A DNA stretch of 64,000 nucleotides from Halomonas sp. Y3. Lineage in GTDB: Bacteria > Pseudomonadota > Gammaproteobacteria > Pseudomonadales > Halomonadaceae. Both the position numbers and the translations under genes were made by a program. Shown here in pieces: positions 1 to 64,000 of this stretch. The DNA lies in assembly GCF_024137965.1 (NCBI RefSeq), contig NZ_CP099975.1, positions 3,782,001 to 3,846,000 on the forward strand. Reading direction: 5' to 3'. The notes below the pieces were generated by a model. It did no database searches, had not been told where the DNA came from, and worked only from the letters and a program-made list of their open reading frames with translations. Position 1 is the first letter of the stretch; each line of letters opens with the position of its first letter.

Positions 1-322
1 CGATGGCGTTGAAGGTATCCACGTCGAGACCGCCGTCTTCAACCGCTTCGACCATCTTGTCGTTGGCCTCCATCTGCACCTCCTGCTGGGCGGCCTCATC
101 CTCGGCGGCCTGCAGGCGCTCGGTGTACTCCTCGGAGATCACCACAATCTCCTGGGAGACCTCGGCAAACTGCTGCAGCTGCTCATCGGAGAAGTCCATC
201 GCCGGGGCGGCGGCCTGGGGCTGCTCGGGAGCGGCGGCCGGGTCCTGCTGGGCGTGAGCGGTGGCAGACATCAGGCCGGCGCTGAGCAGGGCGGCAGAGA
301 ACAGGGCGGTCATCCGTTTCAT
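1..322 (-). CDS. DUF4168-type exported protein (3' part outside the window)
   Basis: The start ATG is at 322 and the frame stays open to the window edge, so only about 107 residues are visible. The first 24 or so residues form a signal peptide (MKRMTALFSAALL, then an Ala-rich cleavage region ending AHA). A Gln/Ala/Pro-rich linker follows, then a helical acidic stretch with 'FSDEQLQQFAEVSQEI' and 'YTERLQAAEDE', which fits the DUF4168 family of small periplasmic helical proteins of unknown function. A GGAGG-like ribosome site (from ggaggaatcaatg read on the minus strand) supports this start. The family assignment rests on motif resemblance only. Confidence 0.7.
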   Translation of the reverse strand, partial: MKRMTALFSAALLSAGLMSATAHAQQDPAAAPEQPQAAAPAMDFSDEQLQQFAEVSQEIVVISEEYTERLQAAEDEAAQQEVQMEANDKMVEAVEDGGLDVDTFNAI

Positions 323-443
323 TGATTCCTCCAAGTGCCCCCCGCCAGGGGGAGCGTTTTATGCATGTGCCCCCTGTGACGATAGCCCCTGGCTCGCGTT
401 CAGAATTTTCCGGTAAGGGTTGGTAACAGAATGATTCATGGCG

Positions 444-1469
444 TCATGCCACCCGCAGCCGCTTGCCGAAGAGCAGCCCGCCCCACGCCTGGCGGTTGAC
501 CACCAGGTTCCAGGCGATGGAGCCCACCAGGCCCACCGCGGCCAGCGCCAGCGCATAGAGCGGCAGCGGCAGGCGCTGGCCGGGGTCGAGGAGGTCGACC
601 AGATTGAAGAACATCGGATGCGCCAGGTAGATGCCGAAGGAGAACTCGTTGAGGCGCCTGACCAGCAGCGGCGCCGGCCGGCCGCGCAGGCGTCCCATGA
701 GCCAGAGGGTGAAGAGCACGAAGAGGGGAACCACCCACACCTCCTTGGAGGAGTACTCCAGCCAGCCGGGCAGGGAGAGCAGCACCACCAGGCCGACCAT
801 GGCCATCAGCCAGGACGGCCGTGCCAGGGCGTCGAGCCAGGCGGGGCGCTCGCCGGGCCGGGCGTGATAGTGCTTCACCAGCACCAGCGCCAGGAAGAAG
901 AGGTAGAGCCATCCCAGCGGAGCGATCCAGTGCAGGTAACCGGGCGGCAGGCTGCTGCGCCACTGCCAGAAGCCCCACCAGCCCATGCTGATCAGGCTGC
1001 CGATCACAAGCCACAGGGTAGCGGGCAGCCAGCGCTCCAGGTGCAGGCGGCCATAGAGCCAGTAGAAGGCGTAGAACTGGGCGGCGATGATCAGGAAGTA
1101 GCCGTGCCAGCCGGCGTAGACCAGGTATTCGCGCAGGGTCTCCCAGAGGCCGGCCTCCACGCCGACAGCGCGCAGGCGCAGGCGCAGGAACTCCGCCACG
1201 GAGTAGGCCAGGCCGTAGACCAGGTAGGGCACCATCACGTACTTGACCCGGCTGCCGAGAAAGCCACGGGGAATACGGTTCCCGTAGCGCATCGAGAACA
1301 GGAAGATCGAGATGAAGATGAAGATCGGGGTGCCGAGCACCGTGGGAATGCGGGCGAGGTCGGTGGCCAGGGTATCGAGGCGCTGGTTGAGATGGTCGAG
1401 GAGATGGAAACTGAACACGGCCAGGCAGCCATAGGCGCGCAGCCAGTAGATTTCCTCGATTCGCTGCAT
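444..1469 (-). CDS. acyltransferase family 3 membrane protein
   Basis: A 341-residue integral membrane protein. It begins MQRIEEIYWLRAYGCLAVF and continues FHLLDHLNQ, the N-terminal arginine/histidine pattern of acyltransferase-3 (OafA/OpgC-like) proteins, which move acyl groups onto surface sugars. About ten hydrophobic segments follow, and a late 'FGIYLAHPMFFNLVD' segment is typical of the family. The ATG at 1469 was chosen because GGGAG lies just upstream and the conserved region starts there; an in-frame upstream extension lacks family features. The acceptor substrate cannot be inferred. The gene stands alone, divergent from the esterase that follows. Confidence 0.8.
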   Translation of the reverse strand: MQRIEEIYWLRAYGCLAVFSFHLLDHLNQRLDTLATDLARIPTVLGTPIFIFISIFLFSMRYGNRIPRGFLGSRVKYVMVPYLVYGLAYSVAEFLRLRLRAVGVEAGLWETLREYLVYAGWHGYFLIIAAQFYAFYWLYGRLHLERWLPATLWLVIGSLISMGWWGFWQWRSSLPPGYLHWIAPLGWLYLFFLALVLVKHYHARPGERPAWLDALARPSWLMAMVGLVVLLSLPGWLEYSSKEVWVVPLFVLFTLWLMGRLRGRPAPLLVRRLNEFSFGIYLAHPMFFNLVDLLDPGQRLPLPLYALALAAVGLVGSIAWNLVVNRQAWGGLLFGKRLRVA

Positions 1470-1594
1470 GTCGCGGCTCCCTGGGTCCTCGTGTGGGTTG
1501 AACGCCTCCTGTACGCCTGTTGTCGGACCGCGACAGGCAGCATGAATTCCCTTCATGGGAAAACGGCATCCATCCACCCACGGGAGGCCACATC

Positions 1595-2467
1595 ATGAGA
1601 GCCGCCAGAGGCGTTGCCCTGTGTATCCTGATGCTCCTGCTGCTGGCCGGCCAGGCGCTGGCCAGCCAGGTGTCCCACCACCGCTTCCACTCGGAGCTGC
1701 TGGGGCGCGACTACCCCTACACCCTCTACCTGCCCGAGGGATACCACGACTCCGGGCTCGAATACCCGGTGCTCTACCTGCTGCACGGCTCCTTCGGCAG
1801 CGACCGCGACTGGGTCACCCGAGGCGCCCTCAAGGAGATCGCCGACCGCATGATCCGCCAGGGGCGCATTCCGCCGGCGCTGATCGTGATGCCGGGCAGC
1901 CAGAGCTGGTGGGTCGATGGCCACAACGAACCGGCCCGCAGCGCCTTCCTCGAGGAGCTGCTGCCCCACGTGGAGGAGGTCTGGCGGGTGGTGCCCGAGC
2001 GCGAGTGGCGCGGTATTGCCGGGCTCTCCGCCGGCGGCTACGGCACCGTCAATTTCATTCTCGAGCGGCCCGAGCTGTTCGCCGCCGCCGCGGCCCTGAG
2101 CCCGGCCAGCTACTACCCCCTGCCCCCGGCCAACTCCAGCGCCCGGGAGCACGCCGCCTTCCTGACCCCGGAGGGGCGCTTCGATGCGGACCTCTGGCAG
2201 CGGCTCAACTATCCCGCCCATCTCGACAGCTACCTGACACAGGACTACGTGGTGCCGCTCTACCTGAGCGCCGGCAACCGCGACGTCTTCGATGCGGTGG
2301 GCCACGCCCGCCGGCTGCAGGCCGCCCTGGAAGAGAACCAGCCGGGCCAGGTGCCGCTGGAGGTGCTCTCCGGCGGCCACACCTGGCGAGTGTGGCGGGC
2401 CAGCCTGGGGCCGGCGCTGGCCTTCATGTTTCGCTACCTGCAGCCGCCGCTCTCCCCAGAGGAGTAA
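1595..2467 (+). CDS. secreted alpha/beta-hydrolase, putative esterase family
   Basis: A 290-residue protein with a clear signal peptide (MRAARGVALCILMLLLLAG, cleavage after QALA). The mature part begins like PF00756 esterases ('LLGRDYPYTLYLPEGY'), has 'VLYLLHGSFGSDRDW' for the oxyanion region, the nucleophile elbow 'GLSAGGYG' (catalytic Ser) and a late 'GGHTWRVWR' (catalytic His). It probably hydrolyses ester bonds in the periplasm; the substrate is unknown. The ATG at 1595 is preceded by GGGAGG and starts the signal peptide. Its stop lies 6 bases from the stop of the convergent MFS gene. Confidence 0.85.
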   Translation: MRAARGVALCILMLLLLAGQALASQVSHHRFHSELLGRDYPYTLYLPEGYHDSGLEYPVLYLLHGSFGSDRDWVTRGALKEIADRMIRQGRIPPALIVMPGSQSWWVDGHNEPARSAFLEELLPHVEEVWRVVPEREWRGIAGLSAGGYGTVNFILERPELFAAAAALSPASYYPLPPANSSAREHAAFLTPEGRFDADLWQRLNYPAHLDSYLTQDYVVPLYLSAGNRDVFDAVGHARRLQAALEENQPGQVPLEVLSGGHTWRVWRASLGPALAFMFRYLQPPLSPEE

Positions 2468-2473
2468 GGCGGC

Positions 2474-3724
2474 TCAGGTGTGCGCCGGCACTCTCGCCTC
2501 ATCGTCCAGCCGCTGGGCCGTGCGATCCACCAGGCGCAGCCAGACCAGCAGCCCGGCCCCCAGGGCCACGAAGCCGCCGGCCAGCCAGAGGCCCACGGCG
2601 TAGTGGCCGCTGGCCTCGGCCAGCATGCCGGTAAGGGCCGGGGCGACGATCTGGGCGACCCCGTAGGCGAGCGTCATGCGCCCCATCATCCTGGCGGGGC
2701 TCTGGGGATAGAGCCGGCCGGCCATGGTCAGCACCAGGCTCACGCAGCCCAGGAAGGTGCCGCCATAGAGCACGGCGCTGAGCAGCACCCCGGCCAGGCT
2801 CGAGGTCATGGCCGGCAGCAGGATGCCCACCACCTGCAGCGCCATGGCGGCGATCAGGGCGCCCAGATAGCCGAGGCGGCGCGCCACCAGGTCCCACAGC
2901 ATCACGGTGGGCGCCGCTGCCAGCCCCACCAGGGCGAAGGTCCAATTGCCGGCACCGGCCAGCAGCGGCTCGCGCTCGATGATGGCGACGATAAAGGTGG
3001 CGCTGACCACATAGCCGTAGCCGGCACAGAAGTAGGCGGCCAGCATCAGGCGCATGAAGGTTCGGCTGGGCGGCTCCGCCTGGCGCTGCCCGCCGCCTCC
3101 GCCCGCCAGGGGCTTCTCGGGGCGCGGCAGCCAGCGCCAGGCAGGCACCAGCAGCACCACACCCAGCAGGGCGAAGCCCCACCACTGGGCCTGCCAGTCC
3201 AGCGCGAAGCGCATCATCAGCTCCACGGCCAGGGCGGCCAGCAGCATGCCGAGCCCCACCCCGGCGAAGTGGATGCCCAGCTCGCCGCGGTGGCGGTTCT
3301 GGATCAGCCAGTGGAGGATCAGCCCCGAGGCCAGCAGCATGGCGCCGCTGCTGGAGAAGCCGGCCACCAGGCGCATGGCCGCCCAGAGCCAGAAGCTGTC
3401 GGCAAGCGCCATGCCCGCGGTGGAGAGCACCGCCAGGAGCAGGGTCAGGCGGTAGAGGGTGTCCTTGAGGCGAAGGCTGCTGATGGAGGCCGCGGTAAGC
3501 GCTCCCAGCATGTAGCCGGCATAGTTGAGGGCGGCCAGCCAGCCGCCCTGGGCGTCACTGAGCCAGGCCTGCTGCTGCATCACCGGCAGCAGCGGCGTGT
3601 AGGCGAAGCGGGCGATACCGATGCAGAGCAGCTGGCTGAATACCCCGGCCAGCAGCACCCGGTAGCGCGGGGAGAAAAACCCAGGGGAAGGCGCCCCGAG
3701 CGATGATGATGTAGGCGTGGCCAT
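2474..3724 (-). CDS. YbfB/YjiJ-family MFS transporter
   Basis: A 416-residue, 12-helix major facilitator. The N-terminal part 'GIARFAYTPLLPVMQQQ' followed by 'AALNYAGYMLGAL' is the signature of the YbfB/YjiJ group. A long cytoplasmic loop (PRPEKPLAGGGGGQ) separates the two six-helix halves. Members are presumed exporters of small molecules, and no substrate can be read from sequence. The gene is monocistronic, convergent with the esterase and divergent from the methyltransferase at 3941. Confidence 0.85.
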   Translation of the reverse strand: MATPTSSSLGAPSPGFFSPRYRVLLAGVFSQLLCIGIARFAYTPLLPVMQQQAWLSDAQGGWLAALNYAGYMLGALTAASISSLRLKDTLYRLTLLLAVLSTAGMALADSFWLWAAMRLVAGFSSSGAMLLASGLILHWLIQNRHRGELGIHFAGVGLGMLLAALAVELMMRFALDWQAQWWGFALLGVVLLVPAWRWLPRPEKPLAGGGGGQRQAEPPSRTFMRLMLAAYFCAGYGYVVSATFIVAIIEREPLLAGAGNWTFALVGLAAAPTVMLWDLVARRLGYLGALIAAMALQVVGILLPAMTSSLAGVLLSAVLYGGTFLGCVSLVLTMAGRLYPQSPARMMGRMTLAYGVAQIVAPALTGMLAEASGHYAVGLWLAGGFVALGAGLLVWLRLVDRTAQRLDDEARVPAHT

Positions 3725-3940
3725 GCCTGGCGCTCCTGATGTCCGCGTTGTCGTTGTGTCGCTGTGTCGTTTGGACGCTAAGGGTTCTACCTTAACTCGA
3801 CTTGCCAGACATCACCCCCCCGACGAAAGCCAAGGAGAGGCCCCGGCGTGACGTCGCCGAACACCGACATGTTGCTGCCACTTTGTCGGCATAACTTGCT
3901 ACTCTCGTGCTCTGATCACCCCAACAGGAGAGTTGCCCCC

Positions 3941-4534
3941 ATGTGGGACGAACGCTACAGCACGGATGACTACGTCTACGGCACCGAGCCCAACGACTTC
4001 CTGCGCGAGCAGGCCGAACTCATCGGCGAGGCGCCCAAGCGCGTGCTCTGCCTGGCCGATGGCGAAGGCCGCAACGGGGTCTACCTGGCGGGGCTCGGCC
4101 ACTGGGTCACCTCGGTGGACGCCTCCTCGGTGGGCCTGCGCAAGGCCGCCCAGCTGGCCGAGGAGAAGGGCGTGGCGCTGACCACCCTCAACGCCGACCT
4201 CACCGCCCACGAGTTCGAGCCGGAGTCCTATGACGCCGTGGTCTCGATCTTCTGCCACCTGCCGGCGGAGGGGCGCCCCCACCTGCACCGCCAGGTGATC
4301 CGCGCCCTCAAGCCCGGCGGCGTGCTGATTCTCGAGGCCTATACGCCGGCGCAGGCGAGCCGCAACACCGGCGGCCCCGGCACCCCAGACCGCACCCTCA
4401 CCGCCGCCGAGCTCGAGGCGGACTTCGCCGAGCTGGAGATCCAGCTCAGCCGGGAGTGCGAGCGCGAGGTGCTGGAGGGCCGCGGCCATACCGGCCCGGG
4501 CTGCGTGGTGCAGTTCATCGCCCGCAAGCCCTGA
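3941..4534 (+). CDS. SAM-dependent methyltransferase, TehB-like
   Basis: A 197-residue class I methyltransferase. It starts MWDERYSTDDYVYGTEPNDF, the typical opening of small TehB-related methyltransferases. Motif I is 'VLCLADGEGRNGVYLA', motif II 'VTSVDASSVG', and motif IV 'YDAVVSIFCHLP'. The start was set at 3941 because AGGAG lies ten bases upstream and the family motif begins there; an upstream in-frame ATG would add residues with no conservation. It is followed after 12 bases by an aldo/keto reductase, so the two probably form a short detoxification operon (inference). Confidence 0.85.
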   Translation: MWDERYSTDDYVYGTEPNDFLREQAELIGEAPKRVLCLADGEGRNGVYLAGLGHWVTSVDASSVGLRKAAQLAEEKGVALTTLNADLTAHEFEPESYDAVVSIFCHLPAEGRPHLHRQVIRALKPGGVLILEAYTPAQASRNTGGPGTPDRTLTAAELEADFAELEIQLSRECEREVLEGRGHTGPGCVVQFIARKP

Positions 4535-4546
4535 CGAGGAGCCGCC

Positions 4547-5554
4547 ATGTCATCCCTGACCTCTCGCCTCGCGGCCCTGGCCTCCCCCGCCATCGGCCTG
4601 GGCTGCATGAACCTCTCCCACGGCTACGGTCAGCGCGTGCCGGAGGCCGAGGCGCTGCGCGCCCTGGAGGCCGCCTTCGAGATGGGCTACCGCCACTTCG
4701 ATACCGCCACCCTCTACGGCGCCACCGCCAACGAGCGGCTGGTGGGCAAGGCCCTCTCGGCCAAGCGCGGCGAGCTGCTGCTGGCCAGCAAGTGCGGCAT
4801 GGCCATGGACCCCGAGCAGGGCAGGAAGGTGATCGACGGCCGCCCGGCTACCCTGCGCCGCCAGTGCGAGGAGAGCCTGGCGCGCCTGCAGACCGACCAT
4901 ATCGACCTCTACTACCTGCACCGCTGGGACCGTCAGGTGCCCATCGAGGAGAGCGTGGGCGAGCTCGGGCGGCTGGTGGAAGAGGGCAAGATCGGCGCCG
5001 TCGGCCTCTCCGAAGTCTCGGCTCAGACGCTGAGACGCGCCCGGGCCGAGCACCCCATCGCCGCGGTACAGTCGGAGTATTCGCTCTGGACCCGCAACCC
5101 CGAGATCGCGGTGCTCGAGGCGTGCCGCGAGGCGGAGACGCTCTTCGTGGCCTTCAGCCCCCTGGGGCGGGGTTTCCTGACCGGGGCCGTCAGGCAGCGC
5201 GAGCGCCTGGCGGAGGGCGACATGCGCCGCGGCATGCCGCGCTTCAGCGACGAGCACCTGCCTCGTAACCTGGCGCTGCTGGCCGAGTTCGAGGCCGTGG
5301 CCCGGGAGCTCGAGGTCAGCAGCGGCCAGCTGGCCCTGGGCTGGCTAAGGGCCAAGGGGGAGGACATCCTGCCGATCCCCGGCACCTGCTCCGTGGCCCA
5401 TATGCGCGAGAACCTGGCCGCCGAGGGGCTGCGCCTGGAAGCCACCACGGTGGCGCGGCTCGACGCCCTCCTGGCCCCGGAGCGCATCGCCGGCGCCCGC
5501 TACGGCGAGGCGCAGCAGGCCGAGGTGGACACCGAGGAGTTCGAGCAGGCCTGA
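4547..5554 (+). CDS. aldo/keto reductase
   Basis: A 335-residue NADPH-dependent TIM-barrel oxidoreductase. The catalytic tetrad is visible: Asp in 'GYRHFDTATLYG', Tyr in the same segment, Lys in 'LLASKCG', His in 'LYYLHRWD'. The C-terminal cofactor segment 'ILPIPGTCSVAHMRENLAA' is typical of the YakC/plant-like group. Substrate is unknown, probably a reactive aldehyde. It lies 12 bases after the methyltransferase stop with its own ribosome site (gaggagccgcc) and is closed by a strong terminator. Confidence 0.9.
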   Translation: MSSLTSRLAALASPAIGLGCMNLSHGYGQRVPEAEALRALEAAFEMGYRHFDTATLYGATANERLVGKALSAKRGELLLASKCGMAMDPEQGRKVIDGRPATLRRQCEESLARLQTDHIDLYYLHRWDRQVPIEESVGELGRLVEEGKIGAVGLSEVSAQTLRRARAEHPIAAVQSEYSLWTRNPEIAVLEACREAETLFVAFSPLGRGFLTGAVRQRERLAEGDMRRGMPRFSDEHLPRNLALLAEFEAVARELEVSSGQLALGWLRAKGEDILPIPGTCSVAHMRENLAAEGLRLEATTVARLDALLAPERIAGARYGEAQQAEVDTEEFEQA

Positions 5555-5574
5555 GGCACGCCCTGGCAGCACGA

Positions 5575-5610
5575 AGAACCCCGCGCCGGCTCACGCTGGC
5601 GCGGGGTTCT
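5575..5610. terminator. bidirectional terminator hairpin
   Basis: A perfect 13-bp inverted repeat (AGAACCCCGCGCC, with its complement) encloses a 10-base loop. It lies between the convergent aldo/keto reductase and PhoU-like genes. The stem ends in AGAA/TTCT rather than a long T run, so it may serve both directions. Confidence 0.75.
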
Positions 5611-5643
5611 CGCTGTCAGAGGCGAGTCGCCGGGGCGAGGGCC

Positions 5644-6330
5644 TCAGTCCAGGGCGCGGTCGTCGGCCTCGCTGGGGAAGTCCAGGTCCTCCAGCCGGCC
5701 GGTGACCGCGGTGGCGATATTGGCCAGGTGAGAGGCGACCCGCTTGTAGTGGCGGGCCAGCAGGGAGTAGGCCACCGCCTCGTGGAACTCGATGGCCTGC
5801 TCCTCGCGCAGCAGCGCCTCGATCAGCCCGTCACAGCGCCCGCGGATCTCGCGTGCGGCGCTGATCACGCGGTGGGCCCTGGCCTCGTCGGAGTCGCGGG
5901 TGGCAGCGATCAACTCCTTGAACAGGCCGTTCAGGCGCTCGGCTGCCTCGTCCAGGGGCTGCTGGTAGCGCTCCACGTGAAAGCCTTCGCTGTAGAAGAC
6001 GCCGACCTCGAAGACGTTCTTGCAGTAGTCGCCGATGCGCTCGGCGTCCTTGGCCACGCTCATCAGCGCCAGGCAGATCGCCACGTCATGGCCCGGGTTG
6101 ACGGTCAGGTGACGCAGCACCTTGCGGCGGATGGAGCGCTCCAGCTCGTTGACGGCGCCATCGCGCTGATAGAGCGGCTGACGCACCTCCTCGGCGGGCA
6201 CGGTGCTGTAGAGCACCTCGTTGGCGCGGGCGAACATCCAGGCGCCGTGCTCCAGCATCCGGGTCAGGTCGGCGTAGGCCTCGTCGATGCTGTTTTCCGA
6301 GGTGAGCGCGCTATAGAGCTGTTTGAACAT
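5644..6330 (-). CDS. PhoU-domain protein
   Basis: A 228-residue all-helical protein with the PhoU pattern: an N-terminal helix pair with acidic residues (LERSIRRKVLRHL) and the metal-site motif 'SVAKDAERIGDYCKNVFE'. PhoU-type proteins signal phosphate status and partner with phosphate transporters. It starts 24 bases after the Na/Pi transporter stop and is almost certainly in the same operon, so it probably adjusts that transporter's activity (inference). Confidence 0.85.
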   Translation of the reverse strand: MFKQLYSALTSENSIDEAYADLTRMLEHGAWMFARANEVLYSTVPAEEVRQPLYQRDGAVNELERSIRRKVLRHLTVNPGHDVAICLALMSVAKDAERIGDYCKNVFEVGVFYSEGFHVERYQQPLDEAAERLNGLFKELIAATRDSDEARAHRVISAAREIRGRCDGLIEALLREEQAIEFHEAVAYSLLARHYKRVASHLANIATAVTGRLEDLDFPSEADDRALD

Positions 6331-6354
6331 GGGGAACCTCCCGGTTGGCCGCGC

Positions 6355-7554
6355 TCAGCGCAGGCGCATGAACAGTTCGGTGATGGTGATGCCGACCAGC
6401 GGCACCACCAGGAATACGCCGATCAGGAACAGGAAGGCGTAACGTATCTGCTTGCCGGCCAGCCGCCCGTACCAGGTGGCTATGCGCAGCGGAATGACCC
6501 GCAGCGGCCACCAGACGAGGGTGCCGGTCAGGTTGAAGATGACATGGAACAGCGCCACCGTCATCGCCGCGGCGACGGGATTGGCGGTGGCCGCCAGCAC
6601 GCTGGTCACGGTGGTGCCCAGGTTGGCGCCCATCATGAAGGGTAGCACTCGCCGCAGGCGCACCACCCCGGCACCGGCCAGGGGCACCATCAGGCTACTG
6701 GTAATGGAGCTCGACTGCACCAGCACGGTGGAGACCACCCCCACCCCATAGGCCCGGGCGTCGGTGCGGAAGAAGTAGGTGCGAAACAGGCCGTCCATAT
6801 GGCGCAGCAGGGCGCCGCGCAGGTTCTGGACCATGAACACCAGGGCGGTGAACATCAGCGCGAGGCCGATGCCGGCCGTCAGCAGACCGGCCGATGCCGG
6901 GCTCGGCATCAGGGCGGCGCCGATCCAGTTGGCGCTGTCCACGATGGGCGCGGTGATCACCTTGATCGGGCTGTTGGGGCGCGCGACCTCCTCCAGGCCG
7001 ATCAGCTCGGCGAGCCAGCCGGCCAGGCGCGAGAAGATGCCGCGCCCCGCCTCGTGGAACATGCCGGTGAACCACTCCAGGGGAAAGACGATCAGCACGG
7101 TTAGGATATTGAAGAAGTCGTGCATCATGGCCGCAGTGAAGGAGCGCCGGAAGTTGCGCTTGATGCGCACGTTGGCCAGGGCCACGATCACCCCGGTCAC
7201 TGCGGTGCCGATATTGGCCCCCATGATGGCGAAGACCGCAGTGCCCAGGGTCATCTCGCCGCTGGCCACCAGGGTGACGATCAGCGCCGAGGTGAAGGAG
7301 GAGCTCTGCACCACCATGGTGACCAGCACGCCGGCCATCAGGGCAATGAAGGGGTTCTCGCCATAGGCGAAGGCCCGGGTCAGCATATCGCTGGCCCCGC
7401 CAAAGGTACCCAGGCCCGAGCCCAGCACGTTGAGGGCGGCCAGGAACAGGTACAGGCACAGGCCAGCGTAGATGCCTCGCAGCCAGGCGGGCACCTCTTG
7501 AGTGGCCTGACGGGCGAGTGCAGGACGATCGGTTGAAGGTCCGAGATTCGACAT
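6355..7554 (-). CDS. Na/Pi-cotransporter family protein
   Basis: A 399-residue membrane protein with the duplicated QSSS motif of Na/Pi cotransporters: 'VVQSSSFTSALIVTLVA' in the first half and 'LVQSSSITSSLMVPLA' in the second, each followed by a 'GANIGTAVT' or 'GANLGTTVT' segment. It should import phosphate with sodium across the inner membrane. The ATG at 7554 begins MSNLGPSTDRP. The ribosome site is weak and a start further upstream cannot be excluded, but the region upstream carries Pho boxes. It is the first gene of a two-gene operon with the PhoU-domain protein. Confidence 0.88.
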   Translation of the reverse strand: MSNLGPSTDRPALARQATQEVPAWLRGIYAGLCLYLFLAALNVLGSGLGTFGGASDMLTRAFAYGENPFIALMAGVLVTMVVQSSSFTSALIVTLVASGEMTLGTAVFAIMGANIGTAVTGVIVALANVRIKRNFRRSFTAAMMHDFFNILTVLIVFPLEWFTGMFHEAGRGIFSRLAGWLAELIGLEEVARPNSPIKVITAPIVDSANWIGAALMPSPASAGLLTAGIGLALMFTALVFMVQNLRGALLRHMDGLFRTYFFRTDARAYGVGVVSTVLVQSSSITSSLMVPLAGAGVVRLRRVLPFMMGANLGTTVTSVLAATANPVAAAMTVALFHVIFNLTGTLVWWPLRVIPLRIATWYGRLAGKQIRYAFLFLIGVFLVVPLVGITITELFMRLR

Positions 7555-7588
7555 GAGCGGTCTGCCGTGTTTGGTGAACGATCCCTTC

Positions 7589-7606
7589 GTGACGCTTTGG
7601 TGACAA
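7589..7606 (-). promoter_or_regulatory. PhoB box, promoter-proximal
   Basis: Read on the minus strand, TTGTCACCAAAGCGTCAC contains two 7-base half-sites (TTGTCAC and GCGTCAC) separated by four A-rich bases (CAAA). This is the layout of the PhoB box (CTGTCAT, four bases, CTGTCAT). It lies 35 bases upstream of the Na/Pi transporter start. Confidence 0.65.
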
Positions 7607-7640
7607 ATCCATGTCAGTGCGCGCAACGTAGCGCCACTAT

Positions 7641-7658
7641 ATGACACTTTGATGACGA
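7641..7658 (-). promoter_or_regulatory. PhoB box, distal
   Basis: Read on the minus strand, TCGTCATCAAAGTGTCAT has the same two-half-site form as the proximal box, again with CAAA as the spacer. The two boxes are 52 bases apart, close to five helical turns, so PhoB dimers could bind the same DNA face. The divergent ubiquinone-type hydroxylase starts at 7718. Confidence 0.62.
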
Positions 7659-7717
7659 CTGGGCCACCTTGGGCCCAATACCACCGCCCGGGCAGACCCC
7701 AACTGAGGAGAGCAGCA

Positions 7718-8896
7718 ATGGATGAGACCCTGGATGTCATTATCGCGGGGGGCGGCATGGTCGGTGCCGCCGTGGCGGCGGCGCTGGGCCAGGCCGGCCT
7801 CTCGGTGGCCCTGGTGGAGGGCGGCGACCCGCCCGCGGCGGTGGCCGACGACGCCCCCTTCGACCTGCGCGTCTCGTCGCTGAACCTCGCTTCCCGGCAG
7901 CTGCTGGAGGCCGTGGGTGCCTGGGATTTCATTCCCGCGGCTCGCCGCTGCCCCTTTCTCCATATCGAGGCCAGCGACGAGGAGGAGCGGCACCATATCC
8001 ACTTCAGCGCCGCTGAACTGGGTGTGGACAACTTCGGCCACTTCGTCGAGAACCGGGTGATTCGCCGCGCCCTGTGGCAGCGGCTGGCCGAGCTGCCCAC
8101 GGTCACGACGCTCTGCCGGACGGGCCCGGTGGCCTGGGTGCCAGGGGGCCACCGGAGCCTGCTGGAGCTCGACAGCGGCCGGATGCTGGCCGCCCGCCTG
8201 GTGGTGGGCGCCGACGGCGCGGGCTCGCGGATTCGCGAGCTGGCCGGCATCGAGACCCGGGACCAGGACTACCACCAGCGCGCGCTGATCGTGAACGTGG
8301 AGACACGCCTGCCCCAGCAGGACGTCAGCTGGCAGCGCTTCACCCCCGCCGGCCCCCAGGCGATGCTGCCGCTGCCCGGCCACCATGCCTCCCTGGTATG
8401 GTACGGCAGCCCCGAGGCCACCCTCGCCCGGGAGGCCCTGGATGACGACGCCCTGCGCCAGGCCATCGAGGCGGCATTTCCCAGCCGCCTGGGCGGCATC
8501 GAGGGCATCACCGGCCGCGGCAGCTTCCCCATCCGCCGCCGCCACGCCGAGCGCTATGTGCGCCAGCGCCTGGCCCTGGTGGGCGACGCCGCCCACGTCA
8601 TCCACCCCCTGGCCGGCCAGGGCCTCAACCTGGGGCTGCAGGATGCCGAGGCGCTGAGCCGCCGGGTGATCGCCGCCTTCCAGGCCGAGGACGATCCGGG
8701 CGGCCGCCAGCCGCTGGCCGGCTATGCCCGCGAGCGCCGCCCCCAGACCCTGGCGATGATCGCCGCCATGGAGACCTTCCACCATGTCTTCACCGGCGCC
8801 GCCCCGCTGCGTCATGCCGGCGGTGCCGGGCTCTCCGTGGCCGAGCGGCTGGCCGGCGCCAAGCGCCAGGTGATGCGCCACGCCCTGGGGCTGTAG
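7718..8896 (+). CDS. UbiH/UbiF-family FAD-dependent hydroxylase
   Basis: A 392-residue flavoprotein monooxygenase. The N-terminal Rossmann motif is 'VIIAGGGMVGAAVAAALG', the internal signature is 'VVGADGAGSRIRE', and the family-defining C-terminal motif is 'GDAAHVIHPLAGQGLNLG'. The segment 'FGHFVENRVIRRALWQRL' resembles UbiF/UbiH, which hydroxylate the aromatic ring in ubiquinone synthesis. Which ring position it acts on cannot be decided here. GAGGAG lies just upstream of the ATG at 7718. The gene is divergent from the phosphate transporter. Confidence 0.88.
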   Translation: MDETLDVIIAGGGMVGAAVAAALGQAGLSVALVEGGDPPAAVADDAPFDLRVSSLNLASRQLLEAVGAWDFIPAARRCPFLHIEASDEEERHHIHFSAAELGVDNFGHFVENRVIRRALWQRLAELPTVTTLCRTGPVAWVPGGHRSLLELDSGRMLAARLVVGADGAGSRIRELAGIETRDQDYHQRALIVNVETRLPQQDVSWQRFTPAGPQAMLPLPGHHASLVWYGSPEATLAREALDDDALRQAIEAAFPSRLGGIEGITGRGSFPIRRRHAERYVRQRLALVGDAAHVIHPLAGQGLNLGLQDAEALSRRVIAAFQAEDDPGGRQPLAGYARERRPQTLAMIAAMETFHHVFTGAAPLRHAGGAGLSVAERLAGAKRQVMRHALGL

Positions 8897-8958
8897 GGCG
8901 ACAGACCTGAGCCCTCCACGGTGCTAGTCTGTGGTCATTGCCGCTCCTGGAGATAACC

Positions 8959-9633
8959 ATGCCGCTGCCCGCCTCGATCCGCCGCTGCGCCGCCGTCTGC
9001 CTGGCCGGCCTGCTGCTGCCGCTGCCCGCCCTGGCCCAGGGCCCTGATGCCGAATGGCAGGCCGTTGATTCGGCCCTGGCCGACGGTGCCCGTCATGCCG
9101 GCTACTGGCAGGCGGGCTGGACGACGATCTATGCCGGTAGCCTAGCGCTCAACGCCTGGCAGGCCAGCGAGTCGAGCAGCCGCGACGACCGCTACGACGC
9201 CCGCGTCGGCGTGGTGAAATCGGCCCTCGCCCTGGGCGGCATGTTCCTCGACCGCCAGCCCCACTCGGCCGCCTACCGCGAGCTTATGGCCGGCGAACCG
9301 GACGATATAGAAGGCGCTCGAGCGCTGCTCGAGGCCGTGGCCGCGGAGGAGCAGCGCAGCCGCAGCTGGGAGGCACGGCTCGGCTCACTGGCCATCAACA
9401 CGGCGGCAGGGCTACTGATCGCCGTGGGCGACGGCCGCGAACGCGACGGCGCCATCAACTTCGCCACCGGCATGCTGATCAACGAGTTGCAGCTGCAGAC
9501 TCAGCCACGCCAGGCCACCGCCGCCATCAACCGCTTCCAGCCGGTCAGCGCCTCCGTAGGCGACCTGCACCTCGAAGGTGAGTACGCCCTGCTGGTGGGG
9601 CCAAGCCAGCTGGGCATCGCGCTGCGCTACTGA
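8959..9633 (+). CDS. exported protein of unknown function
   Basis: A 224-residue protein with a signal peptide (MPLPASIRRCAAVCLAGLL, cleavage near ALA). The mature part has two weakly hydrophobic segments ('GYWQAGWTTIYAGSLALN' and 'LAINTAAGLLIAVG') and ends in an aromatic residue (GIALRY). No family is recognised. The start was placed at 8959 because GGAG precedes it and the signal peptide begins there. Its end lies about 200 bases before the CRISPR relics. Confidence 0.7.
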   Translation: MPLPASIRRCAAVCLAGLLLPLPALAQGPDAEWQAVDSALADGARHAGYWQAGWTTIYAGSLALNAWQASESSSRDDRYDARVGVVKSALALGGMFLDRQPHSAAYRELMAGEPDDIEGARALLEAVAAEEQRSRSWEARLGSLAINTAAGLLIAVGDGRERDGAINFATGMLINELQLQTQPRQATAAINRFQPVSASVGDLHLEGEYALLVGPSQLGIALRY

Positions 9634-9837
9634 CCCGTAGCGCAGAGGCCTCAACGTCAAATCTTGCTTGCCTGCACCGGCGATGAAGCTTCATGGCTCG
9701 GTTGGCACCGCTTCTGTATTTCTTGCGTTAGTGAATGCCGCCAGACTCTTTACGGGCACTCTTTGCCGGGCAGTACCTCTGGCCCCAGAGTGATTTTTCA
9801 GTCACGTTGAGAATCAGCCACGGATCACAGGGGCTTT
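9634..9837. other. intergenic stretch before the CRISPR relics, no gene seen
   Basis: About 200 bases with lower GC than the neighbouring genes and no convincing reading frame. It leads into the relic repeats at 9838 and 9908 and is the leader-distal flank of the array. Confidence 0.5.
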
Positions 9838-9866
9838 TGGTTACGCCCCGCGCCTGCGGGGAGCAG
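9838..9866. repeat. relic type I-E CRISPR repeat (single copy)
   Basis: A 29-base sequence built on the stem CCCCGCGCCTGCGGGG and ending GAGCAG. It matches 23 of 29 positions of the common I-E repeat (reverse form beginning CGGTTTATCCCCGC and ending GGGGAACAC). There is no second copy and no I-E cas gene in the window, so it is probably the remnant of a lost array. Confidence 0.6.
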
Positions 9867-9907
9867 CTCGCTTACGCCAGTTCGATGAAGCCCATGTCGT
9901 CTTCGAC

Positions 9908-9935
9908 TTTCTAAGCTGCGTGTGCGGCAGTTCAA
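9908..9935. repeat. relic type I-F CRISPR repeat (single copy)
   Basis: A 28-base sequence beginning TTTCTAAGCTGC and continuing TGTGCGGCAGT matches 24 of 28 positions of the reverse form of the canonical I-F repeat (TTTCTAAGCTGCCTGTGCGG, then CAGTGAAC). It occurs once, 41 bases after the I-E relic and 54 bases before the last degenerate I-C repeat. Confidence 0.65.
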
Positions 9936-9989
9936 AAGCATGCGAACCACTACGACTGCGCTCTCGTACCTTCGACCCCAAGCCTGCTC

Positions 9990-12900
9990 GCTTCTATCCG
10001 CACGACCCGTGCGGGCCGCGACGCCGGAAGTCATTTCACACATGCAGAAGCGCTCGTTTCTATCCGCGCGCCCCGGGCGGGGCGCGACGCGACGGCGCCG
10101 TTACCGTCATGCTCACCTCGGTGTTTCTATCCGCGCGCCCCGGGCGGGGCGCGACCATCAGCAAGGTTTCTAAATTCTTGTTGGTAGGTCTGTTTCTATC
10201 CGCGCGCCCCGGGCGGGGCGCGACCTTACATGGATGGCGTTGCTTTTGATGGTGTTCAGTTTCTATCCGCGCGCCCCGGGCGGGGCGCGACCCCGACCGC
10301 ATTGCGGTGATCCTCGGCGACAGGCTGGTTTCTATCCGCGCGCCCCGGGCGGGGCGCGACCCGCGTCTACCGCACAGACGGCACTCGCCATTGGCTAGTT
10401 TCTATCCGCGCGCCCCGGGCGGGGCGCGACCTCGCTGTCGGTGGCGAGGCCGTCAAACGCCTGGCGGTTTCTATCCGCGCGCCCCGGGCGGGGCGCGACC
10501 CGTTCTTCCGCTCGACCTCGATGTAAGCCTCGCTGTTTCTATCCGCGCGCCCCGGGCGGGGCGCGACCACCGTCGAAGTCACCATCCAGGTGCCCGGCGA
10601 AGGTTTCTATCCGCGCGCCCCGGGCGGGGCGCGACGCTACACGGCTGCCCATCTACCTGATGCGTGACGGCAGTTTCTATCCGCGCGCCCCGGGCGGGGC
10701 GCGACACGGCGCGGCGGCATGCGCACGCGGGCCTCTACGTGTTTCTATCCGCGCGCCCCGGGCGGGGCGCGACCCCGACCGCATTGCGGTGATCCTCGGC
10801 GACAGGCTGGTTTCTATCCGCGCGCCCCGGGCGGGGCGCGACATCCTGCTGATCGACAGCATCGACGTGGTGGTGGTCGTTTCTATCCGCGCGCCCCGGG
10901 CGGGGCGCGACGGCCTGAATGGCCCTGTATGGATAGCCATAAACGTTTCTATCCGCGCGCCCCGGGCGGGGCGCGACCCGCGGGACAAGCCACGCCTCAC
11001 GATCTGGTGGGTGTTTCTATCCGCGCGCCCCGGGCGGGGCGCGACCCTGGTGCGCCGACTACACCGAAGACCTCTCCGGCGTTTCTATCCGCGCGCCCCG
11101 GGCGGGGCGCGACCACTTGGGCTGCTCGCCTTCGGGCAAATCCTTGAAGTTTCTATCCGCGCGCCCCGGGCGGGGCGCGACCCGTATGCCGGCACCGGCC
11201 CGCACCGCCCGGCTGGTTTCTATCCGCGCGCCCCGGGCGGGGCGCGACGCCGATCTACTACATGGACTGCAACGGCGCCGCGTTTGTTTCTATCCGCGCG
11301 CCCCGGGCGGGGCGCGACGACCGACCACGACAACCAGCACCTGGTGATATGGTTTCTATCCGCGCGCCCCGGGCGGGGCGCGACGCCAAGCGCTTCTTCG
11401 GTACCGCCCTTGAGTTCAAGTTTCTATCCGCGCGCCCCGGGCGGGGCGCGACAGCGCTGGGCGGCGATCAGCAGGCAGTGCGGATCGTTTCTATCCGCGC
11501 GCCCCGGGCGGGGCGCGACGTGTTCTACAACTTGGCGATGATGCCCGGCTGGCAGTTTCTATCCGCGCGCCCCGGGCGGGGCGCGACGATAAAAAAGATG
11601 AGCACTTAATTAACGGCACTTGGTTTCTATCCGCGCGCCCCGGGCGGGGCGCGACTTGGCGGCGATAGGGTGTCCGGCCTTCACTATTGGGGTTTCTATC
11701 CGCGCGCCCCGGGCGGGGCGCGACTTGGCGTAGATCTCGCCCTTGTTCTTCTGGCGAGTGTTTCTATCCGCGCGCCCCGGGCGGGGCGCGACCTTGGCGT
11801 AGCGGCTGGTGGCGCGGTAGTCGTTGCGTTTCTATCCGCGCGCCCCGGGCGGGGCGCGACCAGAGCACGGGCTGCCGGATGCGCCCGGGCATGCGTTTCT
11901 ATCCGCGCGCCCCGGGCGGGGCGCGACCCACCCCATACTCCATTGCTCTGGGGCCCTATGCGTTTCTATCCGCGCGCCCCGGGCGGGGCGCGACATGGCG
12001 GCGCGGCCCATCAGGCGCGGGATGCGGTCGTTTCTATCCGCGCGCCCCGGGCGGGGCGCGACCGGTGTGGGGCGGCGCCGGGAGCGGCATCCAGTGTGTT
12101 TCTATCCGCGCGCCCCGGGCGGGGCGCGACCCGGCAACCTTCCTGCCGGCACCGTGCTGGCGCTGTTTCTATCCGCGCGCCCCGGGCGGGGCGCGACGCT
12201 GGGTTTCCAGCGGGGTGAGCATCTGCAGCGGGTTTCTATCCGCGCGCCCCGGGCGGGGCGCGACCAGCGGCATCGTGTCGGCGATGTGGCCGCAGTGGTT
12301 TCTATCCGCGCGCCCCGGGCGGGGCGCGACCGGCGAGCAGCTCAAGGCCGCCCAGCCCGCACCGGTTTCTATCCGCGCGCCCCGGGCGGGGCGCGACATC
12401 GCCGCCATCGGCATCAGCCTGAACCCCGCCAAGTTTCTATCCGCGCGCCCCGGGCGGGGCGCGACGCGACTGGCCGTAGGCAAGCAGTGGCGAGACAAGT
12501 TTCTATCCGCGCGCCCCGGGCGGGGCGCGACGTCTTGAAGGTCTTGCTGGCGGTGAAGGTCATGGCGGTGTTTCTATCCGCGCGCCCCGGGCGGGGCGCG
12601 ACTCGCCGAGAGCGGCAACGCCACCGGGCACAACATGTTTCTATCCGCGCGCCCCGGGCGGGGCGCGACTGGGAGAGGTGGAGGTGGAGCCACTGGAAGA
12701 GGAGTTTCTATCCGCGCGCCCCGGGCGGGGCGCGACGACTGCGGGACCACGCTCCTGCACGCAACGCCAGAGTTTCTATCCGCGCGCCCCGGGCGGGGCG
12801 CGACTCTCCGAAAAGCTCCGCCACCATTGCCTGTTTTTGGGTTTCTATCCGCGCGCCCCGGGCGGGGCGCGACGCTATGAACGACGTGATCCGCGCCAGC

Positions 12901-13693
12901 AACGTCCTGTTTCTATCCGCGCGCCCCGGGCGGGGCGCGACCTGACCGCAGCGATCAACGAGGTGGACTACGTGCCGTTTCTATCCGCGCGCCCCGGGCG
13001 GGGCGCGACCAGTCTCGTCGGAGTGACATGGCGACCTCCATGAGTTTCTATCCGCGCGCCCCGGGCGGGGCGCGACGCCTCGGCGCGTGCTATGGCCTTG
13101 AGGCGGGCGAGGTTTCTATCCGCGCGCCCCGGGCGGGGCGCGACCCCATCCTGCGCCTGATGCACAACCGCAAGGAGCCGTTTCTATCCGCGCGCCCCGG
13201 GCGGGGCGCGACGTTCACTACGTGGCCCGGGGCGAGATGCCCGAGGAGTTTCTATCCGCGCGCCCCGGGCGGGGCGCGACCCGGTGCTGGAGGCGTACAC
13301 GCCGAGGGGGCAGGTTTCTATCCGCGCGCCCCGGGCGGGGCGCGACCACCTCGTTGATCGCTGCGGTCAGCGAGCTGAGGGTGTTTCTATCCGCGCGCCC
13401 CGGGCGGGGCGCGACTATCCTCAGCGGAGTGGCTGAGCCGCTCGGTCTCGCTGTTTCTATCCGCGCGCCCCGGGCGGGGCGCGACACCATCCACCGCGCC
13501 CAGCGGTGGTATTTGTACGTCGTTTCTATCCGCGCGCCCCGGGCGGGGCGCGACCTCGCATTCAGGGCACTGCATACCAATGTGCTCGTGGTTTCTATCC
13601 GCGCGCCCCGGGCGGGGCGCGACGGCGAGGTGGTGGTGGGATTGGTCGATCTTCATGCTGGTTTCTATCCGCGCGCCCCGGGCGGGGCGCGAC
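9990..13693 (-). CRISPR. type I-C CRISPR array, 55 repeats and 54 spacers
   Basis: A 33-base repeat recurs with a mean period of 68 bases. On the transcribed minus strand it starts GTCGCGCCCC and ends GCGGATAGAAAC, the I-C form, with a palindromic GC stem. I counted 55 repeats from 13661-13693 (leader side) to 9990-10022. The last copy is degenerate (CACGACCCGTGCGGGCC stem), which marks the trailer end, and the others appear identical. Spacers are mostly 33-38 bases. One spacer is present twice (10292-10327 and 10774-10809). Two others (12942-12976 and 13347-13382) overlap by 24 bases on opposite strands. With a 33-base repeat and 5'-handle GGATAGAAAC it would be processed by the Cas5c nuclease. 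Confidence 0.98.
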
Positions 13694-13880
13694 TGTTCCT
13701 TTATAACGCATTGAAATGCCGATCAAAATAGGCAGCATCTTGCGAAACTGCCAAAGTAACGCAGGAGAAGCACCCTTCAATCGGTCGATAAATCTAAAAA
13801 TCTCTCAAAATCATGTTCTTAAAGAGCTGCGAACCCACCGGGAAAGCGCCGGACGCTAGGGGTTCGCAAGACTAGGGAAA
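13694..13880 (-). promoter_or_regulatory. CRISPR leader
   Basis: A 187-base AT-rich stretch between the cas2 stop and the first repeat. It carries an inverted repeat, TGCGAACCC near 13828 and GGGTTCGCA near 13861. A GCGAACC...GGTTCGC motif of this kind is often seen at the cas2-proximal end of I-C leaders. The position beside cas2, the intact repeat on this side and the degenerate repeat at the far end agree that the array is transcribed leftward from here. Confidence 0.75.
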
Positions 13881-14171
13881 TCAGAAAACGAGCGGCCCGT
13901 TCATATCCAAGGCAGGCTTGGCGCCGATATGCTCGATTCGATTCTTCCAGTTCCTGCCCAGGAAATAGAAGCGCAGGCTATCGACTTCATCGTCGATCAG
14001 GTCGATCAACCGCTGTCGCAGACGCACCCATTGGTCGGGGTCGACCTCGATCTCGAATACCGAGAACTGCACTCGTTGCCCAACATCACGGCAGGCCTTC
14101 GCGACGCGACGCAGCCGACCCTCACCACCTTCGGATGAGGTGCTGACATCGTAGCTGACCAAAACCATCAT
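13881..14171 (-). CDS. cas2: CRISPR-associated protein Cas2
   Basis: A 96-residue ferredoxin-fold protein beginning MMVLVSYDVSTSSEGGEGRL, the I-C Cas2 opening with the conserved Asp in 'SYDV'. It forms the adaptation complex with Cas1. The start is the ATGATG at 14171. No Shine-Dalgarno sequence precedes it: the 7-bp target duplication of an IS21-family element begins right at the start codon and the native AAGGAG is left on the cas1 side of the element. A TTG at 14189, inside the IS end, could give an N-terminal extension of six residues. Expression of Cas2 may therefore be reduced or driven from the IS. Confidence 0.93.
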   Translation of the reverse strand: MMVLVSYDVSTSSEGGEGRLRRVAKACRDVGQRVQFSVFEIEVDPDQWVRLRQRLIDLIDDEVDSLRFYFLGRNWKNRIEHIGAKPALDMNGPLVF

Positions 14172-14243
14172 CGCTGTATGCGACGTCAACTACTTTGGCC
14201 GCTTGGCGACAATTAAAATGGCCGGTTGGGTGGGTAGTTGTCG

Positions 14244-15017
14244 TCAGTCCGACGACCCAGCTTTTCCTCCTTGTAATTGTCGTTGATAAGCACGCTTACG
14301 GTAGCTCTCCCCGCTCAGCTCCATCAGCGTGGCGTGGTGCACCAACCGGTCGATGGCGGCCACTGCCATCATGCTGTCGGGGAAGATACTGTCCCAGGCG
14401 CTGAACGGCTGGTTGGCGGTGATGATCAGGCTGGCCGACTCGTAGCGATGGGCGATCAGCTCGAACAGCACTGACGTCTCGGCCTCGCTGCGTTGGACGT
14501 AGCCGATATCGTCGATCACCAGCACGGCGTACTTGTCGAGCTTGATCAGGGCGTCGCTCAGGCGCAGTGCCTGCTTGGCAGCCTGGAGCTCCTGGACCAG
14601 GCTTGAGGCGGTGGCGTAGCGCACCCGGTAACCCTGGTCGACCAGCGTATGCCCGAGCCCGGCCGCCACGTGGCTCTTGCCGACGCCGGAGGGCCCAAAC
14701 AGCAGCAGGTTGTGAGCCTGGTCGACCCACTGCGTGTCGCCGGCCAAGGCGCTCAGTTGCCGGCGCTGCTCGGCCGCGATGGCGTCGAACTCGAAGGACT
14801 CCAGCGTCTTGCCCACCGGCAGCCGGGCCTCCTTGAGGTGCCGGGCCAGCCGGCGTCGCTCACGCTCGGCCAGCTCGTGCTCGCATAGGGCGGCCAGTGT
14901 TTGTGGCAGGCTCCAGTTTTCGGCTCGGGCGCGGGTTTCCAGCTGGGGCCAGCAGGCGGCCATGGTGGGCAGGCGGAGCTGTCGCAGTAGCAGCGGCAGC
15001 GTCTGGGCATCAGGCAT
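14244..15017 (-). CDS. istB: IstB, IS21-family ATP-binding helper protein
   Basis: A 257-residue AAA+ ATPase with Walker A 'LLLFGPSGVGKSHVAAGLG', Walker B 'AVLVIDDIGYV' and 'LIITANQPFSAWDSIF', as in IstB/DnaC-like proteins that deliver the IstA transposase to target DNA. The start at 15017 (MPDAQTLPLLL) overlaps the istA stop by 8 bases, with GAGGTG upstream. The reading frame appears intact. Confidence 0.95.
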   Translation of the reverse strand: MPDAQTLPLLLRQLRLPTMAACWPQLETRARAENWSLPQTLAALCEHELAERERRRLARHLKEARLPVGKTLESFEFDAIAAEQRRQLSALAGDTQWVDQAHNLLLFGPSGVGKSHVAAGLGHTLVDQGYRVRYATASSLVQELQAAKQALRLSDALIKLDKYAVLVIDDIGYVQRSEAETSVLFELIAHRYESASLIITANQPFSAWDSIFPDSMMAVAAIDRLVHHATLMELSGESYRKRAYQRQLQGGKAGSSD

Positions 15018-16533
15018 GGCAGCACACCTCTGTGGTCGGCACGCTGGGCACCAGATGGTTGTAGCTGGCGATGTCATGCTGAGTCACCTGGGGGAAAACC
15101 AGCGTGGCGCTCGGCGTGGCGGCGAAGCGGGCCTGGAGCTCGGCCAGCGTCGGGCTCTTCCCGCGCGCCAGGGCGCCCAGCCAGTAACTGGCGATCGCCT
15201 CGGCCTGGTCCTGCTCGGCGGCCAACGCCAGAGCGCCAACGATGCGCTTGCAGGCCTCGGCGACCGGCAAGGCGGCGGTCAGCCGGGCGTACAGCTCGCG
15301 CCACTCCGCACTCGGCAGCAGGTCGTCGCGGAACGTCAGCCCCGCCAGCGCCCGGGGCTTGCGGACCAGCCAGCCGATCACATGGCGGTAATCGATGACC
15401 CGCAACCGGCCGCTTTCCGGCGTGGCATGCAGCCGCCTCAGCGTCAGCAATGCTTGCTGTGCGTGATGCAGCACCAAGCGATCATCGTAAAGGTGCACCC
15501 GCAGGTTCTCGCCGATCAGCCGGGACGGCACCGAGTAGAGCACCTTGCGCACCTGGATGGTGCTGGAGGTAGTGACGCGCACCGTCACCTCGCTGTAGTC
15601 GGTACCGGGCCGGCTGGGCAGTGGCTGCAGCGCGCCACGCTCGACGGTGATCCGGGCCGCGTTGCGGCGGTTGATCGCGGTGGTCACCTCATCGAGGAAG
15701 GCCTGGTAGTCATCGAGGCTAGCGAAGTCGTGGGAGCCGCGCAGCGTCAGGCGCTGTTGCAGACGCCGCTTGAAGTGGCCATGCGGCGACTCGATGCTGG
15801 CGTTTTCATGGCCGCGCCCTGGGTTATTACGGGTGGCCGTCATGCCGTAGTGAGCGCACAGGGCAGCATAACGCTCGGTGAGGTCGGCTTCCGCCTCCCG
15901 GCCGAGGTTGCGGAAGGCCGCCGACAAGCTGTCGGTGCGGTGCTCCGCGGGGACACCGCCAAGCCGCTCCAGCGCACGGGTCAGGCCTTCAGCCAGCGCG
16001 GGGTAGCTCTCGCCACCGAGCACCACCCGGACATAACACCAGCCGCTGTAGGCCAGGCGGAAGTGGTAGAGCCGGTGATCAAGCAGCTCCCCTGCCACGG
16101 TAATGACAATCCCCTTGAGCTCGGTGAAGTCGGAGAGGCCGCGCAGCCCGGGGCCATGGGTTTGCGGGAACATTACCTCTTTCTCCGGGCCATGCGCGGC
16201 CCGCCAGCCCTTGACCCGGCGCTGCAGGGTGCGCAGCAGGCTGTCCGGATACTGGCCGGGGTGCTGCTCCTGCAGCCACTCCAGCAGGGTCAGTGCCTGC
16301 AAGCCCGGGGCAGCGGCCAACTGGGGGACGAGCGTGGTCTCCCACACATCGGCGAAGGGGTCGGATCGGGTTCGCCAGTGCCGTGGTGCCGGCAGCTCAG
16401 AGGACTCGGCCCGGCGTTCGAGGCGGCGAGCGGTTCTGACGGAGAGGCCGGCCTTGGCGGCGGCGACCTCCTGGGTCTGGCCTTGTTGGCGTTGCGACAT
16501 ATAGAGCGTGACCTGTTGGCTGGTGACCGCCAT
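15010..16533 (-). CDS. istA: IstA, IS21-family transposase
   Basis: A 507-residue transposase with an N-terminal helix-turn-helix (QTQEVAAAKAGLSVRTARRL) and an rve-type DDE core: 'LSDFTELKGIVITVAGELL' (first Asp region), 'HRTDSLSAAF' (second Asp) and 'NPGRGHENASIESPHGHF' (Glu). A C-terminal Mu-like beta domain follows. It overlaps istB, as is usual for IS21. No frameshift was seen, so the element may still be mobile. Confidence 0.95.
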   Translation of the reverse strand: MAVTSQQVTLYMSQRQQGQTQEVAAAKAGLSVRTARRLERRAESSELPAPRHWRTRSDPFADVWETTLVPQLAAAPGLQALTLLEWLQEQHPGQYPDSLLRTLQRRVKGWRAAHGPEKEVMFPQTHGPGLRGLSDFTELKGIVITVAGELLDHRLYHFRLAYSGWCYVRVVLGGESYPALAEGLTRALERLGGVPAEHRTDSLSAAFRNLGREAEADLTERYAALCAHYGMTATRNNPGRGHENASIESPHGHFKRRLQQRLTLRGSHDFASLDDYQAFLDEVTTAINRRNAARITVERGALQPLPSRPGTDYSEVTVRVTTSSTIQVRKVLYSVPSRLIGENLRVHLYDDRLVLHHAQQALLTLRRLHATPESGRLRVIDYRHVIGWLVRKPRALAGLTFRDDLLPSAEWRELYARLTAALPVAEACKRIVGALALAAEQDQAEAIASYWLGALARGKSPTLAELQARFAATPSATLVFPQVTQHDIASYNHLVPSVPTTEVCCHA

Positions 16534-16650
16534 ACCGGCTCCCTGGTGGGTCGGGACAAGCGGTCAAGCTTAGGGCAACCGGCCACAATAGTTGTCGTCG
16601 GCCGGCCAGAGTAATTGTCGCCCTATAATCGCTGCGCTCTCCTTACCAGA

Positions 16651-17691
16651 TCATTTCCACAGGAAGGGTGGATAGGTATCCAAATCACCGCGCAGATAGC
16701 GCGCCAGTAATTGCGCCTGCAGAATCGGCAGCATGCCTATTGGCGCCTTCTCGCCAATAAAGGCATGGTTGAGCTCTTCACGCTTCCGCTCCTGATAGGC
16801 AGTCAGCACCGTCTTGCGCGCATCGTCAGTCAGCACCACGCCGCCACTTTCAGCAACCGTGAAATCCTTTTCCCGAAGCTGGCGACGATTGACCAGAGAC
16901 AGCGCCAACCGGTCACCCAACAGCGGTCTGAACTCTTCAGCCAGGTCGAGTGCCAAGCTGGGCCGCCCGGGCCGGTCGCGGTGCAGGAACCCTACTGCAG
17001 GGTCCAGTCCAACGCTTTCCAGCGCCGAACGGCAGTCGTGGGTCAGCAGCGTATAGAGAAAGGACAGCAGCGCATTGATGCGATCACGCGGTGGGCGGCG
17101 GTTGCGGCCGGTGAAACGAAAGGCTTCGCCATCATGACGGATGAGACTATCGAAGACGCTGAAATAGACTTGCGCAGCCTCCCCTTCAAGGCCTCGCAAT
17201 CCATTGGTCAGAGGTTCTCGCAGCAGGTCACGTGCGATTCTGCTCAGGCGAGTGCACGCCCTTTCCAACCCTTCTCGCTCGGCCGGGGCCAGCTTGCTGC
17301 CGTAGTCACGCAGCCCCCTGGAGATTACCACTCGCTGATTATGTACCTTGCCGATCAATACGCCACGAACGATGGCAGCACACTCGACTTCGTCATCGCT
17401 GGTGCGGTACTGGGTACGCCTCAACAGCACGTTGCCGGATACCGGCCCCTCAATACGTGCGAGGAACTTACCATTGGGCGACAAGTGAGTGATGGTAACC
17501 CCCTGCTCAGCACAGAACCCCATCAGCGGCGGCGATACCAGCACCCTGCCGAAACACACCAGTGACTCGAGCATATGGATGGGCAGTCGTGCTCGCTCCT
17601 TACCCTCGACGTTCATGACCACGTTGGCCCCATCTTTTCTGAGCCAGGCTCCTTCGGTGGTGATGTAGAGCGTATTGAGCTGACGGCGCAT
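16651..17691 (-). CDS. cas1: CRISPR-associated endonuclease Cas1
   Basis: A 346-residue Cas1 of I-C type (MRRQLNTLYITTEGAWLR at the start). It has the conserved Glu in 'LRGLEGEAAQVYF', the His of 'VGFLHRDRPGRPSLALDL', and 'DLAEEFRPLLGDRL'. It integrates spacers with Cas2 and, in I-C, works with Cas4. The ATG at 17691 is preferred because the family starts there. A GTG at 17700 overlaps the cas4 stop (GTGA) and is an alternative. Confidence 0.96.
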   Translation of the reverse strand: MRRQLNTLYITTEGAWLRKDGANVVMNVEGKERARLPIHMLESLVCFGRVLVSPPLMGFCAEQGVTITHLSPNGKFLARIEGPVSGNVLLRRTQYRTSDDEVECAAIVRGVLIGKVHNQRVVISRGLRDYGSKLAPAEREGLERACTRLSRIARDLLREPLTNGLRGLEGEAAQVYFSVFDSLIRHDGEAFRFTGRNRRPPRDRINALLSFLYTLLTHDCRSALESVGLDPAVGFLHRDRPGRPSLALDLAEEFRPLLGDRLALSLVNRRQLREKDFTVAESGGVVLTDDARKTVLTAYQERKREELNHAFIGEKAPIGMLPILQAQLLARYLRGDLDTYPPFLWK

Positions 17692-17696
17692 GCTAC

Positions 17697-18335
17697 TCAC
17701 TCATCCAGAAATTGAATTTGACGCGCCAACCAGCGGCCTGCCGAGCGTTGCTTGCCCATTACTTGCGGTTGGCAGGCATCGATCAGCGAGCAGTGGTCGC
17801 AGCGCTTGGGCTCGTAGGTGGCGGATGGCGTGTGGTTGCTATCGAAGAGGGCACGTGTCTCTGTGATGACTCGCAAGGTCAGTGCCCGCAGCTCTTCGTC
17901 GAAGGCGACGGTCTTTCGCCGCCGTGTCTTGCCGTAGTAGAGCGCGCCCTGCTCGATCGAGACATCCAGCATCTCCTCCAGGCAGAGTGCTTGAGCACAC
18001 AACTGCACCTCATCGGCACGATGTGCCTTGGGCCGACCACGCTTGTATTCGATGGGCCTCACCACGTGAGGATGCCGGGATTCATCGAACTCCACCACAT
18101 CGGCAACCCCGGTCAGTCCCAGCACTTCACTGGCCAGTGGAAGTGCCATGGCGGTATGGATGCCCCGTCGACGCTCATGGCCCAGATTATCGGCGCGCTC
18201 ATGCAAGATGCGCCCTTCCGCCGTGTAGCGATTTTCCGCCCACTGCTGTTCGAGATGGATCAGCGCGCACTGGCGCGGACAGAACAGCATATGCTGTAGT
18301 GCCGAAAGCGGGATCAGACGAGCATCATCCTCCAT
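17697..18335 (-). CDS. cas4: CRISPR-associated exonuclease Cas4
   Basis: A 212-residue RecB-like nuclease with an iron-sulfur cluster. The cysteine set is visible as 'LFCPRQCALIH' near the N-terminus and 'CDHCSLIDACQP' near the C-terminus. The nuclease residues lie in 'GVADVVEFDE' and 'IEYKRGRPK', then QLCAQALCLEE. In I-C systems Cas4 trims prespacers and selects the PAM end. It starts 9 bases after the cas7c stop. Confidence 0.95.
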   Translation of the reverse strand: MEDDARLIPLSALQHMLFCPRQCALIHLEQQWAENRYTAEGRILHERADNLGHERRRGIHTAMALPLASEVLGLTGVADVVEFDESRHPHVVRPIEYKRGRPKAHRADEVQLCAQALCLEEMLDVSIEQGALYYGKTRRRKTVAFDEELRALTLRVITETRALFDSNHTPSATYEPKRCDHCSLIDACQPQVMGKQRSAGRWLARQIQFLDE

Positions 18336-18344
18336 ACCATTCGC

Positions 18345-22282
<3,938 letters not shown>

Positions 22283-22286
22283 CAAG

Positions 22287-22305
22287 TTCCTATCAGTTGT
22301 ACTTA
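22287..22305 (+). promoter_or_regulatory. target site of the mini-CRISPR guide with TTC PAM
   Basis: The plus strand reads TTC at 22287-22289, then CTATCAGTTGTACTTA at 22290-22305. These 16 bases are identical to the seed end of the mini-CRISPR spacer. TTC is the known I-C PAM and is on the correct 5' side. The match ends after 16 bases, which is short for DNA cleavage but enough for binding. On the minus strand the site overlaps a TATAAG (22307-22302) that could be a -10 box and also includes the cas3 stop codon. Confidence 0.65.
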
Positions 22306-24528
22306 TAAAATCAAACTCTCTGCCTTCATGTACGTAGGCTCGCTCCAATTCAATCCTAGACGCTCGTCATAGAGGTCCTCGTTGACCAGCATCATGAATT
22401 GCTCACCGAACTTGTCGGGCTCGACAGCCACGATGGCACCGACCCGCTCCAGCGCGGCGAAGCCCTGCTGCGGCACCTGAACCGTATAAGGCTGCAGCTT
22501 GCGGGCGATGCCTCCTACCCCCTCGGCATAAGCCAGCTCCCTCAGCGCATCCCGGGCCTTGACATCGTAAGGGACGATCACGGCACGCTGATTGTTCTCA
22601 ATCATGCGAAACTTCTGCTCGAGGGTTTCGAAGGGCAGCCCTTCGATACGGCCATTTTCGATCAGCTTCAGCAAACCATGCTTATCTAAAGCCTGGGAGC
22701 CCTGCTGCCAGTACAGCAGCCGGAAGTAGGCCTCTATTGCTGTCAATGAAAGTGGATCGTCACCGTGCTGCCTGAGCACTTCCCGAGTCACCTGGGCAAA
22801 CTGCTTGAGCTCGGGCGGTGGTGCCCAGTCGTCATTGGCGATGGCGAAGATGGCGACCTCACTGTCGCAGGCACTGCGTCTACCTTCACGGTTGCAGCGC
22901 CCGGCCGCCTGGGCGATGGAGTCCAGACCCGCCTCGGCGCGCAATACACGTGGGAAGTCGACATCGACACCCGCCTCTATCAGCGAGGTCGAAACTACCC
23001 GGCAAGGTTTGCCAGACTTGAGGGTCTGACGTATCTCGGCCAGTACTTGGCGACGATGTACGGCGCACATCGAAGTGGTGAGGTGATAGGCGCCAGGCTG
23101 ATCTGCTATCGACTCGAACAGCGCCCGAGCATGACGACGGTTGTTGACAATGCACAGCACCTGCTTGGTCGCAAGCAGTTCGTCGCGCAGCTTCCCATCG
23201 TCAAGCGTGCCGATATGGCGCACGGAGACGCGCTTGAGGTCGCGATAAAGCTTGTCGGGGCATTCCGCAAGCTCGTGCATGCCCCGAAAGCCACCCTGAA
23301 AGCTGCGCTCGGGATCGTCGGTTTCGACCAGTGCCGGCTGGGTCGCCGTGCACAGCACGATACTGGTGCGATAGTTCAGCGCCAGCTCATCCAGTGCCGC
23401 CACACTGGGCCGCAAAAGCGGCAGTGGCATGGTCTGCGCCTCGTCGAGGATCACCACGCTGCCCGCAATGTTGTGCAGCTTGCGGCAGCGCGAGGTCTTG
23501 GCGGCAAACAAGCTCTCGAAGAACTGCACCGCCGTGGTGACAACAATCGGCGCATCCCAGTTTTCGCTATCACGACGCAGCTTGTCGATGGTATGGCGGT
23601 CACTCTGGCTGCCGGCGTCGAAGGCGCTATGGTGCTCCAGCACGGCTGCCTCGCCATGCTCTCCCAGGGCATTGCGAAACACCGCTGCGTTCTGCTCCAC
23701 GATACTGGTAAAGGGAATCACATAGATCACCCGATCCATGCCGTGGGCAATGGCGTGATCGAGAGCGAAAGCCAGCGAGGCCAGTGTCTTGCCTCCACCT
23801 GTCGGTACTGTCAGCGAGAACCGACCGGGAGGCAACTCGGCTTGAGCGCGAACATGGGAGAGGATCTCTCCACGCTGGCGATTGACGTCGCTGTCTGCCT
23901 TGAAGCCGCCCAGATGTTCATCCAGGGCATCACGAAGCACCTCCAGCGACGGCCCGCCACCACGCGCGTGAGGCACGCCATTTTCATGCACTGCATAGAA
24001 GGTCTCGGTATCGACAAAGTCGGCATCGACCAGGCAGGAGAAGACCATCCGCGCTAGAAAGGCATACTGGAAGAAGGCCCTGTCGCGACGCATCTGAAAG
24101 TGTGCTGGTGGGGGAAGTTCGTGAGGCAGAGCTATCTCTTGCTGCCATGCCGGGTCGAGAGGTGGCAAGTCGGCTTCCAGGCGGTTTTTCAGCGGCGTGC
24201 GCTCACCCGCATCCCGTCCATTGGCCAGCCCTGCATGGTGGCCGGCGATCAGGTAAGCCAACAGAGGGCCAAGCTGCGGATATTTCTCGATGGCGACATG
24301 GGCGCCAGCCGTGGAGTGATCGACTCGCACTGGCGAGCCCTCCAATCGGCGCTGGAAGGGTTCGGTGTACTTGCCAAGGTCGTGGAGCAGTCCGGTGGCC
24401 TCGCCCCATGGGCCTGCACCGAAGCGCTCAGCCCGCGCTGCGGCCATTCGCCCTACAGCACTTAGGTGACTTTCAAGTGACTGCCAGGCGGACTTTTCTT
24501 CATTCGGAATCGAGTGTGCGTAATACAT
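22303..24528 (-). CDS. cas3: Cas3 helicase-nuclease, type I-C
   Basis: A 741-residue protein. The N-terminal HD nuclease has 'GLLHDLGKYTEPF' and 'LAYLIAGHHAGLANG'. The helicase part has Walker A 'VPTGGGKTLASLAFAL', the DEAQ-type box 'VILDEAQTMPLPLLRP', and motif VI 'DSIAQAAGRCNREGR'. It degrades DNA that Cascade has bound. The start was set at 24528 (MYYAHSIPNEEKSAW), the usual I-C start, with AGGGA just upstream. It is the first cas gene, and 349 bases holding the mini-CRISPR separate it from cas5c. Confidence 0.95.
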   Translation of the reverse strand: MYYAHSIPNEEKSAWQSLESHLSAVGRMAAARAERFGAGPWGEATGLLHDLGKYTEPFQRRLEGSPVRVDHSTAGAHVAIEKYPQLGPLLAYLIAGHHAGLANGRDAGERTPLKNRLEADLPPLDPAWQQEIALPHELPPPAHFQMRRDRAFFQYAFLARMVFSCLVDADFVDTETFYAVHENGVPHARGGGPSLEVLRDALDEHLGGFKADSDVNRQRGEILSHVRAQAELPPGRFSLTVPTGGGKTLASLAFALDHAIAHGMDRVIYVIPFTSIVEQNAAVFRNALGEHGEAAVLEHHSAFDAGSQSDRHTIDKLRRDSENWDAPIVVTTAVQFFESLFAAKTSRCRKLHNIAGSVVILDEAQTMPLPLLRPSVAALDELALNYRTSIVLCTATQPALVETDDPERSFQGGFRGMHELAECPDKLYRDLKRVSVRHIGTLDDGKLRDELLATKQVLCIVNNRRHARALFESIADQPGAYHLTTSMCAVHRRQVLAEIRQTLKSGKPCRVVSTSLIEAGVDVDFPRVLRAEAGLDSIAQAAGRCNREGRRSACDSEVAIFAIANDDWAPPPELKQFAQVTREVLRQHGDDPLSLTAIEAYFRLLYWQQGSQALDKHGLLKLIENGRIEGLPFETLEQKFRMIENNQRAVIVPYDVKARDALRELAYAEGVGGIARKLQPYTVQVPQQGFAALERVGAIVAVEPDKFGEQFMMLVNEDLYDERLGLNWSEPTYMKAESLIL

Positions 24529-24567
24529 GCATCCCTGCTCATGCTGGCTGTCGAGATTCCCCTCCAC

Positions 24568-24960
24568 AGCTAAGCACCTCTAAACCTGCCTTGCCACCTC
24601 CACACTGAATATCCAAGACTCATCGGCATGGCCTTGATGCATGTCACATCCAGACACTGCCGTCTTTGGCCGGCTAGTGAGAGCGATTTACACGCTCAGG
24701 CGAGCTCTATATTTTCAAATCCCCCGTGTCACTCTCAGCCAACTACGGCTGCACAAGGTGCAACGCCTGGTAGCGCCCCTGCAAACCTCCCACTGGGCCA
24801 GCCAGCTCCCCGGTCAAGCTCTGACGCAACTTACCTCTCTGAGCCATGTGCGCAGCAGCTCACGCACGCAGGGCCGCCCCAGGGCCTTTGCCCCTCCCAC
24901 GCGCCATGCCACAATTCCCGCCGCACTGGCTCACGGCCACGAAGCGCCACGGTTTCTGGG
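24568..24960. other. intergenic region upstream of cas3, no gene accepted
   Basis: About 390 bases between the cas3 start region and the zinc operon. Open frames here have no family features. A weak minus-strand promoter for the cas operon could be GTGACA (24732-24727) with TATAGA (24711-24706), but the spacing is 15 bases, shorter than ideal. Nothing else is seen. Confidence 0.35.
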
Positions 24961-24968
24961 CGCTTACT

Positions 24969-24981
24969 GTTATGTTATAAC
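24969..24981 (+). promoter_or_regulatory. Zur box
   Basis: GTTATGTTATAAC has the arms GTTAT and ATAAC around a 3-base centre, matching the pseudomonad/gammaproteobacterial Zur operator. It lies 30 bases before the small ORF that opens the znu operon, so zinc-loaded Zur would block transcription. Confidence 0.7.
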
Positions 24982-25011
24982 TTCTTGTTGTCGTCACGAG
25001 GTACCGCTCCC

Positions 25012-25161
25012 ATGGCACACCGCGCACACCGGCACCGCCTGGAAGGGCCCTGCCACTTCTCTCTCATGTCGCTGTCGGTCGGCCGCCGGCTGATGCTGGT
25101 GCTGCTGCCGCTGGCACTGCTCTGGCTGGCGGTTTCCTGGGCCGCCGGGTGGTGGGGCTGA
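25012..25161 (+). CDS. small membrane protein, first gene of the znu operon
   Basis: A 49-residue ORF (MAHRAHRHRLEGPCHFSL, then a single membrane helix MLVLLPLALLWLAVSWAAG). GAGG precedes the start and its stop overlaps the znuC start as TGATG, so translation is coupled. The His-rich N-terminus could bind zinc, but this is a guess. A shorter version could start at 25066. No family is recognised. Confidence 0.5.
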   Translation: MAHRAHRHRLEGPCHFSLMSLSVGRRLMLVLLPLALLWLAVSWAAGWWG

Positions 25162-25895
25162 TGGCAGATGCAAACGCTCGCCTGCGGCTCTGCGACCTGC
25201 AGCTCGCTCAGGGCAGCCGCACGGTGCTTGAACACATCAGCGGCGAATTCCGCGACGGGGCCATTACCGCCCTGATCGGCGCCAACGGCACCGGCAAGAG
25301 CACGCTGATCCAGGGCATCATGGGCATGCTCAAGCCCATCGCGGGGCGCGTGGAGTGCTCGGTGCCCAAGGAGCGCCGCGCCTGGCTGCCCCAACAGCTG
25401 GCCCTGGACCTCACCTTTCCGATGAGCGTCGAGGAGCTGGTGATGACCGGCAGCTGGCCCAGCCACGGGGCCCTTAAGGGCTACTGTGCCGCCCACTATC
25501 GCAAGGGTCGCGAGATCATGGCGCGGCTGGGCATCTCGCATCTGGCCCACCGCCCCCTGGGCGAGCTTTCCGGCGGCCAGCGTCAGCGCGCCCTGATCGG
25601 CCGCACCCTGATGCAGGAGGCGGAGCTGCTGCTGCTGGATGAGCCTTTCGCCAACGTCGACGCCGAAACCGTGGAGGTGCTGATGCGGGTGCTGCGCGAC
25701 ATGGCCAGCGAGGGCGCCACCATCATCGTGGTGCTCCACGACATGGAGCAGCTCGCCCGCCTGGCCGACGAAACGGTGGTGCTGGCCAGCGGCCATGCCC
25801 GCTGGGTCAGCGTGGAGAGCGTGCTTCAACCGCTGCGAAGCGCCGCGCCCGCGTCCTTTCTTTCCCAGGCCATCGGCGGAGTGAGCCCATGTTGA
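25161..25895 (+). CDS. znuC: ZnuC, zinc ABC transporter ATPase
   Basis: A 244-residue ABC ATPase: Walker A 'ALIGANGTGKSTLIQGI', signature 'LGELSGGQRQRALIGRTL', Walker B 'LLLLDEPFANVD', H-loop 'TIIVVLHDMEQLA'. With ZnuA and ZnuB downstream and a Zur box upstream it is the energy subunit for high-affinity zinc uptake. The start at 25161 is coupled to the small ORF before it. Confidence 0.93.
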   Translation: MADANARLRLCDLQLAQGSRTVLEHISGEFRDGAITALIGANGTGKSTLIQGIMGMLKPIAGRVECSVPKERRAWLPQQLALDLTFPMSVEELVMTGSWPSHGALKGYCAAHYRKGREIMARLGISHLAHRPLGELSGGQRQRALIGRTLMQEAELLLLDEPFANVDAETVEVLMRVLRDMASEGATIIVVLHDMEQLARLADETVVLASGHARWVSVESVLQPLRSAAPASFLSQAIGGVSPC

Positions 25896-26779
25896 CCCTG
25901 CTGCACGAATGGCTGATCGCCCCCTTCGACTACGGCTTCATGAAGCGGGCCCTGATCGCCAGCTTCGCCCTGTCCCTGGCCGCTCCGCCCATGGGGGTCT
26001 TCCTGGTACTGCGCGGCATGAGCCTGATCGGCGATGCCATGGCCCATGCCATCCTGCCCGGCGTGGCGCTGGGCTTCCTGCTGGCCGGCTTCTCGCTGCC
26101 GATGATGAGCCTCGGGGGCATCCTCTCGGGGCTGCTGGTGGCGGTGCTGGCGGGAAGCGTGTCCCAGATGTCCGGCCAGCGCGAAGACGCCGCCATGGCC
26201 AGCTTCTTCCTGATCTCCCTGGCCGCCGGGGTGATGATCATCTCGCTGGGCGGCAGCAGCGTGGACCTCACCCACGTGCTGTTCGGTTCGATACTGGCGG
26301 TCAACACGACCTCGCTGCTGCTGATTGCCGCCATCAGCAGCCTGATCGTGATCACCCTGGCGGTGATCTTTCGTGCCCTGGTAGTGGAATGCCTGGACCC
26401 GCTCTTCCTGCGCGGCCAGGGGGTGCGCGGCAGCCTGGTCCACGGCGTCTTCCTGGGCCTGGTGGTCCTCAACCTGACCGCCGGCTTCCAGACCCTGGGC
26501 ACCCTGATGGCGGTGGGCCTGATGATGCTGCCGGCCACGGCGGCGCGCTTCTGGAGCAAGCGCCTGGAGGGCCTGATCGCCGTTGCTATCGGCATCGCCC
26601 TGGTCGCCAGCACCGGGGGACTGCTGCTCTCCTATCACTTCAACATGCCCTCCGGCCCGGCCATCATTCTGCTCGCCGGCGTCGGCTATGTGTTCTCTGC
26701 CCTGTTCGGGAGTCAGCACAGCCTGCGGCGGCGCCTGCGCCGCCGTGCGGCCCCCCTGGGTGCACCCGAGCCTCACTGA
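25889..26779 (+). CDS. znuB: ZnuB, zinc ABC transporter permease
   Basis: A 296-residue ABC-3 family permease with eight or nine membrane segments, including 'GMSLIGDAMAHAILPGVALGF' and 'LMAVGLMMLPATAARFW', both characteristic of metal permeases. It overlaps the znuC stop by 7 bases. The C-terminus is basic (RRRLRRRAAP). Confidence 0.92.
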   Translation: MLTLLHEWLIAPFDYGFMKRALIASFALSLAAPPMGVFLVLRGMSLIGDAMAHAILPGVALGFLLAGFSLPMMSLGGILSGLLVAVLAGSVSQMSGQREDAAMASFFLISLAAGVMIISLGGSSVDLTHVLFGSILAVNTTSLLLIAAISSLIVITLAVIFRALVVECLDPLFLRGQGVRGSLVHGVFLGLVVLNLTAGFQTLGTLMAVGLMMLPATAARFWSKRLEGLIAVAIGIALVASTGGLLLSYHFNMPSGPAIILLAGVGYVFSALFGSQHSLRRRLRRRAAPLGAPEPH

Positions 26780-26808
26780 GCACTCATCACACCAAGGAGT
26801 CCTGCCCC

Positions 26809-28035
26809 ATGAGCATCATCAAGCCTTCCGCTGCCCTGATCGGCGTCTCGGCCATGCTGGCACTGCCCGCCGCCATCGCCGCCGAGCGCGTGCAGGTAGT
26901 GACCAGCTTCAGCATCCTCGCCGACATGGTCGAGAACGTCGGCGGCGAGCACGTCGAGGTGACCTCGCTGGTCGGCCCCGACAGCGACGCCCACGTCTAC
27001 TCCCCCACCCCGCGCGACGCCCGCGCCCTGGCCGACGCCGACCTGGTGGTCTTCAACGGCCTGCTGTTCGAAGGCTGGATGGAGCGCCTGCTCGACTCCA
27101 GCGACTATGCCGGCCCGCTGGTCACCGCTACCGACGGCATCGACAAGCTGGAGTACCACGGCCACGATCACGGGCACGACCATGATCATGACGACCATGG
27201 CCACGATCACGGGCATGACCACGATCATGACGACCATGGCCACGACCACGATCATGACGACCATGGCCACGACCACGATCACGACGACCATGGCCACGAC
27301 CACGATCATGACGACCATGGCCACGACCACGATCATGACGACCATGGCCACGACCACGGGCATGACCATGATCACGACGACCACGGCCACGACCACGGGC
27401 ATGGCAACGACCATGATCACGTCCATGGCGACTACGACCCCCACGCCTGGCAGGATCTGGCCATGGGCCAGGTCTACGTCGGCAATATCCTGGAGGGCCT
27501 GATCGAGGCCGACCCGGACAACGAAGCGGCCTATCGCGAAAACGCTGAGCGCTATATCGCCGAGATGCAGGCCATGGACGAGGAGATGCGGCGGCTGATC
27601 GGCGAGATCCCCGCCTCCACCAGCATCATCACCGGCCATGACTCCTTCGGCTACTTCGCCAACGCCTACGGCCTTAACTTCCTCTCGCCGGTGGGGCTCT
27701 CCACGGAAGCCGAGCCCAGCGCCGGCGACATGGCGCGGCTGATCGACGTGATCCGCGAGCAGAACGTCCGCGCGCTGTTCCACGAGAACATGACCAGCCC
27801 GGCGATCATCCGCCAGCTCGCCGAGGAGACCGGCCTGCCCATCGCCGGCACCCTCTACTCCGACGCCCTGGCCGCGGAGGGCGAGGCCAGCACCTATCTG
27901 GGCATGATGCGCCACAACGCCCAGACCCTGCATGACGCCCTGGCCGAGCCGGGCCACGATGATCATGACCATGGGCACGATCACGATCACGATCACGATC
28001 ACGATCACGATCACAGCCATGGTCACGACCACTGA
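26809..28035 (+). CDS. znuA: ZnuA, zinc-binding periplasmic protein with a very long His/Asp loop
   Basis: A 408-residue cluster-9 substrate-binding protein with a signal peptide (MSIIKPSAALIGVSAML, cleavage near AIA). Metal ligands are the His in 'SDAHVYSPTPRDA', His in 'DYDPHAWQDL', His in 'IITGHDSFGYF', and the acidic residue near 'LYSDALA'. The family's charged loop is greatly enlarged here: about 90 residues of His, Asp and Gly (27156-27426). There is also a second His/Asp tail at the C-terminus (27955-28032). AAGGAG precedes the start. Confidence 0.93.
   Translation: MSIIKPSAALIGVSAMLALPAAIAAERVQVVTSFSILADMVENVGGEHVEVTSLVGPDSDAHVYSPTPRDARALADADLVVFNGLLFEGWMERLLDSSDYAGPLVTATDGIDKLEYHGHDHGHDHDHDDHGHDHGHDHDHDDHGHDHDHDDHGHDHDHDDHGHDHDHDDHGHDHDHDDHGHDHGHDHDHDDHGHDHGHGNDHDHVHGDYDPHAWQDLAMGQVYVGNILEGLIEADPDNEAAYRENAERYIAEMQAMDEEMRRLIGEIPASTSIITGHDSFGYFANAYGLNFLSPVGLSTEAEPSAGDMARLIDVIREQNVRALFHENMTSPAIIRQLAEETGLPIAGTLYSDALAAEGEASTYLGMMRHNAQTLHDALAEPGHDDHDHGHDHDHDHDHDHDHSHGHDH
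27156..27426 (+). repeat. in-gene tandem repeat coding for the ZnuA His/Asp loop
   Basis: An imperfect tandem repeat with a 27-base unit encodes nine residues of the type HGHDHDHDD. Units differ mainly at third positions (cat/cac, gat/gac). Because the unit is a multiple of three, gain or loss of copies keeps the frame. Confidence 0.85.
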
Positions 28036-28060
28036 GCCAGCGGCTCAAGCAGGAACCAGA

Positions 28061-28080
28061 GGGCGCCTTCGGGCGCCCTT
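28061..28080 (+). terminator. terminator of the znu operon
   Basis: GGGCGCC, a TTCG loop and GGCGCCC, then TT. The same hairpin occurs again at 29025, after the toxin-antitoxin pair. Confidence 0.65.
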
Positions 28081-28166
28081 CATGTTAACGACGACCATGC
28101 CGCTTCGGGTTGGTGCTAGACTCCTGGTGTCATGCGCATTGAAGTCTTGGCAAGCAAGGAGCCCCC

Positions 28167-28475
28167 ATGCGACTCACCCAGGCACAGCGCGAGATCGTTC
28201 TCAGCAGCGTTCACGAGCTTGCCGGCAAGGCTACACAGGTCCGCGTATTCGGCTCACGTCTCGATGACTCACGCCGCGGCGGCGATCTTGATCTGCTACT
28301 GATATCGGAAGTACCCATCCCGCTTCTCATCCGCGCTGAGCTCAAGCAAACGCTCGAAGCGAGACTGCAACTGCCTGTGGATATAGTGAATTATGCACAG
28401 GATGCCGAGCCGACACCCTTCCAGGCTATTGCTATGCATCAGTCTCTAGCACTCGATATCGAGGATGCCGCATGA
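28167..28475 (+). CDS. MntA-like antitoxin, minimal nucleotidyltransferase
   Basis: A 102-residue protein with the nucleotidyltransferase motif 'VRVFGSRLDDSRRGGDLDLLL' (G-S...G-D-x-D). MntA-type antitoxins transfer AMP to a tyrosine of the HEPN toxin partner. It overlaps the next gene by ATGA, which is the usual coupling for this pair. Confidence 0.85.
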   Translation: MRLTQAQREIVLSSVHELAGKATQVRVFGSRLDDSRRGGDLDLLLISEVPIPLLIRAELKQTLEARLQLPVDIVNYAQDAEPTPFQAIAMHQSLALDIEDAA

Positions 28476-28999
28476 CCCAGGACATCCTCGATGAACAACG
28501 GCGGCATATGGCTCTGCTTCTGGAAGCCATCCAGCGCTGTGCCTGGTTTCTCCATCAGTCCGAGGCCAAGATCGACTGGCCCATCGACCCCGAGTGGCTT
28601 GCAGAGCACAAGAAGGATGTCGACCTTTTCGAAACGCTCGCGGCGATCAATGAGCGATTCGCCAAGCTTCAGGACTCCCTGGCATCTTCCATGCGCCACA
28701 GCGCCCTGCTGGCAGCGGAGCCCTTCGACAGCTTCCTCAAGATTCTTGCCTTCTTCGAGAAACAAGGTGTTATCGAGTCAATCAGTGACTGGCAACGCTG
28801 CCGAGCAGTACGCAACATGGCCGCTCACGACTATGCAACCAGTTATGCGGAAATAGCGGAACATTTTAACCTGCTCCATGAACTTTCCGTCGTGCTTCTG
28901 CTTGCATCCCGCCACATCATTGCCTGGAGCGCCGAACAGCTCGATATATCGCCCGCCAGTCCGGATTTTTCTGCCGAGTTCGACAGCATCTTCATGTAA
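28472..28999 (+). CDS. HEPN toxin, HepT-like
   Basis: A 175-residue helical protein with the HEPN RNase motif 'RAVRNMAAHDYATSY' (Arg-x4-His followed by the Tyr that is AMPylated by MntA in characterised pairs). It is a probable RNA-cutting toxin neutralised by the upstream nucleotidyltransferase (type VII toxin-antitoxin). It is somewhat longer than minimal HepT proteins. Confidence 0.82.
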   Translation: MTQDILDEQRRHMALLLEAIQRCAWFLHQSEAKIDWPIDPEWLAEHKKDVDLFETLAAINERFAKLQDSLASSMRHSALLAAEPFDSFLKILAFFEKQGVIESISDWQRCRAVRNMAAHDYATSYAEIAEHFNLLHELSVVLLLASRHIIAWSAEQLDISPASPDFSAEFDSIFM

Positions 29000-29024
29000 A
29001 TACATGCTCGTCCGGGTAGCACGA

Positions 29025-29046
29025 GGGCGCCTTCGGGCGCCCTTTT
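29025..29046 (+). terminator. terminator after the toxin-antitoxin pair
   Basis: GGGCGCC, TTCG, GGCGCCC followed by TTTT. Identical in stem and loop to the znu terminator at 28061, so the pair sits between two copies of the same hairpin. Confidence 0.75.
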
Positions 29047-29261
29047 ACGTGCTCGGCCAGCCTGGCCGCTTATGCCCTTTCTACGACCTTATGCTTAGCC
29101 ATACCGCCGAAACTGGCGTTCATATTGGCAGGAATTGCAAAAAACCTGGCTCGATCGATCAACACCGGCCCCCGCTTTATTCCTAATATGGAGCCGGGAC
29201 ATGCGCTCGCCGCCTGTCCCAACACAGCCAAAACACACAACAACAACGCAAGGGCTTCTCC

Positions 29262-30485
29262 ATGATCAATACCCGCCAGTTTGCACTGGGTACGCTCGCT
29301 GCCTCCGTCATGCTCGCCTCCCAGGCCGGCGCCACCGAAATTACCGACAACGAGATCCGCATCGGCTACCTGGCCGACATGTCAGGCGTCTACCGCGACC
29401 CCATCGGCCCCCTGGGGCTCGACGCCATCCAGATGGCCATCGAAGACGTGGGCGGCAGCGTGGCCGGCGCCGATATCGTGGTCTTCAGCGCCGACGACCG
29501 CAACAGCGCCGACGTAGGCTCCAGCGTCGTGCGCGAGTGGATCGACGAGCGCAACGTCGACATGGTCACCGGGCTGGTGGCCTCCTCGGTGACCCTGGCC
29601 GCCGTGCGCCTGCTGGAAGAGGAGAACCGCCTCGGCCTGGTCAACGGCGCCGTCTCTTCCGGCGTCACCAACGAGAGCTGCTCGCCCAACCACATCCACT
29701 GGGTCTATGACACCTGGGCCATGTCCAACGGCACCGCCCGCGCCATCACCGAGGAGGGCAACCCCAACTGGTACCTGCTCAGCGCCGACTACTCCTTCGG
29801 CCATGCCCTGGAGCGCGACGTGGAAAGAGTCGTGCTGGAGAGCGGCGGCAACATCGTGGGGAGAGCCCGCCACCCCTTCCCCAGCAACGATTTCTCCTCC
29901 TTCATGCTCCAGGCCCAGGCCTCGGGCGCCGATGTGATCGCCCTGAACAACGCCGGCTCCGACACCATCAACGCCATTACCACCGCCAGCGAGTTCGGGA
30001 TCACCCAGGCGGGCCAGATCCTGGCCGGCATGGTGCTGTTCAGCACCGACGTGCGCAGTATCGGGCTCGATGCCGCCCAAGGGCTGCAGTTCACCACCGC
30101 CTGGTTCTACGACCGCGACGAGGAGTCCCGCGCCTGGGCCGAGCGCTTCCGCGAGCGCACCGGCAGTATGCCCACCCAGGTCCACGCCGGCCTTTACTCC
30201 AGCACCCTGCACTACCTGCAGGCGGTCGACGCCATCGGTACCGACGAGGCTCAGGCGGTGCGCGAGCAGATGGCGGCCACACCGATCAACGATATCTTCG
30301 CCACCGGCGGCTATATCCGCGAAGACGGCCGCATGGTGCACGACATGTATCTGGTGGAGGTGAAGTCACCGGAAGAGGCCGCCGACGAGGATGACCTCTT
30401 CCGCCTGGTGCGCACCATTCCCGCCGAAGAGGCCTTCCGCCCGCTCTCCGAGAGCCAGTGTCATCTGGTCAATCAGAGCAGCTGA
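29262..30485 (+). CDS. ABC-type substrate-binding protein, branched-chain amino acid/amide class
   Basis: A 407-residue periplasmic protein (signal peptide MINTRQFALGTLAASVMLAS, cleavage near AGA). It has the type I fold pattern 'IRIGYLADMSGVYRDPIGPLG' and 'MVTGLVASSVTLAAVRLLEE'. The family binds amino acids, amides or aromatic acids for ABC import. No permease or ATPase is nearby, so it is an orphan binding protein. The next genes handle acyl-CoA, so an organic acid ligand is plausible (inference). Confidence 0.85.
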   Translation: MINTRQFALGTLAASVMLASQAGATEITDNEIRIGYLADMSGVYRDPIGPLGLDAIQMAIEDVGGSVAGADIVVFSADDRNSADVGSSVVREWIDERNVDMVTGLVASSVTLAAVRLLEEENRLGLVNGAVSSGVTNESCSPNHIHWVYDTWAMSNGTARAITEEGNPNWYLLSADYSFGHALERDVERVVLESGGNIVGRARHPFPSNDFSSFMLQAQASGADVIALNNAGSDTINAITTASEFGITQAGQILAGMVLFSTDVRSIGLDAAQGLQFTTAWFYDRDEESRAWAERFRERTGSMPTQVHAGLYSSTLHYLQAVDAIGTDEAQAVREQMAATPINDIFATGGYIREDGRMVHDMYLVEVKSPEEAADEDDLFRLVRTIPAEEAFRPLSESQCHLVNQSS

Positions 30486-30713
30486 CCATCGCCGGGAGCC
30501 CAGCCCATGACGTCGACCATCAAACCGCCTCATTCAGGCCTCAAGGCCTCGCTGCTCTGGGTGCTGTGCCCGGAGGAGTTCGAGACAGAAGCCCGCCCGC
30601 CCCAGGCTAGGAACGGCAGGCCTGCAGTGCATGCCCAGGCTGCCGGCGCGGCGTCGAACCGGGCGGCACTCCCTCTCGATGAACGACCGGACGGATCCAT
30701 GAGGTAGCAGACG

Positions 30714-32279
30714 ATGACAAGTACGATGACAAGCACAAGAACAGCGATTCGCACTCAGCAGAACACCATCGGCGCCGCCCTAAACCGCAGCGCCCGCAAG
30801 CACGGCGGCAAGCTGGCCCTGGCCTTCAACGACCGCCGCTGGCGCTACGGCGAGCTGAACCTGGCCGTGAACCGGGTGGCCAACGCCCTGCTCGACGCCG
30901 GCCTCGCCCCCGGTGACCGCCTGGCGGTCTACGGCAAGAACTCCGACGCCTACGTCATCGCCTGGCTGGCGGCGACCCGGGCTGGCCTGGTGCACGTACC
31001 GGTGAACTACGCCCTCACCGCCGAGGAGCTCGGCTATATCCTCGAGCAGTCCGGCGCCGCCGGCCTGCTCAGCGACCTCAGCCTGGCCGAGAACGTCGCC
31101 GCCGCCACCGAGGGTATGTCGCTGCCTCTCACCGGCACCTTGCATGCCGGGGGCAATAGCGGCTTCGATGTGCTGGCCATGGCCACCGGCGCGGGCAGCG
31201 CCGCCGAGCCGGAGGTGGCCGTAGAGGGAGCAAGCCTCGCCCAGCTGCTCTACACCTCCGGCACCACCGCCGCCCCCAAGGCGGCGATGATGACCCACCA
31301 GGCGCTGCTCGCCGAGTACATGGCCTGCATGGTGGAGCTCGACATCAAGGGCGACGAACCGATGCTGGCCGCCCTGCCGCTCTACCACTCCGCTCAGATG
31401 CACGTCTTCCTGATGCCGGCGCTGCTGCTGGGCGCGCCGATCCACCTGCGCGAGGCGCCGCTGCCCGACGACTGTCTGGCCCAGATCAGCCGCCAGGGCA
31501 TCGTCTCCTTCTTCGCCCCGCCCACGGTGTGGATCAGCCTGCTGCGCCACCCCGACTTCGAACGCTCCGACCTGAGCCGCCTGAAGAAGGCCTACTACGG
31601 CGCCTCCATCATGCCGGTACCGGTGCTGGAGGAGCTGCGCCAGCGCGTTCCCGGGGTGGGGCTCTACAACTGCTACGGCCAGAGCGAGATCGCCCCCCTG
31701 GCCACGGTGCTGCGCCCGGAGGAGCACGACGAACGCCCGGCCTCGGCGGGGCGCCCCATCCTTACCGTGGAGACCCGCATCGTCGACGCCGAGATGAACG
31801 ACGTGGCCCCGGGGGAGCACGGCGAGATCGTCCACCGCTCGCCCCAGCTGCTCACCGGCTACTGGGACAAGCCGGAGATGACCGAGGAGGCCTTCCTCGG
31901 CGGCTGGTTCCACTCCGGCGACGTGGGCTACTTCGACGAGGCGGGCTACCTCTACGTCGTCGATCGCATCAAGGACGTCATCAACACCGGCGGTGTGGTG
32001 GTGGCCAGCCGCGAGGTGGAGGAGGGGCTCTTCCAGCACCCCGCCGTCTCCGAGGTGGCGGTGATCGGCCTGCCCGACGAGAAGTGGATCGAGGCGATCA
32101 CCGCCGTGGTGGTGCTCAAGGAGGGCGAGACGGCCAGCGAGGAGGCGCTGATCGCCCATGCCAAGGGCGTCATGGCGCCCTACAAGGTGCCCAAGCGGGT
32201 GCTCTTCGTCGACGCCCTGCCCAAGAGCACCGCCGGCAAGATTCTCAAGCGACACCTGCGCAAGGAGCTGAACGCGTGA
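30714..32279 (+). CDS. acyl-CoA synthetase (AMP-dependent)
   Basis: A 521-residue ANL-superfamily ligase: P-loop 'LLYTSGTTAAPKAAMMTH', A5-type motif 'YNCYGQSEIAPL', 'YFDEAGYLYVVDRIKDVI' and the C-terminal catalytic Lys in 'PKSTAGKILKRHLRKEL'. It activates a carboxylic acid to its CoA ester. The start at 30714 has GAGGTA upstream; a second in-frame ATG at 30726 is possible. It overlaps the dehydrogenase gene by GTGA. Confidence 0.9.
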   Translation: MTSTMTSTRTAIRTQQNTIGAALNRSARKHGGKLALAFNDRRWRYGELNLAVNRVANALLDAGLAPGDRLAVYGKNSDAYVIAWLAATRAGLVHVPVNYALTAEELGYILEQSGAAGLLSDLSLAENVAAATEGMSLPLTGTLHAGGNSGFDVLAMATGAGSAAEPEVAVEGASLAQLLYTSGTTAAPKAAMMTHQALLAEYMACMVELDIKGDEPMLAALPLYHSAQMHVFLMPALLLGAPIHLREAPLPDDCLAQISRQGIVSFFAPPTVWISLLRHPDFERSDLSRLKKAYYGASIMPVPVLEELRQRVPGVGLYNCYGQSEIAPLATVLRPEEHDERPASAGRPILTVETRIVDAEMNDVAPGEHGEIVHRSPQLLTGYWDKPEMTEEAFLGGWFHSGDVGYFDEAGYLYVVDRIKDVINTGGVVVASREVEEGLFQHPAVSEVAVIGLPDEKWIEAITAVVVLKEGETASEEALIAHAKGVMAPYKVPKRVLFVDALPKSTAGKILKRHLRKELNA

Positions 32280-33430
32280 CCCAGGATATTCACCAGGATG
32301 AGCTGACCCCGCTGTTCCACGACATGATCTGCCGCTTCCTGGAGCAGGAGGTGGCCCCCCACTACGAGGCCTGGGAGGCGGCCGGCGAGATGCCGCGGGC
32401 CATGTGGCAGCGTATGGGCGACGCTGGGCTGCTGGGCATCGACATGCCCGAGACCATGGGCGGTGCCGGCGCCGATTTCGCCATCACCCAGCTCGCCGTG
32501 GAGGAGATCTCCCGGCAGGGCTTCGGCGGCCTGGCCAGCGCCTACAACATCCACGCCAACATCGTCATGCCCTACCTGCTGCATATCGCCACCCCGGAAC
32601 AGCAGCAGCGCTGGCTGCCGGCCATGGCCCGCGGCGAGGTGATCGGCGCCATCGCCATGACCGAGCCCGGTGCCGGCAGCGACCTGGCCGCCATGAAGAC
32701 CCGCGCCCGGCGCACCGAAGGCGGCTGGCGCCTGGACGGCAGCAAGCTCTTCATCACCAACGGCCAGGTGGCCGACCTGGTGATCGTCTGCGCCAAGACC
32801 GATCCGGAGGCGGGCGCCAAGGGGGTGTCGCTCTTCCTGGTCGACACCGCCCTGCCCGGCTTCTCCCGGGGCCAGCCGATCAAGAAGATCGGCCAGCACG
32901 CCAGCGACACCGCCGAGCTCTTCTTCGACGGCATGGAGCTCCCCGCCGACGCCCTGCTCGGCGAGGAGGGCCAGGGATTCGCCTACCTGATGCAGGAGCT
33001 GCCCCGGGAGCGCCTCGGCGTCGGCGCCCAGGCCCTGGGCGCCATGGAGGGGGCCCTGGCGCTGACCCTGGAGTACGTCAAGGAGCGGCGCGCCTTCGGC
33101 CAGCGGGTGGGCGACTTCCAGAACACCCGCTTCACCCTGGCCGAGGTGCAGGCCGACATCGAGCTCGGCCGCGCCTATCTCGAGAAGTGCATGGCGCAGT
33201 ACCGCCGGGGGGCCATGGGCCCCACCGAGGCCGCCATTCTCAAGCTGCGTCTCACCGAGATGCAGTGCGCCACCGCCGATACCTGCCTGCAGCTCTTCGG
33301 CGGCTACGGCTACACCCGCGAGTACCCCATCTCGCGCTTCTATCTGGATGCCCGGGTACAGACCATCTACGCCGGCACCTCGGAAATCATGAAGGAAGTC
33401 GTTGCCCGCTCCCTGCTGGGCAAGGCCTGA
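32276..33430 (+). CDS. acyl-CoA dehydrogenase
   Basis: A 384-residue FAD enzyme with the family segments 'AIAMTEPGAGSDLAAMKT', 'FITNGQVADLVIVCAKT' and 'QLFGGYGYTREYPISRFYL', then 'QTIYAGTSEIMKEVVAR'. It introduces the trans-2 double bond in the acyl-CoA. The GTG start at 32276 overlaps the stop of the ligase gene, giving translational coupling. Confidence 0.93.
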   Translation: MTQDIHQDELTPLFHDMICRFLEQEVAPHYEAWEAAGEMPRAMWQRMGDAGLLGIDMPETMGGAGADFAITQLAVEEISRQGFGGLASAYNIHANIVMPYLLHIATPEQQQRWLPAMARGEVIGAIAMTEPGAGSDLAAMKTRARRTEGGWRLDGSKLFITNGQVADLVIVCAKTDPEAGAKGVSLFLVDTALPGFSRGQPIKKIGQHASDTAELFFDGMELPADALLGEEGQGFAYLMQELPRERLGVGAQALGAMEGALALTLEYVKERRAFGQRVGDFQNTRFTLAEVQADIELGRAYLEKCMAQYRRGAMGPTEAAILKLRLTEMQCATADTCLQLFGGYGYTREYPISRFYLDARVQTIYAGTSEIMKEVVARSLLGKA

Positions 33431-33446
33431 ACCAGGAGAGAACCCC

Positions 33447-34634
33447 ATGCGTCTGGATTCCGTTGTCATTCTGGGCGGTGCCCGCACCGCCATCGGCGGC
33501 TTCGGCGGCAGCCTCTCAGGCCTTGCGCCCCAGGAGCTCGGCACCGTCACCGCCCGGGAGGCGCTGGCCCGCTCGGGCGTCGAGGCGGCGGCCATCGACC
33601 ATGCCGTCTACGGCCATATCATCACCACCGGCCCCGAGGACGCCTACCTGGCGCGGCATATCGCCCGGGAGAGCGGCGTGCCCGACGAGGCCGGCGCCTT
33701 CAACGTCAACCGGCTGTGCGGCTCCGGGGTGCAGGCCCTGCTCTCCGCCGCCCAGCAGATCGCCCTGGGCGACAGCCGTCTGGCCCTCGCCGGCGGCGCC
33801 GAGTCCATGAGCCGCGGCGCCTACCTGCTGCCGCCCCAGGCGCGCAGCGGCCTGCGCATGGGTCACGCCTCGGTCACCGACCTGACCCTGGGGATCCTCA
33901 GCGACCCCTTCGGCAGCGGCCACATGGGCTGCACCGCCGAGAACATCGCCAGCCGCCACGGCCTGACCCGGGAGGCGGTGGACCGCTTCGCCCTGGAGAG
34001 CCACCGGAAGGCGGCCCGGGCCATCGCCGAGGGGCGCTTCGAGGAGCAGATCGTCCCGGTCACCGTGCGCGACGGCCGCCAGGAGCGCGTCTTCGCCCAG
34101 GACGAGCACGTGCGCGAGGGCGTCACTCTGGAGGACCTGGCCCGGCTTCGGCCCGCCTTCCAGAAGGAGGGCGTGGTTACCGCCGGCAACGCCTCGGGCC
34201 TCAACGACGGCGCGGCGAGCCTGGTGCTGGCCCACGCCGACGAGGCCGAGCGGCGCGGCCTCTCGCCCCGCGCACGCTTCCTGGTGGGCACTACCGCCGG
34301 GGTCGAGCCCCGCCTGATGGGCCTGGGGCCGATCCCCGCCGTGCGCCGCTGCCTGGAGCAGGCCGGCCTCGCTATGGCCGATATCGACGTCATCGAGTCC
34401 AACGAGGCCTTCGCCGCCCAGGCCATGGCGGTGGCCGACGAGCTCGGCTTTCCCGCCGAGCGGCTCAACCCCAACGGCGGCGCCGTGGGCCTGGGCCATC
34501 CGGTCGGCGCCACCGGTGCCATCCTGGTCATCAAGGCCCTGGCCGAGCTTGAGCGCATCGGGGGCCGCTACGGCCTGATCACCCTCTGCATCGGCGGCGG
34601 CCAGGGCATCGCCCTGCTGATCGAGCGCTGCTGA
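33447..34634 (+). CDS. acetyl-CoA C-acyltransferase (thiolase)
   Basis: A 395-residue thiolase. The nucleophile Cys is in 'NRLCGSGVQALLSA', the His in 'GGAVGLGHPVGATGA', and 'ESNEAFAAQAMAV' precedes it. The second Cys motif is 'LCIGGGQGIALLI', with Gln where GGGMG is common. It cleaves 3-ketoacyl-CoA or condenses acetyl-CoA. No hydratase or hydroxyacyl-CoA dehydrogenase is present in the cluster, so the middle steps must come from elsewhere. Confidence 0.92.
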   Translation: MRLDSVVILGGARTAIGGFGGSLSGLAPQELGTVTAREALARSGVEAAAIDHAVYGHIITTGPEDAYLARHIARESGVPDEAGAFNVNRLCGSGVQALLSAAQQIALGDSRLALAGGAESMSRGAYLLPPQARSGLRMGHASVTDLTLGILSDPFGSGHMGCTAENIASRHGLTREAVDRFALESHRKAARAIAEGRFEEQIVPVTVRDGRQERVFAQDEHVREGVTLEDLARLRPAFQKEGVVTAGNASGLNDGAASLVLAHADEAERRGLSPRARFLVGTTAGVEPRLMGLGPIPAVRRCLEQAGLAMADIDVIESNEAFAAQAMAVADELGFPAERLNPNGGAVGLGHPVGATGAILVIKALAELERIGGRYGLITLCIGGGQGIALLIERC

Positions 34635-34667
34635 CGTAACCCCGGACAACCACGAGGAGACACGCCG

Positions 34668-36320
34668 ATGACCACCGTTCACCCCAGGATCCTGCCGCCC
34701 ACCCCCTCGGCCACCAACCCGCCGCTGCTGATCGGCGAGCTGCTGGAGAGCGGCGTGCGCATGGCCGGCGACAACCAGATCATCTACCGCGACCTCGGCC
34801 GCCACGACTACCGCCGCTTCCGCGAACGGGTGCATCAGCTCGCCCACCTGCTCACCGCTCAAGGTATCCGCGCCGGCGACGTGGTGGCGGTGCTCGACTG
34901 GGACAGCCACCGCTACCTGGAGGCCTTCTTCGCCATCCCCATGCTGGGGGCCATCCTGCACACCGTGAACGTGCGCCTCTCGCCGGAGCAGATCCACTAC
35001 ACCATGGAGCACGCCGAGGACGACTTCGTGCTCGTGCATCGCGACTTCGTCCCCCTGCTGGAGGGGCTCCACGAGCGGCTGCCGCGCATCCGCGGCTACC
35101 TGCTCTGCCAGGAGGAGGAAGCCCCTCTCGAGACCACCCTGCCCCTGGTGGGCGAGTACGAGGCGCGGCTGGCCGAGCAGCCCCGCCACTACGACTTCCC
35201 CACCTTCGACGAGAACGCGGTGGCCACGCTCTTCTACACCACCGGCACCACCGGCAACCCCAAGGGGGTCTACTTCACCCACCGCCAGCTGGTGCTGCAC
35301 ACCCTGGGCGAGGCCAGCACCTTCCAGGCACCGGGCTTCGAGCTGCTCGACCGCGACAAGGTCTACATGCCGATCACCCCGATGTTCCACGTCCACGCCT
35401 GGGGCGTGCCCTACACCGCCACCCTGCTCGGCGCCACCCAAGTCTACCCCGGGCGCTACGAGCCGGAGATGCTGATCAAGCTGCTGGTCAGCGAGAAGGT
35501 GGACTTCTCCCACTGCGTGCCGACGCTGCTCGGCATGGTGGTGAACGCCGAGCCGGTCGCCTCGGGCAAGGTCGACCTCTCCGGCTGGAAGCTGCTGATC
35601 GGCGGCAGCCCCCTGACCCCGGCGCTGGCCCGGCGCGCCCATGAGCTCGGCATCGACACCCGCAGCGCCTACGGCATGTCGGAGACCTGCCCGCTGCTCA
35701 CCGCCGACATCCTGCCCCGGGATATCGCCGAGGCCGACTTCGAGACCCAGCTGCCGTGGCGCTGCAAGGCGGGCGTGCCGGTGCCCCTGGTACACCTGCA
35801 GGTGGTGGACGAGGCCGGTACGCCGCTGCCCCAGGACGGCGAGAGCGTGGGTGAGGTACGGGTCCGCGCCCCCTGGCTGACCCAGGCCTACTACAAGGAG
35901 ACCACCCGCAGCGAGGAGCTATGGCGGGACGGCTGGCTGCATACCGGCGACGTGGCCACCCTCGACGAGCGCGGCTTCCTCGAGATCCGCGACCGCATCA
36001 AGGACGTGATCAAGACCGGCGGCGAGTGGGTCTCCTCCCTGGAGCTGGAGAACCTGATCGGCCAGTGCCCGGGCGTGGCCGAAGTGGCAGTGATCGGCGT
36101 GCCCGACGAACAGTGGGGCGAGCGTCCCGCCGCCCTGGTGGTACCCCGGGACCTCAACGCCCCGCCGACCGGTGACGAGGTGCTGGCCTTCCTGAAACGG
36201 TTCGTCAGCGAGGGGCGCATCAACCGCTGGGCGCTGCCCTCCTCCATCCGCTTCGTCGACGAGATCCCCAAGACCAGCGTCGGCAAGCTGGACAAGAAGC
36301 GCATCCGTCAGGAGGCGTGA
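34668..36320 (+). CDS. long/medium-chain acyl-CoA ligase
   Basis: A 550-residue ANL ligase: 'LFYTTGTTGNPKGVYFTHRQ', 'SAYGMSETCPLL', 'GWLHTGDVATLDERGFLEIR' and catalytic Lys in 'PKTSVGKLDKKRIRQ'. It is similar to AlkK-type fatty-acid ligases. It is the last gene of the acyl-CoA cluster and its 3' end overlaps the convergent AraC-type gene by 13 bases. Confidence 0.9.
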   Translation: MTTVHPRILPPTPSATNPPLLIGELLESGVRMAGDNQIIYRDLGRHDYRRFRERVHQLAHLLTAQGIRAGDVVAVLDWDSHRYLEAFFAIPMLGAILHTVNVRLSPEQIHYTMEHAEDDFVLVHRDFVPLLEGLHERLPRIRGYLLCQEEEAPLETTLPLVGEYEARLAEQPRHYDFPTFDENAVATLFYTTGTTGNPKGVYFTHRQLVLHTLGEASTFQAPGFELLDRDKVYMPITPMFHVHAWGVPYTATLLGATQVYPGRYEPEMLIKLLVSEKVDFSHCVPTLLGMVVNAEPVASGKVDLSGWKLLIGGSPLTPALARRAHELGIDTRSAYGMSETCPLLTADILPRDIAEADFETQLPWRCKAGVPVPLVHLQVVDEAGTPLPQDGESVGEVRVRAPWLTQAYYKETTRSEELWRDGWLHTGDVATLDERGFLEIRDRIKDVIKTGGEWVSSLELENLIGQCPGVAEVAVIGVPDEQWGERPAALVVPRDLNAPPTGDEVLAFLKRFVSEGRINRWALPSSIRFVDEIPKTSVGKLDKKRIRQEA

Positions 36321-37345
36321 AGGGCGCGCCTCGGGCGCTCCAGGGGCTCCGCCAGCGCCCGCCGGTAGGCTGCGGGCGTATCGCCCGTCCAGCCCCGGAA
36401 AGCGCGGCTGAAGCAGGCCTGGTCCTGGAACCCCAGGGCTTCGGCCAGGGCGGTCAGGGGCTGTTCGCTGCGCATCAGCGCCTGGATGGCAAAGTCCCGG
36501 CGGCACTCGTCCTTGACCGCCTGGAAGCGGGTACCCTCTGCGGCGAGGTGCCGGGAGAGGGTACGCACCGACATATGCAGCGCCTCGGCCACCTCCGCCA
36601 CGCTGGCCGAGTAGGCGCCGTGGCGGGTGAGGTGCTCGCGCACCCGGTGGGCGAGCAGGCGCTCCTCGAAGGAGACATAGAACCAGTCCGCCGGGGCCCG
36701 CTGCAGGAAGGCCCCCAGGTGCTGCTTGGTCTGGCGGATCGGCTCGTCGAGCACCGCCCGGTCGAAGTAGATGGCGGTCTGGGGGCAGTCGAAGAGCACC
36801 CGGCCGGGGTAGAAGTAGCGGTAGTCGGCGCTATGGGCGGGCTCAGGGTAGGCGCACTCCATCAGCAGCGGCGGAATCTTGCGGGCGATCATCCAGGAGG
36901 CGATGCCGTGGAGCAGCTTGAGCATCAGCTCATGGACCAGGATGCGGCTGCCGGCCGGAGGCCGGTGCTCCACCAGGCCGATGCGCACCCGCGCATCGCC
37001 GTGGCTGACCTCGTAGCCGAAGTCGTCCAGCAGGATGCGAAAGAAGAGCCGATAGCGGTGCAGGGCCACCTTAAGGGTCGGCGCCTCCAGCAGGCTAAGG
37101 CAGAGCAGCTTGAGGGTGCCGCCGCGCAGGGGGCGGGAGAAGAAGCCCGGCGTCTCGTCGTCGCACTCGTTGACCAGCAGGCGGTAGAGGGTCGCGAACT
37201 GCTCCACGGTGACTCGCCCATGGGGAGCGTCGAGCCAGCCCGGCGAGATGCCGGCGCGGCGCAGCAGGCTGGCGCGCTCGCGGTGCAGCTGGGGCACCCC
37301 GCGAAACAGCTCGCCGACGAAGTGTCTCGACACCGTAACGGTCAC
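36308..37345 (-). CDS. AraC-family regulator with arabinose-binding-like N-domain
   Basis: A 345-residue protein. The N-terminal 200 residues fit the OruR/ArgR-type sensor domain. The C-terminal part has two helix-turn-helix units: 'ASVAEVAEALHMSVRTLSRHL' and 'PLTALAEALGFQDQACFSRAF', the latter running into 'RGWTGDTPAAYRR'. It is convergent with the acyl-CoA cluster and probably controls it (inference). It is divergent from the ABC ATPase gene. Confidence 0.88.
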   Translation of the reverse strand: MTVTVSRHFVGELFRGVPQLHRERASLLRRAGISPGWLDAPHGRVTVEQFATLYRLLVNECDDETPGFFSRPLRGGTLKLLCLSLLEAPTLKVALHRYRLFFRILLDDFGYEVSHGDARVRIGLVEHRPPAGSRILVHELMLKLLHGIASWMIARKIPPLLMECAYPEPAHSADYRYFYPGRVLFDCPQTAIYFDRAVLDEPIRQTKQHLGAFLQRAPADWFYVSFEERLLAHRVREHLTRHGAYSASVAEVAEALHMSVRTLSRHLAAEGTRFQAVKDECRRDFAIQALMRSEQPLTALAEALGFQDQACFSRAFRGWTGDTPAAYRRALAEPLERPRRALHAS

Positions 37346-37531
37346 GCTTCCCTCCCCTCTTCAGGCCGCCCTTCAAGCCGTTCGCCCTTCCAGCCCTCGG
37401 TTATACCCGATCGCGGCAGCGCCGACACTCCTCCCTCCGTCGCCTGGGGCTGCCGGGCGTTCTGTGCCAACATGCTCCCTGGTTCGCCTCACGTCATGCC
37501 AGCGCCCCGTGCCCACACTAGGGAGACCGCC

Positions 37532-38275
37532 ATGCTCGAGCTTCGCCAGGTTCACAAGGCCTATGCCACGCCCCAGGGGCCGCTGAGCGTGCTGGCCGGA
37601 GTCGACCTGACCCTGGCCCCCGGCGAGAGCCTGGCGCTGATGGGCGAGTCGGGCAGCGGCAAGTCGACCCTGCTGCACCTGGCCGCCGGCCTCGACCTGG
37701 CCGACGCCGGCGAGGTGCGCCTGGGCGACCACGACCTCGCCACCCTGGCCGAGCCCGCCCGGGCGCGGCTGCGCCGAGAGGCGGTGGGGCTGATCTTCCA
37801 GCAGTTTCACCTGGTCCCCAGCCTCACGGTGCTCGACAACCTTCGCCTCCAGGCGCGGCTGGCCGGCGTGGAGGACCCCGCCTGGTCGAAGCAGCTGCTA
37901 CAGCGCCTGGGCCTGGACGGCCTGGAGCGCCGCTACCCGGAGCAGCTCTCCGGCGGCCAGCAGCAGCGCCTGGCCATCGGCCGCGCCCTGGCCCCGCGCC
38001 CGGCGCTGCTGCTGGCCGACGAGCCCACCGGCAACCTCGACGAGGCCACCGCCGGCGAGGTGCTCGCCCTGCTGCTCGAGCTGGTCGCCCAGGCCGGCTG
38101 CGCCCTGCTGATGGTGACCCACAGCCCCCAGGTGGCCGCTCCCCTGGACCGCTGCCTGCGCCTCACCCACGGCCGGCTGTGCTCAGCTTCCGGGCAGGCC
38201 GAGGATGGCGGTGGCGATACCGAAGTAGATCAGTACCCCGGAGGCATCGGCGATAGAGGTGACCAGCGGCGCTGA
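37532..38275 (+). CDS. ABC transporter ATPase, LolD/YbbA-like, with altered C-terminus
   Basis: An ABC ATPase: Walker A 'LMGESGSGKSTLLHLAAGL', 'FQQFHLVPSLTVLDNL', signature 'QLSGGQQQRLAIGRALA', Walker B 'LLLADEPTGNLDEATA', H-loop 'LLMVTHSPQVAAPL'. It belongs to the MacB/LolD class that pairs with FtsX-type permeases. The normal end is near residue 215 ('LRLTHGRL'). After that the frame runs about 30 residues through the antisense of an mgtE fragment, so the true 3' end was lost. The partner permease lies at 58968, across the island. GGGAG precedes the start. Confidence 0.87.
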   Translation: MLELRQVHKAYATPQGPLSVLAGVDLTLAPGESLALMGESGSGKSTLLHLAAGLDLADAGEVRLGDHDLATLAEPARARLRREAVGLIFQQFHLVPSLTVLDNLRLQARLAGVEDPAWSKQLLQRLGLDGLERRYPEQLSGGQQQRLAIGRALAPRPALLLADEPTGNLDEATAGEVLALLLELVAQAGCALLMVTHSPQVAAPLDRCLRLTHGRLCSASGQAEDGGGDTEVDQYPGGIGDRGDQRR

Positions 38276-39095
38276 CGCGGTGGCAGGGTCCAAGCCGAAC
38301 TTGTTGAGGATGAACGGCAGGATCATGCCGATCAGGCTGCCTACGATCACGATGATCACCATGCTCAGCGCCACGACCGTGGCAATTTCCACGTTGGCAC
38401 GGAAAACGCCCACCACGGAGACGGCCAGCGCCATGGTCAGGCCCAGGCCGATGGCCACCATGACCTCCCCGCCCGAGCAGCTTGGCCCAGTCGCGGCTGC
38501 GCACGTCGCCGGTGGCCATACCGCGCACCATCAGGGTGGCCGCCTGGGAGCCGGCGTTACCGCCGGAGTCGACCAGCAGGGGCAGGAAGAAAACCAGGGC
38601 GATATAGGCCTCGATGGTCTCCTCGAAGTAGGCGATGCCAGCTCCGGAGAAGATGTTGACGAAGACCAGCAGCACCAGCCACCCCACACGCTTGCGGTAG
38701 AGCTCCTGAAGGCTGGTGGTACGGAGGCTGCCTTCGATCTTCCCCACCGAGACACCCTTGTGCATATCCTCGGTGGCCTCTTCCTCGGCCACGTTCATGG
38801 CGTCGTCATAGGTCACGATGCCTACCAGGCGACTGTTCCCATCCAGCACCGGCACCGCGAGCATGTCGTAGCGGGAAATCAAGCGGGCCACTTCCTCCTG
38901 GGCGGCATCGGTCGTGGTGTTGATCACCTCCTTGATCATGATGTCGTCGACGAGCTTTTCTGCGCCTGCCACCATCAGCTGGCGCAGCGAGAGCGTGCCC
39001 GCAAGCCGCCCATCACCATCCACGATATAGAGCTGATAGACGGTCTCGGCATCCGGTGCGGTCTGGCGGACGTGCTTCAACACCTGGGAAACTGT
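38183..39095 (-). pseudogene. mgtE: mgtE fragment, 5'-truncated and frameshifted
   Basis: The visible part starts at the CBS region ('SQVLKHVRQTAPDAETVYQL') and goes on through 'PLLVDSGGNAGSQAATLMVRG', the Mg-channel signature, then 'DWAKLLGR'. The N-domain of about 130 residues is missing upstream of about 39095. One extra base in the run of four C (38467-38470; G on the coding strand) shifts the frame, and the remaining helices continue in another frame to a stop at 38183. A functional MgtE magnesium transporter is not possible from this copy. Confidence 0.85.
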
Positions 39096-39210
39096 TAATA
39101 CTAATACAGAGAAGGGAAAGTAGGGAGAACGAGATTTTGTCCCAACTTCACCAGCGCTGAAAGTCGCAGGTCAGCTGCAAGTGTCGAAACAGGGTCACGA
39201 AAACTTCCCA

Positions 39211-40080
39211 TCAGCCACTTATCTTCATGCTCAACCATTGGCAAAAGGCTGCTATTTCAGAAATCTTTTCCGCATCGCTCCTGTAATAGAAAGAGGTGGC
39301 CCTGCCCGAATCCACAAAGCCAAAGGGTGCTATCAGCTTTCCTTCATTAATTGCCCTATCTACAAGGAAGCGGGGGGTAATAGCCAGCCCGAGCTTGGCT
39401 TTTGCCGATTCAATGCAAAGCGTCAAACTCTCTAAGGTCATTCCCACGGAGCCATCCAGGCTGACACCGGAGATTCCAGCCCACTCCTGCCATGCTTTTC
39501 CGTGAGAGCTAGCATGTAGAAGATATTGGCCTTTAAGCGAACCCTCTTTGTTATAATACTGTGGAGCGCAAACTGGACCAATATAATTATCAATCAAGTG
39601 CCTGGAAGTAATGCTCGACAGATTGTTAATACCTTCATCAGCGATCATCAAGTCGAATCGTCCTTTGAAGAGAGAATAGATGTCATTTTCGGCACTTACA
39701 ACCACATCAATTTTCTCAGACCCCCTATTGAACTCGGATAGCAGCGGAATTACCCAATATATCAAAAAACTGGATGCGCACCCCAGGTGAATAACTTTTT
39801 TTCCCTGAGCGTCACGTATTCCTGCACACGCCTCCTCAAGAACCTGAAAAGAGTAAGAGCAAGCCTCCTTGAGCCTCTTTCCATTAGCAGTTAACTGAAT
39901 TCCACTGTTTGATCGAATAAAGACCTTAGCACCCAACCAGTCTTCTACTAAGCCTATCTGATATATAATAGCAGCATGCGTCATATTCATGCTTCGAGAC
40001 GCTTGGGTGAAGCTTTGATATTCAGAGGCAGCCTCAAAACATGACAGAGCCTTTAGTGACGGCAATTTTCTCATTCTCAA
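39211..40080 (-). CDS. LysR-family regulator of the AT-rich cluster
   Basis: A 289-residue LysR regulator (GcvA-like). The N-terminal helix-turn-helix is 'SFTQASRSMNMTHAAIIYQI', followed by 'VFIRSNSGIQLTANGKRL'; the effector domain follows. Codon use is AT-rich, unlike the flanking genes and like the five genes it faces. It is divergent from the LOG gene, with a 17-bp palindrome between them, and most likely controls that operon. Confidence 0.88.
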   Translation of the reverse strand: MRMRKLPSLKALSCFEAASEYQSFTQASRSMNMTHAAIIYQIGLVEDWLGAKVFIRSNSGIQLTANGKRLKEACSYSFQVLEEACAGIRDAQGKKVIHLGCASSFLIYWVIPLLSEFNRGSEKIDVVVSAENDIYSLFKGRFDLMIADEGINNLSSITSRHLIDNYIGPVCAPQYYNKEGSLKGQYLLHASSHGKAWQEWAGISGVSLDGSVGMTLESLTLCIESAKAKLGLAITPRFLVDRAINEGKLIAPFGFVDSGRATSFYYRSDAEKISEIAAFCQWLSMKISG

Positions 40081-40111
40081 AAACCTATTAACAGCGGCTG
40101 TAAAAAAAACC

Positions 40112-40128
40112 TGCTATACATTATAGCA
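40112..40128. promoter_or_regulatory. palindromic operator between LysR gene and LOG operon
   Basis: TGCTATACATTATAGCA is a perfect 7-3-7 inverted repeat and contains the T-N11-A form typical of LysR sites. It lies midway in the 82-base divergent promoter region, so it can serve both directions. Confidence 0.6.
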
Positions 40129-40162
40129 ACAGGGGGGTATAGTTCCAAAAAAAGGTGGCGTT

Positions 40163-40765
40163 ATGATAGAAGATGCTCTTGTTGAATTAGACAGCATAAA
40201 AAGCTATGAACGTTCAAGTGAGTTTCATGTTGCTATTTTTGGCAGCGCAAGAATAGAAAAGGACTCAATTTACTACAGACAAGCCGCCGACCTTTCTTAC
40301 TCACTTGCTGTAAGAGGCTGCCAGCTTGTTTCAGGAGGTGGCCCAGGAATAATGCTAGCGGTTTCAGAGGGGTCTGTAAAGGCAAAGAAGCTCTCAATAG
40401 GTCTAAACATATCCCTTCCATTTGAGCCACCTGATTACTCTATGCAAGGAAAGAGTTTCGTATTTAAGAACTTTTTCACAAGGAAGCTTGCATTTACAAG
40501 CTATTCCGACGCATTTATATGCATGCCTGGAGGAATGGGCACACTGGATGAGCTCTTCGAAGTTCTGACTCTTATGCAGACTGGAAAGATGGATAGGAAG
40601 CCGGTTGTGCTATTTGGCAACGAGTTCTGGAGCCCTCTAATAAAATGGCTTCAAGACGCTCTTGATCGGCACAAAACTATCGCCAATGACGATCTGGACC
40701 AGCTATTTTTAACGGATGATTGCCAAGAGGCCGTCATGTATCTAATGAAAAGCATCACAAAGTAA
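40163..40765 (+). CDS. LOG-family protein (nucleoside 5'-monophosphate phosphoribohydrolase-like)
   Basis: A 200-residue protein with the LOG motifs: '[12 protein letters not shown]', '[16 protein letters not shown]' and the active-site '[17 protein letters not shown]'. LOG enzymes remove the base from nucleoside monophosphates, for example in cytokinin activation. It is the first gene of the AT-rich operon, with AAAGGTGG as ribosome site. In this context it may release a base or ribose phosphate as a building block (inference). Confidence 0.87.
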
Positions 40766-40775
40766 GGATAATGTT

Positions 40776-41492
40776 ATGACACAGAAAAAACCTCAACTCG
40801 TCATGTTTACTGGAGGCCGTGACAGCACGTTGGCGGCCTGCCATCTCATGTTACAAGGAATCCCGGTCCATTTGTATAGCGGCAACAGCGGCTGCTCACT
40901 GCATCGCGACATCCTTAAAGTTCGCGTGCAAGAACTCAAGAAACGGTTCGGCAATCTTGTAGTAGAACATACCGTTGAAGACATTAGCGGGTCATTTCGC
41001 TCTATTGCAATAGCCGACATCGAAAGGGATATTCTTGAAGATAAAAAGAACCTTGTTTTGCTGGGTGAGAAAATCGCTCTTCACGCCCACATAATTGACT
41101 ATTGCAATAGGAGTGGCATAGATACCATCAATGATGGCATTGCATTTTACCAGCGAGAGTTTCCCGAGCAACGAATGGTCGCCAAGGATTATTTCATTAG
41201 CGTGATTGGTGATTATGGAATAGCTTATAACAGCCCGATCTACGAGTTCGCTAAGTCTTCAGATGATGTAAAGTACAGACTGCTACAGATTGGTGTGTCG
41301 ACTAAGTCACTTGAAGGAATCTCAGTCTTCGCTGATAGTTTCACAACACCCTCAGACGAAATTATTATGAATTACCTAAATCGCAAAGAACCAATCTTTA
41401 AGGATATCGTAGACTTCCTCACTGGGAGCAACCTGGAGGTGAGCTATAAGGAGAGTTCGTCAACAAGTACAAAATGTTACGCCTACACATAA
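40776..41492 (+). CDS. PP-loop ATPase-like protein
   Basis: A 238-residue protein with the PP-loop '[17 protein letters not shown]' (pyrophosphatase loop of the adenine nucleotide alpha-hydrolase fold). It resembles the QueC/ExsB and GuaA synthetase classes, which adenylate a carbonyl or carboxyl group before amidation or thiolation. The rest is not recognised. It starts 10 bases after the LOG gene. Confidence 0.72.
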
Positions 41493-41519
41493 TCCCGAAC
41501 CAAGAAACAAAGGTACCAC

Positions 41520-41915
41520 ATGATTATCAAGTGTGCGGGCATAATTCTGGAAAACGGCAAGCTCCTCGTTGTCCGAAAAAAAGGTTCCGATGTATTTCTC
41601 TCGCCGGGTGGAAAGATCGAACGTGGAGAGTCTCTTCAGGATTGTGTCATTCGTGAGATCAAAGAAGAGATTGACGTAGATGTGCAAGGCTTGCATTTTA
41701 TGGGAACCTATACGTCGCAGTCGGCTATCGAGAATAACAGAATCACCCTGCACGCTTGGTTTGTCGAATTCTCAGGGGTTGTCAAAGCCAGTTCGGAGAT
41801 TGAAGAAATTCGCTGGATTGGGCTGGGTGATATTGAGACTGGTTTAAAGGTGGGCTCTGTTTTTCTTGATCATGTCATACCCTATTTAAAATCCAAGGGG
41901 CTAATAGCAAATTAA
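41520..41915 (+). CDS. Nudix hydrolase
   Basis: A 131-residue protein with a complete Nudix box (G-x5-E-x7-R-E-x2-E-E: 'GGKIERGESLQDC' then 'VIREIKEEIDV'). It hydrolyses a nucleoside diphosphate linked to another moiety. It could clean up or process a nucleotide intermediate of this cluster (inference). Confidence 0.88.
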   Translation: MIIKCAGIILENGKLLVVRKKGSDVFLSPGGKIERGESLQDCVIREIKEEIDVDVQGLHFMGTYTSQSAIENNRITLHAWFVEFSGVVKASSEIEEIRWIGLGDIETGLKVGSVFLDHVIPYLKSKGLIAN

Positions 41916-41937
41916 GTTCTGATAGGACATATAAACT

Positions 41938-42825
41938 ATGGATGTTGGCGCGCTGAATCCTAGACTAAGAAAAAGCATGAGTGGAGATTACTACAAGGAA
42001 TGCCAAGCTATACGCGAGGAGATAAAGCAAGAAATCAGACCCCAAATCGGAGATCGTCATAGTATATACTTGCTTTCAAACACAACTCATGGTCTTTTGA
42101 CAATATTGTCTTATTTGGCCTCAGCAAGAAATCTAATTAATGCGCCAGGGAGTCTGTATCCAGGATATCACTTTCTGCGATTCGATGCAGAAACATATCA
42201 TCAGTGGACAATCAAAACACATGTTTGCCCTTTATCAGGAAAGGTTATAGAAGAGCGAGGGTTGCTTGATGACTACACCGTAATTGATGGCGCCCAATCG
42301 TTTTTCACTGCCAGTTACCACTCCTCCCTCTTGTGCTCCAAGATATTTATTGCCCCGTTTCATAAGAATCTAGGGGTTCAAGTGGGGCTGGGTATACTAG
42401 CAATAGATAATGATATAGACAACCCACACCTACATGAAATTGCAAAATCTGCCGAGAGCGGATCTTACAACATCGGCCTTCTTCAATCGACTCTGACGAA
42501 TCTCACGAATTTCAAATCAGAAGCCTCAGGCTTGTATAACTGCACAGTAATAAATGTCAACAAAGAAATTCTCAAGTTTTCAGACAAACATCAAGTGGAA
42601 ATAGTCACCCCGCCTGGTTTGCAAGGTCCATTTATTTGCCTAAAAGCGAATTCGGGATCGACGTGGCCTGAGAGTTTTCAGAGCTTCGGGTTTGGAGCAA
42701 AACATTTTTCTTCTCAAGGAATCTTGCGCATATCGAAATTTACTCCAGGCTCGATTGAAGAGCGAGTAGATTATACAGAAAAATTTTTTGAGGCTCTACA
42801 ATATATAGCAGGCCGCCATGTTTAA
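41938..42825 (+). CDS. PLP-dependent class V aminotransferase-like protein
   Basis: A 295-residue fold-type I protein, short for the family. 'SNTTHGLLTILSYLA' fits the phosphate-binding N-terminal loop, 'YTVIDGAQSFFTASYH' has the Asp-x-Ala-Gln that contacts the PLP ring, and 'APFHKNLGVQVGLGIL' has the probable Schiff-base Lys. It could be a lyase, desulfurase or aminotransferase. Its substrate is unknown. It overlaps the exporter gene by 8 bases. Confidence 0.7.
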   Translation: MDVGALNPRLRKSMSGDYYKECQAIREEIKQEIRPQIGDRHSIYLLSNTTHGLLTILSYLASARNLINAPGSLYPGYHFLRFDAETYHQWTIKTHVCPLSGKVIEERGLLDDYTVIDGAQSFFTASYHSSLLCSKIFIAPFHKNLGVQVGLGILAIDNDIDNPHLHEIAKSAESGSYNIGLLQSTLTNLTNFKSEASGLYNCTVINVNKEILKFSDKHQVEIVTPPGLQGPFICLKANSGSTWPESFQSFGFGAKHFSSQGILRISKFTPGSIEERVDYTEKFFEALQYIAGRHV

Positions 42826-43660
42826 TTCAAACTTCTCAAAGGGCCACGCTATTGCGTTGATTGGCGCGTTCGTCCTAAGCATGGACACACTATTTTTAAG
42901 GCTTATTGACTCAGATCCTGCAGTCGTCGCTTTCTGGCGTGGCGTGCTAATGTTTGTAGCAGGTGGAGGAGTTTTTCTAGCTATCCATAGATTCTCTGGG
43001 CACAGTATTGTGAAGTACAGTTTGAAAGGATATGCAGTTGCGCTATTCTATGGCGCAGCGTCGATTTTCTTCACTTTTAGCGCCATGTCCACTGGAGTTG
43101 CCAATTTGTTGATTATATTGTCAACCACACCTCTGTGGGCCGCTATTGGATCATACCTGTTTCTTAAAGAAGGCATTAGTGCAAAGACCATCACTTCATG
43201 TCTGCTTGCCTTCTTGGGAATGCTTGTAATATTCACTGGCAAGATAGGAACAGGACTAAATTCTGGTGATTTTTTTGCCCTTATGGCAGCTTTTTGTATG
43301 GCAGGAGCTTTTATCTTATCCCGTGTTTGCAAGGATAATTTGCTGCTCGCTCCGTGTCTGGGCGGGGGCATGTCCGCAGTATTCTTGCTTCCTTTTGTTA
43401 TCTCCGATGATATCTTTGCGATCAATAACCCCCTATTCATGCTGATAGAAGGGGGAGTAATCATGCCCGTTGCGTTAGGGTGCCTGGCCGTGGCACCACG
43501 ATTCATTCGTGCTGATAAGGTAAGCCTTTTCCTCCTCCTAGAAACCATCTTAGGGCCTTTCTGGGCATATATTTTCCTCAACGAGCCTGTCTCTACATAC
43601 ACATTTTTAGGGGGTTTTATTGTGATTTCTGCATTGCTATTCAATGTATCCCGAGCATGA
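42818..43660 (+). CDS. EamA/DMT-family transporter
   Basis: A 280-residue protein with ten membrane segments in two five-helix repeats ('FWRGVLMFVAGGGVFLAI' and 'LLETILGPFWAYIFLNEPVS'), the EamA signature of small-molecule exporters such as amino-acid and metabolite efflux pumps. It is the last gene of the operon and so the likely exporter of its product. Confidence 0.88.
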   Translation: MFNSNFSKGHAIALIGAFVLSMDTLFLRLIDSDPAVVAFWRGVLMFVAGGGVFLAIHRFSGHSIVKYSLKGYAVALFYGAASIFFTFSAMSTGVANLLIILSTTPLWAAIGSYLFLKEGISAKTITSCLLAFLGMLVIFTGKIGTGLNSGDFFALMAAFCMAGAFILSRVCKDNLLLAPCLGGGMSAVFLLPFVISDDIFAINNPLFMLIEGGVIMPVALGCLAVAPRFIRADKVSLFLLLETILGPFWAYIFLNEPVSTYTFLGGFIVISALLFNVSRA

Positions 43661-44145
43661 AATTTCAAGGTATATTAAAAAAATGACCCCGTATGTTTAA
43701 AACAATAGCTACGAAATCGGCTAGCTGGACGATTGCTCGACCTACCCCCACTGATACAGCATGCACGATTAGCTCACTCGTCACCCCAATAACTAGTTCA
43801 GCCAAGGCTCCACTGCTGTATAATCCGCGCAGCAGGTAGGGGTAGTAGCTGGAGCAGTTGATTCGCATTTCCCCACGAGAAGTAAACTCGTTGTAATCAG
43901 CGTATCATCCACTTCACCCGCACCAACCGTGCTTGTCAGCGTTATAAGTTCGTAAATGGGTGTGTGTGGGGGGGGGGGGTACGTAAAATCTTCACTGATG
44001 TTTACACACTCGGTGTAGAAACAGCAGGCAGGGTAGAATATTGCCCCTAGTGCCGTAGTAGGCGTAGCGCCCCTCTACTTTCCGCCTCAGCTTCCTGAGA
44101 AATCGTCATGCTGTGATAAGCCTTGGCTACACGCTGGTCGAGGAC
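43661..44145. other. non-coding stretch between AT-rich cluster and IS nest
   Basis: About 485 bases without a credible gene. It contains a 12-base G run at 43968-43979 after a (TG) tract. It ends at the IS3-family terminal repeat. No terminator or RNA gene was recognised. Confidence 0.5.
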
Positions 44146-44712
44146 TGATCTTACCCAGCATTGGTGGACACCGTTCTAAGCGATCATTCGAGCCTCGAAG
44201 GCCTCTGGGCTGATCATCCCAATCGCACTGTGCCGGCGCTGCCGGTTGTAGTCCAGTTCAATGTACTCGAACACCTGCCGTCGCATGGCCTCCCGCGTTT
44301 CGAATCGCTCACCATGGATGGCCTCGACCTTGAGGCTGTGAAAGAAGCTCTCTGCACAGGCATTGTCGTAGCAGTTACCCTTGGCGCTCATGCTGCACTG
44401 GAGCTCGTGGCGGGTCAGCAGCGACTGATACAGCGTCGAACAATACTGGCTGCCGCGATCGGAGTGAACTATCACGCCCTTGGGCATCTTGCGGCTCCAC
44501 AGGGCCATCTGCAGGGCATCACCCACCAGGTCGGCGGTCATCCGCTCGTTCATTGCCCAGCCGATGACCTTGCGCGAGTACAAGTCGATCAGCACCGCTA
44601 GATAGAGCCAGCCTTCACCCGTCGCGAGGTAGGTGATGTCGCCAACCCATTTTTGGTTGGGTGCCTCCGCAGCAAAGTCCTGTTTCAGGAGGTTGGGCGC
44701 CACGGGCAGCCC

Positions 44713-46097
44713 GGTAGTGTCCCGTCAAGTGGTGTAACAGCGGGTGAGGCCACCGCGGCCTTCGCTGACTGTTACGCCGCCTCCTCGTGAATCAATTGTT
44801 CGGCGCCTGCCTCAGTCGGCTCCTTGAGCACCGGGGCCAGGCTCTCCAGGCTCAGGTACCGGCGGCTGACTTGCCATTCATCGTTCTGCTCCAGCAGTAC
44901 CGCTCCGACCAGGCGCGTCACCGACGCGTTGTTGGGGAAGATCCCGACGACGTTGCTGCGCCGTTTGATCTCCTTGTTCAGCCGCTCCAAGCAGTTCGTG
45001 GACGCCAACTTCGGCCAGTGATCTTTCGGGAAGGCCATGAACGCCAGCACGTCCTCCTCGGCGCTATCCATGCAGTCCGCCGCCTTGGCGAAACGCTCAC
45101 GCAGGCTGTCGGCCACCTGCCGCCACTGGCGCGTCGCTGCGGCTTGATCCGGCTGGGCAAAGGCCGTGCGCACCGCCGCCGAGATCGCTGGCTGGTGGGC
45201 CTTAGGGACCTGCGAGAGCACGTTGCGCATGAAGTGCACTCGACAGCGTTGCCAGCCCGCCCCAGTCAGTACCGTCGCGATCGCCTTTTTCAGCCCCTCG
45301 TGAGCGTCGGAGATGACCAGGCGAGTGCCCTTCAGCCCCCGGGCCACCAGCGAGCGTAGGAACGCCGTCCAGAAGCCCTCCGTCTCAGCCGGACCTGCGG
45401 AGAGGCCCAGCACCTCACGGTAGCCGTCCTGATTCACCACCGTGGCCACCACCACCGCCTGGCTCGCTACCGGGCCGTGCTCTCGACTCTTGATATAGGT
45501 CGCGTCGAGCCATACGTAGGGCCAGTGCCCCTCCAGCGGCCGCTCCAGGAAGCTTTGGACGCGCTCATCGATCGAGGCGCACAGTCGGGAGACCTGCGAC
45601 TTGGAGATCCCGGTCATCCCCATGGCCTGGACCAGCTCGTCGACCTTACGAGTGGAGATGCCCTGCACGTAGGCCTCCTGCACCACCGCCGTGAGCGCTT
45701 GCTCGCTCATCCGCCGCGGCTCGAGGAAGCCGGGGAAGTAGCTGCCCTGGCGGAGCTTGGGGACCTTGAGATCCACTCGGCCCATACGCGTCTCCAACGG
45801 CCGCTCCCGGTAGCCATTGCGCCGGTTGACCCGCTCCTCGGAGCGCTCGTGGCGATCGGCCCCGCACAGCTCGGCCACCTCGTGCTCCATCAGCTCCTGG
45901 AGCATGAAGTCCAGCGTCTCACGCAGGAAGTCCGGTGCCACCGCTCGCTTTTCAAGCAGCTCCGTCAGTGCCATGCTCTTGTTGGTCATCGTGGGGTTCC
46001 TTCGGTTGGTTGCGTGTTTGGCGACTTGCAACTTTATCGAAGGCCCATGGTGACCTCATCCTCCCGTCTGAATTACACCTCTTCCCGGGACGTTACC
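44713..46097 (-). mobile_element. IS256-family insertion in IS3 orfB
   Basis: A 1385-bp element. Ends are imperfect inverted repeats (GGTAGTGTCCCG, later GTGGTGTAA, and the right end GGTAACGTCCCG, later GAGGTGTAA). An 8-base direct repeat GGCAGCCC flanks it at 44705-44712 and 46098-46105. This is typical IS256 behaviour and the element appears intact. Confidence 0.93.
44772..45989 (-). CDS. IS256-family (Mutator-type) transposase
   Basis: A 405-residue transposase. DDE residues are in '[15 protein letters not shown]', '[16 protein letters not shown]' and '[16 protein letters not shown]', with the family motif '[16 protein letters not shown]'. The ATG at 45989 ([14 protein letters not shown]) has AAGGAA upstream. 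No frameshift was seen. Confidence 0.95.
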
Positions 46098-46544
46098 GGC
46101 AGCCCATGCCGTGAGTTCGTGGTGGCCTTGTACTTACGAGCTGCCTTGGCCCGCAGATTCTGGCGCCGAAGGCTTGCCGCCACGGTATTGCGGGAGATGG
46201 CGACCCCGGCATCATTCAGGTCGTGGGTCAGCCTGGGGGCGCCTGAGCGCCCCTTTTGCTGCTGAAAGGCCAATGCCACACGCTGGTCGGTGATGACCTG
46301 CTGGCGGCGCCGCGGGGACGGTTTGCCACCGCGCTGTCGCCAAGCATAGTAGCCGCTACGTGCCACACCGAGGACAGCGCACATTCGCTGGATACTGAAT
46401 GCCTGATGGTGCTGATGGATGAAGGCGTACTTCACTTCAGGCTCTTCGCGAAGTACACCGCGGCCTAATGGAATGGTCCGCCCCGCCTTAGCTACCCTTG
46501 GGGGCGTCCCCATCAAGACTGGAGCAACATCAGGAGGGCGAACC

Positions 46545-47576
46545 ATGTCCATTGCAACCATCGGCATCGACATCGGCAAGAGCAAGTTTCATGTCTGCGG
46601 CCTCGATGAACGCGGCCATGTGACGCTACGCAAAATGTTCTCCCGTACGGCACTCATCCGATTTCTGGCCAATACGCCGCCTGCCCGTGTTGCCACCGAG
46701 GCCTGCGCCGGCGCCCACTTCATTGGCCGCAAGGCCGAATCCTTCGGCCACGAGGCCCGGCTGCTACCCGCTCAGTATGTCAAGGCCTATGTGAAATCTC
46801 AGAAAAACGACTACGCCGACGCCGAAGCTATTGCCGAAGCAGCGACACGGCCCACGATGCGCTCGGTGCCCGTCAAGCCTGCCGACCGCCAGGCACTACA
46901 GCTCCTGCATCGGCAGCGCAGCGGCTGGATCGCTGAGCGTACAGCGCTTGCCAATCGCATCCGCGCCATGTTGCTGGAGTTTGGCATCACGATCCCCAAG
47001 AACCTCTCACAGCTGCGCAAGCAACTGCCTTTGGTAATCGAGGATGCCGAGAATGAGCTGCCGGACCGGCTACGCCAGCTCCTCGTGGAGCTGTGGGAGG
47101 ACATGATACGCCTGGACGAGCGGCTCACGTCACTCAATGCGGAACTCGACATTTATGCGCGCACGGATCCTCAAACGAAACTCCTGCTGAGCATCCCCGG
47201 TGTTGGCCCTATTGTCGCCACGGCGCTGATTTCCGGCATCGGCAATGCCGGCGCTTTTCGCAAAGGCCGGGACCTTGCCGCCTGGCTGGGCCTGGTGCCA
47301 CGACAATACAGCACTGGTGGCAAGACGCGGCTGCTGGGGATCGGCAAGCGCGGCAACCGTCACTTACGCATGCTACTCATCCATGGGGCTCGCGCCGTGC
47401 TCCGAGTCATCAGCAACCGCCAAGAGGATGACGGACTTCGACGCTGGGTCGAACGTGTCACAGCGCGCAAGCACCCGAACGTAGTCGCGGTGGCCCTGGC
47501 CAACAAGATTGCGCGGGTTGTCCATGCTGTACTGCGTCATCAGGTCCCCTTTGAAGCACGGTTGATAAGTTCTTGA
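46545..47576 (+). CDS. IS110/IS1111-family transposase (DEDD)
   Basis: A 343-residue recombinase. The RuvC-like N-domain starts MSIATIGIDIGKSKFHVCG (first Asp), followed by 'VATEACAGAHFI' (Glu) and 'KNDYADAEAIAEAATRP' (Asp pair). The C-domain has 'LLSIPGVGPIVATALIS' and the Ser-containing 'VPRQYSTGGKTRLLGI'. GGAGG precedes the ATG. Intact. Confidence 0.95.
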   Translation: MSIATIGIDIGKSKFHVCGLDERGHVTLRKMFSRTALIRFLANTPPARVATEACAGAHFIGRKAESFGHEARLLPAQYVKAYVKSQKNDYADAEAIAEAATRPTMRSVPVKPADRQALQLLHRQRSGWIAERTALANRIRAMLLEFGITIPKNLSQLRKQLPLVIEDAENELPDRLRQLLVELWEDMIRLDERLTSLNAELDIYARTDPQTKLLLSIPGVGPIVATALISGIGNAGAFRKGRDLAAWLGLVPRQYSTGGKTRLLGIGKRGNRHLRMLLIHGARAVLRVISNRQEDDGLRRWVERVTARKHPNVVAVALANKIARVVHAVLRHQVPFEARLISS

Positions 47577-47847
47577 ATTCAAGCGTGCAAGAGGTTCAAA
47601 ACTTGTTTTTCAGGGAGTTAGTTCCCACCGAGTGAATGCAAGCGCCGGAAATTGATGGCGGAAACAGGTCACCGGCATATCGAGAGCCTGGTCAAAAAAG
47701 CGGCCCGTACAGAGGTCAGCGGCTTATTCAGGAACGGTATGCGCGGATCTCCATCGTGGCCCGGGAGCGTCCACGACGGTCCCATACAGAGGTCGGATAC
47801 ATTAGCGCAATCCTGTCCCCGTCACAGTAGAAGGCACTTGCATCACA
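47577..47847 (+). ncRNA. probable guide (seekRNA/bridge RNA) region of the IS1111 element
   Basis: About 270 bases with no gene lie between the transposase stop and the right subterminal repeat, whereas the left non-coding end is only about 60 bases. In IS1111-group elements the long non-coding region after the transposase encodes the target-selecting RNA. Two similar 13-14-base motifs, CCGTACAGAGGTC (near 47704) and CCATACAGAGGTC (near 47780), may belong to it. The RNA itself is inferred. Confidence 0.5.
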
Positions 47848-48294
47848 GGGGCGGACCATACATTTTTGTTATGGCCAGTTCCTCTGACATTTCAGCGAGT
47901 TGCCGCTTCAGCCGGGCGTTTTCATCAGCCAGTGATTGCTCGCGCTCGGAGGTGTTCTTCTTCTGTTGGGCCTTGGCGCGCCACTGATAGAGTTGGCTGG
48001 GCTGCAGGCCCAGCTCACGGGCGGCAGCGGCAGTGCCCACTCGGTCAGCGAGGGCAAGAGCTTCCTCGCGGTAGGCGTCGGAGTAACGGGCACGGGTCTT
48101 CTTCATCGGGGTAGCTTGCTTGGCCATGGGTCACCTCGTTGAGTGTACTACCTTCACGGGGTGTCCACTGTTGCTGGGCAAGATCACATGCGGATCTGGT
48201 AGCCCTCACGGGCACCTACAACAACCTGGTGAGAATGTGGTCGGAGTGTTGATATGAATTGAAAATGGCTTCACGAGTAGACTGTTTCGACTTG

Positions 48295-48321
48295 ACCGGC
48301 GCTGAAAGGCGCCGGTTTTTT
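48295..48321 (+). terminator. rho-independent terminator (plus direction)
   Basis: ACCGGCGC, a six-base loop and GCGCCGGT run into six T. It points rightward, but no complete plus-strand gene lies upstream, so it may be left from a gene lost during IS insertion. Confidence 0.7.
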
Positions 48322-48334
48322 CATCCTGCCAGCC

Positions 48335-49453
48335 TCAGTGCGGAACGAACCGAAGCAGCAAATAGGCCCCCAGCAAGCTGATGAACAGCATCGGTATCGA
48401 CCAGGCATGGAAGGCCACCCAGAGCCCCTGCTGGCGGCTGAGTCGCAGGGCGATCAGATTGGCAAGCGAGCCGATGGCAAGACCGAAGCCGCCGACGTTG
48501 ACGCCCCAGGCCAGCCAGTACCACTGCTCGGAGAAGGGTGCCAGGAAGATGGCCGCCGGCACGTTGGAGATCAGCTGCGAGAGCAGCGCCGCCCCGGTGA
48601 CCTCACCTCCGGGCAGGGCAATGAGTCCATCGGCTACCTTCATCATGAAGGGCAGCTGGGCAAGCAGGCCCAAGTCGATGAACATCAGGATGAAGATGGC
48701 CAGAATCAGCCAGTCCACTCCCAGCAGCACCTGCCGCCAGCAAAGCAGGAACAGTGCCAGCACCCCGGCAAGCGCCGGTAGCGTCAGCCCGAACTCCACC
48801 AGCAACAGGAACACCGGGTAGCAGAGCAGCGAGACGCGAAACAGCCGGCTGTGAACGTAGGTGCGCGTCATGTCCATATTCACGTCCACTCGACGGCCGG
48901 GAAAGGCGACGGCGGTCAGCAGCAGCAGGACCCCAAGCATCCAGCCGGCGATGGGCAGCATGGCCAGGAGGAAGGTGATGAAACTGTCGCCCGATAGCTG
49001 CCACAGAAAGAGATTCTGCGGATTGCCGATGGGGCTGACCGCCGAGCCGGCGTTCACCGCCAACGCTTCGAAGATGATCAGGCGACCGATGGGCAGCCGC
49101 GCCATGTTGCCGAGGCTGACGGTCAACGGCACGACGATGAAGAGCGCCACGTCGTTGGTGATCACGGCGGACAGCAGCGCGGCGAAGAGCACCATGGCTA
49201 GGGCCAGCCGACGTTCGCTGTGCATGTGTACCAGCAGCCAACGCCCGGCCTGCGCCAGCGCGCCGCTGTCTTCCAGCCCGCGGCTCAGCACCATCAGGCC
49301 GGCCAGGATGGCGATGGTATGCCACTCGACCAGCTGGGGCAGCAGGCGCCACTTCTCCGGCATCATGGCAATCAAGGCCAGAAACGCCAGCACCAGCGCC
49401 AGCAGCATCAGGTCCTCGGAAAGGCGGGAATATACGTAGCGCAGCAGTCTCAA
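48335..49453 (-). CDS. SLC13/ArsB-type anion permease, last gene of the iron operon
   Basis: A 372-residue, 10-11-helix permease of the ion-transporter superfamily. 'ALLSAVITNDVALFIVVPLT' and 'VNAGSAVSPIGNPQNLFLW' are the paired Asn-Asp and SPIGNPQN helical-hairpin motifs. It carries an anion or organic acid; which one is unknown. The start overlaps the ferredoxin stop as ATGA. It could export an iron chelator or import an iron-chelate anion (guess). Confidence 0.83.
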   Translation of the reverse strand: MRLLRYVYSRLSEDLMLLALVLAFLALIAMMPEKWRLLPQLVEWHTIAILAGLMVLSRGLEDSGALAQAGRWLLVHMHSERRLALAMVLFAALLSAVITNDVALFIVVPLTVSLGNMARLPIGRLIIFEALAVNAGSAVSPIGNPQNLFLWQLSGDSFITFLLAMLPIAGWMLGVLLLLTAVAFPGRRVDVNMDMTRTYVHSRLFRVSLLCYPVFLLLVEFGLTLPALAGVLALFLLCWRQVLLGVDWLILAIFILMFIDLGLLAQLPFMMKVADGLIALPGGEVTGAALLSQLISNVPAAIFLAPFSEQWYWLAWGVNVGGFGLAIGSLANLIALRLSRQQGLWVAFHAWSIPMLFISLLGAYLLLRFVPH

Positions 49454-49674
49454 GGTTCTACACGCCTATATCGTAATGGGTCATTGTCCGGTCTGGGCTC
49501 GTGCTGCCCGTTGGCCTCGAGAATCGCCTTCACCAGCGGTATGCATTCGGCGCACTTGGGTTTGCACTCCAGGCGGCAAAAGCAGGCGCGAACGCTAGCG
49601 GCGCCTTGGCTGCAGGCAGCCTGGAAATCTTCAGCGCTGAGATTGTGGCAGCTGCAATAGGTTTTTTCGCTCAT
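49450..49674 (-). CDS. BFD-like [2Fe-2S] protein
   Basis: A 74-residue Cys-rich protein: 'MSEKTYCSCHNLSAEDFQAA', then 'ACFCRLECKPKCAEC'. Cys pairs at 7/9 and several Cys between 31 and 44 resemble bacterioferritin-associated ferredoxin domains, which bind [2Fe-2S] and help release iron from stores or chelates. It is linked by ATGA overlaps to the genes on both sides. A role in reductive iron release is plausible. Confidence 0.75.
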   Translation of the reverse strand: MSEKTYCSCHNLSAEDFQAACSQGAASVRACFCRLECKPKCAECIPLVKAILEANGQHEPRPDNDPLRYRRVEP

Positions 49675-50636
49675 GTGCCGACCTGCTGACGCTGCAAGTG
49701 CGGGATCAGCGAACGCACCAGCGCCGGGTAGGCCTCCTGCCAGCGCGTGTAGACGCGGCCGACGTTGCCCAGGGGCTTGGAGAGCAAGCGCAGGTTGATG
49801 ATCAGCGCACTCAGCTCGGCCAGGGTAATGTCGGCAAGCGCCGGCCCCACGTCCAACCACATCGCCAGCAGGGCAAGGCCGGCAAACGACACCCAGAGCA
49901 CCACATCGCTGGCGTTCTCGGCAAACCACTTGCTCACGTGCATATTCAGCACTGCGAAATAATAGCGCTCCTGATGACCGTAAAGAGACTGTTGATCGCG
50001 GCTCCCCGCGGTTTCCGCAATGCCCGACTGGGTATCGAGGATCTGCTGGCTGCTATGGCGAATGCGGCGGCCGAAGAACCACACGAACAGCAGCGTAGGC
50101 ACCATGCTCAGCACCAGCACCGGCACCCAGTGCGCGCCCAGCGACAGCTGCCATAGAAGCACCGAGCTGGTGACGGTGATGATGGTCCAGATGTCCTTGT
50201 AGATGACCTGGAACCCCTTCTTCGCCACATCGCTGCCGAATAGCACGTGCGCGACGTCCTGCGAGACGTTACCGAGGGTGTGGCGCTCGAGGTAGCTGCG
50301 CTGCATGACGATGATCAGCCGGGTCTCGAGCAGCTTGCTGAGTATCGACTCGGCGAAGTCGGCCAGGATCAAGCCGGCGGTGATGGCCAGAAAGAGCGGC
50401 AGGAATTCCGGCAGCAAGGCCCAGGGGTCGACCTCGCCCTGCTCGATGCGCTGCACGGTGCTCTTGCTCAGCCAGGCAAAGGCGGGAGAGAGGGCGGCAG
50501 CCAAGGCCGCCGCCCCTAATAGGCAAAGCAGGGTCCAGCGCAGCCGCAGCAGCACCCGCGCCATCTCCCTGAGCAATAGCTTCCAGGCGCGATACTTCAG
50601 CTCGGAAGACACCGGCATCTCCGCCTGGGTCATCAT
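49671..50636 (-). CDS. ABC exporter-type membrane domain without ATPase domain
   Basis: A 321-residue protein with five or six membrane helices in the ABC exporter pattern ('MARVLLRLRWTLLCLLG', 'DFAESILSKLLETRLII', 'QRSYLERHTLGNVSQDVAHV', 'LSMVPTLLFVWFFGRRIRH'). The sequence stops where the nucleotide-binding domain would begin. No ATPase is encoded nearby, so it must borrow one or work differently. The ATG overlaps the upstream stop (ATGATG/ATGA). Confidence 0.72.
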   Translation of the reverse strand: MMTQAEMPVSSELKYRAWKLLLREMARVLLRLRWTLLCLLGAAALAAALSPAFAWLSKSTVQRIEQGEVDPWALLPEFLPLFLAITAGLILADFAESILSKLLETRLIIVMQRSYLERHTLGNVSQDVAHVLFGSDVAKKGFQVIYKDIWTIITVTSSVLLWQLSLGAHWVPVLVLSMVPTLLFVWFFGRRIRHSSQQILDTQSGIAETAGSRDQQSLYGHQERYYFAVLNMHVSKWFAENASDVVLWVSFAGLALLAMWLDVGPALADITLAELSALIINLRLLSKPLGNVGRVYTRWQEAYPALVRSLIPHLQRQQVGT

Positions 50637-52294
50637 GGCAGCGCGAGGATCACGCAGCGGTCGGTGATCAGGCGCGGCGCCATGCCAGTGACGCTCTTGA
50701 CTGCGGGCAGCCAAGCCTCGAGCGCAGCCCACCTGGGCGCCTCGGCGGCTTCATCGAGCACCCAGCCGTTGGCCTGATTCCACACCAGCAGCCCCCGCTC
50801 TGAGGCAAAGGCCTCTTTCAGCCGCTCTGCCCCGTTCGGATGAGCAAGCGGTTTCAGCGACCGAGCGGTCACCTCGAACAGCTGGCCGCCGCTGAGCACC
50901 CAGAGGGTCTTGCCCGTGGCAAGCAGCGGTTGGCAGGGAGCCTGGAACATCGCCTTGACTTCGCCCCGACCGGTGCTCGAATCCACCAGCAGCAGGCGTC
51001 CGTCCACCATGCCGACCCAGAGGCCGCTGCCCTCGGCAAGCAGGGCGTGCACCGTGGCATCGCCGACGGCCTCGATCCAGGTGAGCTCCTTGGGTCGATC
51101 CGCCGCCGAGAGGAAGAGCCCGGCCTTGGAGCCCAGCGCCAGGCGATCGCCGACGAAGGCAAGGTAGGTCAGCTCGGCGAAGTGGGGTTGGGGGGTCAGC
51201 TTGACGTGCCGCCAGGAGGCGCCGTTGTCCCAGGAGCTGAACAGGCCGCGCTGAGTCGCCATGTACCAGGCGCCGTCCGCTGAGCATGCCAGCCCCTCGG
51301 CGTCCAGCGCCGCCCACTCGGCCGCAGCCGGCTGCCAGTGGCCGCCGCCGTCGTCGGAAAAGAAGGTGCCGAAGGTGGCGGTCGCCAGGATGCGCCCCTC
51401 GTCCAGGCTCCACAGTCGCTTGATCTTAGCGGCCGAGGGCGGCACGGCATGGCCGGCGAACACGTCGTGCACTCGCCCGCCGCCAAGCTCGACCAGGAAG
51501 GCGCCGGTGATTCCGGCCACCAGGGCCCGCCCTTCCGGCATCAGAATAAGCTGCTCGGCCTCGGCAAACCGCGGCTCCTCCAGCTCGACGCTGGTGCCGT
51601 TGGCGAATTCACACACCAGCTTGTTGCCCACCACCCAGGCACGCGCCGCCTCGCTTTCGCCAGCGGCGCTGAAGGGGCGTTTCTGATGGCGTACCGGGCT
51701 GCCGATGCGCCAGAGCCCGCGCCAGCGTGTGAGGTATCCGTCCTTCCAGGCTGCGAGGATGCCGTCGTGGTACCCGGTTTCCAGCTCCAGCGTCCAGCTT
51801 TCGCCGTGGTCGGTGGATACCAGCAGCGCCGGGCGCGCCTTGTTGCCCTGCTTCTTGCAGTAGGCCAGCAGGCGGCCCCGTTCGGCGGCCAAGCCGATGA
51901 TCTCGGTGTGGCCCTGGCCATAGCAATGGCGCCAGCCATCCGCCTCCAGCCGGTAGAGGCCGCGCTTGCCGCCGGCCACAGTCGCCCCCTCGCGGCACAA
52001 CAGAGCCTTTGCCTCGTCACGGGGCAAGGACGGCAGGCGCTGCTGCAGGCCGCCGTCGACGTCGGTTCTGGCAAGCACCTGACCCTCGGCACCGCTGGCG
52101 CCAACCAGCAGCCCTGCCTCGCTCGCCGCCAGTACGCTGATGCGCAGCCCCTGCCATTCAGGGATGACCTCGAGCTTGGCGTCGCGCAGCCGATAGAGGC
52201 CGGCAGCGCTGCCAAGCCAGATATCGCTCCCCTGCTGTACGGCCGCCTTTACCTCCGGCCGGCGGTAGGCATCGAGTTGATCCACACGACTCAT
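50633..52294 (-). CDS. beta-propeller (Asp-box) protein 2 of tandem pair
   Basis: A 553-residue protein beginning MSRVDQLDAYRRPEVKAAV. It has sialidase-type Asp-boxes (S/T-x-D-x-G-x-x-W): 'STDHGESWTLEL', 'SDDGGGHWQPA' and 'SWDNGASWRHV'. It has repeated blades of the form GLYRL and GLFLS. No signal peptide, so cytosolic as encoded. It is a paralog of the next gene (for example 'ILATATFGTFFSDDGGGHW' here and 'LLATATYGTFRSEDDGQTW' there). Function unknown. ATGA overlaps join it to both neighbours. Confidence 0.8.
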   Translation of the reverse strand: MSRVDQLDAYRRPEVKAAVQQGSDIWLGSAAGLYRLRDAKLEVIPEWQGLRISVLAASEAGLLVGASGAEGQVLARTDVDGGLQQRLPSLPRDEAKALLCREGATVAGGKRGLYRLEADGWRHCYGQGHTEIIGLAAERGRLLAYCKKQGNKARPALLVSTDHGESWTLELETGYHDGILAAWKDGYLTRWRGLWRIGSPVRHQKRPFSAAGESEAARAWVVGNKLVCEFANGTSVELEEPRFAEAEQLILMPEGRALVAGITGAFLVELGGGRVHDVFAGHAVPPSAAKIKRLWSLDEGRILATATFGTFFSDDGGGHWQPAAAEWAALDAEGLACSADGAWYMATQRGLFSSWDNGASWRHVKLTPQPHFAELTYLAFVGDRLALGSKAGLFLSAADRPKELTWIEAVGDATVHALLAEGSGLWVGMVDGRLLLVDSSTGRGEVKAMFQAPCQPLLATGKTLWVLSGGQLFEVTARSLKPLAHPNGAERLKEAFASERGLLVWNQANGWVLDEAAEAPRWAALEAWLPAVKSVTGMAPRLITDRCVILALP

Positions 52295-54078
52295 GGCACG
52301 AGCTCCTTTTCTGCGGTATGGCCTGCGGTTTCGAGACAGGGCAGCGAAACGGTTCGTAGCTGTCGCCGGTCGGTGGTGAGTGCGCTGCGACCATCGCCGC
52401 AAATACAGGCGTGGCGCACGCCAGCCGGCCAGTCGGACAGCGCCTGGAGCGGTTCCTCGCCGCCGCACCAGCGCCAGGCGCTGCGCTCGTTCCAGACCAG
52501 CAGACGCTGCTGCGAGTCGCTTGCGATGTAGTAGTCGCCGGCCTGCGGCTGGGGCATCATCTCTTCGATCACGACAGGGCCCTCGCCTGCGCACGCAAGG
52601 CGGAACAGCCGCTCGCCGCTGGCGATCAGGCAAGCGCTCAGCGTTCCACCGATCTGGGACTCGAACACCGGCACCTGGCCCGGCGCGGTCAGCGGCTGGG
52701 CTTGCTCCTCGACAGGGTCATAGCGCCACAGCCGGTCCTGGCCTGCCCCGTGGGTGCCTACCAGCAGCTGCTGCCGCTCGTTATCGGTGAACAGCGCCTC
52801 GATGGCCTGCTCGCCAAACGCCGCGACCCGGGCGATGCGCTCGGGTGACGCCAGCGGGGCAACCAGCAGGCCTGTCTTGGTGGCGATGAAGAGCTGCCCG
52901 CCGACGACCGCCAGGCCGCCGCGCAGTTCGCAGTAGTGAGGCAGCTCGGCCAGCTTGAACTTCACGTAGCGCCAGCGCCTGCCGTTGTCGTCGCTGACGA
53001 ACAGGGCGCGCTGGCAGCCCAGCCACCAGCGGCCATCGTCGCTGCGCATCAGGTGCTCGGCATCCAGCACCGCCCACTCGGCGTCGGCGGCCTGCCAGGT
53101 TTGCCCGTCGTCTTCAGAGCGGAAGGTGCCATAGGTGGCGGTGGCCAGCAGCACCCCGTCGTCCAGCTCGAAGATGCGCTTGAGCTTGCCCAGCCCGGCA
53201 GGCCCGGCGGCTTCGCCGAAAAGATCGGTTACCCGGCCATGGCCGGGTTCGACCAGATAGGCCCCCTGCACGCCGGCGACCAGGAAGGCATTGCCCTGCT
53301 CCAGCGGCAGCAGCCGCTCGGCTTCGGCGAGCAGCGGGTGTTCGAAGGCAACGCGGGCGTGGCCCTCCTGCTGGTACTCCAGCTTGGTGCCGTCCAGCAC
53401 CGCCCAGCGGTCGCCGGCCAGGAAGCCTGCGGTCAGCGGGTGCTTCTTGTAGCCGCTGGTGGTGTAGCGCTCTCGGCACCCCTTCCAGCGAGTGATCAAT
53501 CGCCGCTCATCGGCGGCGAGGATGAGATCCTGATAGTCGCCCAGCGACTCGACGTGCCAGCTCACCCCAGCGTCATGGGTCTCGATCAGCGCCGGCTTGG
53601 CAGCCGCTCCCAGCTTCTTGACCGAGGCACGGATGTGCTCGGCCTGCTGGCTGGAGACCCACAGCACCTCGCCCCAGCCGGCAGGGTCACGGAACAGGCA
53701 CTGCCAGTCGCTTGCCTGGGCGGTGTCGGCCAAAGGCAGCCGGTACAGGCCGCGCTTGGTGCCGGCCAGCAGGTGCTCGGCCTGGGCATGCAGGCACTTG
53801 ATCTTCTGGCCCGCTGGACGCGGCAGCTCGCGCCGGGGCTGCCACTGGCTGTCGCACAGGTGGAGGGCCTGGCCACTGTCGTCCTCCAGCAGCACCAGGT
53901 AGCCCTCCGGTGCGGCAACGGCCTGCTGCACCGGACGGCCACGCCAGGCGGGCACTTCCCTCAGCTGCTTGTCATGCAATTCGTACAATCCGGTCTCAGC
54001 GGCCAGATAGATGCCTGTCGCTCCGGCAAGCACTCCCTTGACCTGGGGTCGCTCGAACGCCGCCAGCTCTCTGCTCAT
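52291..54078 (-). CDS. beta-propeller (Asp-box) protein 1 of tandem pair
   Basis: A 595-residue paralog of the preceding entry. Asp-boxes are 'THDAGVSWHVES', 'SEDDGQTWQAA' and 'SDDNGRRWRYV'. It lacks a signal peptide and membrane segment. Two such propellers in one iron operon suggest a scaffold or a sensor that binds a metal complex or a surface component, but this is conjecture. Proteins of this form are often labelled exo-alpha-sialidase-like by homology alone; no glycosidase Arg triad was recognised. Confidence 0.8.
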   Translation of the reverse strand: MSRELAAFERPQVKGVLAGATGIYLAAETGLYELHDKQLREVPAWRGRPVQQAVAAPEGYLVLLEDDSGQALHLCDSQWQPRRELPRPAGQKIKCLHAQAEHLLAGTKRGLYRLPLADTAQASDWQCLFRDPAGWGEVLWVSSQQAEHIRASVKKLGAAAKPALIETHDAGVSWHVESLGDYQDLILAADERRLITRWKGCRERYTTSGYKKHPLTAGFLAGDRWAVLDGTKLEYQQEGHARVAFEHPLLAEAERLLPLEQGNAFLVAGVQGAYLVEPGHGRVTDLFGEAAGPAGLGKLKRIFELDDGVLLATATYGTFRSEDDGQTWQAADAEWAVLDAEHLMRSDDGRWWLGCQRALFVSDDNGRRWRYVKFKLAELPHYCELRGGLAVVGGQLFIATKTGLLVAPLASPERIARVAAFGEQAIEALFTDNERQQLLVGTHGAGQDRLWRYDPVEEQAQPLTAPGQVPVFESQIGGTLSACLIASGERLFRLACAGEGPVVIEEMMPQPQAGDYYIASDSQQRLLVWNERSAWRWCGGEEPLQALSDWPAGVRHACICGDGRSALTTDRRQLRTVSLPCLETAGHTAEKELVP

Positions 54079-54182
54079 GTCACTGATCTCCTGGGTATGA
54101 CCATAGGGGCGGACAGCGGGGCGTCCCTGCCCCGGATGTCGCTCGACATCCGGCCCTTGCCGCAGCCGCCGCCATCGGCGTC

Positions 54183-54614
54183 TTACTGCTTGTTGCGACC
54201 GTCGAGTTCCAGCTTGCGGCTGCTGATGTTGCCGTTCTGGTCGATGGTGTGCAGGTGCACGTACTCGCGATGATCCTTGTCGTCGTGCTTGATCTTGATC
54301 TTGCGGATGCGCTGCGGCGCTTCGACTTTCACCGCGGCACGCCCGGACTCCGGCAGCACCTCGATGACGTGATCGAATACGGCGGGCTCGGACCCACCCA
54401 GCAGCTTGCGGGTGGTCTCGTCGTAGATGACGTCGTAAACCTTGCCGTCGCGCAGGTAGTTCACGCTGGTCTCGACCACGCCATGGGCATGGGCGGTCAC
54501 GATTTCGAGAATCTGTGCGCCTTCGACGAACCCCGACAGGGCCTGGCGGGTCTCCTCGGGCAGCGAGCCGAAATCGTTTACTACGCGCTCTTGTTCAGCC
54601 ATCGTCATCGTCAT
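54183..54614 (-). CDS. 143-residue protein of unknown function
   Basis: Begins MTMTMAEQERVVNDFGSL. The middle is 'SVNYLRDGKVYDVIYDETTR', and the C-terminal part is basic and beta-rich (RIRKIKIKHDDKDHREYVHL). No signal peptide and no family recognised. The start at 54614 has AAGGAG upstream. It lies between the TonB receptor and the propeller genes in one direction, so it probably belongs to the iron operon. Confidence 0.65.
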   Translation of the reverse strand: MTMTMAEQERVVNDFGSLPEETRQALSGFVEGAQILEIVTAHAHGVVETSVNYLRDGKVYDVIYDETTRKLLGGSEPAVFDHVIEVLPESGRAAVKVEAPQRIRKIKIKHDDKDHREYVHLHTIDQNGNISSRKLELDGRNKQ

Positions 54615-54687
54615 TGACTCCTTGGGTTTTCTTCTTTGAATGAAGCGCCCGTACGGGCGCATGGCTTTCTCGCAAGCGAGAAAAGGG

Positions 54688-57195
54688 TTAGAAACGAGCC
54701 TCGATGCCCAGCCACAGCGTTCGGGGGATACTCACCGTGCGGTACTCCGTGTGACTGAGTTGGCCACCCTGATCGAAGAAGGCCTTCGGCCCGGACTCCT
54801 GCTCGTTGAAGAGATTGCTCGCTTCGAAGCGCACGCGAGTGGTGGGTGAAATCGGATAGCTGCCGGCAAGATCCACCGTGGTCAGCGAATCGAAACGCTT
54901 GCGGCTGAACTCGTCCTCTTCCGTGCGCTTGCCGTTATGGCTGGCTGCCAGCGAGAGCTGCATGCCCGAGCGCGGGCTGATCCAGTCGATACCGGCCGCC
55001 ACCAGATAGTCCGGCTCGCCGAAGAAGGGCACTTCACGCCCGCTCTGCAGCCGCATGCTGCCGTCGAAGAGGGTCTGATTGCTCCAGAGGTGCACCCCTT
55101 CGAGCCAATCGATACCCATCAATCCCAGGTGGAGGCGTTGCTCCAGCTCCAGGCCGCGCAGGGTTCCGCGCTCGATGTTCCTTGGCTGCACGACGTCGCG
55201 ATTGCCCTCTTGCTCACCGGTGCGGGCGTTGACGATCAGGTCATCGATGTCCTTGTGGAAAACCGTTGCGGCGAGGAAGGTATCCGGCGTCGACCAGACC
55301 AGGCCCAGATCGCTGTTGATACTGGTGGAAGAGGCAAGCTCGGGATTGCCGACGATGATCTCGCGGCCCCTTTGCACGCGGGAGGGGGTGATCTGGTCCA
55401 GCTGCGGTCGGTTCTGCGTGCGGGATACAGCGCCGTGCAGAGTGAACGCCGGGCTCAGCTGCCAAGCGGCATGCAGGCTGGGGCCGACATGAAGGTTGTC
55501 GCTACCTTGATGGACGCTCCCCCCTTCACCGTCGTTGCTGCGTGCAGACAGGCGATAATCTTCGACCCGAACGCCAGGCTCTACACGAAGCTGATCGTCG
55601 AAGAACAGGAACTGCTGGCGCAGCCAGCCGGCGAGATAGTCTTCCCGCAGGGAATACTCGTCGCCACTTCCCGACTCCCTGGCTTCGCCGTTTTCGATGA
55701 CCGTCTTGGTTCCATCGCGCTCGTTGCGACGAGCCTGTACACCGAATTCCGCCTTGCCCAGGCCGGCAGCGTCCCATGAATAGGACAGCGCACTGCGAAG
55801 CTCAAGCAGATCGTCGGTGAGTTCGTCGTCCGTCTGCGTCACATCATGCCGGTGCAGTGCGCCATCGCGGTAGCGCAGTCGCACTTCATCCATGCTGCCA
55901 TTCTGGTCGCTGCGGAAGGCCGACACCCTGCCTTCGGTCTGCCACTGCTCGCCGAGTTCATGCTCCCAGCGGAAGTTGCCGCCGTACGTCAGCGTGCTGT
56001 CCTCACCCGCACGAAAACGATTGTCCTGACGTCCGTTGGCCTCGGTGGTGAGGCGCTCATCCTGGACGCTGAGGGACTCCGCCATCAACAGGGGCTCGAG
56101 CTCCAGGTATGTACGATCCGAAGTCCAGCCGAACTTGGTGAAGGCGCTGACCCGGTTGACGTCCTTGCGGTCGCTCCTCTCGAACAGCTCGCGGAAGCTG
56201 CCGTCGGCGTTCTCCTCGACGGCTCGGTGAGCGCGCCGATGCGGCACGCCGCTGACATCCAGTCCGCCCAGCATGCTGAATTCGTCGGTCACGGGTCCGC
56301 CGGCCCAGATACTGGCACGGCCGGCGAACATGCCCTCGCCGTCTCCCTCATTGACCTGCCCGCCCATGACCTGGGCGCGGCCTTCAAACTGCTCGGGCGC
56401 TCGCCGGTAGCGGATGGAGACACGACCGCCTATTCCATCGTGCTCGATGTCGGCGGTCGGGTTGCGAATGACCCGCACCTCATCGACGAGGCTGGTGGCC
56501 ACCGTGCCCAGCGACAGGTTGCGCCAGCGATTGCTGCCGGGAATGTTGACGCCATCCAGCTCGACGCGAGTGAACTCCTTGTCGAGCCCCCTGACCCTGA
56601 CCTCCTGCTTCTCGGCCGGCGAGGTGGAGAACATGCCCGGCATGCGATCCAATGCCTTGCCGATATGCTCGTCGGGGAAGCGCTGCATTTGCTCGCTGCC
56701 GAGAATCAGGTCCGGACGCAGGGAGTGCAGCCGCTTCTCCTCGTTGGCGTGGATATCTTCGTAGACATTCAGCCACTGGCCTTCGACGAGCACAGTAGAA
56801 AGCTCGACGACATCGCCGTGCGAGGCAGGGAGCAAGGTCACGCTATCCGATGCGGTGAAGCGGTAACTCAATCCACTGCCGGCCAATATGGCGCGCAGCG
56901 CTTCGCTGACCGTGTAGGCGCCGCTCAGCCCTTGGCTGGTCTTGCCTTGGGTAAGATCAGGGTCGAAGGTTAAGGCCAGACCTGTCTGCCGCGCCATGGC
57001 ATTGAGCGCAGCGGTCATCGAGCCGGCAGGAATATCGAAGTGCTGGCGTGCCTCGGCTTGCAGCTGGGTGCCGGCCGGCTGGGCCAGGGCCGGCTGGGCC
57101 AGGGCCGGCTGGGCCGTCGCCAGGCCAACGGTCGCCGTCATCGCGGCCACCAGGCTCAGCAAGCGAGCGGGACGCTTGGTGATGCGAGAGTGCAT
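54688..57195 (-). CDS. TonB-dependent receptor with STN signalling domain
   Basis: An 835-residue outer-membrane receptor. A signal peptide carries a 15-base repeat that gives AQPALAQPALAQPA. An STN domain follows (residues about 50-125, 'FDIPAGSMTAALNAMARQTG'). The plug has 'QEVRVRGLDKEFTRVELDGV' and the barrel ends in 'TLWLGIEARF' with a terminal Phe. The STN domain passes ligand binding to FecR. The ligand should be a ferric chelate. Upstream are FecR and FecI. Confidence 0.92.
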   Translation of the reverse strand: MHSRITKRPARLLSLVAAMTATVGLATAQPALAQPALAQPAGTQLQAEARQHFDIPAGSMTAALNAMARQTGLALTFDPDLTQGKTSQGLSGAYTVSEALRAILAGSGLSYRFTASDSVTLLPASHGDVVELSTVLVEGQWLNVYEDIHANEEKRLHSLRPDLILGSEQMQRFPDEHIGKALDRMPGMFSTSPAEKQEVRVRGLDKEFTRVELDGVNIPGSNRWRNLSLGTVATSLVDEVRVIRNPTADIEHDGIGGRVSIRYRRAPEQFEGRAQVMGGQVNEGDGEGMFAGRASIWAGGPVTDEFSMLGGLDVSGVPHRRAHRAVEENADGSFRELFERSDRKDVNRVSAFTKFGWTSDRTYLELEPLLMAESLSVQDERLTTEANGRQDNRFRAGEDSTLTYGGNFRWEHELGEQWQTEGRVSAFRSDQNGSMDEVRLRYRDGALHRHDVTQTDDELTDDLLELRSALSYSWDAAGLGKAEFGVQARRNERDGTKTVIENGEARESGSGDEYSLREDYLAGWLRQQFLFFDDQLRVEPGVRVEDYRLSARSNDGEGGSVHQGSDNLHVGPSLHAAWQLSPAFTLHGAVSRTQNRPQLDQITPSRVQRGREIIVGNPELASSTSINSDLGLVWSTPDTFLAATVFHKDIDDLIVNARTGEQEGNRDVVQPRNIERGTLRGLELEQRLHLGLMGIDWLEGVHLWSNQTLFDGSMRLQSGREVPFFGEPDYLVAAGIDWISPRSGMQLSLAASHNGKRTEEDEFSRKRFDSLTTVDLAGSYPISPTTRVRFEASNLFNEQESGPKAFFDQGGQLSHTEYRTVSIPRTLWLGIEARF

Positions 57196-57310
57196 GGGAA
57201 TGGATCCTCTTGCAGGTTTTTTCCTGGTTCTATGGGTAATGACGAACCAAACCCGAAGAGGGACAGTGCGAATACGAATTTTTCTTGTTGATTGAAGCGG
57301 GCCCAGCGTG

Positions 57311-58330
57311 TCAGGGCTGGCGAGTGACGCGAACCACGAACGGCATGTAGCGACTCACCTGGATAGGCTGGCTGGAGGCCAAGGCGTTCAGGGCCCGGTC
57401 GAGATCGTCCAGCGGCAGGGTGCCGGATACCCGCAAGCCGGCCAGCGCCGCCTCGTCATAGCTGAGCAGCCCTCGCTGATGGCGGTTCAGGGTGTGCAGT
57501 ACCTGGGTCAGCGGCAGGTCGTCGACTTCCAGTTGCCCCCGGACCCAGGACGCCTGGGCGTCGGCATCCACGCTTTCGACAGGGCCTAGCTCCAGCTGGC
57601 TGGATCGTGCCCGCTGGTTGCGCTCCAGACGCACGCACTCCTCGACGACGCGCTGGCACAGCTCCACGCGAGATTCCTGGACCGTCACGCTGAGGAAGGT
57701 TTGCCCCGTGTTTTCCAGCCGCTGTGCCGTGAACTGGGTGCCCAGGGCCCTGGCGCGGCCTTCAGGCGTGACGACATCCAGAGGTCGTTCGCTATCCGGC
57801 GCGACCGTGATTTGCAGCTCGCCGCCACGCAGGTAAATGACACGGCGATCATCGCGATAGTCGATGTCCACCGCTGTACCCGTGTTCAACACCAGCTCGC
57901 TGCCATCGGGAAGAACGACATGCTTGCGCTCGCCCAGTACGGTGTAATGATCGGCCAGGAGGTGCATCGGAGAGTCGAGTCCCGAGACTAGCCATCCCAG
58001 GGGCAGTAGGGTCAAGAGCATCAGCGTCAATGCCGAGGCACCCAGCCAGCACCGGCTTAGCCGACGTTCATCACGAAAGGTCCGTTCCAGGGCCGCGCGG
58101 CTCCCGGGACGGGCTGCGCATGAAAAGCTCTGCCAGGTGGCGTCCATGGCCTGCCAGGCTTGCTGATGCTCGGAGTGGGCGGACAACCAATGCTCGAAGG
58201 CATCGCTGTCGCCGGGAAGCGGCTCCTCCAGCCTTATGCGCCATTCCGCCGCTGCTTGCAGAGCATGCTCATAGCGCTCGGCATCGGCGTCGGGCAAAGC
58301 GGAATGGCAATCTCGAGGCGGCAGACTCAT
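57311..58330 (-). CDS. fecR: FecR-type transmembrane sigma regulator
   Basis: A 339-residue protein. An N-terminal DUF4880-like segment has 'AAEWRIRLEEPLPGDSDAFE' and 'WLSAHSEHQQAWQAMD'. One membrane helix follows (LTLMLLTLLPLGWLVSGL), then the periplasmic FecR domain ('DHYTVLGERKHVVLPDGSEL', 'LNTGTAVDIDY') and a C-terminal STN-like part. It relays the receptor signal to FecI. The start overlaps the fecI stop by ATGA. Confidence 0.92.
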   Translation of the reverse strand: MSLPPRDCHSALPDADAERYEHALQAAAEWRIRLEEPLPGDSDAFEHWLSAHSEHQQAWQAMDATWQSFSCAARPGSRAALERTFRDERRLSRCWLGASALTLMLLTLLPLGWLVSGLDSPMHLLADHYTVLGERKHVVLPDGSELVLNTGTAVDIDYRDDRRVIYLRGGELQITVAPDSERPLDVVTPEGRARALGTQFTAQRLENTGQTFLSVTVQESRVELCQRVVEECVRLERNQRARSSQLELGPVESVDADAQASWVRGQLEVDDLPLTQVLHTLNRHQRGLLSYDEAALAGLRVSGTLPLDDLDRALNALASSQPIQVSRYMPFVVRVTRQP

Positions 58331-58869
58331 GGCAAGGCAGGGCAGCGAGCAGCTAAAGATGGAGAATGCAAGGCCTTGTGGCAGTGCAGCAGGGCCTGAG
58401 CCATGTACTTCTTGACCATACTGATGGAGACGCCCAGTTCCTCGGCAATCTCACCCTGGGCCATGCCGTCCAGCCGGCTCATCAGAAAAGCGCGACGGGG
58501 CTTGTCCGGCAACTCCTGGACCAACCGGGCCACCCACTCAAGAAGGTCCAGCCACTCGTTGACCTCTTCTGCGGAAGGCGCATGCAAATGTTCCTCGGCG
58601 AACGCCGTCTGTACCTCCAGCCAGGCCTGCTCCAACCGCGCCCGGCGACTGTCATCGATGACCAGGCGAGTGGCAATTCGGGTGAGAAACGCACGGGGCT
58701 GATCGAGCTTTTCCACGGGTGGGCGCACCAGCAAGCGGAGAAAACTCTCCTGGGCAAAGTCCGCCGCCCGCTCTGGGCAGCCAGTACGACGATGCAGCCA
58801 GCCTTGCAACCAGCCATGATGGTCATGGTAGAAGCTCTCGATAGAATAGGCGGTGCATGGGCTAGCCAT
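58327..58869 (-). CDS. fecI: FecI-type ECF sigma factor
   Basis: A 180-residue ECF sigma factor. Region 2 is 'FYHDHHGWLQGWLHRRTGC' and 'AADFAQESFLRLLVRP'. Region 4 is 'LPDKPRRAFLMSRLDGMAQG' and 'EIAEELGVSISMVKKYMAQA'. It should transcribe the TonB receptor operon after release by FecR. A Fur box lies 25 bases upstream of its start. Confidence 0.93.
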   Translation of the reverse strand: MASPCTAYSIESFYHDHHGWLQGWLHRRTGCPERAADFAQESFLRLLVRPPVEKLDQPRAFLTRIATRLVIDDSRRARLEQAWLEVQTAFAEEHLHAPSAEEVNEWLDLLEWVARLVQELPDKPRRAFLMSRLDGMAQGEIAEELGVSISMVKKYMAQALLHCHKALHSPSLAARCPALP

Positions 58870-58894
58870 GGAAGACCTCGAATGAAAAATATAG

Positions 58895-58909
58895 TGATAA
58901 CTATTCTCA
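58895..58909 (-). promoter_or_regulatory. Fur box upstream of fecI
   Basis: TGAGAATAGTTATCA on the minus strand matches the 7-1-7 Fur core (TGATAATNATTATCA) at 12 of 14 defined positions, with two half-site changes. It indicates iron repression of fecIR. Confidence 0.75.
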
Positions 58910-58967
58910 TTCTATTGCGGCACCTACCGCTAATCAAGAACATGTCTCACCGCGAAATGGCGTTTGA

Positions 58968-61505
58968 ATGCTGACTGTGCTGGCGACCCTGCTCTCCCAC
59001 TATCGGCGCCACCCGGGGCAGCTCGCCATGCTGCTGCTGGGGCTCTGGGTGGCCAGCGCCCTGTGGAGCGGCGTCCAGGCCATCAACGCCTCGGCCCGGG
59101 ACAGCTACGCCCGGGCCGAGGCGCTCTTCTCCACCGACCTGGATCGCCTGGAGCGCCGCGACGGCGAGGCGCTGACCCGAGACGACTACCTCGCCCTGCG
59201 CCGGGCCGGCCTGCCCCTCTCCCCGCTGCTGGAGGGGGAGCTTGCGGCCCCGGACGGCACCCGCCTGACGGTCATCGGCATCGACCCGCTCACCCTGCCC
59301 GGCAGCAGCATCTTCGCCACCGCCGGCGGCACCGCGGCAACGGGCACGGGCGATGTCACCGACTTTCTGACGCCCCCCTGGCAGACGCAGCTGGCCCCCG
59401 ACAGCCTGGCCGCTCTGGAAGTGGCGCCCCGGGAGGCGCCGGGCGCCACTCCCCTCCTGGCCGACGGCCAGCGCCTGCCGCCGCTGATTCTCGCCCCCGC
59501 CCTGCCGCCGGATACCCTGGTGATGGATATCGCCGCCGCCGCGGCCCTGCTGGCAGGCAGCGGAGAGATAAAGAGCGGCGAGCGTATCACCCGGCTGGTG
59601 GCCGCGCCGGGCGCCCTGGCCGAGGCGCCGGCGGGATATGCCCTGACCCGGGCCGAGACGCTGGTTTCTCCCGGCCAGCTCACCGAAAGCTTTCACCTCA
59701 ACCTCACCGCCCTGGCTCTGCTGTCGCTGATCGTCGGGCTCTTTATCGTTCAGGCGGCGCTGGGCCTGGCCCTGGAGCAGCGCCTGGGGGTACTGCGCAC
59801 CCTGCGCGCCTTGGGGGTCTCCGGCCGCGCCCTGGTGGCGGCCCTGGCCCTGGAGCTTGCCCTGCTCGGTATCATCGGCGCCCTGGCCGGCATCGCCAGC
59901 GGCGTCTGGCTGGCCCGCGCGCTGCTGCCCGACGTGGCCGCCACCCTGGGCAGCCTCTACGGCGCCGGGGTCGGCGCCGAGCTGCGCCTGCCCTGGCACT
60001 ACTGGGTCGGCGGTCTGGCGGTGACCCTGGGCGGGCTGCTGCTGGCCGGCAGCGGCGTGCTGTGGCGCGCCTCGCGGCTCAGCGTGCTGGGGCTGGGACA
60101 GGCCCGGGCGTGGCGGGTCGGCTTCCGCCGCCAGCTCGGCGCCATGGCCATCACCGGCACGGTCGCGGCGCTGGGTGGCCTGGCCCTGGCGGCCTGGCTT
60201 GCCTCCCAGCCGCCGGGGGAGGGGCTGGTGGCCGGCTTTGCCCTGGTCGGCGCCATGCTGATGGCCAGCGCCCTCTGGCTGCCGCCGCTGCTCGGTCTCG
60301 CCCTGGCCGGGCTGACCCGCCTGCTGCGCCGCCGCCCCCTGGCCCAGTGGGCCCTGGCCGACCTGCAGCTGCAGCTGCCGCGGCTGTCGCTTGCCATGAT
60401 GGCGCTGCTGATCGCCCTCTCCGCCAACCTCGGCGTCAGCAGCATGGTGGGGGGCTTTCGCCTTACCTTCCTGGAGTGGCTGGATCAGCGCCTGGCCGCC
60501 GAGCTCTACCTGCGCCCCCCGGCGGAGCAGTTCGAGGCCATCGACGCCTGGCTGGCCGAACAGCCGGACGTCGCCGAGCGTCTCGCCACCGCGCGCAGCG
60601 ACGCCCAGCTGCTGGCCGTCGCGCCCGGCGGCGGAGAGGCGGATACTGCGGTGCAGCGCCCGGTCTCCGTCTACGGCATCACCCCCGGCGCCACCCTGAC
60701 GCCCCGCTGGCCCCTGGCGGGGCCCCAGGGCAGCCGGGAGACGGCCTGGGAGGCCTTTGGCCGCGGCGATATCTTCATCAACGAGCAGCTGGCCGTGGCC
60801 GAGGGCATCAGCCCCGGCGACCGGCTGCGCCTGAGCTCCCCCCGGGGCGAGATCACGCTGGCGGTTGCCGCCGTCTACCCGGACTACGGCAATCCCAGGG
60901 GGCAGGTGCTGATGGCCACCTCCTATCTCACCGAGCGCTTCGCCGCGCCGCCGGGCTCGCTGGGGATCGCCCTGGCGCCCGGCGCCGATGCCGCGGCGCT
61001 CTCTGCCCGGCTGCTCGACGCCTTCGACCTGCCCCGGGACAGCCTGATCGACCAGGAGGGCGTGAAACGCATCGCCACCGAGATCTTCGAACGCACCTTC
61101 ACCATCACCCGAGCGCTCAACGCCCTGACCCTGGGGGTGGCCGCTCTCGCGCTGCTGGCCAGCCTGCTGGCCCAGGCCAGCGAGCGGCGCCGGCGGCTGG
61201 CGCCGCTCTGGGCACTCGGCGTTCCCCGAACGCGTCTGGGCCGGATCCAGCTCGCCCAGCTGGGCGGAACGGCCCTGGCGGTGGGCCTTGTCGCGGTGCC
61301 GCTGGGCATCGCCATCACCTGGGGGCTGGTGGCGGTGATCAACGTGGCGGCCTTCGGCTGGCGCCTGCCGCTACACCTCTTCCCCGGCGAGATCCTGCTG
61401 ACCCTGGCCACCGCCGTGGGCGTGGCCCTGATTGCGGCTGCGCTGCCGGCGGTGCGGCTGTGGCGCACCCCGCCCCGGGACCTGCTCGCCGAGGAGGCTG
61501 CCTGA
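58968..61505 (+). CDS. FtsX-family ABC permease (partner of the ATPase at 37532)
   Basis: An 845-residue permease with the MacB/FtsX architecture: a first helix (GQLAMLLLGLWVASALWSGV), a periplasmic domain, FtsX-type helices ('GLFIVQAALGLALEQRLGVL', 'LLASLLAQASERRRRLAPLW') and a second duplicated unit. It has no ATPase upstream. The ATG directly follows the island edge. The stop overlaps the next start as TGATG. Confidence 0.9.
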   Translation: MLTVLATLLSHYRRHPGQLAMLLLGLWVASALWSGVQAINASARDSYARAEALFSTDLDRLERRDGEALTRDDYLALRRAGLPLSPLLEGELAAPDGTRLTVIGIDPLTLPGSSIFATAGGTAATGTGDVTDFLTPPWQTQLAPDSLAALEVAPREAPGATPLLADGQRLPPLILAPALPPDTLVMDIAAAAALLAGSGEIKSGERITRLVAAPGALAEAPAGYALTRAETLVSPGQLTESFHLNLTALALLSLIVGLFIVQAALGLALEQRLGVLRTLRALGVSGRALVAALALELALLGIIGALAGIASGVWLARALLPDVAATLGSLYGAGVGAELRLPWHYWVGGLAVTLGGLLLAGSGVLWRASRLSVLGLGQARAWRVGFRRQLGAMAITGTVAALGGLALAAWLASQPPGEGLVAGFALVGAMLMASALWLPPLLGLALAGLTRLLRRRPLAQWALADLQLQLPRLSLAMMALLIALSANLGVSSMVGGFRLTFLEWLDQRLAAELYLRPPAEQFEAIDAWLAEQPDVAERLATARSDAQLLAVAPGGGEADTAVQRPVSVYGITPGATLTPRWPLAGPQGSRETAWEAFGRGDIFINEQLAVAEGISPGDRLRLSSPRGEITLAVAAVYPDYGNPRGQVLMATSYLTERFAAPPGSLGIALAPGADAAALSARLLDAFDLPRDSLIDQEGVKRIATEIFERTFTITRALNALTLGVAALALLASLLAQASERRRRLAPLWALGVPRTRLGRIQLAQLGGTALAVGLVAVPLGIAITWGLVAVINVAAFGWRLPLHLFPGEILLTLATAVGVALIAAALPAVRLWRTPPRDLLAEEAA

Positions 61506-62659
61506 TGCGCCCCCTCCTGTCTTGCCGACTTGCCGCGCCGCTGCTGGCCTCGGCGCTGCTCCTGGGAGGCTGCGGCGAGGCGCCGCCGGCCCCGAGCGCC
61601 GGCTTCGCCGGCCTGGGCGAGAGCGCCGAGGGCTATACCCAGGCGCGCCCCGGCACGCCGCTGCGCTTCCCCGAGGACCACGGCGCCCACCCGGACTACC
61701 GCATCGAGTGGTGGTATCTCACCGCCAACCTGGAGGACGAGAGCGGCGAGCCCCTGGGCCTGCAGTGGACTCTCTTCCGCCAGGCCCTGATGCCCCCCGC
61801 CCAGCGCCCCGCGCCCGGCCCCTGGGTCGCCGACCAGCTGTGGATGGCGCACCTGGCAGTCTCCCGGGGAGAGCAGCACGCCGTGGCCGAGCGCTTCGCC
61901 CGCAGCCACTCCGCCGACCCGGCCGGCGGCCAGGCCGGGGCCGTGGCCCACCCCTTCCGGGCCTGGCTGGACGACTGGGAACTCGTCACCCGGGTGGAGG
62001 CGCCCGATGCCGATACCTTCGAGCGCCTTACCCTGACCGCCTTCGACGGCGAAGGGGAAGAGCGTGCCGGCTATCGCCTCGACCTCACCGCCGAGGGTCC
62101 CCTGGTGCTGCACGGTGATGCCGGCTTCAGCCAGAAATCCGCCGACGGCCAGGGCTCGATGTATGTCAGCCAGCCCTTCTGGCGGGTGGAGGGCGAGGTG
62201 GTGCTGGCAGGCGAGACTCACGAGGTGAACGGCCGGGGCTGGCTCGACCGGGAGTGGAGCAGCCAGCTGCTGGGGCCCGAGCAGGCGGGCTGGGACTGGT
62301 TCTCGCTGCACCTGGACGACGGCCACCGCCTGATGGCCTTCCAGCTGCGCGGCGGCGGCGAGGCCGGCGGCGACTACCGCTCCGGCACCTGGATCAGCCC
62401 CGAGGGAGAGCCCCGGGCGCTGGCGCCGGATGAGCTTGCCCTCACGCCGCTCGCCACCTCGAGCGTCGTCGGCCGCGAGGTGCCCACCCGCTGGCGCCTG
62501 GAAGTGCCCGCGGCGGAGCTCGACCTGATCGTCGAGGCGCCCCACGCCGAGCGCTGGATGGACACCACGGTGCCCTACTGGGAGGGGGAGGTGATCGCCC
62601 GGGGCCGCGACAGCGACAGGCGCCTGGGAATCGGCTATCTGGAGATGACGGGCTATTGA
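61505..62659 (+). CDS. AttH/CrtC-like lipoprotein (lipocalin-like)
   Basis: A 384-residue protein with a lipobox (LLASALLLGGC), so it is membrane-anchored. The mature part has the CrtC/AttH motifs 'FPEDHGAHPDYRIEWWYLT', 'HPFRAWLDDWEL' and 'GRGWLDREWSSQLL'. It forms the third gene of an ATPase-permease-AttH export set. The family is related to carotenoid hydratase folds, but its role in these operons is not settled. Confidence 0.88.
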   Translation: MRPLLSCRLAAPLLASALLLGGCGEAPPAPSAGFAGLGESAEGYTQARPGTPLRFPEDHGAHPDYRIEWWYLTANLEDESGEPLGLQWTLFRQALMPPAQRPAPGPWVADQLWMAHLAVSRGEQHAVAERFARSHSADPAGGQAGAVAHPFRAWLDDWELVTRVEAPDADTFERLTLTAFDGEGEERAGYRLDLTAEGPLVLHGDAGFSQKSADGQGSMYVSQPFWRVEGEVVLAGETHEVNGRGWLDREWSSQLLGPEQAGWDWFSLHLDDGHRLMAFQLRGGGEAGGDYRSGTWISPEGEPRALAPDELALTPLATSSVVGREVPTRWRLEVPAAELDLIVEAPHAERWMDTTVPYWEGEVIARGRDSDRRLGIGYLEMTGY

Positions 62660-62681
62660 GCCCGCCTCGCTGACGACGAAA

Positions 62682-62707
62682 GGCGCCGCTTCTGTGAGGG
62701 CGGCGCC
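62682..62707. terminator. hairpin between convergent genes
   Basis: GGCGCCGC and GCGGCGCC pair perfectly around a 10-base loop, between the lipoprotein and gloA stops. A weak T run means it is only a probable terminator. Confidence 0.55.
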
Positions 62708-62730
62708 GTCGCATCAAGCCGTGCCCGGGC

Positions 62731-63264
62731 TCAGTCGCCCAGGGCGGCCAGCCGGTCGGCCTGGACCACCTCGATCCAGTAGCCGTCGACGTCCTTCACG
62801 AACACCACGTTCTTCATCTTGCCCTGATCGGAGCGTTTGACGAACTCGACGCCGTTGGCATCGAACCAGGCCTCGGCGGCCTCCAGGTCCGGCACCGAGA
62901 AGCAGATATGGCCGAAGCCCTGAGGCTCGGCGTTGCCGTCATGGTAGGCGAAATCGGCCTGGTTCTCGGTGCCCCAGTTGTGGGTCAGCTCCAGCAGCCC
63001 CTTCTGACTGAAGGTCCAGACGGTGCGATCTCCCTCTTCTTCGGGCACCGCTTCGCCCTCCTCCAACTTGGCCAGGAAGTAGAGCGAGAAGCGCATCTCC
63101 TCGAAGTCGAGACGCCGCAGCACGCTCATGCCGAAGACCCGGGAGTAGAAGGCGAGCGCCTTCTCCGGGTCCTTCACTCGCAGCATGGTGTGGTTGAGGC
63201 GAAATCCGGCGGAATCGGCGGTGGGGGTCTGGACCCCGGGATGCTGCTCGCCCTGAAAGCTCAT
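62731..63264 (-). CDS. gloA: lactoylglutathione lyase (glyoxalase I)
   Basis: A 177-residue metalloenzyme that converts the methylglyoxal-glutathione adduct to lactoylglutathione. The metal ligands are visible: His in 'RLNHTMLRVKD', Glu in 'LLELTHNWG', His in 'GFGHICFSVPDL', and Glu in 'YWIEVVQADR'. The start at 63264 (MSFQGEQHPGVQ) was chosen for its position; a longer frame upstream has no family sequence. Confidence 0.93.
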   Translation of the reverse strand: MSFQGEQHPGVQTPTADSAGFRLNHTMLRVKDPEKALAFYSRVFGMSVLRRLDFEEMRFSLYFLAKLEEGEAVPEEEGDRTVWTFSQKGLLELTHNWGTENQADFAYHDGNAEPQGFGHICFSVPDLEAAEAWFDANGVEFVKRSDQGKMKNVVFVKDVDGYWIEVVQADRLAALGD

Positions 63265-63443
63265 GACGGCTCCTTGCTCGTGATGTGGTTCCCAGAGGAT
63301 GGGGGCAACGGGGGCCTTTTTCCAGCCCCGGGATGCTCGCCCACGGCCACCCGTCGCCTTGGGCCGAGGGCGTCGGCACCGCTTCCCCCGGCCCCTGGCA
63401 GAGGCTAATGTAGGAGGATACCCACTGCCCGGGAGCCTTCGGC

Positions 63444-63929
63444 ATGCCCACCCCGCCCGCCTGGCGCCTCTCCCTCTGCCTGCTGCTGCTGGCCCTGCTG
63501 GCCGGCTGCGCCGGCCGCGAACTCGCCGTCCATGACCCGGCCCCCGGGGAGGGCCTCTCCATGGAGCGGGCGCTGATCCTCTCCTCCGCCGAGAGCGCCC
63601 TGGGCACCCCCTACCGTTTCGGCGGCAACACACCCGACGCCCTGGACTGCTCGGGGCTGGTGGAGCTGGCCTACCGCACCGCCGGCATTCCGGTGCCGCG
63701 CACCGCCGACGACCAGTTCCGCGCGCTGCCGTCCGTGGACCGGGCCCGCCCCGGCGACCTGCTGTTCTTCGATACCGCCGGACGCGGCAAGGCGAGCCAC
63801 GTGGGCATCTACCGCGGCGACGGCCAGATGATCCACGCCCCGGGGCGCGGCCGCCGGGTGGAAACGGCGCCGGTGGAGATCGCCTACTGGCAGGAGCGCT
63901 TCCTCGGCGCGGCCGCTGCGGCCCCCTGA
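63444..63929 (+). CDS. NlpC/P60 family lipoprotein
   Basis: A 161-residue protein with a lipobox (LLALLAGC). The NlpC/P60 domain has the catalytic Cys in 'ALDCSGLVELAYR', His in 'ASHVGIYRGDGQMIHAPG', and a further His in the same segment. It is a probable cell-wall peptide hydrolase, like the Spr/MepS or YafL lipoproteins. Confidence 0.9.
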   Translation: MPTPPAWRLSLCLLLLALLAGCAGRELAVHDPAPGEGLSMERALILSSAESALGTPYRFGGNTPDALDCSGLVELAYRTAGIPVPRTADDQFRALPSVDRARPGDLLFFDTAGRGKASHVGIYRGDGQMIHAPGRGRRVETAPVEIAYWQERFLGAAAAAP

Positions 63930-63935
63930 GCCGGC

Positions 63936-64000
63936 CTATCCATCCTGCCGATCCGGCGGGCCGGCCTCGGTCAGCGGCCGCGTCGGCAGCCAGACCCTCA
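63936..64000 (-). CDS. possible C-terminus of a gene cut by the window edge
   Basis: A minus-strand frame is open from the edge to a TAG at 63938-63936, giving RVWLPTRPLTEAGPPDRQDG. It looks like the end of a real protein in this high-GC genome, but too little is present to name it. Confidence 0.35.
   Translation of the reverse strand, partial: RVWLPTRPLTEAGPPDRQDG

Follow-up and report, generated by a model that had tools for sequence, protein, structure and literature searches.

RNA-guided insertion systems of this kind are already known, having been described in 2024. Guides for the target were shown in IS1111 elements by the seekRNA study (Siddiquee et al., 2024; PMC11187229). In the IS1111 seekRNAs that it describes, the complement of the target top strand comes first and is followed by the match to the bottom strand; a promoter is formed at the joined ends of these elements. 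The bridge RNA of IS621 carries a target loop and a donor loop with a shared core in one RNA (Durrant et al., 2024; PMC11208160). ISEc21, a member of the IS110 family, is also RNA-guided and inserts into IS3-family elements; its RNA is located before tnp and its IS3 site comprises the codons around the second catalytic D (PMC11187229).

The window, by which we mean the whole analyzed stretch of 64,000 nucleotides from Halomonas sp. Y3, harbors an element comparable to ISEc11, ISKpn4 and ISPa11. With those three (PMC11187229) it shares a DEDD transposase of about 340 aa, subterminal repeats, 7/3 extensions, an RNA after tnp, here a predicted one, and the order of the guide strands; their joined-end promoter may have a counterpart in a promoter-like site at its computed junction. 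Unlike them, it targets the end of an IS3-family orfA. Moreover, a donor loop is visible in its RNA, of which we met no description in the accessible part of the seekRNA study (PMC11187229). Just like the bridge RNA of IS621 (PMC11208160), a single RNA would combine target and donor loops with a shared core, but the RNA of the window element lies at the right end and its proposed core is only one base. With ISEc21 it shares the RNA guidance, proposed in its case, and the insertion into IS3-family elements, although the two differ in family, in the position of the RNA and in the IS3 site. We consider it highly probable (roughly 0.88) that the locus is an IS1111-group insertion sequence with a two-loop guide RNA in its 3' non-coding region, the proposed joining and promoter steps included.

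The element and the interrupted IS3

An intact IS1111-group element occupies positions 46466-47862 on the plus strand, as defined by its repeats, by its joined flanks compared with an intact IS3 copy, and by its relatives. It is the only full-length copy in its own genome. The earlier note had recognized an IS1111-group element with 12-base subterminal inverted repeats, with which the exact repeats and the transposase profiles agree, but had set its outer limits one base too low, at 46465-47861. The 12-bp inverted repeats, ATGGTCCGCCCC on the left (46473-46484) and GGGGCGGACCAT on the right (47848-47859), match exactly and lie within the 11-13 bp of IS1111 elements. Comparison with relatives places a left extension, TAATGGA (46466-46472), and a right extension, ACA (47860-47862), outside of them. 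Because of a T-run at the junction, a left extension of seven bases is ambiguous with one of six, which would give the limits 46467-47862 (6/3 instead of 7/3); either pair of lengths is found in the IS1111 family.

Between the repeats, tnp (46545-47576) encodes a DEDD transposase of 343 aa, inside the 330-350 aa range of the IS1111 family. Profiles identified both domains, PF01548 (DEDD_Tnp_IS110, 2.9e-22) and PF02371 (Transposase_20, 2.1e-24), as well as the NCBIfam model of RNA-guided IS110 transposases (NF033542, 5.5e-103). Residues 249-258 in the C-terminal part, GLVPRQYSTG, correspond to GL-P----S/TG, the motif that marks the IS1111 family in the seekRNA study (PMC11187229). The nearest solved structure chains are those of ISCro4 and IS621. 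Weak matches of the transposase (46545-47576) to a model of TIGR-Tas endonucleases (NF052498, E 1.6e-5, well short of its cut-off) and to a TasH chain among the solved structures (E 0.016) agree with the published link between IS110 and TIGR-Tas. Downstream of tnp, a long non-coding region (47577-47847) that is kept in relatives and would hold the guide RNA comprises 271 bases, in line with the approximately 270 estimated before.

The element has split a minus-strand IS3-family element: on one side lies orfA (47863-48127), with its A-run at 47863-47867, and on the other the start of the orfB region (46098-46465), both recognized by profile and by alignment with an intact copy. This second IS3 copy in the same genome is uninterrupted at the site and 97-99% identical over three aligned pieces. 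It reads CATAACAAAAAAGGCCGCGG at the site, and the insertion point was therefore placed within the A-run; the target sequence predicted for the window element is GCGGCCTTTTTTG. The target was thus rightly named beforehand as the A-tract at the end of an IS3-family orfA. We take this A-run to be the frameshift signal of IS3. In the window, the element is followed by five T, one fewer than expected from the intact copy and the guide. The missing base is most simply attributed to slippage in the T-run, a 6/3 element being a possible alternative. For two relatives, the joined flanks equal uninterrupted IS3 copies in other genomes (e.g. L107, L111 and L128 for L007; L112, L120 and L127 for L006), which confirms 7/3 ends without duplication for L007 and L006 only.

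A further element, of the IS256 family (44713-46097, transposase 44772-46031), lies inside orfB of the same IS3. It is flanked on both sides by the 8-base repeat GGCAGCCC, and its terminal repeats are imperfect (20/26). With the IS256-family and IS1111 insertions, the IS3 of the window is therefore interrupted twice.

A predicted target loop that follows the flanks of its element

Relatives were searched in the family, order and class, in a set of one genome per species, among viral contigs and among plasmids. Loci were kept if their transposase matched over at least 250 aa, 10 that merely repeated an element already represented having been left out beforehand. After 14 loci were dropped (12 without a repeat pair, two at a contig edge), 47 elements with both ends were obtained. 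Dropping L021 and L091, whose flanks are identical to those of another element, gave 45; L045 was left out with an unusable right end. As the 45 elements are mutually related, some of them closely (e.g. L058/L059; L013/L014/L022), the permutation figures below overstate independence, above all for the donor guides. The close relatives, with 79-81% protein identity, come from Halomonas beimenensis, Billgrantia desiderata, Chromohalobacter nigrandesensis and another genome of the same family (L009). A relative from an uncultured Halomonas is 95% identical over the best segment and lacks the right end. The scan of viral contigs yielded 11 loci, all at 24-48% identity. Searched against a phage collection, the non-coding region had no match, and against plasmids it had one partial match; no Rfam family was found in 46000-48400 at E up to 1.

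The consensus fold of 13 relatives contains 41 pairs, for 17 of which one or more sequences carry changes in both partners, so that the structure the earlier note had proposed to look for in the 3' region is found as a consensus. In this fold, two putative target guides face each other across an internal loop, on which single-sequence folds of five relatives agreed only in part. By folding energy, the core RNA does not stand out (z -0.14, 82/200 shuffles as good), and the whole non-coding region does so only modestly (z -2.47).

Fold and consensus fold place the stems closing the target loop at 47672-47691 (5' arm) and 47729-47746 (3' arm). Scoring of flanks against RNA points to a right-side guide, UCAAAAAA (47692-47699), which pairs with the T-run right of the element, and to a left-side guide, AGCGGCUU (47718-47725), which consists of AGCGGCU and the core U. 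AGCGGCU has the same sense as the left flank, and its pairing includes one G.U. The guides are separated by an inner hairpin, GCGGCC...GAGGUC (47700-47717). The order known from seekRNAs, the complement of the top strand followed by the match to the bottom strand, is thereby found by sequence in these elements, and so is the target loop of bridge RNAs with left and right guides around a core. Two strands of the first loop would bind the target, an A-rich one pairing with the T-run to the right of the insertion point and one of 7 nt pairing, to the left of it, with the opposite DNA strand.

The flanks of each of the 45 elements were scored in the seekRNA order against its own RNA and every other element's RNA. 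The own RNA scored 12.61 as opposed to 10.98 for the others, which none of 10,000 permutations reached, and it ranked first for its own flanks in 27/45 elements. With the wrong strands, the score dropped to 10.87 (828/10,000 permutations), the own RNA being first in 2/45. A reversed, IS110-like order was weaker but not null (11.67, 0/10,000, first in 9/45). An unconstrained scan likewise gave 0/5,000 for each flank on the correct strand and 1568/5,000 and 2923/5,000 in the strand controls. We also anchored the left guide as the 7-mer 3' of the inner hairpin in ten elements; L005 carries the guide of the window element and lacks the right end. The mean match to the own left flank was 5.20 of 7, compared with 2.34 for those of other elements (n=10; exact permutation 4/3,628,800). 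In nine of these elements no other guide surpassed the own one, which was only tied in L008 and L009; in L046 it failed. L008 and L046 fit their own left flanks poorly, and the left flank of L034 does not match its guide.

The most obvious match between RNA and flank lies elsewhere. Directly after the A-run guide, the RNA reads GCGGCC (47700-47705), identical to the left flank, and the earlier note had proposed to look for pairing with the GCGGCC side of the junction. As a left guide, however, this candidate was rejected: GCGGCC is kept in relatives whose left flanks differ widely or are unrelated, and it pairs with GAGGUC as a hairpin stem, four stem pairs of the consensus fold including changes on both sides. 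Read from this comparison, the left guide is the 7-mer further 3', AGCGGCU, and GCGGCC is a conserved stem. That so conspicuous a match proved a coincidence could suggest that all agreement between RNA and flanks arose by chance and that the region holds no guide. The permutation tests with their strand controls contradict this idea, which we regard as scarcely credible. The predicted pairing of RNA and target is beyond chance, and the guide RNA candidate of the earlier note stands, with loop segments pairing with the target here and in other copies. Since comparison with related elements indicates that the guide match is real, the target would be readable from the RNA.

A putative donor loop for the ends of the element

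The stem motif of the target loop recurs in a second loop as a direct repeat (47704-47717 / 47781-47794). In this putative donor loop, donor scoring placed a right-side guide, UCUCCAUC (47748-47755), in which UCCAU pairs with ATGGA of the left end, and a left-side guide, GGAUACAU (47795-47802), which holds ATACA of the right end and the core T. Between them, the direct repeat and the consensus fold delineate an inner branched stem (47758-47794). A guide RNA had been foreseen for target pairing, a second loop for the element's own ends had not; such own-end matches were found.

Among the 45 elements, the right end plus the core base forms nine distinct 6-mers. The 6-mer is present in 41/45 own RNAs and in 6/360 foreign comparisons, all nine types having at least one own match, and its reverse complement occurs in 6/45 RNAs. 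The right donor guide is looser, with 31/45 own and 71/360 foreign matches and 6/9 types. The joint donor score averaged 11.58 against 10.10 when shuffled and exceeded its own shuffled mean in 45/45 elements, compared with 40/45 for the reversed order and 27/45 for the wrong strands; these donor counts are not independent events because ends and RNAs are inherited together. The donor loop known from bridge RNAs is thus matched strongly for the right end plus core and more loosely for the left end. In the consensus fold, a conserved GAUGG pairs with CCAUC from the right donor guide, which may therefore have to open. Furthermore, the left extension and the right flank start with an identical base in 39/45 elements, 10,000 shuffles reaching at most 32, which indicates a one-base core. 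We propose that the core of the window element is the single base T with which TAATGGA begins. In L085, L087 and L088, the left-end core base is not identical to the base that opens the right flank. The donor guides of L087 and L088 agree here with the right flank (C) and not with the left end (T), which would fit an alteration of the left junction.

Could only the first loop work, as a short seekRNA? The second would then be a processing signal or an evolutionary relic, and the protein would recognize the ends via the inverted repeats. In the seekRNA study, an 82-nt seekRNA sufficed to move ISEc11 and outperformed the long form (PMC11187229), and the looseness of the right donor guide would fit as well. 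A relic, however, would drift, whereas the left donor guide tracks the right end and core in 41/45 elements, against 6/360 foreign comparisons. The authors of the bridge RNA study also predicted donor-binding nucleotides in IS1111 members, inspecting single elements manually (PMC11208160); our donor evidence draws on 45 related elements. We therefore judge a function of the first loop alone to be unlikely. The target loop and the match of the donor loop to the element's own joined ends lead us to read the RNA as a two-loop bridge RNA/seekRNA.

According to this two-loop reading, the second loop, with its repeat of the stem motif, would bind the element's own joined ends, UCCAU pairing with the left end and AUACA plus the core U with the right end. 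The DEDD transposase, presumably bound to the RNA, would then join the circular element and the target by recombination at the shared single base, here T. Circle closure would also assemble a promoter, TTGCAT-17-CATAAT, from which tnp and the RNA could be transcribed. Joining the ends computationally brings the -35-like TTGCAT (47838-47843) in front of CATAAT, which is composed of CA (47861-47862) and TAAT (46466-46469). The promoter-like site at the junction exceeded its own shuffled mean in 45/45 elements (average 8.76 vs 6.27 of 12). That of the window element scores 8/12, with 3/6 in the -35 box, and would fail a stricter scan rule, by which no promoter-like or terminator-like site was found in the linear sequence 46400-47900.

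Apparent preference for the end of IS3 orfA

In the close group, all seven elements with a right flank (the window element, L006, L007, L008, L009, L011 and L034) are inserted close to the end of an IS3-family orfA. The IS3 family was assigned by profile for six of them, L034 barely exceeding the Pfam threshold; for L008, it was assigned only because its reading frame resembles the one found with L006. L009 is inserted in T6 of the coding strand in the opposite orientation. A more distant element, L044 (61% identity), is also located near the end of an IS3-family orfA. In L005, the reading frame in the left flank had no IS3 match; the best was IS481 (E 0.012). Throughout the close relatives, an A-rich right guide is retained while the left guides vary. 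Their sites close to the orfA end fall mostly within the A-run.

We weighed a simpler scenario, in which the clade merely prefers T-runs and the ends of IS3 orfA just happen to be a repeated A-run in GC-rich genomes, the RNA not being specialized on IS3. L046, L067 and L068 (57-65% identity) indeed occupy T-rich sites outside IS3, T-runs are used by several more distant relatives too, and the predicted 13-nt target occurs exactly twice in the own genome, in the other IS3 copy and at one non-IS3 site. Such a preference does not account for the left guides, which fit the IS3 sequence beside the run (7/7 in L007, 6/7 in L006, and five plus two G.U in L044), nor for the seven of seven known right flanks of the close group. 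In L044, the right guide, UGGCAAAA, has changed together with its target. Mere preference for T-runs is thus a tentative alternative, with a real but minor claim. We lean, with limited confidence, toward the joint reading that a small IS1111 clade is an RNA-guided parasite specialized on IS3, with an A-rich guide on the frameshift run, the other guide mainly re-programmed to IS3 subgroups, and a donor loop under selection.

Members of the clade were found in Halomonadaceae and in a single Ectothiorhodospiraceae assembly, and a Burkholderia glumae plasmid carries a remnant. This right-end remnant (L063, 2441-2710 of NZ_CP100138.1) has the same UCAAAAAA guide and adjoins an IS3-family orfA, close to its end; its right flank starts with six T, and no gene is annotated at the match. 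Four more distant relatives at 43-57% identity (L023, L054, L055 and L067) have GC-rich left flanks and right flanks that start T-rich. The site of L055 resembles an intrinsic terminator, GCCCCACGCGGGGC followed by T-rich sequence, and terminators may be the preferred sites of these four.

The literature searched contained no IS1111 element aimed at the IS3 A-run, although the site may sit in supplementary target lists. The IS3 preference of the clade and the breadth of the donor-guide covariation look new. The relatives provide a natural series of guides and targets in which one guide is near-constant and the other variable, and 45 elements in which the donor guide tracks its own right end and core base, which makes the role of the long IS1111 RNA testable through swaps of matched guides and ends. 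If the joint reading is true, selection on the donor loop implies that the long IS1111 RNA, beyond the short seekRNA, is a working form. The insertions would presumably damage the IS3 elements that receive them, and the clade would exemplify mobile DNA that its RNA directs to a functionally constrained site in a second mobile element.
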